NCBI GenBank assembly: GCA_023265315.1
Contig: JAHFUA010000009.1
Span: 1,443 to 43,916, forward strand
DNA length: 42,474 nucleotides
Direction of reading: 5' to 3'
DNA from: Acidobacteriota bacterium
GTDB taxonomy: Bacteria > Acidobacteriota > Terriglobia > Terriglobales > Acidobacteriaceae
Below the pieces are notes generated by a model. It was not told the DNA's origin and did no database searches. It was given only the letters and a program-made list of their open reading frames with translations. Below, in pieces: positions 1 to 42,474 of the stretch. The translations under genes were made by a program, and so were the position numbers. How positions within the stretch are numbered: the first letter of the stretch is position 1; each line of letters begins with the position of its first letter.

Positions 1-82
1 AGCGGCAAGATCGGAATCAGCCAAAGATGGAGGTCAGCGCGCATCAGATTATGCAATCACCCAATAGCGGCCTCAAGAATTG

Positions 83-296
83 GTTTCGGAGGGGTGCGGC
101 TTTCAGCCGCGCCGCAACAGGCATTTAGTGTTGTCATCCCGAGTGAAGTGCGAGGGAGCTTCGCGACCGAGCGCGAGCGAGGGATCTCGGTCTTGCTAAA
201 ACTAAAAAACCCAAGATCCCTCGCGGCTGAAGCCGCTCGGGATGACAAACATGGAGACTGCTGTACGGCACGGCTGAAGCCGTGCCCCTCCGAAAT
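83..296. repeat. Nested inverted-repeat element downstream of nuoK
   Basis: The first 365 bases hold no convincing gene. Outer arms at 83-113 and 267-296 are imperfect inverted copies (TTTCGGAGGGG plus a GGCTTTCAGCC-like hairpin against its complement). Inside them a second inverted repeat begins TTGTCATCCCGAG at 131 and ends CTCGGGATGACAA at 249. The inner part belongs to the same family as the elements at 11477, 12618 and 35556. The part from 230 to 296 resembles the repeat at 15098-15171. It may fold in RNA and end nuo transcription, but there is no T-run. Confidence 0.75.
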
Positions 297-365
297 CCAT
301 TTATGAGATAGCTTTGATAACTTCTCGATCACGAGAATACCCACCCTCTCAATCCTGCGCCGCCG

Positions 366-668
366 CTATAGCTTTAGCAGATTCACTCGGTCCACGTTCA
401 GCGTCTCGCGCGTACGGAAGACTGCGATGATGATGGCCAGCCCGACCGCAGCTTCCGCCGCCGCCACCACCATCACGAAAAACACGAACACCTGCCCGTT
501 CAGCGATTTCCATTGCCAGGCGAAGGCCACGAACGCCAGGTTAACCGCATTCAGCATCAACTCGATCGACATGAACAGCGTGATCAGGTTGCGCTTGATC
601 AGGAACCCCACCACGCCCAGCGAGAACAGAATCGCGCTCAGCACCAGATAGTAGGAGATCGGGACCAT
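366..668 (-). CDS. nuoK: NADH-quinone oxidoreductase subunit K
   Basis: A 100-residue membrane subunit of complex I, related to MrpC of Na+/H+ antiporters and part of the proton-pumping arm in the inner membrane. Three hydrophobic segments are visible at roughly residues 3-22, 28-50 and 60-84, with a conserved glutamate in [11 protein letters not shown] in the second, as is usual for NuoK. The length matches the family. Its ATG directly abuts the nuoJ stop, so the two are translationally coupled. It is the last nuo gene in the window. nuoL, nuoM and nuoN would be expected next, but the 365 bases that follow contain only repeats, so they lie further away or elsewhere. Confidence 0.97.
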
Positions 669-1217
669 CTATCGCTCCCTCTTCGCCGGTGGCTCCGGAC
701 TGGCCGCTCCAGCCGTGGTCCTGGGAGGGCTGGCCAGCACCACCGCGCCCATGATGGCGATCAGGATCAGCACCGAGGTGACCTCAAACGGCAGCAGGAA
801 ATCCCGGAAAAGGAGTTGCGCGATGGCGGTGGGCGAGCCGACAAAGCCCCCGCCGAGCGCCACCGGTGCAGGACGCGGATTGCGCGCGAGCAGCGTCCAC
901 GCCAGCGATCCAGCCAGCAGCACCACTGCGGGGAATCCCAGGAGCATGGCGACGCGGCTGCCGGGCGTGCGCTCCTCCGCGCCGGCGTTGAGCAGCATGA
1001 TGACGAACACGAACAGCACCATGATGGCGCCGGCGTAAACGATCACCTGGATGGCCGCCAGGAATTCCGCTCCCATCAGCAGGAAGAGCGCAGCCAGCGA
1101 GGCCATCACCACGATCAGCGACAGCGCGCTGTTGATGGGGTGGCGCTGCGCCAGCAGGTTTACTGCCGCGGCCACGGCGATGGTCCCAAAGACGAAGAAT
1201 AGGACGAGCTGAAGCAT
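669..1217 (-). CDS. nuoJ: NADH-quinone oxidoreductase subunit J
   Basis: A 182-residue integral membrane subunit of complex I, part of the proton-translocating arm beside NuoK and NuoA. About five hydrophobic segments are visible (N-terminal FVFGTIAVAAAVNLL, then segments near residues 28-47, 54-77, 90-110 and 137-160), followed by a short hydrophilic proline- and alanine-rich tail typical of many NuoJ proteins. Its start codon abuts the TAA of nuoH with no spacer. In the usual operon order nuoI lies between nuoH and nuoJ, but here the two are contiguous. Confidence 0.95.
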   Translation of the reverse strand: MLQLVLFFVFGTIAVAAAVNLLAQRHPINSALSLIVVMASLAALFLLMGAEFLAAIQVIVYAGAIMVLFVFVIMLLNAGAEERTPGSRVAMLLGFPAVVLLAGSLAWTLLARNPRPAPVALGGGFVGSPTAIAQLLFRDFLLPFEVTSVLILIAIMGAVVLASPPRTTAGAASPEPPAKRER

Positions 1218-2258
1218 TTATTTTTGCAAAGCCACAATCAAGCTGGTAACCAGCACGTTGGCCACGGCGATGGGAAACAGGAACTTCCACCCGAAAGCCA
1301 TCAACTGGTCGTAGCGGAAGCGCGGCAGCGTGCCGCGGATCCATATGTAAAGAAAAATAAAACCAAAGACCTTCAGCGCGAACCAGAAGACGGGCAGGAT
1401 GGCTTGCAGCCACCAGGGCCCGCCGAGCGGTCCGTGCCAGCCGCCCAGGAACAGCAGCGTAGCGATCGACGCCGCCGTGATCATGTTGGCGTACTCCGCC
1501 ATGAAGAACATGGCGAACTTCATCGAGCTGTACTCAGTGTGGTAGCCGGCGACCAGTTCGGTCTCAGCCTCGGGCAGGTCGAAGGGCACGCGGTTGGTCT
1601 CGGCGAACGCAGCCGCCAGGTACACAAAGAAGGCGACGATCTGTCCGCGGAAGATGTTCCAACGTGGAATGAAGCCGGCCATGTGACCGCCCTGCATGTC
1701 CACGATCTCGCGCAGGTTCAGGCTGCCGGACATGATCAGCACCCCGACCAGCGACACCCCCAGTGCGATCTCGTAGCTCACCATCTGCGCGCTGGCGCGC
1801 AGGCTGCCCAGCAGCGAGTACTTGCTGTTCGACGACCATCCCGCGAGCGCCACGCCGTACACGCTCAGCGAGGTGATGCCGAGGATGATGAGCAGGCCGA
1901 TGTTGACGTCGGTGATCTCGAGCGGCGTGCGCACGCCCCGGACCGTCACCCAGTTGCCGATGGGCACCAGCGAGATCGAAGTCAGCGCCAGCACCAGCGA
2001 CAGGATGGGCGCGGCGATGTAGAGCGGCTTGTAAACGTACGGCGGTGTGAGGTCTTCCTTGAAGATGAACTTCGCCCCGTCCGCCAGCGGTTGCAGCAGC
2101 CCGAAGGGTCCGACGCGCTGCGGCCCCCAGCGATTCTGGATTCGTCCCACCAGCTTGCGCTCCAGCCACACCGTGTAAGCCACGGCGGTGAGCAGCACCG
2201 CCAGCGCGATCACGATCTTGATCACGGAAACTATGACGAAGGTGGTGATGCTCAGCAT
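1218..2258 (-). CDS. nuoH: NADH-quinone oxidoreductase subunit H
   Basis: NuoH is the membrane subunit that forms the heel of complex I and much of the quinone chamber, connecting the peripheral arm to the proton pumps. The protein has about eight hydrophobic helices and family hallmarks such as [19 protein letters not shown] near the N-terminus, [16 protein letters not shown] in the central quinone-cavity loop, and a C-terminal [13 protein letters not shown] segment. I chose the ATG at 2258 (MLSITTF, 346 residues). The reading frame stays open to an ATG at 2285, but that codon lies inside a perfect 28-bp palindrome that is more likely intergenic. A weak AAGAGAAG precedes the chosen start. 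Confidence 0.95.
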
Positions 2259-2270
2259 CTTCTCTTCAAC

Positions 2271-2298
2271 GTAGAGACGCAGCATGCTGCGTCTCTAC
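2271..2298. repeat. Perfect 28-bp palindrome between nuoG and nuoH
   Basis: The half-site is GTAGAGACGCAGCA followed immediately by its exact reverse complement, so the 28 bases read the same on both strands. It fills half of the 57-base gap between the nuoG stop and the nuoH start. As RNA it would form a 14-bp stem with no room for a loop at full pairing, so in practice a 12-bp stem with a small loop. Similar GTAGAGACGC palindromes are dispersed repeats in other bacterial groups, from general recollection. It could act as a processing or stability element inside the operon transcript. Confidence 0.9.
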
Positions 2299-2315
2299 AC
2301 GGTGGCGTCCGCAGC

Positions 2316-4682
2316 TTAGTCCGCCGCTATTTCCTTTTCTTTCTCGTTGGGCAAACGGAGCCGGGCTTCGATGACTCGGTTGAGCACGTCGGAATAACGG
2401 CCCAGCGTGCCCGAGGTGAACAGGTTCTCGTGGGACGGCAGAATGAAGCGGTCTGCCTCCGTCTTGCCGGGCGCCCGGCCAGCGGTGGCGGTGTGGACGT
2501 CGTTGCCGGAGAGCAGCTCGAGCTGGCCCACGTTATACCCCGGCACCACGCGCTGGATTTCCTTCAGCACTGCGAATGGGTTGAACGGGCTGACCCGCGG
2601 CTCGTAGCCCTGGCGCCGGTTCCAGATCGCCTGCTGGTCCACCTCACCCGACTGCACGCCGCGCGACTCGCCGAAGTCGGCGCGCATTCCGCTCGGGTCC
2701 AGGGGCGCCAACTGCTGAATATCGAAGCCCATCAGCTCGGCGATGCGCACGATGATCTCCAGGTCAGGCTTCACGCCCTCGCAATCGCCGGCCTTGCGCA
2801 GCAGTTGCAGGTCGCCGCAGGTATTGGTGAAGCTGCCGGATTTTTCGTACGCGCAAGCCGCCGGCAGCACGACCTCGGCAAGGTCGGCCGTCTCGGTGAG
2901 AAAGAGGTCCTCGACCACGACGAAGGTCTCTGCCAGCGCGAATGGGTCAATGGCGTAGCGCGCGACCGGGTTCGATCCCACCACGTACAGCGTCCGCAGC
3001 TTGCGCTCCTTGCCTGCGGCCACCATCGCTTCCAGGTCCATGCCAGGCTGTTGCGGCACCGACTTCCACGGTTCGCCGAAGCGCGCCGCCTCGCTCAGCG
3101 GCAGGTATCCCGGCAGCAGGTCGGGATAAAGGCCCATGTCGGCGGCGCCGCGCGAATTGGCGTGATCCCCCAGACAGATGTACTTCGCGCCTCGTGCAGC
3201 GGCCCGCACCAGCGCCGCCAACTCCTGCCCCCGCAGCTCCGAGCCGAAGATAACAACCAGGTTCTGCTCGCCTTGCAGCTTCTCGCGGAAGCCCGCCAGT
3301 TTCTCGCGGGTTGTCTTGCTCGTCAGCAACGCGTCGGCGGCGGAATCGTCGCCGGCAAGAAATGCCGCGGCCTTGTCCTCTGCCCCTTCGGGGATTTGCA
3401 GGAACTCCTTCGCCTGGCGCGTCAGCTTGATGGGCCATGAGTTCACGACGTACAGGCGCGCGCCGTGCAGCCGGACGTTTGTCCGTATCTGCCAGGCCAG
3501 CAGCGGATGCTGGTAGGTCGGGTCATTGCCGATCAGCAGCACCGCCGGCGCGGAAAGGACGTCGCGCATGCTGGCCGTGGCATGGGCGCGTCCGGAAAGC
3601 GCGTTCACGAATGCCGGGAAATCGGCGGTGCGGTGGTGGTCGATGTTGTTGGTGCGCAACACCAGGCGCGCGAACTTCTGCAGGAGATAATTTTCTTCGT
3701 TGGTGGTGCGGCTGGAGCCGATCACGCCCATGGAGGCGCCACCGTCGGTGTCGCGGGCCTCGCGGAAGCGCAGCGCCACCAGCTCCAGCGCCTCTTCCCA
3801 CGATGCCGGTGTGAGCGTGCCGTTCTTGCGCACCAGCGGCTGCTTCAGGCGGTCGGGGTGCTCGATGAAGTCGAACGCGTACCGTCCCTTGATGCAGAGG
3901 AAATCGCCGTTGATGCCGCTCTTGTCGCGGTTATCGCCGCGGACGATCTGGTTGCCGCTGCCCTGGCGGCGCACCCCGAGCGTGGTCTTGCAGCCGTCGG
4001 CGCAGTGCAGGCACACGGTCGAGACGTGATTCATCTCCCAGGGACGCGTCTTGTAGCGGTACGCCCCCGAGGTCAGCGCACCCACCGGGCAGATGTCGAT
4101 GCACATCCCGCACTCTTCGCACTCCAGGTGGTCGTCCTGGTTGGGCGCGATCAGCGAGAGCGCGCCACGGTTCTGGATGCCCAGCGCCCACACATCCATG
4201 CCTTCGCCGCAGACGCGCACGCAGCGATAGCACAGGATGCACCTCGGGCGGTCGAAGAACACCACCGGCGACCACTGCTCCTCGTCCTTGTGGTTCTTGA
4301 AGTCGATGAGCTTGGACTCGGAGGCGCCGTAGCTGAACGTCATGTCCTGCAGCTCGCATTCGCCGCCGGCGTCGCACACCGGGCAATCCAGCGGATGGTT
4401 CTGCAGCACGAACTCCAGCATGGCCTTGCGCGCCTGGTGCACGGTGTCGCTCGCGGTGGTGACCGCCATGCCTTCCTGGATGACCGTGGTGCACGCCGTC
4501 TGCAGCTTCGGCATTTTGGCGATCTCCACCAGGCACATGCGGCACGCACCCTGCAGCGAGAGCCCGGGGTAATAGCAGAATGATGGCACCTCGATGCCGA
4601 CGCTCTTGCAGGCCTCGATCAGCAGCGTGCCCGCGGGCGCCGTCAGCTTCCTGCCATCGACCGTGATGTTGACGTCAGCCAT
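2316..4682 (-). CDS. nuoG: NADH-quinone oxidoreductase subunit G
   Basis: NuoG (788 residues) is the largest peripheral-arm subunit of complex I and carries electrons from NuoF/NuoE towards the quinone site. The N-terminal ferredoxin fold has the 2Fe-2S cysteines C36, C47, C50 and C64. Next comes the His/Cys 4Fe-4S motif around residues 96-109 (HPLDCPVCDAGGEC). An 8Fe ferredoxin-like pair follows (CILCYRCVRVC and CEECGMCIDICPVGAL). A molybdopterin-oxidoreductase-like domain with CLHCADGC makes up the rest. The length is within the bacterial range. It starts 3 bases after the nuoF stop, indicating one transcript. The C-terminal 60 residues are poorly conserved in general. Confidence 0.97.
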   Translation of the reverse strand: MADVNITVDGRKLTAPAGTLLIEACKSVGIEVPSFCYYPGLSLQGACRMCLVEIAKMPKLQTACTTVIQEGMAVTTASDTVHQARKAMLEFVLQNHPLDCPVCDAGGECELQDMTFSYGASESKLIDFKNHKDEEQWSPVVFFDRPRCILCYRCVRVCGEGMDVWALGIQNRGALSLIAPNQDDHLECEECGMCIDICPVGALTSGAYRYKTRPWEMNHVSTVCLHCADGCKTTLGVRRQGSGNQIVRGDNRDKSGINGDFLCIKGRYAFDFIEHPDRLKQPLVRKNGTLTPASWEEALELVALRFREARDTDGGASMGVIGSSRTTNEENYLLQKFARLVLRTNNIDHHRTADFPAFVNALSGRAHATASMRDVLSAPAVLLIGNDPTYQHPLLAWQIRTNVRLHGARLYVVNSWPIKLTRQAKEFLQIPEGAEDKAAAFLAGDDSAADALLTSKTTREKLAGFREKLQGEQNLVVIFGSELRGQELAALVRAAARGAKYICLGDHANSRGAADMGLYPDLLPGYLPLSEAARFGEPWKSVPQQPGMDLEAMVAAGKERKLRTLYVVGSNPVARYAIDPFALAETFVVVEDLFLTETADLAEVVLPAACAYEKSGSFTNTCGDLQLLRKAGDCEGVKPDLEIIVRIAELMGFDIQQLAPLDPSGMRADFGESRGVQSGEVDQQAIWNRRQGYEPRVSPFNPFAVLKEIQRVVPGYNVGQLELLSGNDVHTATAGRAPGKTEADRFILPSHENLFTSGTLGRYSDVLNRVIEARLRLPNEKEKEIAAD

Positions 4683-4685
4683 AAA

Positions 4686-6044
<1,359 letters not shown>

Positions 6045-6050
6045 TGCAAG

Positions 6051-6094
6051 TGAGTCATTGAGCCATTGAAAAAGAATGACCCGATCACCCGATT
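6051..6094. repeat. 8-nt-period repeat filling the nuoE-nuoF gap
   Basis: On the plus strand TGAGTCAT is followed by TGAGCCAT and TGAAAAAG, then ACCCGATC by ACCCGATT. The gap between the nuoE stop (6096-6098) and the nuoF start (6044) therefore consists almost entirely of degenerate octamers. It is the 8-base counterpart of the 7-base arrays seen elsewhere in the window. No Shine-Dalgarno sequence is recognisable for nuoF. Confidence 0.6.
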
Positions 6095-6095
6095 C

Positions 6096-6578
6096 CTACT
6101 GTGTTTCCTTCTTCCTCAAACTCTCCAGCACCTCATCCACCTTCTCGGTGGTGAGATTCTCATGGTACGTGTAGTTGACCTGCATCGCGGGAGCCCAGCA
6201 GCAGGCGCCGATGCACTCGACCTCTTCCAGGTGGAATAGGCCGTCGGGCGTGTCCTGCTTGTGGCCGATGCCGAGGCGCTGCCGGATGTGGTCAAAAACC
6301 TTCTCCGCCCCGCGCAGCATGCAACTAATGTTGGTGCAGACCTGTATGTTGTATTTCCCGATCGGCTTGGTGTGTAGCATGGAGTAGTAGCTGACCACGT
6401 TGCGCACTTCCAGGTCGGTCAGGTCCAGGCGCGCGGCGATCTCGTGCACCACCTCGTCGCTCACGTGCCCGACTTCATCCTGCGCATAGAGCAGCATGGG
6501 CACCAGCGCCGAGCGCTTGATGGGATAGTGCGTCTGGAGCTCGGCGAAACGCTTTTCGAGTTGGTCGGAGAATTGCAT
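6096..6578 (-). CDS. nuoE: NADH-quinone oxidoreductase subunit E
   Basis: NuoE (160 residues from the chosen start) is a thioredoxin-like 2Fe-2S protein that pairs with NuoF in the NADH-dehydrogenase module. The cluster ligands appear as CTNISC and, about 40 residues later, CIGACC, the normal spacing. An N-terminal helical region (SALVPMLLYAQDEVG, then VSYYSMLHTKP) is typical. The frame is open to an ATG at 6635, but the extra 19 residues would be translated from the heptamer repeat, so I take the ATG at 6578 (MQFSDQLEKRF). No ribosome-binding site is visible: the repeat runs to within three bases of the start. Confidence 0.95.
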   Translation of the reverse strand: MQFSDQLEKRFAELQTHYPIKRSALVPMLLYAQDEVGHVSDEVVHEIAARLDLTDLEVRNVVSYYSMLHTKPIGKYNIQVCTNISCMLRGAEKVFDHIRQRLGIGHKQDTPDGLFHLEEVECIGACCWAPAMQVNYTYHENLTTEKVDEVLESLRKKETQ

Positions 6579-6581
6579 GCG

Positions 6582-6660
6582 ATTTGTGATTTGCGATTTC
6601 TGATTTGTGATCGCCGCACTGCAGTCAACAATCACAAATCACAAATCAGAAATCACAAAT
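6582..6660. repeat. Facing heptamer arrays between nuoD and nuoE
   Basis: Four GATTTGT-like heptamers occupy 6581-6611, and four AATCACA-like heptamers, their reverse complement, occupy 6631-6660. Aligned as a hairpin, the 30-base arms pair at 27 of 30 positions around a 19-base loop. Together they fill the whole 84-base gap between the nuoD stop and the nuoE start. The AT-rich unit contrasts sharply with the GC-rich genes on either side. Confidence 0.9.
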
Positions 6661-6662
6661 TC

Positions 6663-7871
6663 CTACCGATCCACTTCTCCCAGCACGATGTCAATGCTCC
6701 CAATGGCCGCCACCACGTCCGCAATCAACCGTCCTTTGCACATGGTTTCGAGCGCCTGCAGGTTGGCGAAAGACGGCGCGCGGACGTGCACGCGATAGGG
6801 CTTCGGGCTCCCGTCCGAGACCACGTAATACCCCATCTCGCCGCGCGGCGATTCCACCGCCTGATAGACCTCTCCCGCCGGCACCGGGAATCCCTCGGTC
6901 ACGATCTTGAAGTGATAAATGAGGGCTTCCATCTGCGTCTTCATCTTCTCGCGGTCGGGCAGGACGATCTTGGGCGCGTCTGCCTTGATCGGCCCCTCGG
7001 GCACGCCTTCCAGCGTCTGGCGCACGATCTCGTTGGACTCGCGCAGCTCCTCGACGCGCACGATGTAGCGCGCGAACACGTCGCCGTCGTGCGAGATGGG
7101 CACCTTGAACTGGAATTTCTCGTAACCGGTGTAGGGCATGTCGCGGCGCAGATCGATATCGACTCCGCTGGCGCGCAGCGTGGGCCCGGTGGCACCGAGG
7201 GCGATAGCGTCTTCGGGCGCCAGGTACGCCACGCCTTTCGTGCGTCTCAGCCAGATGGGGTTCGCGGTGAGCAGGTTTTCGTACTCGTCCACCCGGGAAG
7301 GGAAGCGGTTGACGAATTTCCTGACCGTATCGAACATGCCCAGCGGCGGCTCCAGCGCCAGCCCGCCGATGCGGAAGTACGAGGTCATCATGCGCTGGCC
7401 GCTGACCATCTCGAAGATGCGCAGTGTGTCTTCGCGTTCGCGGAAGCAGTAGAGGAACACCGACATGGCGCCGATATCGAGGGCGTGCGTGCCCAGCCAG
7501 ACCAGGTGAGAGTTGATGCGCGTCAGTTCGTTCAGCATCACCCGCAGCCACTGCGCCCGGGGCGGGATCTCCAGGCCCAGCAGCCTTTCCACCGCCAGCA
7601 CGTAGCACAGGTTGTTGGTCAGCGGGCAGAGATAGTCGATGCGGTCGGTGAGCGGCACCGCCTGCTGATAGAACTTGGCTTCGCAGGTCTTCTCGATTCC
7701 GGTGTGCAGGAAGCCGATGTCGGGCATCAAGCGCACCACGGTTTCGCCGTCGATCTCCAGCAGCAGGCGCAGCACGCCGTGGGTGGAGGGATGCTGCGGA
7801 CCCATGTTCAGGGTCATGGTGCTGGGGCCGGTGGCCTCCAGCGTCGGCGAGGGGGTGAACATCTGCGGCAT
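6663..7871 (-). CDS. nuoD: NADH-quinone oxidoreductase subunit D
   Basis: NuoD (402 residues), the 49-kDa subunit, lines the quinone-binding pocket of complex I and derives from the large subunit of NiFe hydrogenases. Hallmarks are the N-terminal LNMGPQHPSTHGVLR, with the quinone-contacting histidine, and GFLHTGIEK, NRINSHL-like TRINSHLVWLG, and the C-terminal segment ending DIVLGEVDR. The start ATG at 7871 shares one base with the nuoC stop (TGATG), a sign of translational coupling. The frame is open a further 114 codons upstream, but that stretch is antisense-like shadow of nuoC. Confidence 0.97.
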   Translation of the reverse strand: MPQMFTPSPTLEATGPSTMTLNMGPQHPSTHGVLRLLLEIDGETVVRLMPDIGFLHTGIEKTCEAKFYQQAVPLTDRIDYLCPLTNNLCYVLAVERLLGLEIPPRAQWLRVMLNELTRINSHLVWLGTHALDIGAMSVFLYCFREREDTLRIFEMVSGQRMMTSYFRIGGLALEPPLGMFDTVRKFVNRFPSRVDEYENLLTANPIWLRRTKGVAYLAPEDAIALGATGPTLRASGVDIDLRRDMPYTGYEKFQFKVPISHDGDVFARYIVRVEELRESNEIVRQTLEGVPEGPIKADAPKIVLPDREKMKTQMEALIYHFKIVTEGFPVPAGEVYQAVESPRGEMGYYVVSDGSPKPYRVHVRAPSFANLQALETMCKGRLIADVVAAIGSIDIVLGEVDR

Positions 7872-8368
7872 CAGCGATAGCCCTCGACGGGATAGTCCTT
7901 GCGCAGGGGATGCCCCTCCCAGTCTTCCGGCATCATGATGCGCCGCAGGTTGGGATGGCCCGAGAAGCGCACTCCGAACAGGTCGTAAATCTCGCGCTCG
8001 AAGAAGTTCGCCGAGGGCCACACCGAGGTGATGGATTCGAGGCTGGGATCGTCTCCGGCAAGCCTGACCTTCAGCCGCAGCCGCTGCTGCCGGGGGACCG
8101 AAAGCAGGTGGTAGACCACCTCGAAGCGCGGCTCGTTCGGATACCAGTCCACGCAGGTGATGTCGCAGAGGAAGTTGAACTGAAGCTTGCCATCGTCGCG
8201 CAGGATGGCGCAAGCTTCGCGGATCGCCGGCCGCTTCACCACGATGGTGAGCTCATCGCGGTCGAGCTTGGCGGCCTCGACCGCGTCCGGGTTCCAGGCC
8301 AGCAGCCGCGCCAGCGCCGGGCGCTCTTTCAGTTGGTCGAGGTCGGTGATGGCGGGCGCGAGCGGCAT
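7871..8368 (-). CDS. nuoC: NADH-quinone oxidoreductase subunit C
   Basis: NuoC (165 residues), the 30-kDa subunit, packs against NuoD in the peripheral arm. The conserved ERE(I/V)YDLFG motif is present as FEREIYDLFGVRFSGHPNLRR, followed by MPEDWEGHPLRKDYP, the family signature. The N-terminus (residues 1-70) is variable, as usual. Only 4 bases separate its start from the nuoA stop, so nuoB, which normally sits between nuoA and nuoC, is missing. Its stop overlaps the nuoD start. Confidence 0.97.
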   Translation of the reverse strand: MPLAPAITDLDQLKERPALARLLAWNPDAVEAAKLDRDELTIVVKRPAIREACAILRDDGKLQFNFLCDITCVDWYPNEPRFEVVYHLLSVPRQQRLRLKVRLAGDDPSLESITSVWPSANFFEREIYDLFGVRFSGHPNLRRIMMPEDWEGHPLRKDYPVEGYR

Positions 8369-8372
8369 GGAG

Positions 8373-8762
8373 CTACAACCCGCTCCCTTCCGGTTTGTTC
8401 CAGTCCAGCACGCCCTTTTTCCAGAGGTAGTAGAACCCGGTGAGAAGGACGAGGATGTACACCAGCATCTCGAAGAAGCCGAAGAGCTTGAGCTCGCGGA
8501 AGATCACCGCCCAGGGGTAGAGGAACACAGCTTCCACGTCGAACAGGATGAAGAGCATGGCCACCAGATAGAACTTGACCGAGAACCGCTGGCGGGCGTC
8601 GCCCACCGGGGTAATGCCGCATTCGTAGGGCTGGAGCTTGACCCGGGAAGGCCGGTGCTTGCCCACCAAAGTCGAAAGGATCACAATCGCGCCCGCCAGC
8701 GCCAGCGCAAACAGCACATGGATCAAGATCGGGAGGTAGCGGGCGAAGTAGTTGTCCGGCAT
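8373..8762 (-). CDS. nuoA: NADH-quinone oxidoreductase subunit A
   Basis: NuoA (129 residues) is a three-helix membrane subunit at the junction of the two arms of complex I. Hydrophobic segments are visible near residues 9-33, 65-87 and 94-115. The cytoplasmic loop carries the signature YECGI with its conserved cysteine, followed by RFSVKFYLVAMLFILFDVEAVFLYPW, including the conserved acidic pair. It is the first gene of the operon, about 45 bases downstream of the predicted start of transcription. Just before the ATG the transcript reads CCTCCTT, the opposite of a Shine-Dalgarno sequence, so how initiation works here is unclear. Confidence 0.96.
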   Translation of the reverse strand: MPDNYFARYLPILIHVLFALALAGAIVILSTLVGKHRPSRVKLQPYECGITPVGDARQRFSVKFYLVAMLFILFDVEAVFLYPWAVIFRELKLFGFFEMLVYILVLLTGFYYLWKKGVLDWNKPEGSGL

Positions 8763-8813
8763 AATAAGGAGGCGCTAGATAGCCAGCGACAACGACAAGT
8801 TGCCAAACCATTG

Positions 8814-8842
8814 AATATAAGTTCCGCTCTCACCACTGTCAA
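8814..8842 (-). promoter_or_regulatory. Sigma70-type promoter of the nuo operon
   Basis: On the minus strand a perfect TTGACA (8842-8837) is followed after 17 bases by TATATT (8819-8814). This is close to the consensus with ideal spacing. Transcription would start near 8807, giving a leader of about 45 bases before nuoA. The promoter sits in the 119-base gap shared with the divergent gene at 8882. Confidence 0.8.
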
Positions 8843-8881
8843 CTGCGCAGGGCCCTCAGCAGGAGTCCACGCTGCGCCGCC

Positions 8882-9451
8882 ATGATCTTCGGCTTCAACT
8901 CGGCTGTCCAACACGGCGGCACCGTCTACCACGTCCAGAGCGAACCGCGGGAACGCGAGCGGCTGCTCGAAACCCAGGTGTTCGTCGGAGGCCGCTGCAT
9001 GGGCACGCGTGCCACCTCCTATGATGAAGTGTTTTCTCACCCGGGTTCGATCGAAGACCAGCTCCACGACCTGCTGCGCTCCCAGCACCGCCTGGTGGTC
9101 GAGGCCGCGCGCCAGGGCCGGCTGGACGACGTGCTGGGCGGCGCCGGCCCGCAGCCGGAACTGTCGGTGCAGTTGCTTAACGCCGGTTCGGTGTTCGTGG
9201 ATGACGCTGTGGTCATGCGCTTCCGTGTCACCGCCGGCGGACAGGCGGTCCCGGGCGCCAGCCTTACCTGCCGGCTGCGCGTGCTCGAGGCCGAGCCGAT
9301 CTATTCTCAAGCGATCACGGACGCGGCAGGAAAGGCGGAAATGAGAGTGGCCTTGCGTGAGACCGCATTGCAGGACGCCGACATCCTGGTGGAAGCCATC
9401 CACGCCGGGAGGTCGGCGGTGCGCAAGTTTAGGCTGCGGAAGTCGGGTTAG
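8882..9451 (+). CDS. Conserved hypothetical protein with a C-terminal beta-rich domain
   Basis: I do not recognise a named family for this 189-residue soluble protein. The N-terminal 50 residues (FGFNSAVQHGGTVYHVQSE, then a VFVGG turn and a TSYDE segment) look like a small beta domain of a kind I associate with proteins that begin with an NTDV..GK.YHVQTE pattern. A helical linker follows (LHDLLRSQHRLVVEAARQGRLDDVL). Residues 95-185 alternate like an immunoglobulin-type or carboxypeptidase-regulatory sandwich (VTAGGQAVPGASLTCRL, TDAAGKAEMRVAL). There is no signal peptide or membrane segment. It is divergent from nuoA and may share that promoter region. The start has only a distant AGGAG. Confidence 0.7.
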   Translation: MIFGFNSAVQHGGTVYHVQSEPRERERLLETQVFVGGRCMGTRATSYDEVFSHPGSIEDQLHDLLRSQHRLVVEAARQGRLDDVLGGAGPQPELSVQLLNAGSVFVDDAVVMRFRVTAGGQAVPGASLTCRLRVLEAEPIYSQAITDAAGKAEMRVALRETALQDADILVEAIHAGRSAVRKFRLRKSG

Positions 9452-9519
9452 GAGAGTTGTGGCACATGCCGGGCTCGTCTGCACGAGGCCGATCGTGAAG
9501 GCTTGCTCCGGCGCGCCTC

Positions 9520-10023
9520 TCATTTCCTGAGAATGGCGTGAATCTGCCGCAGGTGGTTGATATCGTGCCCGGCCAACAGCTCGACGACGCGGCGCACCGT
9601 TTCCTTGCCACGCTCCGTGTGCATGCCATAGCAGTCCCACTGCGGCTTCGACAGCTTCTTCAGCATCCGTAGCGTCCGCTCCCGGTTGATCCGAAAGTCC
9701 TCCACGGAGGCGGCCGGATCCTGCTTGCCGTATTCAAGGGTCACGGCCCAGGCATCCTGGTCGATCCCCTGGATGGTGACGCCGCTTGCCCCGAGCATGA
9801 GCCGCAGGCGGAACGCATAGACGATCTCGGTGTCGGCCATGTGCGCGAGGATCATTGTCGCGGACCACTTGTCGGGGGCCGGCTGCGCGTCGAGGCTTTT
9901 CTTCGAGGCTCCCTTGATCAGCTTCTGGAGTTCGCGCGGCGTGGTGGAAAGCACCTTCACGGGGTCCTTCCCTTCGAGGTAGCCGACTACCCTCTGGGCA
10001 TACTGCTGAGGGGTTTCGTTCAT
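9520..10023 (-). CDS. DinB-like metal-dependent four-helix protein
   Basis: The 167-residue protein has the DinB/YfiT-like layout: a first helix with the AHMADTE segment containing a candidate metal-ligand histidine, and a last conserved helix with HDINHLRQIH giving two more. Members include thiol transferases and damage-inducible proteins of unknown reaction. The frame is open far upstream, but those residues are shadow of ada. The ATG at 10023 (MNETPQQYAQR) overlaps the ada stop by four bases (ATGA), so the gene is translationally coupled to ada. That suggests co-induction with alkylation damage, an inference from position only. Confidence 0.88.
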   Translation of the reverse strand: MNETPQQYAQRVVGYLEGKDPVKVLSTTPRELQKLIKGASKKSLDAQPAPDKWSATMILAHMADTEIVYAFRLRLMLGASGVTIQGIDQDAWAVTLEYGKQDPAASVEDFRINRERTLRMLKKLSKPQWDCYGMHTERGKETVRRVVELLAGHDINHLRQIHAILRK

Positions 10024-11126
10024 GCGCGTTCCTTCTGGAATGAGTGTGGCGTCTCCCTGGCGTGCCGCTCCATGGCGAGTAACGCCTTCTTGCGCGCCAT
10101 GCCCCAGCGATACCCGCCGAGTTCCCCGCTGCCGCGCACCACGCGATGGCAGGGAATAGCCAGAGCCACGGGATTGTTGGCGCAGGCGCGCGCGACGGCG
10201 CGGGCACTCGATGCCTGGCCGATGGCGCGGGCCACCTCGCCATAGGATTTCGTCGTGCCGTAAGGGATCGACCGCAGGTGTTCCCACACCCGCCGCTGAA
10301 AGGCCGTCGCCTGCACGTCCAGCGGCAACTGCGGCAGCGGACGCTCGCCGTGAAGCTGCTCCAGCAGCGCGCGCACCCAGCGCCGCAACACCACCTCGCC
10401 ACGGCGGAGAGTGGCCTCCGGAAACTCGCGCCGCAATCCCTCCAACAACCCGCCGTCGGAATCGCCGAACGAGACCGCGCACACTCCCTGATCGGTGGCC
10501 GCCAGCAGCATCCGCCCGACCGGAGAATCGAGTGTGGTATAGCGGATGAACACGCCCTTGCCGCCGCGCTGGTAGGTTGCCGGAGTCATGCCGAGTTGCG
10601 AGCCGCTGCGCTCGTAGAGCCGGCTGCTGGAGCCGAAACCGGATTCGTAGATGGCGTCGGTCACCGAGCGGCCGGAGCGAAGCTGCGACTTGAACGACTT
10701 CATGCGGAGGGCGTCCGCGTACTCGCGCGGGCTCACCCCCACGACCGACTTGAACACCCGCTGCAGGCGGAACGGATTCGTGCCGAAGCGCTCCCCGAGC
10801 GCGGCCAGCGTCACCGGCTCGCCCGTGTGCTGCTGGAGGAACTGGCAGATACTCTCGGCGGTCTTCATTCTCGAGTCAGGGTGGCGGGGCCGGCAGCGCA
10901 GGCAGGCGCGGAAGCCGGCGCGCTCCGCTTCGTCCGGCCGGGAGAAGAAGCGCACGCGATCGCGCCGCGGCCGCCGCGACGGGCACGACGGCCGGCAGTA
11001 CACCCCCGTGGAGGTGACGGCGAAGACGAACACGCCGTCGCGGCTGGCGTCCCGGGCCAGCACCGCCTGCCAATGCGAGTCCTGGTTCCCGCTGTTCATC
11101 AGAGGACTAAGTATCGTATCGCTCAT
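10020..11126 (-). CDS. ada: Ada: bifunctional DNA alkylation-repair protein and transcriptional activator
   Basis: The 368-residue protein has full Ada architecture. The N-terminal zinc domain removes methyl from DNA phosphotriesters; its cysteines C44, C48, C75 and C78 keep exactly the spacing of E. coli Ada. An AraC-type helix-turn-helix domain follows (about residues 90-185). A C-terminal O6-methylguanine methyltransferase domain has the active-site motif PCHRV with C326 and the arginine finger in ARACANNPVA. In the family, methylated C44 turns Ada into an activator. The start could be the ATG at 11126 or an in-frame ATG at 11099; no ribosome-binding site separates them. A short palindrome overlaps the first start. 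Confidence 0.96.
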   Translation of the reverse strand: MSDTILSPLMNSGNQDSHWQAVLARDASRDGVFVFAVTSTGVYCRPSCPSRRPRRDRVRFFSRPDEAERAGFRACLRCRPRHPDSRMKTAESICQFLQQHTGEPVTLAALGERFGTNPFRLQRVFKSVVGVSPREYADALRMKSFKSQLRSGRSVTDAIYESGFGSSSRLYERSGSQLGMTPATYQRGGKGVFIRYTTLDSPVGRMLLAATDQGVCAVSFGDSDGGLLEGLRREFPEATLRRGEVVLRRWVRALLEQLHGERPLPQLPLDVQATAFQRRVWEHLRSIPYGTTKSYGEVARAIGQASSARAVARACANNPVALAIPCHRVVRGSGELGGYRWGMARKKALLAMERHARETPHSFQKERA

Positions 11127-11140
11127 GAGGAGACGATACG
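11115..11140. promoter_or_regulatory. Inverted repeat over the ada start, possible operator
   Basis: CGTATCG at 11115-11121 and its exact complement CGATACG at 11134-11140 flank a 12-base spacer that contains the first ada start codon (11124-11126). Perfect 7-base arms at this spacing could bind a dimeric regulator and block initiation. No known Ada box is recognisable, so the role is speculative. Confidence 0.4.
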
Positions 11141-11228
11141 AGTTTGATGGTTTCTGCGACTATCCGATTCTTGCGCTCAAAGTAATTTTCGGATGCCTGT
11201 CATCTGGAACCTCCTACAATGTTTCTCG

Positions 11229-11558
11229 ATGAAGCTCGTGATCAATGGGGAAGAGCGCAGCTTCGGCGACGATCTGACGCTGGCGGCGCTGGTCGAACAA
11301 CTGGGCGTCAAACCGGACCGCGTCGCCGTCGAGCTGAACCACGACATTGTGCGCCGCGACCGCTGGACCGGGACTGTGCTGCACGACGGCGACCGCCTGG
11401 AAGTGGTCCACTTCGTCGGCGGGGGGCGGCCAGCTAAGAGATGTTGCTGGCAAAGTCTTCTCTGCAGTTTTGAAGGTGTCATCCTTCGCGAGCCAAAGGC
11501 GAGCGGAGGATCTGAAGAAACTGCCGGCACTACCGTCGTCGGTTGCGCCCACCGTTGA
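11229..11558 (+). CDS. thiS: ThiS sulfur-carrier protein with abnormal C-terminal extension
   Basis: ThiS is the ubiquitin-like sulfur donor for thiamine thiazole synthesis; its C-terminal Gly-Gly is adenylated and thiocarboxylated. Residues 1-66 are a good match (MKLVINGEERSF, LAALVEQLGVKPDRVAVELN, DGDRLEVVHFVGGG). Normal ThiS ends at or just after the glycines. Here the frame continues for 43 residues with no similarity and runs through the repeat at 11477. A run of six Gs (11421-11426) encodes the glycines; one extra G would give GGGAAS and a TAA at 11435-11437. I therefore suspect a frameshift or sequencing error and a true end near 11437. No thiG or thiF is adjacent. Confidence 0.75.
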   Translation: MKLVINGEERSFGDDLTLAALVEQLGVKPDRVAVELNHDIVRRDRWTGTVLHDGDRLEVVHFVGGGRPAKRCCWQSLLCSFEGVILREPKASGGSEETAGTTVVGCAHR

Positions 11559-11601
11559 CGTCAGATTCTCCCGCCTCCCTTTGGTCGGCGGAAGAATGAC
11601 A
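11477..11601. repeat. TGTCAT/ATGACA inverted-repeat element, copy A
   Basis: The 125-base element begins TGTCATCCTTCGCGAGCC and ends GGCGGAAGAATGACA, with imperfectly complementary arms and a variable middle. The copy at 35556-35679 is nearly identical at both ends (for example CGAGCGGAGGATC and CAGATTCTCCCGCCTCC) but differs in the centre. It lies between thiS and the MerR-type gene, and the thiS reading frame runs into it. Confidence 0.85.
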
Positions 11602-11650
11602 TTTGTAGCTCCCTGTTGCACTCCCCGGTTCTTTTCCACAGACAATCTGC

Positions 11651-11678
11651 TTGACACTCCACCTCCCCGCTCTAGAAT
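11651..11678 (+). promoter_or_regulatory. Sigma70-type promoter of the MerR-family gene
   Basis: TTGACA at 11651-11656 and TAGAAT at 11673-11678 are separated by 16 bases. The start of transcription would fall near 11685, inside the first palindromic operator, about 42 bases before the ATG. Confidence 0.75.
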
Positions 11679-11713
11679 GTTTGAAACAATTTGTTAATTA
11701 ATTGTTTGAAACA
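11678..11713. promoter_or_regulatory. Paired palindromic operators in the merR leader
   Basis: TGTTTGAAACA, a palindrome about its central G, occurs exactly twice, at 11678-11688 and 11703-11713, 25 bases apart. The inner halves form a further inverted repeat, AAACAATT (11684-11691) with AATTGTTT (11700-11707). The sites cover the end of the -10 box and the transcription start, a position that fits autorepression by the MerR-type protein encoded next. The binder is inferred from position only. Confidence 0.65.
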
Positions 11714-11726
11714 GATCGACCCAAGT

Positions 11727-12257
11727 ATGGCAAATCGTCTCACCTCGAACGAAGTCGCGGCGCTCACCGGCATCTCGCTGCGCCAGTTGCAGTGGTGGGA
11801 CGAGCGCGGGCTGGTGGTGCCGGCGCGCCAAGGCCACCGCCGCTTGTACTCGCTGGACGACCTCGCCGAGGTGGCGGTGATCGCCGAGCTGCGCCGCAAG
11901 GGCTTCTCGCTCCAGCGCATGCGCAAGGTGGTGCGCTTCCTGCGCCAGGAACTCGGCAAGCGGTTGGTGGAGACCGTCAGCGGCGGCTCCGACTATCACC
12001 TGCTCACCGACGGCCGCCGCATCTACGTGGAGAACTCGGCCCAGCAGGTGATCGACATCCTGAAGAACGCTCGCCAGCCAATGTTCGCGGTCTGCCTCTC
12101 GGACGCGGTACGCCGGGTTCACCCCCAATTGCGCGGGCGCAAGTCCGTAAGCTCGGCGCGCGCCGCCACCCCAGCACGCGCAAAACCGGCGCGCGCCGGG
12201 GACCCCGGAGGTGGCGGAGGCACTCCGCTGAGAAAGAGAGTCAAGCTCCGCGCCTGA
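11727..12257 (+). CDS. MerR-family transcriptional regulator
   Basis: Residues 3-75 of this 176-residue protein form a MerR winged helix: TSNEVAALTGISLRQLQWWDERGLVVP, then RRLYSLDDLAEVAVIAELRRKGFSL. The middle (residues 75-130: YHLLTDGRRIYVENSAQQVIDIL) is a small effector or dimerisation domain reminiscent of DUF433-type modules, without the cysteine metal site of MerR proper. The last 45 residues are a low-complexity Ala/Arg/Pro/Gly tail. I chose the ATG at 11727; an in-frame start at 11691 would lie within the operator. Two palindromic sites sit in its leader, suggesting autoregulation. The effector is unknown. Confidence 0.9.
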   Translation: MANRLTSNEVAALTGISLRQLQWWDERGLVVPARQGHRRLYSLDDLAEVAVIAELRRKGFSLQRMRKVVRFLRQELGKRLVETVSGGSDYHLLTDGRRIYVENSAQQVIDILKNARQPMFAVCLSDAVRRVHPQLRGRKSVSSARAATPARAKPARAGDPGGGGGTPLRKRVKLRA

Positions 12258-12270
12258 GCGGGGCTTTTTT
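12244..12270 (+). terminator. Intrinsic terminator overlapping the merR stop codon
   Basis: AGCTCCGC (12244-12251) pairs with GCGGGGCT (12258-12265), with one G-T pair, around the loop GCCTGA. A T-run follows to 12270. The 5' arm encodes the last residues and the TGA stop (12255-12257) is in the loop, so gene end and terminator are fused. Confidence 0.85.
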
Positions 12271-12301
12271 GTTATGCGACGAGCTTGCGCACGGAGGCGC
12301 G

Positions 12302-12565
12302 ATGGTGGCTGAACTGAGCATCCTGAGCGAATGGATCCCGGAGCAGATGGAACCAGGAACGCTGTTCGTGCTGGAAAACGCCGGCGAGGTGGGCGAGGCC
12401 GACGACCCGTACTGGGCGGTGCTTTCCTGTCCTTCCTGCGGCACGCTGGGGCTGATCACCCGCCGCCAGATCGCAGGCCTAATCCCCGTGATCTGCGGCT
12501 CGAACCACTGCCCGGCGCAGTTTTTCATCCGCGAAAGCGAGATCGTGGCGCGCAAGCCGAGCTAA
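12302..12565 (+). CDS. Small zinc-ribbon protein, function unknown
   Basis: The 87-residue soluble protein has no family name known to me. Four cysteines, C43 and C46 in CPSCG and C65 and C70 in ICGSNHC, are arranged as a zinc ribbon, and a beta-strand pattern surrounds them (PYWAVLSCP, LIPVICG, AQFFI). The chosen ATG at 12302 follows a GGAGG at 12293-12297 with short spacing, a plausible ribosome-binding site. It lies 36 bases past the MerR terminator on the same strand and probably has its own promoter or depends on readthrough. Confidence 0.75.
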   Translation: MVAELSILSEWIPEQMEPGTLFVLENAGEVGEADDPYWAVLSCPSCGTLGLITRRQIAGLIPVICGSNHCPAQFFIRESEIVARKPS

Positions 12566-12617
12566 AGAGCGTCCCGCTGTATTCGGGCTGGTCTTTTCGC
12601 CCCCAAAATTCCAATGC

Positions 12618-12701
12618 TGTCATCCCGAGCGAAGCGAGGGATCTATGCATTGAAATCAGAATGCATAGATTCTTCGCTCCCTGCGGTCGCTCAGAATGAC
12701 A
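12618..12701. repeat. TGTCAT/ATGACA inverted-repeat element, copy D
   Basis: An 84-base element begins TGTCATCCCGAGCGAAGCG and ends GCTCAGAATGACA. At its centre ATCTATGCATT (12641-12651) pairs perfectly with AATGCATAGAT (12660-12670) around an 8-base loop, so the whole unit can fold into one long hairpin. It lies between the convergent zinc-ribbon and ribBA genes and could end transcription from either side. Confidence 0.85.
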
Positions 12702-12738
12702 TTTCTATTGGTGTTGCGGGAACTTACGCGATAGCACC

Positions 12739-13908
12739 CTAGCTTTTCGCAACCTCGGCCCGCATGACCGGGATCGGAACCTGCTCCACGATCTCGATGC
12801 CGTAGCCCTCGAGCGCGGCCACTTTCCGCGGATGATTGGTGAGCAGCCGGATGGCGGTGATGTTCAGGTCGGAGAGGATCTGCGCTCCGATCCCGACCTC
12901 GCGTTGCGTCTTGCGCTGATGGTCGGGATGCGAAGGATCGCGCACGTCGCGATGGAAGCTCAGCGTGGGGAGATCGTTCACCCGCTCGACGGAGAAGCCC
13001 TTCGACGTCTGGTGCAGGTAGATGAGGGCGCCGCGGCCCTCGGCGGCGATCATCTCCAGCGAGCGCCGGATGATCTGGTGGCAGTCGCACCAGGTGGCGC
13101 CGAAGACGTCGCCCACCAGGCAATGTGCGTGCATGCGCACCAGCACGGGTTTCGAGCCGTCGTGCTCGACGTCGCCCATCACCAGCGCGACGTGCGAGTT
13201 GTGCGCCATCTCGCTTTCGTAGGCGATCATGCGGAACTCGCCGAAGGGCGTGGGCAGCAGGGATTCGCCGATGCGGTGCACCAGGCGCTCATGCCGCATG
13301 CGGTAGCGGATCAACTCGGCCACGGTCAGCATCTTCAGATTGTGCGTGCGGCAGAACTCGATGAGCTGCGGCACCCGCGCCATGGTGCCGTCTTCGTTCA
13401 TGATCTCGCAGATCACGCCCGCGGGAACCAGGCCTGCCAGGCGCGCCAGGTCCACCGAAGCTTCGGTCTGCCCGGCGCGGACCAGCACGCCGCCTTTGCG
13501 CGCGCGCAACGGGAAGACGTGTCCCGGCCGCGCCAGATCGTCGGGACGTGTTGCAGGATCGATGGCCACATGGATGGTGCGGGCGCGGTCGAAGGCGGAG
13601 ATGCCGGTGGTGACGCCTGCGCGCGCGTCGATGGCCTCGCAGAACGCGGTGCCGAACTGCGAGGTGTTCTGCACGCTCATGGCACTGATGCGCAGGTGCT
13701 CCAGCCGCTCTTCGGTCATGGCCAGGCAGATCAGCCCGCGCCCGTGCCGCGCCATGAAGTTGATGGCCTCGGGCGTGACCTTCTCGGCGGCCAGCGTCAG
13801 ATCGCCCTCGTTCTCGCGGTCTTCGTCGTCCACCACCACGATCATCCGCCCCTTGCGGATTTCGCTGATGGCGGTCTCGACATCACAGAATAGCGAAGCT
13901 GGCGTCAT
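12739..13908 (-). CDS. ribBA: RibBA-type riboflavin protein: DHBP synthase with divergent GTP cyclohydrolase II domain
   Basis: Residues 1-200 are a 3,4-dihydroxy-2-butanone-4-phosphate synthase with the metal-binding acidic loop DDEDRENEGDL, RHGRGLICLA and GVTTGISAFDRARTI, supplying the four-carbon unit for riboflavin. Residues 208-380 resemble GTP cyclohydrolase II. Its zinc cysteines are kept (C263, C274, C276), as are the arginine equivalents of E. coli R49 and R128. The RQEGRGIGL nucleotide loop is replaced by LHQTSKGFSVE, the segment around catalytic Y105 is shortened, and D126 aligns with threonine. The second activity may be altered or lost. An ATG at 13908 is used; there is no FMN riboswitch in the 105-base upstream gap. 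Confidence 0.88.
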   Translation of the reverse strand: MTPASLFCDVETAISEIRKGRMIVVVDDEDRENEGDLTLAAEKVTPEAINFMARHGRGLICLAMTEERLEHLRISAMSVQNTSQFGTAFCEAIDARAGVTTGISAFDRARTIHVAIDPATRPDDLARPGHVFPLRARKGGVLVRAGQTEASVDLARLAGLVPAGVICEIMNEDGTMARVPQLIEFCRTHNLKMLTVAELIRYRMRHERLVHRIGESLLPTPFGEFRMIAYESEMAHNSHVALVMGDVEHDGSKPVLVRMHAHCLVGDVFGATWCDCHQIIRRSLEMIAAEGRGALIYLHQTSKGFSVERVNDLPTLSFHRDVRDPSHPDHQRKTQREVGIGAQILSDLNITAIRLLTNHPRKVAALEGYGIEIVEQVPIPVMRAEVAKS

Positions 13909-14013
13909 GTGCGTGCCTCAAGATTGTAGCACCCGCGCCCCGGCGCCCTGCGCGCCCTCTGCGGTATTCAATCGATCCGCGTTCATCCGCTTTGATCGGC
14001 GTCCGACAAGGGA

Positions 14014-15063
14014 TCACGCCCCGTGGTGGAAGGCGCGGATGATGAAGAAGGTGAGAGCCGCCATGGCGGCGGAGGCCGGGATGGTCAGGACCCAGGCCCA
14101 GACAATGCGGCGGGCGACGCCCCAGCGCACCGCCGAGAGGCGATGCGTGGCACCCACGCCGATGATGGCCCCGGTGATAGTGTGGGTGGTGCTCACGGGA
14201 ATGCCGGCCAGAGCGGTGCCGAACAGGGTCAAGGCGCCGGCGGTCTCGGCGCAGAATCCGCCCACCGGCTTCAGTTTGGTGATCTTCGATCCCATGGTGC
14301 GCACGATGCGCCATCCCCCGAAGTAGGTCCCCAGCCCCATGGCGAGGTGGGCGAGCAGGATGATGGGCCAGTGGAAGTGTCCCCAGTTGCCGGCCATGTC
14401 GGCCTTGGACATGTAACCGCCGGTGAACAGTGCGCCGGCGACGATGCCCATGGTCTTTTGCGCGTCGTTGCCGCCGTGGCCCAGGCTGTAGCAGGCGGCG
14501 GAGATCAATTGCAGGCGGCGGAAGAGCTTGTCCACACGCTGCGGGGGGCGGCGGCACATGATCCAATACACCAGGATCATGATGCTGAAGCCGAGCACCA
14601 GGCCGAGGATGGGCGCGAACACGATGAAGATCAGGGTCTTGGTCCAGCCCGAGGGCAGGATGACCTCGCCAGCGTGGCTCCAGCCGCGGAGGATTGAGGC
14701 GCGGGCCATGGCGGCGCCGGCGTAACCGCCGATCAGCGCGTGCGAGGAAGACGTCGGCAGGCCCCAGAACCAGGTAAGCAGGTCCCAGATGATCGCGCCC
14801 AGCAGGCCAGCGAGCACCACCCACTGGGTGACGGTCGAGAGGTCGATCATACCCTTGCCGATGGTGTGGGCGACGGCCGTCCCCAGAAAGAAGGCGGCGA
14901 TGAAGTTAAAGAACGCCGCCCAGAAGACAGCGACTGTGGGGGCAAGAACGCGCGTGGAGACTACCGTGGCGATGCTGTTGGCGGCATCGTGAAAGCCGTT
15001 CAAAAAGTCGAACGTGAACGCGATCAGGACGGTGATGACGACCAGGATGAGGCCGGTGTCCAT
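14014..15063 (-). CDS. pit: Pit-family low-affinity inorganic phosphate transporter
   Basis: The 349-residue polytopic membrane protein belongs to the PiT family (metal-phosphate/H+ symport). Both halves carry the duplicated signature: GFHDAANSIATVVSTR near residue 24 and GHGGNDAQKTMGIVAG near residue 196. Further hallmarks are PTSSSHALIGGYAG and VSTTHTITGAIIGVG. The N- and C-terminal halves are inverted repeats with a hydrophilic loop between them, as expected. It is read from the DUF47 gene into pit, a common accessory-transporter pair. No Shine-Dalgarno sequence is visible: heptamer units run almost to the ATG at 15063. Confidence 0.95.
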   Translation of the reverse strand: MDTGLILVVITVLIAFTFDFLNGFHDAANSIATVVSTRVLAPTVAVFWAAFFNFIAAFFLGTAVAHTIGKGMIDLSTVTQWVVLAGLLGAIIWDLLTWFWGLPTSSSHALIGGYAGAAMARASILRGWSHAGEVILPSGWTKTLIFIVFAPILGLVLGFSIMILVYWIMCRRPPQRVDKLFRRLQLISAACYSLGHGGNDAQKTMGIVAGALFTGGYMSKADMAGNWGHFHWPIILLAHLAMGLGTYFGGWRIVRTMGSKITKLKPVGGFCAETAGALTLFGTALAGIPVSTTHTITGAIIGVGATHRLSAVRWGVARRIVWAWVLTIPASAAMAALTFFIIRAFHHGA

Positions 15064-15171
15064 AATTGTCAGTTGCCAGTTGCCGGAAAAGCAGATTGCC
15101 CGCGGCTAAAGCCGCTCGGAATGACAACACCGTTAAAACTCGTACCGGCACGACTGAAGTCGTGCCCCGAA
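15064..15171. repeat. Heptamer array plus hairpin repeat in the DUF47-pit gap
   Basis: Next to the pit start, 15064-15084 holds three heptamers (minus strand CCGGCAA, CTGGCAA, CTGACAA). From 15098 to 15171 comes a two-part hairpin repeat: GCGGCTAAAGCCGCTCGGAA, TGACAA, then GGCACGACTGAAGTCGTGCC. The same order, with a similar spacer, appears at 230-296. The gap is 113 bases and is repeat for most of its length. Confidence 0.8.
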
Positions 15172-15176
15172 ACCCG

Positions 15177-15791
15177 TCACGCGCTCTTCAAGACTACGCT
15201 CTCTAACACATTGGCTGCGTCTTCCGCCTTGTCGGTGGCCGTTTCCAGGACTTCGTACAGCTCCTTGAGCTTGATCAGGGCGATGGGATCGCGCTCCTGG
15301 TCGAAGAGGCGGCCGATGGCGCGGCGGCTGACGGTGTCGGCCTCGTTCTCCAGGCGGTTGATCTCCACGCAGTATTGCAGCACGTGATCGTGCTTCTCCA
15401 GGTTCTTCACCGCCTTGTGCAGCTCTTCACACTGCTCGACCACCAACTCGGCCAGCTTCTCGGCTTCCGGAGGCGCGCTCTCGATCTTGTACAGCACCAG
15501 GCGGTCGCCGGCCGAGTTCAGGTAGTCGAGCACATCGTCGAGGGAAGAAGCCAGCTTGTGGATGTCTTCGCGGTCGAACGGAGTGATGAACGTCTGGTTG
15601 AGCTTGGTGATGATGGCGTGCGTCATATCATCACCGCGGTGCTCGATGTCCTTCAGCCTCTGCACACGGGCGGGGATGTCCTTGAAATCGTGCAGGATCT
15701 CCACCATCAGGCGCGCGCCCTGAGTGAGGTTGGCGGAGACCTCCGCGAACATGTCGAAGAACTTGGTCTCGCGGGGCACAAGACGGACCAT
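15177..15791 (-). CDS. DUF47 (PhoU-like) phosphate transport accessory protein
   Basis: The 204-residue all-helical protein starts MVRLVPRETKFFDMF and contains EHRGDDMTHAIITKLNQTFITPFDREDIHKLASSLDDVLDYL, with the acidic metal-binding motifs (E..D and D..E..) of the PhoU/DUF47 fold. Family members are encoded beside Pit transporters and are thought to regulate phosphate uptake from the cytoplasmic side. It is the upstream gene of the pit pair; 113 bases of repeat separate them. Confidence 0.93.
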   Translation of the reverse strand: MVRLVPRETKFFDMFAEVSANLTQGARLMVEILHDFKDIPARVQRLKDIEHRGDDMTHAIITKLNQTFITPFDREDIHKLASSLDDVLDYLNSAGDRLVLYKIESAPPEAEKLAELVVEQCEELHKAVKNLEKHDHVLQYCVEINRLENEADTVSRRAIGRLFDQERDPIALIKLKELYEVLETATDKAEDAANVLESVVLKSA

Positions 15792-15856
15792 TCGGGCTCC
15801 CTCTTACAAGTGGGAAAAGCCCTCCACTATCGCATCTGAGGCGGGAGATGGTCAAA

Positions 15857-16110
15857 CTTGAGGCGTTTAGCGGGCGTGAGCGACCCTAAGCGCAGCGAAG
15901 GGAAGCGGGAGCCCGCTGCCGAAATCCCGAGTGACATCCGGGGGGCCCGGTTTTGGTTTGCTGGGGTGGTGGAGCGAGGGGATCTTGAGGCGCTTTGCGG
16001 GCGTGAGCGAAGCGAGAGTTAGCCGAGGCCGAGCAAGGCGAGGGCAAGCCCTGAGCGAAGTCGAAAAGCCGCTGCCGAAATCCCTTCGACTCGCTGCGCT
16101 TGCTCAGGAC
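15857..16110. repeat. Degenerate direct repeats in a gene-free stretch
   Basis: Between 15792 and 16153 I see no gene. Two related units begin CTTGAGGCG at 15857 and 15984, share GCGGGCGTGAGCGA and close with GCTGCCGAAATCCC (to 15929 and 16084). The second is longer and carries extra GAGCGAAG-type words (AGCGAAGCGAG, CTGAGCGAAGTCG, then TCGACTCGCTGCG to about 16110). The wording is that of the TGTCAT-type repeats but the termini are missing, so these look like decayed relatives. Confidence 0.55.
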
Positions 16111-16153
16111 AGGCTCTGTGCGAAACGAAGGACCTCATTCCAGAGACTTAGCC

Positions 16154-16182
16154 AAAAGAAAAAGGCCGTCACCAGGACGGCC
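16154..16182 (-). terminator. Intrinsic terminator of the 75-residue gene
   Basis: GGCCGTC (16164-16170) and GACGGCC (16176-16182) form a perfect 7-bp stem with the loop ACCAG. On the minus strand the hairpin is followed by TTTTTCTTTT (16163-16154). It lies 28 bases past the stop codon at 16211. Confidence 0.9.
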
Positions 16183-16210
16183 CGCCAAGCGTGCTCGAGG
16201 GGGAGGTCGC

Positions 16211-16438
16211 TTACAGCGTCGATTCGATCTCGAACCCCCAGGCCTGCAACAGAGACTCAGGGATAAACTTGGAGTTCTTGTTGCGCCGCGCCCACTCCCG
16301 GAGGCGCGTGGAGCGCAGATACTGATCGGGCTGCAGCTTGAACTCCTTCACCGCCTGTTCGAAGGAGGTAACCGTGGGAACCACCGGTCCAATCGGCTCC
16401 GGCTTCCCCCAATTGGGATTGCCACGTCGCCTAGCCAT
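16211..16438 (-). CDS. Small conserved hypothetical protein (75 residues)
   Basis: The basic 75-residue protein opens MARRRGNPNWGKPEP, an N-terminal motif I associate with short uncharacterised proteins of Acidobacteriota. A helical stretch follows (SFEQAVKEFKLQPDQYLRSTRLREWARRNKNSKF), then a C-terminal PESLLQAWGFEIES. There is no signal peptide, membrane segment or cysteine. An AGGA lies about 10 bases before the ATG at 16438 and a strong terminator follows, so it is a single-gene unit. A nucleic-acid-binding role would fit the charge but is only a guess. Confidence 0.75.
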   Translation of the reverse strand: MARRRGNPNWGKPEPIGPVVPTVTSFEQAVKEFKLQPDQYLRSTRLREWARRNKNSKFIPESLLQAWGFEIESTL

Positions 16439-16776
16439 AATAAGTTCGTCCTGCCTTTTGTGTCAGTTCCAAACTATTAGATTCAATGTGGCCGGCCGGG
16501 GATTCCTCCTGGCTATGGGCTCCTGAGTGCTATCCGGAGGGGCACACAAATCCGTTATCTTACTTCCATTTAGACGCAAAAACAATGGGGTTTTGGGTGG
16601 AAAAATGGCGACAGGACGCCTCGCAGGAAGCTGGCACGACCTTAAGCGCAGCTAATGCAATAGCTTAGGTGGGTTATTGAACTAGGCAACAATCCCCATG
16701 GAAGAGCCTGCCGCGGTCGCTCATGCAGCAAAAACCACCAGGCTGCGGAAATGCCACATCCGCCGTTGATTCAGGT
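16439..16776. other. 338-base stretch without a recognised gene
   Basis: This lies between the 75-residue gene and tRNA-Leu(UAA), both on the minus strand. The left end should hold the promoter of the small gene: a possible -10, TAATAG, lies about 40 bases before its ATG, without a clear -35. Short open frames exist but show no motif or ribosome-binding site. No repeat of the families seen elsewhere is present. Confidence 0.5.
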
Positions 16777-16865
16777 TGGTGCCCGGGGTCGGAATCGAAC
16801 CGACACGCCCCTTTCGGGGCCCGGGATTTTAAGTCCCGTGCGTCTGCCAGTTTCGCCACCCGGGC
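16777..16865 (-). tRNA. tRNA-Leu (anticodon UAA)
   Basis: This is an 89-base class II tRNA with the CCA encoded (16779-16777). The acceptor stem GCCCGGG (16865-16859) pairs with CCCGGGC (16787-16781). The anticodon loop is CTTAAAA between CGGGA and TCCCG, giving UAA. A long variable arm (CCCCGAAAGGGG) and the T-loop GGTTCGATTCC confirm leucine. Confidence 0.97.
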
Positions 16866-16914
16866 CTCAGATGCAGCTCAATATTACGCCTGGAACCACT
16901 AACCAGCTATAAGT

Positions 16915-18090
16915 TCAAAGCTCCCTGAGCGCCACCGCGATTCTCGCGCGGGCGGCGCGGATGGCGGGCGGGACCCCGCCGACGATCCCCATGGCCAGTG
17001 CGAAGATCACTCCTCCCACCAGCAACGCCGGCGTCACGCGAAAGGCGAAGGCCAGGTGCGAGAAGGTCTGCCAGTTCATGGTGCCGGTGGTGAAGCCATT
17101 GAGCGGCAAAACGGCAATGCATCCCAGCAAGCCGCCGATAAGCGCGATGCAGAGCGCCTCGAAGGTGAAGGAGAGCACCACGCTGCCGGCCCCGAAGCCG
17201 ACGGCACGCATGGTGGCGATCTCGCGAGCGCGTTCGGCCACCGCGGAGTACATGGTATTGAGCGCGGCGATGATGGCGCCCACGCTCATCACGCCTCCCA
17301 CCAGCACGCCCAGCACCGTGACCAGGCGGGTGAAGGCCCGCGACTGCTTCTCGTAGTAGTCGATCTCGCGATCCACCTGCAGGGTGACGCGCGGGTCGGA
17401 AGTGATGGCGTCTTTGAATGCAGGATAGGCGTCGGCCGAGGTGAGGCGCGCGGTGACGGACTGGTAGATGTCAAGCGGGCGCTTATAGACCTGTTTGACC
17501 ACCTGGGCGTCGGCCCACAGTTCGGAGTCGAAGGCGCTGCCGCCGGCGTCGAAGATGCCGACCACGGTCCACGTCCCGCCGCCGAACTTGACGGTGCTGC
17601 CCAGATCGAAGCCGGCGTAGGTGCGGGCGACGTTGCGTCCCACGACGAGTTCGTTGAGGCCGGGGCGGAAGAAACGTCCAGCGACGATCTTGACCTGGTC
17701 GCGAACGTCGAGCACTCGCGGCGAGACGCCGCGCACCTGCACATTGGCGTCGGTGCCGGTGGCCTTCAGCGGGAAGGCGGCCACCACCACAGTTTCCGGG
17801 CTGACCAGCGGTTCAGAGCCTTTGTGGGCGACTCCCGGCATGTCTTCGATAACGTGGACCTGGTCGGTGGTGACGGCGCTCTCCATCTCGGACGTTGCAC
17901 CAGCACGGCGCACGATCGCATTGCGCGGGGAGCCCGACGATACCAGCGTCGCCTTGAAGCCCTTGGCCAGGGCCAGCATGGCGACGAACACGCCGACCGT
18001 GCCGGTAATGCCCAGCACCGCCACCACGGTGGACGGCCAGCGTACGCGCAAGCTGCGAAGGTTGTAGGCGAGGGGGATGGCCATGTTCAC
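16915..18090 (-). CDS. FtsX/MacB-type ABC transporter permease (second of the pair)
   Basis: The 391-residue membrane protein has one N-terminal helix (about residues 20-43), a large periplasmic domain (MacB_PCD-like, residues 45-260) and three C-terminal helices with the FtsX signature AERAREIATMRAVGFGAGSVVLSF. This is the layout of LolC/LolE and MacB permeases, which move lipoproteins or other substrates across or out of the membrane using mechanical transmission rather than a channel. Its ATG overlaps the stop of the preceding permease by four bases, and that one in turn overlaps the ATPase, so all three are translationally coupled. The substrate is unknown. Confidence 0.92.
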   Translation of the reverse strand: MNMAIPLAYNLRSLRVRWPSTVVAVLGITGTVGVFVAMLALAKGFKATLVSSGSPRNAIVRRAGATSEMESAVTTDQVHVIEDMPGVAHKGSEPLVSPETVVVAAFPLKATGTDANVQVRGVSPRVLDVRDQVKIVAGRFFRPGLNELVVGRNVARTYAGFDLGSTVKFGGGTWTVVGIFDAGGSAFDSELWADAQVVKQVYKRPLDIYQSVTARLTSADAYPAFKDAITSDPRVTLQVDREIDYYEKQSRAFTRLVTVLGVLVGGVMSVGAIIAALNTMYSAVAERAREIATMRAVGFGAGSVVLSFTFEALCIALIGGLLGCIAVLPLNGFTTGTMNWQTFSHLAFAFRVTPALLVGGVIFALAMGIVGGVPPAIRAARARIAVALREL

Positions 18091-19229
18091 ACCCTCCTTA
18101 GCGCGTCCACCACGCGCAGCCGCATGGCCGACCAGGCAGGCAGGATGCCAGCGACCATGCCCACAGCCAGGGCAGCCAGCAATCCCAGGATCACGGCCGG
18201 TGGCGAAAGGTAGAAATAGGGCAGCATGCCGCCGGTGGGGTCACCGCGCAACGTGAACAGCTTCGAGAGCGCGAGTCCGAGCCCGCCTCCGATGGCGGCG
18301 AGGAAGAGCGATTCGCCCAGGACGAGCGCGAGCACGAAGGCGTCGGAGAAGCCAACGGCCTTCAGCACCGCCAACTCGCGCATGCGCTCACGCACAGCGA
18401 TAGCCATGGTGTTGCCCGTCACCAGCAGCAGCGTGAAGAAGACCACGCTGCCGATGCTGAGCAGAAGGAACTCGATGTTGCCGGCCTGCTTGACGAACCC
18501 GGCAGCGAAGGCTTTCTCGGTCTCGGTCTTGGTCTCCCACGGGGAGTTGGTGAACAACTCATCGATGGCGGCGGCCACACGGGTGGCGTTGTCCGGATTG
18601 TCGATGCGCACGGTGTACCAGCCGACCAGGCCCTTGCGGTAAAGGTTCTGGCGCTCTTCCAGGTATTTGTAGTGGAACCAGAACTGGGTGGTGTCGTCCT
18701 GCGGCCGGCTGCCTTTATAGATGCCGCGGATGTTGAATTCCCACGTCCCAGGGAAAATCGTGCCTTTGATGGGGACGCGGTCGCCGACCTTCCAGTGGAA
18801 GCGCTTGACCAGGTCTTCACCAACGATGGCGCCTTCGCGGTCGCCGATGAAGGCTTTCCACTGGTCGTCCGGCACGATGAACTCGGGGAACATCTGGCGG
18901 TAGGTCTGGTCCTCAATGGCGAACTGCGGGAAGAAATTGCGTTCGTCCTGGTACACGCCGCCGAACCAGTTGGCGTGCGTCACCAGCGTAACCCCGGGGA
19001 TGCGCGCGATCTTATCCAGATACGAGATGGGCAGCGGCTGGATGATCGACACCTTGTTGACCACGACCAGGCGGTTGGCGCCCGCGACCTCCAGCCCCTG
19101 GTTGAAGGCGCCGCGGACCACTGCCAGCAATCCGAACAGGAACAGCGCTACCGCGAACGAGCCCAGCGTCAGCGTGGTGCGGATCTTCTTGCGAAGGAGG
19201 TTGGCGAAGATGAGGTGGCGGTATTTCAT
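18087..19229 (-). CDS. FtsX/LolC-type ABC transporter permease (first of the pair)
   Basis: The 380-residue permease opens [35 protein letters not shown], typical of FtsX-family proteins. A periplasmic domain (residues 45-250) is followed by three helices with the signature VRERMRELAVLKAVGFSDAFVLAL. It pairs with the permease at 16915-18090, presumably as a heterodimer driven by the ATPase at 19226-19948. Start and stop both overlap neighbours by four bases. The periplasmic domain contains an uncommon aromatic-rich stretch (FWFHYKYLEERQNLYRKG) of unknown meaning. Confidence 0.92.
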   Translation of the reverse strand: MKYRHLIFANLLRKKIRTTLTLGSFAVALFLFGLLAVVRGAFNQGLEVAGANRLVVVNKVSIIQPLPISYLDKIARIPGVTLVTHANWFGGVYQDERNFFPQFAIEDQTYRQMFPEFIVPDDQWKAFIGDREGAIVGEDLVKRFHWKVGDRVPIKGTIFPGTWEFNIRGIYKGSRPQDDTTQFWFHYKYLEERQNLYRKGLVGWYTVRIDNPDNATRVAAAIDELFTNSPWETKTETEKAFAAGFVKQAGNIEFLLLSIGSVVFFTLLLVTGNTMAIAVRERMRELAVLKAVGFSDAFVLALVLGESLFLAAIGGGLGLALSKLFTLRGDPTGGMLPYFYLSPPAVILGLLAALAVGMVAGILPAWSAMRLRVVDALRRV

Positions 19230-19948
19230 CGCACCTCCGCCGCCTGGCCTTCGACCAGCACGCCTTTCTCCAGATGCAGAACGGTCTGCGCGCGCTGCGC
19301 GGCCACGGGATCGTGCGTCACCAGCAGCACCGTCTTGTGATGCTCGCGGACCAGGCGCGCGAGCAGGTCCATCACTTCGTCGGCGCTCTTGCGATCGAGG
19401 TCGCCGGTGGGCTCGTCACAGAGCAAAAAAGTGGGGTCGGCGACGATGGCGCGCGCGATGCCCACGCGCTGCTCCTGCCCGCCCGACAACTGGCGCGGGT
19501 AGTAGTGCATGCGGTCCATCAGTCCAACGATCCCGAGCGCGGTCTCCACGTGTTGGCGGCGCTCGGCGGTCGAGAGCTTGGTCAACAGCAGCGGTAGCTC
19601 CACGTTTTGAAATGCCGTGAGCACGGGGATGAGGTTGTACATCTGGAAGATGAATCCGACGTGGCGGGCGCGCCACTGGGTGAGCTTGGCGGCCGACATG
19701 TGCGTGATCTCGTCGCCGGCCACGGTAATGCTGCCGGCGGAAGGCAGATCGATGCCGCCCAGCAGGTTGAGCAGCGTGGTCTTGCCGGAGCCGCTGGGGC
19801 CCATGAAGGCGACAAAGTCCCCGGCATCCACGTCGAGGTTGAGTCCCTGCAGCACGTGGATCTCCTCGCTGCCCCGCTGGTATTTCTTGTCCAAACCTCG
19901 CACCCGGACCAGGCTGTTGCCGTCGCCTCGACCATCGACTCTGACCAT
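19226..19948 (-). CDS. LolD/MacB-type ABC transporter ATPase
   Basis: The 240-residue nucleotide-binding subunit is complete: Walker [11 protein letters not shown]-loop [20 protein letters not shown], signature [14 protein letters not shown], Walker [13 protein letters not shown] and the switch histidine in LLVTHDP. The sequence FQMYNL and the overall length place it in the LolD/MacB/FtsE group. The common LSGGQQQRV signature has one change (QEQRV). It is the only ATPase among five exporter genes here, so it probably serves all three permeases or the third uses an ATPase encoded elsewhere. Confidence 0.96.
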
Positions 19949-20069
19949 GAGTGTCCACCGTATGTCGCTGCAATTTGGATGTTGAAATGAACGCGGACGA
20001 CTCTACCGACGGGTTGTTGCCGCAAGGTTAAAAGGCCGATTTCCACGTCGAGACAGGCGCTTTCGCCCG

Positions 20070-20088
20070 GGCGCGACCGGGTCGCGCC
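20070..20088. other. GC-rich hairpin in the exporter operon
   Basis: GGCGCGAC (20070-20077) pairs perfectly with GTCGCGCC (20081-20088) around the loop CGG. It lies in the 156-base gap between the adaptor and the ATPase. Neither strand has a T-run, so it is more likely an RNA stability or pausing hairpin than a terminator. Confidence 0.45.
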
Positions 20089-20104
20089 TGAGCTTTGCCC
20101 CACC

Positions 20105-21322
20105 TCACTGCTTCACATCCACGCGCTGGCCGTCCTTGAGCGGCCCGGCGCCGACCACCAGGCGATCGCCATCCGCCACGCCGGCGATGATCTCCACGTC
20201 ACTCCCCTGGATCGCGCCCACGCGCACCGCGCGGCGCTCAACTTTGCCGCCGCGATACAGGAAAACGACGGACTGACCATTGTCCTGCCGGACCGCATTC
20301 TGCGGCACCAGCACCCGCGGTGCACCCTGAGCAGTGGCGGGTTCGTCGCCGAAGAAGGTGACCTTCACTCCCATGTCCGGCAGGATGCGCGGGTCGAGCT
20401 TGTCGAACGAGATCCTCACCTTGACCGTCGCCTTCTGGCGGTCGGCGGTGGGAATTATCGTCCGCACGTGTGACGGGATCTTCCAGTCGGGATAGGCGTC
20501 GAGGACAGAGATCACCGGCTGTCCTGGCTCCACCCGGGCGATGTAAGACTCGTTCACGTCCACTTCGACCTCGTTGGATTTCATGTCAACAATCGTGGCG
20601 ATGCCGGTGCGCGTAAAGCCGCCGCCCGCCGAGACGGGCGAGACCATCTCGCCCACCTGCGCATCTTTGGAAACGACGATGCCGGCAAAAGGCGCGCGCA
20701 CGATGCAGTTGTCCAAGTCCTGCTGCGCCACCTTGACGCGCGCTTCCGCCGCGCGCACCTGTTCGTCGGTCTGTTCGATACGCGCGCGATAGCTGTCCGC
20801 CGTGGTTCGCGCCAGGTCCAAAGCCTGCGGGCTGGCGACGCCTGCCTGTTCCAGTCCTTGGGTGCGGCGCAGCTCACGCTCAGCGTTGGCGAGGTTGACG
20901 CGCAAGTCGGCGAGCGCGGCGGAGGTGGCGTCGCGGTCCGCCTGAGCGGAGATCAGGCGCGTGCGGGCGTCGGACTCATCCAGCACTGCCAGCACCTGGC
21001 CTGCCTCGACGTGCATGCCTTCCTCGGCATACATCTTGACCACGCGCCCGGTTATTTTGGCGGCCACTGTGGCGCGGCGGCGCGGGGTTACGTATCCGCT
21101 GGCGTTGAGCAGTGCGACGCGCGTGCCACCCGAGGCGCTGTGGGCGGTGGCCAGTTGCACACTGGGAGTCTTCCCGATGAGGACAAAGCCCAAAGCGAAC
21201 GCCAGAAAGCACGCGCCGACTCCGGCGGCAACCCAGCGCAGCCACTTGCTCCCGCTGCGGGAGCGAGCGCGCTCGTCGATCTTCAATGCCGACAAATCAG
21301 GCTCGGTCGGGCGTACAGCCAT
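20105..21322 (-). CDS. HlyD/MacA-type periplasmic adaptor protein
   Basis: The 405-residue membrane-fusion protein has an N-terminal anchor helix (LRWVAAGVGACFLAFALGFVL), followed by a lipoyl-like half-motif (GRVVKMYAEEGMHVEAGQVLAVLD), a long helical hairpin (residues about 110-190), the second lipoyl half (APFAGIVVSKDAQVGEMV) and beta-barrel and membrane-proximal domains. MacA-like proteins of this kind bridge an inner-membrane ABC transporter to the outer membrane. An upstream TTG at 21346 is in frame, but I prefer the ATG at 21322 (MAVRPTEPDL), which has GGGAG about 10 bases ahead. It sits between the third permease and the ATPase. Confidence 0.93.
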   Translation of the reverse strand: MAVRPTEPDLSALKIDERARSRSGSKWLRWVAAGVGACFLAFALGFVLIGKTPSVQLATAHSASGGTRVALLNASGYVTPRRRATVAAKITGRVVKMYAEEGMHVEAGQVLAVLDESDARTRLISAQADRDATSAALADLRVNLANAERELRRTQGLEQAGVASPQALDLARTTADSYRARIEQTDEQVRAAEARVKVAQQDLDNCIVRAPFAGIVVSKDAQVGEMVSPVSAGGGFTRTGIATIVDMKSNEVEVDVNESYIARVEPGQPVISVLDAYPDWKIPSHVRTIIPTADRQKATVKVRISFDKLDPRILPDMGVKVTFFGDEPATAQGAPRVLVPQNAVRQDNGQSVVFLYRGGKVERRAVRVGAIQGSDVEIIAGVADGDRLVVGAGPLKDGQRVDVKQ

Positions 21323-21400
21323 CCTCGATGTCTCCCGTTCCTTCAATCCAAATTACACTGCCGGGGTGGGGCTTTCAACACAGAGGGAGAAAAACCCGCG

Positions 21401-22627
21401 CTACTCGTAGCGCAGGCTGGTGATGGGGTCCATTTGCGCGGCGCGAGTGGCCGGCACGGTGCCGAACAGGATCCCGACCAGCGACGACACACCGATGGCG
21501 ACCACCACCGAGATCCCCGAGATAGGAATGTTGTAGTCGGTGAAAAAGCGCACGGAGAAAGGCAGCGCCAGGCCCACAGCGACGCCGATGACGCCTCCGA
21601 TCAGCGAGATGAGCACGGCTTCGGCCAGAAACTGGAACTTGATCTCACCGGCTGTCGCGCCCACGGCCTTGCGAATGCCGATCTCGCGGGTGCGGGCGCT
21701 CACCGTGGCCAGCATGATGTTCATGATGCCGACGCCGCTGACCAGCAGCGTGACCAGCGCCACCAGCAGCAGAACCATAGTCAGGGCGTTGGCGGCCTTG
21801 GCGGCGACGGTGAGCAGTTGCGCGAGGTTCTCCACCCGGTACACCGACTCCGGCCGGTGGCGCGCCTGCACGATGTTCTTGATGGTGGCGGTTGCCGGCT
21901 GGACCTCGGCCGGATCAGCCATGGAGAAGAAGAGCTGGTTGACCGCGTTGCCGGGAATGAAGTAGCGGCTCACGCGGTAGGGAATCACGATGGTATCGCC
22001 GGCCAGCTCCGACTGGCCGAAGGTTTCCACCCGTTCCTTGAAGGTGCCGATCACAGTGAAGGGCAGTCCGCTGATGCGCAGGGTCTTGCCCATGGCGGCG
22101 TCCTGGCTGCCGTAAAGACGCTTGGCGAGATGCTCGGTGAGCGTGGCCACCTTGCCGTGCGCCTGCACGTCGAGCTCATCGAAGAAGCGCCCCGCCAGCA
22201 CGTCGAGGTTACGGATCTGCCGGTATTGCGGGTTCACCCCCAGCACCAGCACGTCCTGCTCCTTGCCGCCACGCATGGGGACACGTTCGTGCAGCGTGAC
22301 CATGGGCGAGGCCGCCACCACTCCGGGCACCTGCTGCTGCACGGCGTGCATGTCGTCCACCGTGAGGTAGTCCTGAAGCGTGGAGGTGTTGGCGCCCTCG
22401 CCTTCGTAGAAGGCGTAGATCATGTTGGCGCCGATCCCCTGGATCTGGTCGAGGACGTACTGTTTGCCCGTCAGGCCGATGGTCACCACCAGGATCAGGG
22501 AAGCGGTGCCGATCACCATGCCGAGCGCCGTCAGCGTGAAGCGCACCTTGTAGTTGCGGAAGGTGTCGAGCGCCACGTTGACGATCTCGCGCAGGATCAT
22601 CCGGCGGGGATGGGGTTGGTGGTCCAT
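21401..22627 (-). CDS. MacB-type ABC transporter permease without ATPase domain
   Basis: The 408-residue protein matches the membrane part of MacB: one N-terminal helix (RFTLTALGMVIGTASLILVVTIG), a MacB_PCD periplasmic domain (residues about 50-280) and three C-terminal helices with SARTREIGIRKAVGATAGEIKFQFLAEAVLISLIGG, the FtsX signature. The final PATRAAQMDPITSLRYE is characteristic of MacB permeases. MacB itself carries a fused N-terminal ATPase, which is absent here. An ATG at 22627 has a weak AAGAAGAG; an in-frame ATG at 22600 has none. It is the first gene of the exporter operon. Confidence 0.93.
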   Translation of the reverse strand: MDHQPHPRRMILREIVNVALDTFRNYKVRFTLTALGMVIGTASLILVVTIGLTGKQYVLDQIQGIGANMIYAFYEGEGANTSTLQDYLTVDDMHAVQQQVPGVVAASPMVTLHERVPMRGGKEQDVLVLGVNPQYRQIRNLDVLAGRFFDELDVQAHGKVATLTEHLAKRLYGSQDAAMGKTLRISGLPFTVIGTFKERVETFGQSELAGDTIVIPYRVSRYFIPGNAVNQLFFSMADPAEVQPATATIKNIVQARHRPESVYRVENLAQLLTVAAKAANALTMVLLLVALVTLLVSGVGIMNIMLATVSARTREIGIRKAVGATAGEIKFQFLAEAVLISLIGGVIGVAVGLALPFSVRFFTDYNIPISGISVVVAIGVSSLVGILFGTVPATRAAQMDPITSLRYE

Positions 22628-22812
22628 TCGCTCTTCTTAAGATGATTCTCACCTTCCGCGCGGCGATTCTCAACGTGAAAAGTTCGGAGAGTTGCCGCTG
22701 GCGGCTCCACCACCGGCGGGGCCGTCACAGCGAGACGTGCGGTCCGTCCTATCTGCGCGGTCTGGCCGAGCACACAATCAGCCGAGAAAGGCAGTCATCC
22801 GGGGAGGTGTAT

Positions 22813-23286
22813 ATGCGCAGTGTGGCCTTTCTGCTTGCACTCTGTGTGGTAGGTGCCCTGATGCTGGCCCAAACTCTTTCGGACCCGGCGTGGATCGACC
22901 GCGGCACTCCCCAGTCGAGCCAGATGATGCCGGCCCACCAGTCGGACACGGGTGAACGCATGTGGCGGCGGGCGGAGATCCGCGTGGTGCCGCTGGACCT
23001 ATATCTTGCCAACAAGGTGGAACTCGATTCGCTGCGGGCGCGCGTGGAACAGGCCCAGGCCGACGCGGCCAAGCTCGAGGCGGCCGAGCCGGCGGCGCGC
23101 GAACAGTTGCACCGGCAACTGCAACTGCTCAAGGCGTTGCTCAACTTCGCCGAGCGGCAGGAGTCCAATGCCGGCAAGGGGCCGGCGGCGCTCGATGTCC
23201 AGCGGCACTTGAACGAGATCGAGGGCAAAGTGATGTGCGAGGCGTGCCACAGCGGCATGGTCGCGCGGCGAGCTTCACCCCGGTAG
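22813..23286 (+). CDS. Secreted or anchored protein with a single CxxCH haem motif
   Basis: The 157-residue protein opens with a signal-like segment (MRSVAFLLALCVVGALMLAQT). An extended region with two methionine pairs follows, then a charged helix likely to form a coiled coil (residues about 66-116), and near the C-terminus CEACH (C142, C145, H146), the covalent haem c attachment motif. No obvious sixth-ligand methionine domain is present, so it is not a classical cytochrome c fold. GGGGAGG (22801-22807) ahead of the ATG is a strong ribosome-binding site. It is divergent from the exporter operon. Haem binding is inferred from the motif only. Confidence 0.78.
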   Translation: MRSVAFLLALCVVGALMLAQTLSDPAWIDRGTPQSSQMMPAHQSDTGERMWRRAEIRVVPLDLYLANKVELDSLRARVEQAQADAAKLEAAEPAAREQLHRQLQLLKALLNFAERQESNAGKGPAALDVQRHLNEIEGKVMCEACHSGMVARRASPR

Positions 23287-23290
23287 CCCG

Positions 23291-23695
23291 TCATCCCCCG
23301 TTGGCGGACTTGGCGAACGACTCGATGGCGGCGGCCTCGTCGGTCTCGACTGGGAACAGGTGGTCCAGGCGAGTGATCCGCAGAACGTTGACCACTCTGT
23401 TAACCGGATTCACCAGTTTGAGCTGGCCGCCCTGCCCTTGCACGCTGGTGAAGGCGCCCACCAACTCTCCGATGCCGGAACTGTCGATGTAGGTGACGTC
23501 CTTCAGGTTGAGCAGGAGCTTGCGCCGCCCCTGCCGGAGCAGGTCGCGAATGATCTCGCCGACCACCACCGGCCGCGGACCCTCCGCCGCCTGGCCGCTT
23601 TCCAGACCATGCGCCAACGCCTCACCGAGGGTGATGGGTCCCTTCAAGTCGATGATGGTGACATTACCCTTCTGCCTGATGTTGTATTCCAGCAT
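23291..23695 (-). CDS. STAS-domain anti-sigma factor antagonist
   Basis: The 134-residue protein has the STAS fold with the phosphorylatable serine in YIDSSGIGELVGAF (about residues 69-82), as in SpoIIAA/RsbV. In that family it binds a serine-kinase anti-sigma factor and is controlled by phosphorylation. Between the first strand (GPITLGEA) and the first helix (IIRDLLRQG) there are about 19 residues that I do not remember from typical members (HGLESGQAAEGPRPVVVG). No kinase or phosphatase partner is adjacent. The ATG at 23695 is chosen; the longer open frame upstream reads out of phase with the GT39 gene. Confidence 0.9.
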   Translation of the reverse strand: MLEYNIRQKGNVTIIDLKGPITLGEALAHGLESGQAAEGPRPVVVGEIIRDLLRQGRRKLLLNLKDVTYIDSSGIGELVGAFTSVQGQGGQLKLVNPVNRVVNVLRITRLDHLFPVETDEAAAIESFAKSANGG

Positions 23696-23763
23696 GGCCA
23701 GTCTAAGGGGAAGGCGAGCATTGTAGCACCCGGCGCTGGCGCCGGTGCGAGCGGCGCTCTGCG

Positions 23764-25608
23764 CTAGCGGTGATTGCTGAAAAGCGTCTTGCCGCCGGCC
23801 GCCTGCACCATGTATGCGGAGGGGCCCAGCAGGCGCTCGATGCGCGCGAGCTGGCTCTCTTCCGTAATCAGGTAGTAGCGTTCGGGCCCGGTCCACAGGC
23901 GCTGCAGGTCGTTATCGTCGATGAACACATGCGGAGCCCCCGGGGCGTTGGAGCCATACTCGAAATTCGCCCAGCGCCCGTTGAGCAACAGCGCGTCCCG
24001 GCCCGTGTAGTAGACCATCGAAGCGAAAGAGTAGTAGTGTTCATCGAGGATGAGCGTGCCCTGTGGCGAGTGGTTGAAGGTCATCGCCAGCCGGTACGAG
24101 GACAGGTAAGGATCGAAGACCGCCATAGCCAGGCGTGCCGCCTGGAAGAACAGCACCATCATCAGCGCCATCGCGAAATATGCGCGGCGTCCGCGAAGCA
24201 ACCACAGACTCAGCGCGCCGAAGAGGAATGCCAGCCCTGCGACCAGCAGCGGCGCGCGCAGGTAGGCGAAGGCAGGCAGGGTGAGGTCGGCCATGTGGCC
24301 CAGCGACAGCGTGTAGAGCTGCGGGTTGCGGCTGAGTTCCTCGGCGATGTCGCCGGGCGTCGGTGTGGAACCCACCGCAAAGAGGATCAGCCCGATGGCC
24401 ACGACGCACACGCCGGCGATCAGCGCAATCACGCGTGGGGCAATCTCTGTCCATCGGGTGCGTGTGGCCATGGCGGAACCAATCAGCAGCGCCAGCGCCG
24501 GATAGATCGGCATGGAGTAATACTCCTGCGTGGTGGAGAGCGTGAAGAAGACCATCACGACGGCAATCCAGCACAGTGCCAGCAGGCGCGCGCGCCCGGC
24601 CCGGTCCACCGGGCGATAGTTCAGCCTCACTGCCGCCGGCAGGAATACGCTCCAGGGAAAAAGCCACAGCAGGTTGTAGGCCCAGAAGGCCGCGCGCGGC
24701 ACCGTGTTGTAGTCCCGCGGATAGCGCATGTTCAGAAAGCGGAACACGTGCTCGTTCAGAAAGTAGAACCAGAAAAAGCCGCGATAGTGTCCGGGCTCGC
24801 TCTTCCAGGTGAAGTCGAAGTAGGGCGGGTTGCGCAAAATGGCCAGCGCGTGCCACGGCACCGCGATCAGCAACATCACTCCGAGCGCGGAGAACGGGTG
24901 CAGCCGCTGCCACGTCCGGCGATGGAACAACTGGCGCGTGATCAGCAGGTAGACCAGCGCCGCGCCCGCGGGGAAGACCACTGCGATCAGGCCCTTGAGC
25001 AACAGTCCCGCTCCCAGGCAGGTGCCCGCGAGCAGCGACCAGCGTCGCGGGTGAGGCTCGTCTTCCTCCAGCAGTCGCAGAAACGCGTAGAGGGCCAGCG
25101 TGACCACCAGCGTGAGCGCGGCGTCGGGGATCACGATGCGCGTAAACAGCCACAGCCCGACGCAGGTGGTGAGGGCGAGGCCGGAGTAGAGGCCGGCCGG
25201 CTCCCCGAAGGCCCAGCGTGCGAAGCGCGCAGTCACAACACACAGCGCCAACACCGCCAGAACCGTCCATAGCCTGGCGGCCCAGTCGTGCAGTCCGAAG
25301 AGCTTGAAGGAGATGGCCTCAAGCCAGAAGCCCAGCGGAGGCTTTTCCAGATAGAGCACGCCGTTGAGCCGGGCTGTCACCCAGTCTCCCGACTGCAGCA
25401 TGTTGCGCCCGATCTGCGCGAGCACGGCGTCGGCGTCGTCGAGAAGATGGGGCGGGCTGAAGATCGAGCCCGCGAAGATGGCGGCGGCGAAGGCGAGAAC
25501 GATCAGATCAGAATGCGATTGCGCTCGCCCGCCCCCGTCTTGTCGTGTGAGTCCGCGCTGCGGATGTTCCACCGCTTCAGCCACAGGAACAGGATCAGAA
25601 GTCCCCAT
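23764..25608 (-). CDS. GT39/ArnT-like membrane glycosyltransferase
   Basis: The 614-residue polytopic protein has the PMT/ArnT hallmarks. A first helix is followed by the acidic catalytic motif HLLDDADAVLAQIGRNML near residue 57 and the substrate loop LEKPPLGFWLEAISFKLFG, and about ten further helices carry RMVIPDAALT-like elements. Such enzymes transfer sugars from polyprenyl phosphate carriers to lipid A, proteins or glycans outside the cytoplasmic membrane. Its 5' end overlaps the end of asnB by 106 bases in another frame. No later ATG would keep the first helix intact, so the overlap may be real. The acceptor is unknown. Confidence 0.9.
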   Translation of the reverse strand: MGTSDPVPVAEAVEHPQRGLTRQDGGGRAQSHSDLIVLAFAAAIFAGSIFSPPHLLDDADAVLAQIGRNMLQSGDWVTARLNGVLYLEKPPLGFWLEAISFKLFGLHDWAARLWTVLAVLALCVVTARFARWAFGEPAGLYSGLALTTCVGLWLFTRIVIPDAALTLVVTLALYAFLRLLEEDEPHPRRWSLLAGTCLGAGLLLKGLIAVVFPAGAALVYLLITRQLFHRRTWQRLHPFSALGVMLLIAVPWHALAILRNPPYFDFTWKSEPGHYRGFFWFYFLNEHVFRFLNMRYPRDYNTVPRAAFWAYNLLWLFPWSVFLPAAVRLNYRPVDRAGRARLLALCWIAVVMVFFTLSTTQEYYSMPIYPALALLIGSAMATRTRWTEIAPRVIALIAGVCVVAIGLILFAVGSTPTPGDIAEELSRNPQLYTLSLGHMADLTLPAFAYLRAPLLVAGLAFLFGALSLWLLRGRRAYFAMALMMVLFFQAARLAMAVFDPYLSSYRLAMTFNHSPQGTLILDEHYYSFASMVYYTGRDALLLNGRWANFEYGSNAPGAPHVFIDDNDLQRLWTGPERYYLITEESQLARIERLLGPSAYMVQAAGGKTLFSNHR

Positions 25609-27416
25609 AAGTGGTAACCGAAATTGGCTCGCCTTTCCAGATGATCGCGGATGACGGCGTCGATCCCCTGCCAGCGGAACAGGCCGGTCGGCTCGACCGC
25701 CGGCTCGGTCAAGGTGTCCAGCAGCAGCGGCTTCAGCAGCCCGCGGAACCAGTCGTGCGCCGGGATGTCGAAGCCACTCTTCTTACGATACAGGATGGAG
25801 CGCGGCAGCTTGCCCTTCATCAGGTCGCGAAGGATGAACTTCAGCTCCGAGCCGCGGACTTTGTAGGACTGCGGCAGGGCGGCGGCGAATTCCACGATGC
25901 GGTGGTCGAGGAAGGGCGGGCGCACCTCCATGGAATGCGCCATGCTCATGCGATCGACCTTGTAGAGGATGTCGTCGGGCAGATAGTAGCGCTGGTCGAA
26001 GAGCAGAAAGCGGTCGAGGCCGTTTCCCGCGGGCACGTCGCCGAGCAGACGGCGCATCGGCTCGGGATCAGCCTTCAAAAAGAAGGCTCGCAGCTCCGCG
26101 GCGGAAAAGGTGCCGTTCCAGAAGACGTGCGCTTCCTCAGGCGGAAGCAAGGAGCCTTCGAGGAAGCGCTTGAGCTTGTATTCGAAGCTGATCTTGTCGT
26201 CGGAGACCGGCCAGCGGCTGACGGCCGAGGCGGCCGCCCGCCGCAGCGACGTCGGTACTGCCTGCGCCAGGCGCGAATAGCGGTCGGCGCGGTAGGTGAG
26301 ATAGCCGCCGAAGAGCTCGTCAGCGCCTTCGCCGCTGAGCGCCACCGTCACCTGCTGCCGGCTCATCTTGGAGAGGAACCAGACGGGGAGCGAGCCGGCG
26401 TCGGCGCTGGGCTCGTCCGAGTAGTAGGCGAACTGCTGGATGGCATCCACCAGCTCGGCCCCGGGGCTGAGGTCGAACTCGGTGTGGTCGGTGCCATAGA
26501 GGTGCGCCACCTCGCGGATGTAGCGGCTCTCGTCGAAGCTGCGCCCCTTGAAGGTGATGGAAAACGTCTTTAGGCGCGATGGGCTGGCCGCTGCGGCGTA
26601 GTGCAGGATGGTCGAGGAATCAATGCCGCCGCTCGCCCACACGCCCAGCGGAACGTCCGAAACCAGATGCTCCTTGACCGAATGTTGCAGCAGAGAGTCA
26701 AGCTGCTGCTTGGCCTCTTCCAGAGTGACTCGCGCGGGGAGCGGCTGGGGCGCGCAACGCCAGTAGCACTCAGTGCGCACCTGGCCGTTCTCCCAGACCA
26801 GGAGGTGTCCGGGCAGGAGCTTCACGATGTCGCGCACCAGAGTGTGCGGCGCGGGAACCCAGTTCAGGCGGAGATAGCAGTTGAGCCCGTCGACATCGAT
26901 GGCCCGGTCGATCTCGGGGTGGACAAAGATGGCCTTCAGCTCCGAGGCGAAGTAGATGTCATCGCCCCGGCGGGAGTAGTAGAGCGGCTTGATGCCCATG
27001 CGATCACGGGCAAGCACCAGGCGCCGGCGCGATTCCGTCCACAGGGCCAGCCCGAACATGCCGCGCAGACGCGCGAAACAGGCGGTGTCCCACTCGAGAA
27101 ACGCCTTAAGCACAACCTCCGTATCGCTGCGCGTCGTGAAACGACGTCCGCGCGACTTCAACTCTTCGCGCACTTCGGCGAAGTTGTAGATCTCGCCGTT
27201 GAAGACGAGGACGGTGTCGCCGTCGTCGCTACCCATGGGCTGCTCGCCGGAGATGAGGTCGATGATCTTCAGCCGGACGGAGCCGAGGGAGACGTTGGGC
27301 GTCTCGAAGACGCCCTGCTGGTCGGGACCGCGGTGGAGGAGCGTGGCGGTGGCTTCGCGGATGCGCTCGCCGGCCGAGGGGCGCTCCTTATGCGTGAATC
27401 CGACGATGCCGCACAC
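25503..27416 (-). CDS. asnB: Glutamine-hydrolysing asparagine synthase-like amidotransferase
   Basis: The 637-residue protein is a class II amidotransferase. C2 after the initiator methionine is the glutaminase nucleophile (MCGIVGF), with LHRGPDQQG and FNGEIYNF in the N-terminal domain. The C-terminal synthetase domain has the PP-loop WASGGIDSSTI and ALSGEGADELFGGY. Besides making asparagine, such enzymes in polysaccharide clusters amidate uronic acids or peptides. Its position beside glycosyltransferases and heptose genes makes a glycan role plausible. It is divergent from the methyltransferase at 27486 with 69 bases between. Confidence 0.93.
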   Translation of the reverse strand: MCGIVGFTHKERPSAGERIREATATLLHRGPDQQGVFETPNVSLGSVRLKIIDLISGEQPMGSDDGDTVLVFNGEIYNFAEVREELKSRGRRFTTRSDTEVVLKAFLEWDTACFARLRGMFGLALWTESRRRLVLARDRMGIKPLYYSRRGDDIYFASELKAIFVHPEIDRAIDVDGLNCYLRLNWVPAPHTLVRDIVKLLPGHLLVWENGQVRTECYWRCAPQPLPARVTLEEAKQQLDSLLQHSVKEHLVSDVPLGVWASGGIDSSTILHYAAAASPSRLKTFSITFKGRSFDESRYIREVAHLYGTDHTEFDLSPGAELVDAIQQFAYYSDEPSADAGSLPVWFLSKMSRQQVTVALSGEGADELFGGYLTYRADRYSRLAQAVPTSLRRAAASAVSRWPVSDDKISFEYKLKRFLEGSLLPPEEAHVFWNGTFSAAELRAFFLKADPEPMRRLLGDVPAGNGLDRFLLFDQRYYLPDDILYKVDRMSMAHSMEVRPPFLDHRIVEFAAALPQSYKVRGSELKFILRDLMKGKLPRSILYRKKSGFDIPAHDWFRGLLKPLLLDTLTEPAVEPTGLFRWQGIDAVIRDHLERRANFGYHLWGLLILFLWLKRWNIRSADSHDKTGAGERNRILI

Positions 27417-27485
27417 GAGGCGATTCTAGCAAAAGGCGGCTGAACCAGCCGGTCATATATACTGACAGTCTCGCCACCCCACGCG

Positions 27486-28499
27486 ATGAAGCGCCGACTC
27501 CTCGACTACCTGGCCTGCCGGCCGTGCGGCCGCCCGTTCGAGCTGTGCGTCCAAAGAGAGGAAGACGCGGAGATCGTCGAGGGCTCGCTCGTCTGTCCCG
27601 CGTGCGGCGCGAATTCCCCCATCATTCGCGGGATTCCGCGATTTCTTTCCGCGGAGCTTTCGGCGGACAAGCGCGCCACGGCGGCAGCCTTCGGGTACGA
27701 GTGGACCCACTACTCGGAGTTGAACGAGCAATACCGGGCGGAGTTTCTCGACTGGATCCATCCCCTCCAGCCGGAGGCGTTCCGTGACCGTGTGGTGCTG
27801 GACGCAGGCTGCGGAAAAGGCCGCCACGCCTGGCTTTCGGCCGAGTTCGGCGCGCGCGATGTGGTCGGCATCGACCTCTCCGACGCGGTCGAGGCGGCCT
27901 ATCAGAACACGCGGCAACTGCCCAACGTCCACATCGTGCAAGCCGACATCTACCATCTGCCAATGCGCGCGCCCTTCGACCTGTTCTACAGCATCGGCGT
28001 GCTTCACCACCTTCCCGATCCCAAGCAGGGGTTCCTTTCGCTGGTCCGCCACCTGCGGCCGGGCGGCCGCGCCGTGATCTGGGTGTACGGCAAAGAAGGC
28101 AACTGGTGGATCGAGAGGATCGTCAACCCGGTGCGCATCCACTTCACCTCGCGCGCGCCCAAGGCGGTGACCCGGGTGCTGTCGTTCGTGCTCTCACTGC
28201 CGCTCTATGCCGCGCTCAAGCTGGTGTACGGCCCGGCGCGGAACCGGCCGCGTCTGAAGAAGCTGCTGTTCTACTCCGACTATCTCTGCACAATCTCGAA
28301 CTACTCGTTCGCCGAGAACTTCTGGAACGTCTTCGACCACCTGGTGGCGCCGACGGCCTTCTACCACAGCCATGCGGAGATCGATGACTGGTTCGCGACC
28401 GCCGGACTCTCCGAGGTGCTGATCACGCGGCGCGCCAACAATAGTTGGCGGGGAACGGGAGTCAAGGCAGCCGCCGCCGAGACTGGGCGGGATGCTTGA
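27486..28499 (+). CDS. SAM-dependent methyltransferase with N-terminal zinc-binding Trm112-like segment
   Basis: The 337-residue protein starts with a two-knuckle zinc motif (C11, C14 and C37, C40) and IIRGIPRFL, the Trm112-like segment found ahead of many class I methyltransferases. The Rossmann core follows with motif I VVLDAGCGKGRHA, the acidic end of the second strand in VGIDLSDAV, and YSIGVLHHLPDP. The C-terminal 120 residues are a predicted partly hydrophobic extension (LSFVLSLPLYAALKLVY) that may touch the membrane. Similar proteins sit in surface-glycan clusters and modify sugars, but the substrate here is unknown. It heads the plus-strand gene set leading into the heptose genes. Confidence 0.88.
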   Translation: MKRRLLDYLACRPCGRPFELCVQREEDAEIVEGSLVCPACGANSPIIRGIPRFLSAELSADKRATAAAFGYEWTHYSELNEQYRAEFLDWIHPLQPEAFRDRVVLDAGCGKGRHAWLSAEFGARDVVGIDLSDAVEAAYQNTRQLPNVHIVQADIYHLPMRAPFDLFYSIGVLHHLPDPKQGFLSLVRHLRPGGRAVIWVYGKEGNWWIERIVNPVRIHFTSRAPKAVTRVLSFVLSLPLYAALKLVYGPARNRPRLKKLLFYSDYLCTISNYSFAENFWNVFDHLVAPTAFYHSHAEIDDWFATAGLSEVLITRRANNSWRGTGVKAAAAETGRDA

Positions 28500-28547
28500 T
28501 CCACGGCGGCGCTCGACGCCCCCGAGCCGCTCAATTATGATGCGAGC

Positions 28548-29306
28548 GTGAAGGTGGAAGTGAAGGCTGACACGGGGCGTGATTCGCGGATGGCCGAAGG
28601 CGCTCGCCCGAAGCTCGACCTGCAAGCAGCGATCCTGGCCGGCGGGCTGGGAACACGCATGCGGCCGCTGACCGAGACCATCCCGAAAGTGATGATCGAG
28701 GTCTGCGGCAAGCCATTCCTGCATCATCAACTGGAGTTGGTCCGCGAGAGTGGGATTTCGCGCGTGCTGCTGCTGGTGGCGCACCTGGGAGAGAAGATCG
28801 AGCAGCACTTCGGTGATGGAGAGTCTCTCGGTCTAGAGCTCAGCTATTCCTACGAGCCGGCCCCGCTGGGCACAGGCGGGGCGCTCCAGCATGCCGCCGG
28901 CAAGCTGGAAGACGAGTTCCTGGTGCTGAATGGCGACACCTTTCTGCCCATCGATTATGCCGCAATGGCGCGCGACTTTCGCGAGCACAGGCCCTCGGCC
29001 TTGGTCGTCGCCTACGACAATCGCACGCCTCGGACGGCCAGCAACCTGGCGGTGACGGCCGATGGTCGCGTCACCGCATATCGCAAGCGAGATCCGCGGG
29101 ACCTGACGCACATTGATGCGGGCGCCATCATCCTTCGCCACGAGGTGCTGGACGACATCCCGCCCGGGCGCGTCTGCTCGCTCGAAGAGGAAGTTTTTCC
29201 CCGGCTGATCGAGCAAGGACGTATGCGGGCGTGGGTCACTTGCGAGCCGTTTTACGACATGGGGACACCGGCGGGATTGGAAGCGCTGGCGCGGAGGCTG
29301 GGATGA
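28548..29306 (+). CDS. hddC: Nucleotidyltransferase, probable heptose-1-phosphate guanylyltransferase
   Basis: The 252-residue protein is a sugar-nucleotide pyrophosphorylase: AAILAGGLGTRMRPLTETIPK at the N-terminus binds the NTP, FLVLNGDTF holds the metal-binding aspartate, and DAGAIIL and DMGTPAGLEAL follow. Together with the next two genes this points to HddC, which makes GDP-D-glycero-alpha-D-manno-heptose. A mannose-1-phosphate guanylyltransferase is the alternative. The start is uncertain: GTG codons at 28548, 28554 and 28560 or an ATG at 28590. All keep the domain intact; the GTG at 28560 has an AAGG nearby. Its TGA overlaps the hddA ATG. Confidence 0.85.
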   Translation: MKVEVKADTGRDSRMAEGARPKLDLQAAILAGGLGTRMRPLTETIPKVMIEVCGKPFLHHQLELVRESGISRVLLLVAHLGEKIEQHFGDGESLGLELSYSYEPAPLGTGGALQHAAGKLEDEFLVLNGDTFLPIDYAAMARDFREHRPSALVVAYDNRTPRTASNLAVTADGRVTAYRKRDPRDLTHIDAGAIILRHEVLDDIPPGRVCSLEEEVFPRLIEQGRMRAWVTCEPFYDMGTPAGLEALARRLG

Positions 29307-30328
29307 TCCTGGCGAAGACCCCATTCCGCATCAGCTTCGTGGGCGGCGGCAGCGACCTGCCGGAGTTCTACCGGCGGCGCACGGGAACGGTGGTCAGCAC
29401 CACCATCGACAAGTCGATGTACATCGCCATCCACCCCTACTTTCACGACAAGATCCGAATCAAGTATTCGCGCACGGAAGACGTGTCCGACATCGCTGAG
29501 ATCAAGCATCCCCTGGTGCGCGAGTGCCTGCGCATGCTGAACATCGGCTGCGGGATGGAGATTGCCAGCTTCGCCGACGTGCCGGCGGGGACGGGAATGG
29601 GCTCGAGCAGCGCCTTCACCGTGGGCTTGCTGCATGCGCTCCACGCGCTCGCCGGGCGCAACGTGGGCCCCGAGCGCCTGGCCGAGGCCGCCTGCCACGT
29701 CGAGATCGAGCGCGTCGCCGAGCCCATCGGCAAGCAGGACCAATACGCCAGCGCGTACGGCGGGCTGAACTCGATCCGCTTCCATCCCGACAAGAGCGTG
29801 GAGGTGCGGCCGCTCGCGTGCGCGCCGTCCACGCGCGAAGAACTGGGCAGCCGGCTGATGCTGTTCTACGTCGGGCAGGAACGCGCGGCCAGTTCCATCC
29901 TGGCTGAGCAGTCGCGCAACATGGCGGACGCGGAGAAATTCGGCATGGTGGCGCGCATGGCCGAGCTCGCCCAGGAGCTTGCCTCCGAACTGGAGAAGAA
30001 CCGGCTGGACTCGTTCGGCGAGATCCTGCACCAAGGCTGGGAACTCAAGTCTCGCGTGGCGCACGACATCACCAACGACGCCATCGAATCCAACTACCAG
30101 CGGGCGCGGGAAGCGGGCGCGGAGGGCGGAAAGATTCTGGGCGCGGGCGGCGGTGGATTCCTCCTCTTGTATGCGAAGCGCGAGAAGCAAGGCCAGGTGC
30201 GCGAGGCGCTGAGCCATCTGCGGGAGATGCCGTTCGCCATGAGCACGGAGGGATCGCGCCTCCTGTGCAACGATGGCCAGAATGAGCCCATCCTGACGCG
30301 CCCGGCGATGTCGTCGGCGCAAAGGTGA
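29303..30328 (+). CDS. hddA: GHMP kinase, probable D-glycero-D-manno-heptose-7-phosphate kinase
   Basis: The 341-residue GHMP-family kinase opens MILAKTPFRISFVGGGSDLPEF. The ATP-binding motif PAGTGMGSSSAFTVGLLHAL lies near residue 95, GKQDQYASAYGGLN near 145 and the C-terminal GAGGGGFLLLY near 285. This combination is the pattern of HddA, which phosphorylates heptose-7-phosphate at position 1 with the alpha configuration used for GDP-heptose. The ATG at 29303 overlaps the hddC stop (ATGA). The frame is open 24 codons further upstream but in the shadow of hddC. Confidence 0.9.
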   Translation: MILAKTPFRISFVGGGSDLPEFYRRRTGTVVSTTIDKSMYIAIHPYFHDKIRIKYSRTEDVSDIAEIKHPLVRECLRMLNIGCGMEIASFADVPAGTGMGSSSAFTVGLLHALHALAGRNVGPERLAEAACHVEIERVAEPIGKQDQYASAYGGLNSIRFHPDKSVEVRPLACAPSTREELGSRLMLFYVGQERAASSILAEQSRNMADAEKFGMVARMAELAQELASELEKNRLDSFGEILHQGWELKSRVAHDITNDAIESNYQRAREAGAEGGKILGAGGGGFLLLYAKREKQGQVREALSHLREMPFAMSTEGSRLLCNDGQNEPILTRPAMSSAQR

Positions 30329-30395
30329 TGTTTTCTTGCTGAAACCGCAGGGCTACGGTACCCTTAGCGTGCTCGACGCACAAAATTCGGGGCAC

Positions 30396-31004
30396 ATGCG
30401 AATGAAGCCGCTGACAGCAGAAAAAACCGCAGTTTTAGCATCGAGCAGCTACTTTCGCGGGCTCGGCCAGGTGCTCGCGCGCACCGACAGCGCGGTGGTG
30501 GACCAGATCGCGGACGCCATCTGGCAGACCTACGAGCGGGCGCGCACCGTGTACTTGTTCGGCAACGGGGCCTGCGCTGCCCTGGCTTCCCATTTTGCCT
30601 GCGACCTGGCGAAGGGCACCATCGTGGGCGACCGTCGCCGCTTGCGCGCGGTGGCGCTCACCGACAACGCCCCGCTACTGACGGCGTGGGCCAATGACTC
30701 GCATTACGATGAGATCTTCGCCGAGCAACTCCGCAATCTGGTCGAGGAGGGCGACCTGGTGCTGGCCATTTCCGCCAGCGGGAATTCCCGCAACGTGCTG
30801 CGGGGGCTGGAAGTGGCGCGCGCAGCCGGCGCCAGGATCGTTGGCCTGACCGGCTACGAAGGGGGCCTCTTGCGCGAGCGCTGCGACCTGTGCCTGGTGG
30901 TGCCCTCGGACAATATGCAGCACATCGAAGATGTCCACTTGAGCGCCGCGCACGCCATCTACACCGCCCTGCGCCGTCGCATGACGCAGCGGGAGGGAGA
31001 GTAA
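30396..31004 (+). CDS. gmhA: SIS-domain phosphoheptose isomerase
   Basis: The 202-residue sugar isomerase-fold protein has VYLFGNGACAALASHFACDLAKG, LAISASGNSRNVLRGLE and IEDVHLSAAHAIY. The histidines expected for sedoheptulose-7-phosphate isomerisation (in ASHFACD and EDVHL) are present, while the glutamate equivalent of E. coli GmhA E65 appears to be aspartate. DiaA-type relatives lack these histidines. The frame opens at a TTG at 30336, but the ATG at 30396 with CGGGG just ahead fits the family start better; a second ATG lies at 30402. Next to hddA and hddC it completes the early steps of GDP-heptose synthesis. Confidence 0.86.
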   Translation: MRMKPLTAEKTAVLASSSYFRGLGQVLARTDSAVVDQIADAIWQTYERARTVYLFGNGACAALASHFACDLAKGTIVGDRRRLRAVALTDNAPLLTAWANDSHYDEIFAEQLRNLVEEGDLVLAISASGNSRNVLRGLEVARAAGARIVGLTGYEGGLLRERCDLCLVVPSDNMQHIEDVHLSAAHAIYTALRRRMTQREGE

Positions 31005-31011
31005 GCTCGGG

Positions 31012-31752
31012 ATGGCCTCTTCTGCGCCCGGCGTCGCCGCCTTGGCAGCCGTGATTCTGGACCTCGATGGCGTCATCGCTGACAGCCATCCCCTCCACGA
31101 ACAGGCCTGGAGGACGCTGCTGGCCGAGCAGGGCCTCGATCCCGCCGGCATCAACCTGGATTTCATTTACGCCGGCCGGCCGCGCCGGGAGATCCTTCGC
31201 CACTACCTGGGCCCGTTGCCGGAACCGTTGCTGGAGTCACTGGGCCGGCGCAAGGACGAGCATTACTCGCGCATCGCGGACACCCTCAAGCCGAAACCGG
31301 GGCTGCTGCGCCTGCTCGACGAGCTCGACGCCGCCGGCATCCCCTTCGCGCTTGCCACCTGCGCGGGTCGGAAGCGGACCGAGGACACACTGCGGCAGTT
31401 CGGCATCGCTGGGCGCTTCGCCGCGGTGGCGACGGGCGAAGACGCAGGCAGCTCGAAACCGACGCCGGAGATTTTCCTGCTCGCGGCCGCGAAGCTGGAA
31501 GTCAGCCCTCGGCAGGCGCTGGTGATCGAAGACTCGGTCGCGGGTGTCGAGGCGGCGCGTGCCGCGGGGATGAAATGCGTGGCCTACGTGCCTGCGGCGA
31601 GGCTCGCCGAGTTCGCCGATGCCGGCGCCGATCGCGTGCTGACCGACTTTCCGCAGCCCGCCGTCGAGTTCTTCCTGCGGGTGATGGGAGACGAGGCCGC
31701 CCAGCACTTTTCCTCCGCAGCGCATGCAGCGCAGCCCTCGGAAGGAGCCTGA
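31012..31752 (+). CDS. HAD-superfamily phosphatase (beta-phosphoglucomutase-like)
   Basis: The 246-residue protein is a HAD hydrolase of the beta-phosphoglucomutase subfamily: motif I VILDLDGVIADSHPLHEQAW, a helical cap (residues 30-95), motif II in FALATCAG, motif III SSKPTPEIF and motif IV VIEDSVAGVEAARAAG. The GDP-heptose route needs a 7-phosphatase, normally GmhB, which is a histidinol-phosphatase-like HAD of a different subfamily. Seven bases downstream of gmhA, this protein is the obvious candidate for that step here, an inference from position. The last 25 residues are low in complexity. Confidence 0.85.
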   Translation: MASSAPGVAALAAVILDLDGVIADSHPLHEQAWRTLLAEQGLDPAGINLDFIYAGRPRREILRHYLGPLPEPLLESLGRRKDEHYSRIADTLKPKPGLLRLLDELDAAGIPFALATCAGRKRTEDTLRQFGIAGRFAAVATGEDAGSSKPTPEIFLLAAAKLEVSPRQALVIEDSVAGVEAARAAGMKCVAYVPAARLAEFADAGADRVLTDFPQPAVEFFLRVMGDEAAQHFSSAAHAAQPSEGA

Positions 31753-31758
31753 CCCGCC

Positions 31759-32961
31759 TTGCCGGTCCTGTACCTTGCGCTGGGGCTGACCATCCTCGGC
31801 ATGGTTTCATCCGCCATCTTTCTTATCCTGGTGTTGCTGGGAGCAAAGCGATTCCGCCGCGACGCCCGCCGGTCGCTGGCTTCGCTTCCCGACGATGCGC
31901 ACTTGCCGCCGGTCTCGGTTTTGAAGCCGGTGCATGGTCGGGAAGCCCGGCTCAAGGAGAACATCGAGAGTTTTTTTCGCCAGGACTATCCCCAGTACGA
32001 GGTGCTGTTCGCCGCCGACGAGGCCGATGATCCGGCGCTGGCGGTGGTGCGCGAGGTGTGCACGCGCCACCCGCAGATTCCCAGCCGCATCCTGGTGACG
32101 GGGCGGCCACCATGGCCGAATCCGCCGGCGTATTCCTTCCACTGCATGACCGAGGTCGCCGCGCACGAAATCCTGGTGACCAGCGACAGCGACGTCGAAG
32201 TCTCGCCCCGCTACCTGCGCGAAGTCGTGCCGCCGCTGCTCGATCCCAAGGTTGGGATGGTGACCTGCCTCTATCGCGGCAAGAATGCGGGCGGGTTCTG
32301 GTCGGGGCTGGACGCCATCGGCATGTCGGTGGAGATGACGGCGGGAGTGCTGGTGGCCAACCTGCTCGAAGGCATGAAGTTTGGGCTGGGGCCGACCATC
32401 GCCGTGCGCAAGGACTCGGTGGCCAGCATCGGCGGCTATCGCGTCCTGGGCGAATATTTTTCCAACGATTTCGTGATCGGCAACTTCATCGAGAAGGCCG
32501 GCTACCGGGTCGTGCTCTCCGGCCACGTCATAGATCACGTGGTGCCGCCTATGAGCTTTCGCCGCATGTGGGAGCGCCAGGTGCGCTGGGCCAAGGGGAC
32601 GGCCTATTCGCGGCCCAAGGGCCACCTGGGGACTGGGCTCATCTTCGCCATGCCCTACGGGTTCCTCGGGTTGCTGGCTGCGGGGGTGATGGGCTATCCG
32701 CTGCTGGGAGCGCTGCTCCTGGGCGGGGCTCTGGTGAACCGGCTGGTCGAAGCCCGAGTGGTGGGATGGGGAGTGGTGCGCGATCCGCGGGCGCGCCGCT
32801 ATCCTTGGCTGTATCCGGTGCGGGACCTCCTGGGATTCCTGGTCTGGTGCGCGAGTTACCTCAGCCGACGGGCGGTGTGGCGCGACAATCGCTACGAGTT
32901 GCTGGCCGGAGGCAGGATCGTCCTGCGGCAATCTTCGCCCGAGTCCAGCCCGAAGGAATAG
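31759..32961 (+). CDS. GT21-type membrane glycosyltransferase (ceramide glucosyltransferase/HpnI-like)
   Basis: The 400-residue protein has an N-terminal helix (residues 3-28), a GT2-fold catalytic domain and two or three C-terminal helices. VSVLKPVHG (52-60), acidic motifs near 87-91 and SDSDVE (142-147), D237 in NDFVIGN and the processive-type RQVRW (273-277) match GT21 enzymes, which include ceramide glucosyltransferase and the hopanoid glycosyltransferase HpnI. No hopanoid gene is nearby. The start is a TTG at 31759 with GGAAGGAG 11 bases ahead; an ATG at 31801 would cut into the first helix. Confidence 0.88.
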   Translation: MPVLYLALGLTILGMVSSAIFLILVLLGAKRFRRDARRSLASLPDDAHLPPVSVLKPVHGREARLKENIESFFRQDYPQYEVLFAADEADDPALAVVREVCTRHPQIPSRILVTGRPPWPNPPAYSFHCMTEVAAHEILVTSDSDVEVSPRYLREVVPPLLDPKVGMVTCLYRGKNAGGFWSGLDAIGMSVEMTAGVLVANLLEGMKFGLGPTIAVRKDSVASIGGYRVLGEYFSNDFVIGNFIEKAGYRVVLSGHVIDHVVPPMSFRRMWERQVRWAKGTAYSRPKGHLGTGLIFAMPYGFLGLLAAGVMGYPLLGALLLGGALVNRLVEARVVGWGVVRDPRARRYPWLYPVRDLLGFLVWCASYLSRRAVWRDNRYELLAGGRIVLRQSSPESSPKE

Positions 32962-33040
32962 AGGCGAGATCACCCTTCCCGGCGCAAGGGCGAGGCTCCG
33001 GTTGGAGTTTCCCATTGCCATCCTGTAGGCTGCGGATCGC

Positions 33041-34195
33041 ATGTTCGCTTCCCGCACTGGATGGGCGCTCGCGCCCAACCGCTTCTCCGCTGCGCTCGAG
33101 CGCCATGGCGCTGCGGGCAGGGAAGCGCTCGACCTCACGGAGTCCAACCCCACGTGCTGTGGGTTCGCTTACGATCCGGGGTTGCTTTCCACGCTCGCGG
33201 ACCGGCGCGGCCTCGCCTACGATCCCCATCCCAAGGGCCTGCGCGCCGCGCGGGAAGCGGTTTGCGGCTATTACCAGCAGCACGGTGCGAAAGTTGACCC
33301 GGAACAGGTCATCCTCACCGCCAGCACCAGCGAGGGATACAGCTTCATCTTCCGCCTGCTGTGCGAACCCGGTGACGGGGTGCTGGTGCCTGCGCCCAGC
33401 TATCCGCTCTTTGAGTTCCTGGCTTCGATCCAGGACGTGAAGCTGGTCTCCTATCCGCTGATCTACGACCACGGATGGCAGATCGATCTGCACTCCCTCT
33501 CGGAGGCGCTGACCACGCGCACACGCGCCATCCTGGTGGTTCATCCCAACAACCCCACCAGCTCGTTCGTAAAGCCGGCAGAGATGGAGATCGTGCATTC
33601 AATCTGCCAGGAGCGAGAGCTGGCGCTGGTGGCCGACGAGGTGTTTCTGGACTACGCGCACGACGGCCTCGCCCGTCCGAGCTTCGCCCGCCCGCGCCAG
33701 GCGCTGACCTTCACCCTGAGCGGGATTTCGAAGATCTGCGCCCTGCCGCAGATGAAGCTGGCCTGGATCGTCACCAGCGGCGCACCCGAACTGGCGCGAG
33801 AAGCAATGGCCCGACTGGAGGTCATCGCCGACACTTACCTGTCGCTCAGCACGCCGGTGCAACTCGCGCTACCGGAGTTCCTGGCGCGGCGCGAAGGCAT
33901 CCAGCGGCAGGTGAAGGAACGTGTGGCAGCCAATTTGGCAGAGCTCGATCGGCAGCTCGCGGAAAAAGAATCAGTCCGGCGGCTTGATATTGAGGGCGGA
34001 TGGTATGCCGTCTTGCGCGTGCCGGCGACGCGCCCCGATGAAGAGCTCGCAATCGACTTGTTGGAGCAGCACTCGGTGATTGTCCATCCCGGACATTTTT
34101 ATGATTTTCCAAGAGAAGGACATTTGGTGGTAAGTCTGATCACGCTGGCGGATGTGTTTGCCGAGGGAATAAGGCGGGTGATGGGGAACTTCTAG
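33041..34195 (+). CDS. PLP-dependent class I/II aminotransferase
   Basis: The 384-residue fold-type I enzyme has ASTSEGYSFIF for the phosphate cup, HPNNPTS (168-174), DE at 199-200 in VADEVFLDYA, and the Schiff-base lysine K231 in LSGISKICALPQMK. It resembles alanine/aspartate aminotransferase subfamily I. The substrate arginine region lies near the end (SLITLADVF), where the usual RLSF-type arginine is not obvious, so the amino-acid substrate cannot be named. It lies 79 bases after the glycosyltransferase on the same strand and may be independent of the glycan genes. Confidence 0.9.
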   Translation: MFASRTGWALAPNRFSAALERHGAAGREALDLTESNPTCCGFAYDPGLLSTLADRRGLAYDPHPKGLRAAREAVCGYYQQHGAKVDPEQVILTASTSEGYSFIFRLLCEPGDGVLVPAPSYPLFEFLASIQDVKLVSYPLIYDHGWQIDLHSLSEALTTRTRAILVVHPNNPTSSFVKPAEMEIVHSICQERELALVADEVFLDYAHDGLARPSFARPRQALTFTLSGISKICALPQMKLAWIVTSGAPELAREAMARLEVIADTYLSLSTPVQLALPEFLARREGIQRQVKERVAANLAELDRQLAEKESVRRLDIEGGWYAVLRVPATRPDEELAIDLLEQHSVIVHPGHFYDFPREGHLVVSLITLADVFAEGIRRVMGNF

Positions 34196-34220
34196 TTTTC
34201 GGAGTTTCGGCGTCTGTCGA

Positions 34221-34241
34221 GAAACCTGAAACGTGAAACGA
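34221..34241. repeat. Three GAAACGT-type heptamers
   Basis: GAAACCT, GAAACGT and GAAACGA follow one another without spacers in the 48-base gap between the convergent aminotransferase and hydrolase genes. This is a short member of the 7-nt-period arrays. Confidence 0.55.
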
Positions 34242-34243
34242 AT

Positions 34244-34885
34244 TCACTCACTATAGCGCCCGAGGATGAAGGGGTTCGTCTCCCGCTCTTCGCCGATGGT
34301 AGTCAGCGGGCCGTGGCCGGGGACTACCACCGTCTCGTCGGGCAATGACATCACCGGCCCTTTCAGCGAGTGCATGATCTTCTTGAAGTTGCCGCCGGGC
34401 AGGTCGGTGCGGCCGATGCTGCCGGCGAACAGCGTGTCGCCGGCGATCAGTTTCTGCTGGGGAGCGAAATACAGACAGACGCTGCCTTCGGTGTGGCCGG
34501 GGGTGTGCATCACCTCCGCTTTCAGGTCCGCGACGCCCACCACATCGCCCGCGGAGAGGTTCTGGTCGATATCGATTTTCCCCGGAGGCGCCATGCCCAG
34601 CCAGGCCGCCACCTGGTCCGCCGTCTTCAGCAGGTCGTAGTCGTTCTGGTTGAGCAGGACGGGAGCGCCGGTCAGCCGCTTCAGCTTCATGGCCCCGCCC
34701 ACGTGGTCGAGGTGGCCGTGGGTCACGACAATCTGCTTCACCGTTAGGCCGTGGCGGCGGACGATAGCCATGATCTCGTCGATCTCATCGCCGGGATCGA
34801 TGACCATGGCTTCGCGGGTCGTCTCATCGCCGATCACGTAACAGTTGCACGCCAGCGGCCCGACGGGAAGGATTTCGTGGATCAT
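34244..34885 (-). CDS. Metallo-beta-lactamase-fold hydrolase, glyoxalase II-like
   Basis: The 213-residue protein has the metal-binding HxHxDH motif (THGHLDH, residues 55-61), a second ligand in MHTPGHTEGSVCLY, the bridging aspartate in AGDTLFAGSIGRTDLPGG and a final histidine in PGHGPLTTIGEE. Its short length and this last motif fit the YcbL/glyoxalase II-like group that hydrolyses thioesters such as S-lactoylglutathione. It lacks the longer C-terminal domain of classical glyoxalase II. It is downstream of secG, separated only by heptamer repeats that also replace any ribosome-binding site. Confidence 0.9.
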   Translation of the reverse strand: MIHEILPVGPLACNCYVIGDETTREAMVIDPGDEIDEIMAIVRRHGLTVKQIVVTHGHLDHVGGAMKLKRLTGAPVLLNQNDYDLLKTADQVAAWLGMAPPGKIDIDQNLSAGDVVGVADLKAEVMHTPGHTEGSVCLYFAPQQKLIAGDTLFAGSIGRTDLPGGNFKKIMHSLKGPVMSLPDETVVVPGHGPLTTIGEERETNPFILGRYSE

Positions 34886-34909
34886 AAGTCAGTCGCCAGT
34901 AGCCAGTTA
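34886..34909. repeat. Heptamer array joining the secG stop and hydrolase start
   Basis: On the minus strand AACTGGC, TACTGGC and GACTGAC run in register and end TT just before the ATG at 34885. The secG TAA stop (34909-34907) is part of the first unit. The unit matches that before pit (CTGGCAA, CTGACAA), also ending TT-ATG. Confidence 0.7.
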
Positions 34910-35242
34910 TTTCGGCGCCGTCGGCGGCGGTTCGGGCTGGGGCGCCTGCGCGGGCTGGCTCTTGGTCTGGCTGGGCTTGATGTTGCCCAACACCGAGCCG
35001 CCGGTCGAGCGGCGGGAGGCGATGATCGACAGCGTGATCGAAGTGATCATGAAGAGGATGGCCGACCAGGTGGTGGCGCGCGTCAGCACCGTGGCCGAAC
35101 CGCGCGGGCCGAAGGCGGTCTGGCTGCCCATGCCGCCGAAAGCTGCGGCCACGTCGGCGCCGCGCCCGCTTTGCAGCAGCACCACGATGATCAAAAAAAC
35201 GCATATCAGGACGTGAATAACGGTAAGAGCTACAACCCACAT
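34907..35242 (-). CDS. secG: SecG, protein-export channel subunit
   Basis: The 111-residue protein has two membrane helices (residues about 2-22 and 54-73) separated by the conserved loop [27 protein letters not shown], the SecG signature; SecG stimulates SecYEG translocation. A proline- and glutamine-rich hydrophilic tail follows ([20 protein letters not shown]). The ATG at 35242 is chosen; the open frame further upstream is an artefact of tRNA-Leu(GAG), which lies 64 bases ahead. Several bacteria keep secG near tpiA and a tRNA-Leu, as here. Confidence 0.93.
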
Positions 35243-35306
35243 GCCGGATTCAGATTGGGGCGCGCCTGGCGCCCGTGCCTTTCTTCTAGATTTGCGGAGC
35301 ATCGGA

Positions 35307-35391
35307 TGGTGCGGAAGGCGGGACTTGAACCCGCATGCCTTTCGGCGCCACCCCCTCAAGATGGTGTGTCTGCCAATTCCACCACTTCCGC
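35307..35391 (-). tRNA. tRNA-Leu (anticodon GAG)
   Basis: This is an 85-base class II tRNA with CCA encoded (35309-35307). The acceptor stem GCGGAAG (35391-35385) pairs with CTTCCGC (35317-35311). Stem CCATC and GGTGG flank the loop TTGAGGG, giving anticodon GAG. The variable arm is GGCGCCGAAAGGC-like and the T-loop GGTTCAAGTCC is normal. Another register would read UGA, but it leaves an A-G mismatch in the stem and the body is leucine-like. Confidence 0.93.
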
Positions 35392-35449
35392 AGTCGGTTA
35401 ACAACTCCCCGCGTGCGCGAATTCCGCGCCTTTCGTTGAGGGCACCGCC

Positions 35450-35458
35450 ATTATATCA
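35450..35458 (-). promoter_or_regulatory. Extended -10 promoter for tRNA-Leu(GAG)
   Basis: The minus strand reads TGATATAAT (35458-35450), an extended -10 with a perfect TATAAT, and no convincing -35. Transcription would begin near 35443, some 50 bases before the tRNA, and could continue into secG. Confidence 0.6.
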
Positions 35459-35555
35459 GGGCATTGTGCAGAGAAGCAGCCTGCTGGATTGCTGCGCTCA
35501 GGATCGCTCGCGCCCGTTAGCGCAGAGGCACGGAGGATGCAAACTGGGTTGAAGG

Positions 35556-35679
35556 TGTCATCCTTCGCGAGCCGAAGGCGAGCGGAGGATCCAGCGAGAA
35601 AGCTTTCACCGCCAGACCCGGTTGCGCAGACGACCTCGCCAGATTCTCCCGCCTCCCTTTGGTCGGCGGAAGCATGACA
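35556..35679. repeat. TGTCAT/ATGACA inverted-repeat element, copy B
   Basis: This 124-base element shares both ends with copy A at 11477-11601 (TGTCATCCTTCGCGAGCC at the left, CCTTTGGTCGGCGGAAG near the right) but has a different middle. It lies in the gene-poor gap between tRNA-Leu(GAG) and tpiA. Confidence 0.85.
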
Positions 35680-35732
35680 TTCAGCCGAGAGAGCGGTCGA
35701 AGCCGCGCTCGTTTAACCTTCGAAATAGGGAA

Positions 35733-35921
35733 TCATTTCCCCGGCCACTGGCAGCCATGCTCAGCTCTATGGTCGAGGAGCCGGAGCAGCGCCGATAATT
35801 CTTGCTCACATAACTCCTCGCCCCGCTCGTGTGTCAATCAGTCCTGTGGAGCTAGACGGGTTTGTTCCTCGCGGCTCCGCACAAACCTGCATTTTAGCTC
35901 GTTATAGGTTTCACAGGTCAT
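35733..35921 (-). pseudogene. Possible small gene interrupted by one in-frame TGA
   Basis: Reading leftward from an ATG at 35921, 27 codons (MTCETYNELKCRF, then VRSREEQTRLAPQD) end at TGA (35840-35838). The same frame then stays open for 34 more codons (LTHERGEELCEQELSALLRL, ending HGCQWPGK) to a second TGA at 35733. Both parts look like one short charged helical protein of about 62 residues. The ATG is 18 bases after the tpiA stop, so it could be the end of that operon. A nonsense mutation, two tiny peptides or chance are all possible. I know no family for it. Confidence 0.35.
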
Positions 35922-35938
35922 AGCAACCCCAGCCCGTG

Positions 35939-36691
<753 letters not shown>

Positions 36692-36694
36692 TCG

Positions 36695-37249
36695 TCACCT
36701 CGTGTTCAGAACCTGGGAATAAGTTTGGAAGGCAGCGTCATCGAAGGCGACAAAGCGAACTGTGTTGACGTTCTTCGCGCGGGGGAGAGCCTCGCGAACC
36801 GCCCGGACGGCCACCTGGCTGGCGTCGGCCAGCGGGTAGCCGAAGATGCCGGTCGAGATCGCCGGGAAGGCGATCGACTTGAGCCCAAGCTCGTCGGCCA
36901 CGCGGATGGACTCGCGATAGGCGCTGGCCAGCGCTTCCGGCTCGCCGCTCGACCCGCCGGACCAGACCGGACCCACGGTATGGATCACATAGCGCGCCGG
37001 CAAGCGGCCGCCGCTGGTCGCCACCGCTTGTCCGGTCGCGACGCGGCCGCGCTCGGCACGCAGCTTGCGGCACTCTTCCGCGAGCGATGGACCGGCGGCG
37101 CGGTGGATGGCGCCACAGACACCGCCGCCCGGCAGCAGCTCGGAATTGGCCGCGTTGACGATGGCGTCGGTGGTCTCGCGGGTGATGTCGCCCTGGACGA
37201 GTTCAATCGTTTTGTCGGGCGCGAGCGCAATGCAGATCGGGGCATTCAT
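36695..37249 (-). CDS. Macrodomain ADP-ribose (O-acetyl-ADP-ribose) hydrolase-like protein
   Basis: The 184-residue protein is a complete macrodomain: VQGDITRETTDAIVNAANSELLPGGGVCGAIHRAAG, YVIHTVGPVW and FPAISTGIFGYPLADAS. The NAAN asparagines and GGGV(C/D)GAIH loop match the MacroD/YmdB group that removes ADP-ribose from proteins or deacetylates O-acetyl-ADP-ribose. The aspartate commonly following GGGV is cysteine here. The chosen ATG at 37249 avoids 23 extra residues that come from repeat DNA. It sits between pgk and tpiA, three bases from the latter, so it is co-translated with glycolytic enzymes. Confidence 0.92.
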   Translation of the reverse strand: MNAPICIALAPDKTIELVQGDITRETTDAIVNAANSELLPGGGVCGAIHRAAGPSLAEECRKLRAERGRVATGQAVATSGGRLPARYVIHTVGPVWSGGSSGEPEALASAYRESIRVADELGLKSIAFPAISTGIFGYPLADASQVAVRAVREALPRAKNVNTVRFVAFDDAAFQTYSQVLNTR

Positions 37250-37272
37250 GCAGGCATGAGACGGAAATACAT

Positions 37273-37368
37273 AGATCCCTCGTTTGCCCTCCCTTCGCAA
37301 GCTCAGGTCGGGCTGCACTCGGGATGACCCTCTTACAGAAGCACTGACTCCTGCCCTCTGACTCCCGA
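37273..37368. repeat. Partial TGTCAT-type repeat plus heptamer array after pgk
   Basis: From 37273, AGATCCCTCG is matched by CTCGGGATGAC at about 37318-37328, a shortened relative of the long inverted elements. Then 37341-37368 holds four heptamers (minus strand TCGGGAG, TCAGAGG, GCAGGAG, TCAGTGC) that start directly after the pgk stop codon. Confidence 0.6.
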
Positions 37369-38580
37369 CTACTTATTGGTCAGCGCTTCCACTCCCGGCA
37401 GCTTCTTGCCTTCCAGAAACTCCAGGGATGCACCGCCGCCGGTGGAGATATGCGTGATCCTGTCGGCCACGCCGGCCTTATGCACGGCGGAAACCGAGTC
37501 GCCGCCGCCGACGATCGAAATCGCCGGGCGGTTGGCCGCCACGGCGCGCGCGATGGCGTAGGTGCCGTGGGCGAACGGCTCCTGCTCGAAGACACCCATC
37601 GGTCCGTTCCACACGATGGTGCTGGCGTTCTCGATCTGCCCGGAGAACAGCGTCACCGTCTTGGGCCCGATGTCGAGGCCCATCTGCCCGGCCGGGATAG
37701 CGTGCCCTTCGGTGACGATGTGAGTCCTGGCGTCAGGCGTGATCTTGGCGGCGACCACGTGATCCACCGGCAGCAGGAATTTGATGCCGCGCGCCTTGGC
37801 CTGGCCGAGTAGTTTGTGGGCGAGGCCGAGTTTGTCGTTTTCGACCAGTGAATTGCCGATCTCCATCCCACGAGCCTTCAGAAAGGTGTAAGCCATGCCG
37901 CCGCCGATCAGCAGCGTGTCCACTTTGTCGATGAGGTTCTGGATAACAGGGATCTTGTCGCTGACCTTGGCCCCGCCCAGGATGGCAACGAATGGCCGGC
38001 CGGGATGGTGCAGCACCCGGCCGAGATAATCGAGCTCCTTCTGCATGAGCAGCCCGGCGGCCGATTTCTTGACGAACCTGGTGATGCCCACGGTGGAAGC
38101 GTGCGCGCGGTGCGCTGTGCCGAAGGCGTCGTTCACGTAGCAGTCGGCCAGCTTGGCAAGCTCGCGCGAAAAGTGCTCGTCGTTGGCTTCTTCCTCCGGG
38201 TGGAAGCGCAAGTTCTCCAGCAGCAGCGTCTGGCCTTTCTCCAGCTTCGAGGCCATTTCTTCCGCCTGCATGCCGATGCAGTCGGGCGCGAAGCCCACGT
38301 TGATGCCGCGCCGGATGCGCTCGTCCAACAGGTTGCGCAGGCGCTCCGCCGCCGGCTTGAGGCTCATCTTGGGGTTGGGTTTGCCCTGGGGACGGCCGAG
38401 ATGGGAGGCCAGCACCAGCCGCGCGTGATGGCGGACGGCATATTCGATGGTGGGGAGCGTTTCAACGATGCGGGTGTCGTCCATGACGCGGCCGCCGTCG
38501 TCCAGCGGAACGTTGAAGTCCACGCGCATGAACACACGCTTGCCCTCGAGGTCGAGGTCACGGATGGAAAGCTTGCTCAT
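37369..38580 (-). CDS. pgk: Phosphoglycerate kinase
   Basis: PGK makes ATP from 1,3-bisphosphoglycerate. The 403-residue protein has [16 protein letters not shown] at the N-terminus with substrate-binding arginine and aspartate, [31 protein letters not shown] and, in the nucleotide domain, [23 protein letters not shown] and VGGGDSV. The GTAHR version of the usual GTAHR/GVAHR loop is intact. The ATG at 38580 ([11 protein letters not shown]) gives the usual length; upstream residues in frame are read from the gapA end. It is 26 bases after gapA in the same orientation. Confidence 0.97.
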
Positions 38581-38606
38581 GAGGCCGACGACCTTATCCC
38601 AATTTC

Positions 38607-39617
38607 CTACAACCCCTTGCTGCCCAGGTAGTTGATGAGGTCGCGCACCCGGCAGGAGTAGCCCCACTCATTGTCGTACCAGGAGATGACCTTCACACAG
38701 TTGCCGGCGACCACGCGGGTCATGGGCGCATCCACGATCGAGGAGCGGGAATCGCCGCGGAAGTCCACCGAAACCAGCTCCTCTTCTTCATAGCCGAGAT
38801 ACGACGCCAAGCGGCCGCTCTGCGAGGCCTTCTTCATAGCCGCGTTCACTTCTTCCGCCGAGGTCTTCTTGTCTACGAACGCCACCAGATCCACCACCGA
38901 CACATTGGGCGTGGGCACGCGCATCGCGAAGCCGTCCAGCTTGCCTTTCAGCTCCGGAATCACCAGGTGCACCGCCTTAGCGGCGCCGGTGCTGGTAGGG
39001 ATCATGGAGACCGCGGCCGCCCGCGCGCGCCGCAAGTCCTTGTGCGGGAAATCGAGAATCACCTGGTCGTTGGTGTAGGAGTGGATGGTGGTCATGGTCC
39101 CGCTGTGGATGGTGAAGTTGTCGTGCACCACCTTGGCGATCGGCGCCAGGCAATTGGTGGTGCAGGAGGCATTGGAGATGATGTGGTGCCTGGCGGGATC
39201 GTACTTGTCCTCGTTCACGCCCAGTACGATGGTGATGTCCTCGTTCTTCGCCGGAGCGGAGATGATCACCTTCTTGACCGGGCCGCGCAGGTGCTTCTTG
39301 GCGTCTTCGGCGTTGGTGAAGCGGCCGGTGGATTCCACCACCACCTGCGCCCCCATCGACCCCCAGTCCAGCTTCGCCGGATCTTTTTCCGAGAAAACAC
39401 GAATGTTGCGGCCGTCCACCTGGATGCAGTCCTGGGCGTGCGTGATCTTGTTGGGCAGGTTGCCGAGGATCGAGTCGTACTTGAGAAGATGCGCCAGCGT
39501 CTTGGGGTCGGTGAGGTCGTTGACGGCGACGAATTCCAGGTTCGTGTCGTTCAGCGAGGCGCGCAGGATGTTGCGCCCGATGCGGCCGAACCCGTTGATG
39601 CCTACTTTGATGGCCAT
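38607..39617 (-). CDS. gapA: Glyceraldehyde-3-phosphate dehydrogenase
   Basis: GAPDH oxidises glyceraldehyde 3-phosphate with NAD and phosphate. The 336-residue protein opens [19 protein letters not shown], carries the catalytic C152 in [12 protein letters not shown], the base histidine in the TIHSYTND segment, the S-loop [20 protein letters not shown] and the end [13 protein letters not shown]. Aspartate 34 after VAVND is usual for NAD preference. The ATG at 39617 has GGAGGAAA ahead, the clearest ribosome-binding site in the region. It heads the gapA-pgk-macrodomain-tpiA series. Confidence 0.97.
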
Positions 39618-39680
39618 GTTTCCTCCGGAGTGTGAACAGAAGATCGGAAGAGCTGGGATGCAAACTTGAAATGCTAGCAT

Positions 39681-39857
39681 AAAATCGCTCTCGGCTTTTT
39701 GACTGTTGAAAATCGCTCTCGGCTTTTGGCTCTTGGCTCTTGGCTTTTGGGCAGGGTAGACGAGGGAGATTGCATCCCTGCTTCCGGGCAGCCGGAGTTT
39801 GACGAAGAAGAAGCCAAAAGCTAACAGCCAAGAGCTAAGAGCCAATAGCCAAGAGCT
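39681..39857. repeat. Direct and inverted heptamer arrays between gapA and the kinase gene
   Basis: AAAATCGCTCTCGGCTTTT occurs at 39681-39699 and again at 39709-39727. GGCTCTT-type heptamers continue to 39750, and from 39811 to 39857 the complementary series runs in register (GCCAAAA, GCTAACA, GCCAAGA, GCTAAGA, GCCAATA, GCCAAGA). The two arrays face each other across about 60 bases and together occupy most of the 264-base gap between divergent genes. Confidence 0.85.
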
Positions 39858-39881
39858 GCCTTTTTGTGTTACACACGCAGC

Positions 39882-40682
39882 ATGCGGAAATGGATGAAAG
39901 ATCGTTTGCGCCGCCGCAAACGTAAGCCTCCCGCTGCTGTTGAATCGGAATCAACCGGCAAGGTAGGGCAGAAACGCCCTGGCGGCGAGGCCAGGCCGCT
40001 CCAGCCGGACTACTTGGAAGCCTTCGAGGCCGAGAAAGCCGTGGTACGGGAGCCACCGGCGCCACCACCACCACCTCCGCCTTCCCTCAGGCTCCCCAAG
40101 CCCAAGATCGAAGTCGAAGTGCAGCCGGAATCCCCGGCCATGCCGCCGGCGCCGGCGTCGGAAGCCATCGGACATGCGCCGCAGAGGAAGCCCCGAGGCG
40201 TGGTGGTGCTGGCCATCGGTCTGCCCGGATCGGGAAAGACCACCTGGTTCCGCCGCCGCGGGGTCACCCCGCTGTCCAGCGACCTGCTGCGCAGCGTGCT
40301 GTTCGACGACGTGGAGGAGCAGCGCTACCAGGGGCTGGTCTTCTCTACGCTGCGTTCCCTGCTGCGCGCCCGACTCATCGCCCGCATGCCGTGGAACTAC
40401 GTGGACGCGACCAACCTCTCCCCGCGCGAGCGCCGGCAGTGGATCCACATGGCCCGGGGGCTAGGCTACGAGGTGCACGCCGTCTTTTTCGATGTCCCGC
40501 TGGAGGTCTGCCTGGAGCGCAACCGCCGCCGCGATCGCATCGTTCCTGAGGACGTAATGCGGCGCATGGCCGCCAAGCTCCGCCAGCCCAAGTTCGAAGA
40601 AGGTTTCAGCAAGATCGTGGTGGTGCGGGTGAAGAGAAAGGATGGCGAGGGCGGCGAGGCAGGAGCTTCCGACGCCGGGTAG
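39882..40682 (+). CDS. P-loop kinase-like ATPase with basic and proline-rich N-terminus
   Basis: The 266-residue protein starts with a strongly basic helix ([15 protein letters not shown]), then about 90 residues of low-complexity acidic and proline-rich linker with eight consecutive prolines at 59-67 region. The C-terminal domain (residues 105-255) is an AAA_33/polynucleotide-kinase-like fold: Walker [40 protein letters not shown] and the lid arginines ERNRRRDR. Relatives phosphorylate nucleic acids or small molecules; the substrate cannot be told. The frame opens at a TTG at 39864, but the ATG at 39882 is preferred. No ribosome-binding site is evident. Confidence 0.85.
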
Positions 40683-40731
40683 GCAGCCAAGGCTCGTCCC
40701 ACGTTGCAAGGCCGCCGCCTCTCGTTGGTCA

Positions 40732-41334
40732 TCACTTCAGGTACTGCAGCATCTCCTTGAAGGCGGGGCCGCTGGAGGTGTGCAGCAGCTCGTAGATCAT
40801 CATTTCCGTCGAGGAGATGACGGCGCCGGCGGCGCGCATGCGGTCCAGGCCGATCTTCCAGTTCCACTCCGTGCGCGAACTGACGGCGTCCGAGGCCACG
40901 TGGACGATGTAGCCGCTGTTCAGCGCTCCCAGCGCCGTCTGCATGACGCAGATGTGCGATTCCATGCCGCACACCAGCAGGGTGTTGCGGTTGCCGGGTA
41001 GCGACTTCACGCGCGCGCAGTAGGCGTCGTTGTTGAAGCAGCCGAACTCGATCTTCTCCAGCGGCGTAACGTTGGGCAGGAGCGAGGCGATCTCCGGGAT
41101 GGTCGGGCCCAATCCCTTGGAGTACTGGGTGGAGAGCAGCACCGGGAGGTCGAGGATCTTGGCCAGCCGGATCAGCAACTGCGAGTTGCGCACCATCCGC
41201 TCCTTCTCGAAGATGGGCGGCAGCAGTTTCTCTTGGATGTCCACCACGGACAACGCGCAGTGGCGCGCCTCGAGCGGAGTGCGGGCGATCTCGGCGGCGT
41301 CCGCCGGCAGAATTGGGGTTGCGGTAGATGCCAT
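40732..41334 (-). CDS. Isochorismatase-family cysteine hydrolase
   Basis: The 200-residue protein has the catalytic triad expected for the family: D32 in LSVVDIQEKLL, a lysine in LEKIEFGCF (about residue 94) and nucleophile C129 in VCGMESHICV. YcaC-like and nicotinamidase-like members share this layout; the zinc-ligand set of nicotinamidases is not evident, and the short loop favours a YcaC-type hydrolase of unknown substrate. The ATG at 41334 has GGAGG four bases ahead, better than an in-frame start at 41352. It converges with the kinase gene. Confidence 0.9.
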   Translation of the reverse strand: MASTATPILPADAAEIARTPLEARHCALSVVDIQEKLLPPIFEKERMVRNSQLLIRLAKILDLPVLLSTQYSKGLGPTIPEIASLLPNVTPLEKIEFGCFNNDAYCARVKSLPGNRNTLLVCGMESHICVMQTALGALNSGYIVHVASDAVSSRTEWNWKIGLDRMRAAGAVISSTEMMIYELLHTSSGPAFKEMLQYLK

Positions 41335-41463
41335 GGCGCCTCCTGATAGCAAATAGCGGTTGGAGGCTCCATTCTACGCGCGAGTGGCGCGTCGAGCATA
41401 ACAAACCGGGAACCGTGGCCATAACGGGAACTCTGGCGGTCTGGGTCCGCCGCGGCGCTCGGG

Positions 41464-41492
41464 TTGACCGCATCGTGGCAGGGAAATAGAAT
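41464..41492 (+). promoter_or_regulatory. Sigma70-type promoter of tRNA-Gln
   Basis: TTGACC (41464-41469) and TAGAAT (41487-41492) are spaced by 17 bases. Transcription would start near 41499, about 40 bases before the tRNA. Confidence 0.7.
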
Positions 41493-41539
41493 CACAGATG
41501 GCGTTCCGCGCACTGGCGAGGCCATTCTCGCCGTTCCGC

Positions 41540-41613
41540 TGCCCCCTCGTTCAATGGTAGGACAGCTGACTCTGGATCAGCATATCGGGGTTCGAATCCC
41601 TGGGGGGCAGCCA
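41540..41613 (+). tRNA. tRNA-Gln (anticodon CUG)
   Basis: This is a 74-base tRNA with CCA encoded (41611-41613). The acceptor stem TGCCCCC pairs with GGGGGCA, the anticodon loop is CTCTGGA between GCTGA and TCAGC, and the T-loop GGTTCGAATCC is regular. A recombinase gene ends 16 bases downstream, so the 3' end is probably an attachment site, but the tRNA itself is intact. Confidence 0.97.
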
Positions 41614-42474
41614 ATCTTTTCAGCAACATCTACTGCACCCATTCGGGACTGTGGGGACTTTTGTGGGGACTCTCGCGGGCCAGCAACTCTGCATGCTCGC
41701 GATTGCGGTCCTCCACTGCCTTCCGGATCTGCTCCAGGCCCGGATGCTGGTAGCGCATGGCCGTCTGCGCGTCCGAGTGCCCCAGCGTCTTCATTAGCGC
41801 CGCCAGATTCCCGGTACGCTCCAGGGCGTCCGTCGCGAACGTATGCCGGCAGGAGTAGAGCTTGACCGACTCGGGAAGCCCGGCCTTGGCTCTCGCCTCC
41901 AGCCACTGCTTCGCCACGTTCGTGATATGCCCGCTCCGGGAGTGTTCGGACGCAAACACCCATTCGGACGTCTGCGGGCGAGAGCGAAGCGCCCGCATCA
42001 CCCGTTCGCTCATCGGCACGTACCGCCGGGAGTTTTTCGTCTTGCCGAAGGGAATGAAGATGGTCCCCTTCAGCCAGTTGATGTTCTCCCAACGCAGCCG
42101 GAAGACGTCCTGCGGACGCATGCCGGTGTCCTGCATGAGGAGAATTACGTCCCGTAAGGGTTGGCGTGCTGCCAGAAGCAGCTGCGCTTCCGCCCCTGGG
42201 CCAATGAGCGCCTCCCGGCCCAGCTCCTTGCGGAGATGGATACGGGGCACGTTGCGGACGAAACCCCATTCCATCGCCTTCGAAAGCATCCGCCGCAATG
42301 TCCGCAGGGCGACATTGGCCTTCGCGGGCGAACCGGAAAAGCGCAGGACGTCCGCCATGTCCGGCGCGATCTCGTCCAGCTTCATTCCCGCTATTGCCGT
42401 TTTTTGGAGCATGTCCCAGCCGTATTGGTAGTACCGTTTGGTGCTCTGTTCCAGCGTGCTTGTCCCGGCCCACT
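41594..42474. mobile_element. Left edge of a putative element integrated at tRNA-Gln
   Basis: The 3' part of tRNA-Gln (from the T-arm to CCA at 41613) followed directly by a tyrosine recombinase pointing towards it is the standard arrangement at the end of tRNA-integrated islands and prophages. The second attachment site and the cargo would lie beyond the right end of the window, so extent and type are unknown. Confidence 0.6.
41630..42474 (-). CDS. Tyrosine recombinase (phage-type integrase), 5' end outside the window
   Basis: At least 281 residues are present and the frame is open through the right edge; residues before MLQKTAIAGM (WAGTSTLEQSTKRYYQYGWD) look like normal core-binding sequence, so the ATG at 42412 is internal. 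The catalytic domain shows the first arginine in DTGMRPQDVFRLRW, K in GKTKNSRRYVP, the second box LYSCRHTFAT (the common histidine two before the cysteine-arginine is tyrosine), the HxxR-associated histidine in LGHSD and the nucleophile tyrosine in AMRYQHP. The stop at 41630 is 16 bases from tRNA-Gln. Confidence 0.93.
   Translation of the reverse strand, partial: WAGTSTLEQSTKRYYQYGWDMLQKTAIAGMKLDEIAPDMADVLRFSGSPAKANVALRTLRRMLSKAMEWGFVRNVPRIHLRKELGREALIGPGAEAQLLLAARQPLRDVILLMQDTGMRPQDVFRLRWENINWLKGTIFIPFGKTKNSRRYVPMSERVMRALRSRPQTSEWVFASEHSRSGHITNVAKQWLEARAKAGLPESVKLYSCRHTFATDALERTGNLAALMKTLGHSDAQTAMRYQHPGLEQIRKAVEDRNREHAELLARESPHKSPHSPEWVQ

Follow-up and report, generated by a model that had tools for sequence, protein, structure and literature searches.

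In the attL site of phage lambda, the core is followed by tandem P' arm sites (three units) and then by the 3' end of the integrase gene. In the attP sites of the mycobacteriophages CrimD, Giles and L5, short putative arm-type repeats are paired around the core, and the repeats are direct in L5 and Giles (PMC3203893). ICEMlSymR7A has an attP with five IntS arm-type sites around the core, that are bound by the N-terminal domain and are all needed for efficient integration (PMC11963761). The KplE1 prophage has P' arm sites in attL beside a tRNA (argW) core, and IHF was present in the in vitro reaction (PMC2951348).

We analysed a stretch of 42,474 nucleotides (the window) from an Acidobacteriota bacterium, that corresponds to bases 1443–43916 of contig C12 (43,916 bases); the contig ends at the window's last base. 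At this end, an intact tRNA-Gln(CUG) gene is followed by the 3' coding end of a convergent tyrosine integrase gene, and that coding end contains a tandem pair of short repeats. Judged from the sequence, this end of the window is very likely to be the attL (the integrase-side end) of an element integrated at tRNA-Gln(CUG), with the tandem pair acting as arm sites for the integrase. The order of core, arms and integrase 3' end is the same as in lambda attL, and many relatives have an IHF-like site between core and arms. Unlike lambda attL, the window shows two arm units, not three, and no recognisable IHF site.

The locus shares paired short arm-type repeats with the mycobacteriophage attP sites, but the repeat sequences differ from the window's; moreover, in the K1 phages the core lies 5' of the integrase gene with P3/P4 inverted, whereas in the window the 3' end of the integrase gene faces the core and the pair lies in its coding end (PMC3203893). 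The arm-site consensus given for ICEMlSymR7A, TGKTGGTATC, is also unlike that of the window (PMC11963761). KplE1 is similar in having P' arm sites by a tRNA core, but the integrase promoter overlaps attL there, in place of the 3' end found in the window (PMC2951348). The tRNA-integrated islands described for Islander likewise have a tyrosine integrase by a regenerated tRNA gene and a displaced tRNA fragment, which is seen here in relatives; unlike in those islands, the displaced fragment of the window element was not found in the assembly (PMC4383910). By such published arm-type pairs, the window junction is a known kind of structure (PMC3203893, PMC11963761).

The tRNA-Gln junction and the integrase fragment

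ARAGORN identified an intact tRNA-Gln(ctg) gene at 41540..41613 on the plus strand, which we take to be the regenerated target. Sixteen bases (41614–41629) separate its end from the stop codon of the integrase ORF, that occupies 41630..42472 on the minus strand, encodes the C-terminal 280 amino acids and is open at its 5' end. The original prediction had described just such a tRNA, followed 16 bases later by the end of a tyrosine recombinase with its 5' part beyond the window, and this was borne out by ARAGORN, the ORF and Pfam. Since the contig stops at the window's last base, it is the contig itself that lacks the 5' part, and not only the window. GC content did not change across the junction. 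An isochorismatase-family gene (40732..41352, minus strand; PF00857), homologues of which lie upstream in relatives, was taken as the chromosomal left flank. Further to the left (35939–39845), a glycolysis cluster was observed to contain a macro-domain-like ORF, flanked by phosphoglycerate kinase and triose-phosphate isomerase, the names being our reading of the ORFs.

The integrase fragment matched Phage_integrase PF00589 at 8.1e-26 (91.3 bits, cut-off 27.1), as well as the integrase families phrog_1 (1.2e-47) and phrog_216 (1.3e-28). When it was aligned with 21 relatives, the catalytic positions R, K, HxxR, H/W and Y were found to be kept, in TGMRP, GKTK, YSCR, LGH and MRYQH, which we take to be the catalytic motifs of tyrosine recombinases; the first H of the set is Y in the window integrase and in 17 of the 21. 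The aligned relatives have an N-terminal extension, and the window contig stops before that region.

Matches to the integrase at E ≤ 1e-10 were obtained in 56 of the 120 genomes searched (own genome counted), the best relative being 56% identical. Of 20 loci retrieved with related integrases, 16 show the integrase gene convergent with a tRNA gene (Met, Arg, Lys, Val or Leu) and facing its 3' end. Matches also occurred in 128 phage records and 229 plasmid records, all below 60% identity, and at 28–40% identity in five Bifidobacterium loci. A protein search of viral contigs with the window integrase gave no pattern match.

The assembly (95% complete, 182 contigs) was searched for the rest of the element. 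The 27-mer of the tRNA-Gln(CUG) 3' end (T-arm to CCA) occurs once in the assembly at ≤3 mismatches; this absence of a second copy is not refuting, because the contig ends at the junction, inside the integrase. No second arm pair was found elsewhere in the assembly at ≤3 mismatches, the far end lying outside the assembled contig. The N-terminal region of a related integrase, used as query, found no other match in the assembly, and one other PF00589 match was present, on contig C5. Hence, with no second tRNA 3' end, arm pair or N-terminal match in the assembly, the rest of the element was not found. The far end and the cargo of the window element are not readable, since the contig ends at the window edge.

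The tRNA-Gln(CUG) site in relatives

Stretches around tRNA-Gln(CUG) were fetched from 36 family relatives, five of them with less than 1 kb of downstream DNA. The junction DNA as query gave matches in 57 of 61 genomes (own genome counted), mostly to the tRNA alone. Copies of the tRNA 3' half were found on the same contig in six of the 36 relatives (G013, G014, G017, G024, G025 and G026), 1.5–22.8 kb away, the duplicated stretch running from tRNA position 29–31 to about 75 at 87–100% identity; copies on other contigs were found in G020, G032 and again G014. On the basis of this duplication, the attachment core is placed at 41569..41614 (plus strand), comprising the tRNA 3' half from the anticodon stem. 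The tRNA 3' end had been expected to form the core, and the duplicated 3' half agrees with this; the proposed extent, from T-arm to CCA, was too short.

When the 36 stretches were searched by tblastn with the window integrase, the only match beside the tRNA was 26% identical (G020), and a 28%-identical one was obtained at the far copy in G026. Other integrases adjoin the tRNA in G024, G020 and G013, and by our reading G017 and G032 carry probable integrase remnants there. Outside the 36, G058 has, next to a copy of the tRNA-Gln 3' half, an apparent integrase remnant with 53% identity to the window's over 72 residues. In that genome (L129:9375-10757), two of these copies lie roughly 1 kb from each other, and each adjoins what seems to be left of a different integrase; old insertions may have piled up there. 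Thus, among the 36 family relatives compared, the tRNA 3' half is repeated in some and the recombinase is not conserved at this site in all; the site is followed by other integrases or by none. The predicted element edge at tRNA-Gln is supported by this, and a mobile element was probably inserted at the tRNA-Gln end.

A homologous ORF upstream of the tRNA was shared in 73 of 528 locus pairs (the window shares one with 12 other loci), and downstream in three of 465, a count from which the window is absent for want of DNA on that side; this break in synteny supports an element edge, although 14 of 33 loci had no upstream ORF in common with any other. An isochorismatase homologue lies upstream of tRNA-Gln(CUG) in nine of the 36 fetched sites and downstream in one, G001, and an AAA_33 neighbour gene lies on the downstream side in G024 and G028, indicating that the flanks are rearranged in some relatives.

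According to Pfam scans, the DNA between the tRNA and the second copy varies among relatives. Between the copies, G024 carries genes for a terminase and for a tail protein (10 of its 16 listed ORFs scanned); G014 has zinc-type dehydrogenase, MIP channel and cytochrome-type genes and no integrase (10 of 23 ORFs scanned); and G017 has an acetyltransferase gene. The cargo of these elements says nothing on that of the window element. It may be noted that one gene of the G024 element (L073:15547-16560) weakly matched the JetC defence-protein model (8.9e-6, 21.8 bits), and that the stretches inside the far tRNA-half copy look alike in G025 and G017 (L072:12864-15551 and L074:15545-17083), although their near ends differ.

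A tandem pair with 12-bp spacing

Between the tRNA and the integrase core domain, inside the integrase 3' coding end, the window carries the perfect tandem pair TGTGGGGACT-TT-TGTGGGGACT (41650..41671, units 41650–41659 and 41662–41671; no strand assigned), a candidate for P'-arm integrase-binding sites. The units are identical at 10 of 10 positions at lag 12, and shuffling the bases of the 150-base junction 300 times gave no repeat as good at lags 9–14. The same spacing was observed in other elements. For 24 tRNA junctions, selected for an integrase or a second core at the tRNA (two versions of the set differ by G026 and G014), the mean repeat score was 7.08 at lag 12, against 2.67–4.25 for the remaining lags in the range 4–60; lag 12 was best or joint-best in 18 and not best in six. 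For 58 integrase 3' ends, kept from 63 ORFs with a phmmer match in 68 loci, the corresponding means were 6.40 at lag 12 and 3.55–4.50 at other lags from 5 to 30, with lag 12 best or joint-best in 28 and not best in 30; in one of the 58, L126, masked bases make the scores too high at every lag.

In the window, the two units are part of the coding frame, as they are in relatives such as L116, L123, L144 and L148; in at least eight others (L113, L114, L115, L117, L118, L119, L121 and L127), they come after the stop codon. That it is found either inside the frame or past the stop codon points to a DNA site. A second pair was found inside the far end in three of the five complete elements tested. 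In G024 and in G029, whose element sits at tRNA-Leu, the near-end pair recurs 126–185 bp inside the far core, one G024 unit having a mismatch; in G013, a short pair (6-base motif, lag 11) is present on both sides. In the other two, G017 and G025, the near-end motif was not refound at the far end. These 12-bp-spaced pairs are best read as P'-arm integrase-binding sites, and it is on this reading that the window junction would be an attL.

The pair type of the window is also found with L144 and L148, the integrases of which are only 31–33% identical to the window's. In L144:600-1877, L148:2267-3547 and L137:1-1355, the integrase and a tRNA gene (Met, Ser and Arg, respectively) share a strand, with the integrase lying upstream of the 5' end of the tRNA gene; this layout is the reverse of the window's, though L144 and L148 share its pair type.

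In IMG/VR, the window-type pair was found in three viral contigs with one free spacer letter and in eight with three; one exact relative-type pair, searched for in viral contigs, gave no match. In L178 and L179, the window-type pair stands on both sides of a tRNA-like core, and same-strand integrases end near the pair. The second pair is 244 bp away with two mismatches in L178 and 237 bp away with one mismatch in L179. The core between the pairs is a Leu-like tRNA 3' half in L179 (library match); in L178 it appears to be a His-like tRNA 3' half by our own reading, the library match and ARAGORN naming no tRNA. An attP that has not integrated should show just such a layout of pair, tRNA-like core, pair and integrase. 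In L182, the second pairs are weaker, and the integrase is encoded on the opposite strand, some 1.4 kb off. In the stretches examined, a tRNA-Asp-like sequence (79%) occurs close to the pair in L183, L184 and L185, which have no second pair and no integrase, and L180 and L181 have no second pair, tRNA-like stretch or integrase.

The TGGGCACA pair was found in 48 viral contigs. By raw counts, a second pair lies within 450 bp (≤4 mismatches) in 13 of these and is exact in nine; among them, L203 is a long repeat array, and L190 and L213 give identical distances. A tRNA-like stretch lies within 350 bp in eight of the 48 contigs, and a profile search placed an integrase in the locus in 21, same-strand and ending near the pair in eight (also raw counts).

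Arm-site divergence was compared with that of the integrase domains for 21 integrases, hand-picked for a readable pair and N-terminus. The rank correlation with N-terminal-domain divergence was 0.63, and the partial value given the catalytic domain was 0.40 (0 of 2000 permutations as high); the correlation with the catalytic domain was 0.57, with a partial value of 0.24 (p 0.013). Divergence of the arm site is thus correlated with that of both domains, more closely for the N-terminal one.

A site for IHF was also sought, using what we take to be the IHF consensus. After junctions with a lag-12 score below 6 were dropped, 22 sequences were scored, and 12 of them contain an IHF-like site, which fits the consensus at 9 of 9 positions in six relatives and at 8 of 9 in another six. 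The assembly has four PF00216 (HU/IHF) genes. An IHF site between the core and the arms of the window was unsupported (5 of 9 positions, under the shuffled mean of 5.65).

Probable integration at tRNA-Gln and its alternatives

What is directly seen, namely the window's tRNA, integrase fragment and repeat together with their counterparts among relatives and viral contigs, is consistent with the following course of events. The integrase would have catalysed recombination between the element's attP and the 3' half of the target tRNA, the crossover presumably falling in the core. The element's own tRNA-half copy would have restored the tRNA, and the host copy would have been displaced to the far end. 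The window integrase presumably has the N-terminal arm-binding domain of its relatives, which would dock on the tandem TGTGGGGACT pair as the catalytic domain works at the core. A second arm pair should then lie a short way inside the far end, and the window copy may be mobile.

We considered it unlikely that the integrase end and attL are what survives of a decayed element, the rest of which has been deleted. This has apparently happened in G025, where similarity to the window runs across the tRNA into the first junction bases (90% over 131 query bases) and one TGTGGGGAC unit is retained, with no such integrase detected by tblastn in the fetched stretch; against such decay in the window, the integrase frame is open for 280 codons to the contig end, the catalytic positions are conserved and both repeat units are perfect. 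The repeat could also be a feature of the protein tail (SPHKSPH) and no DNA site, as its position within the frame in the window, L116, L123, L144 and L148 would allow. This is very improbable in view of the pairs past the stop codon in at least eight relatives and of the second pair that some elements have on the opposite side of the core or at their far end.

The absence of a far attachment site from the assembly would also suit a resident chromosomal recombinase, standing beside the tRNA by chance and outside any mobile element. Such a resident is scarcely credible, since in the stretches of the 36 family relatives the only match at this tRNA is the 26%-identical one of G020, the relatives of the window integrase sit at other tRNA genes, and the NCBIfam Xer models score far under their cut-offs on it. 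Integration of a mobile element at tRNA-Gln(CUG) is preferred.

The element edge itself is ordinary. The arm-site signature is widespread, similar pairs being present in related elements and in viral sequences, and the 12-bp-spaced pair provides a simple sequence handle on attL and attP sites in fragmented genomes. It also connects the N-terminal domain of an integrase with its presumed DNA target. We give about even chances to a broader proposal, that integrases of a broad group commonly dock at direct short arm-site pairs with 12-bp spacing on each side of a tRNA core, and that the motif varies with the N-terminal domain. In that case, attP and arm specificity would be readable from sequence, and distant integrases (about 26–33% identical) could share one arm signal.
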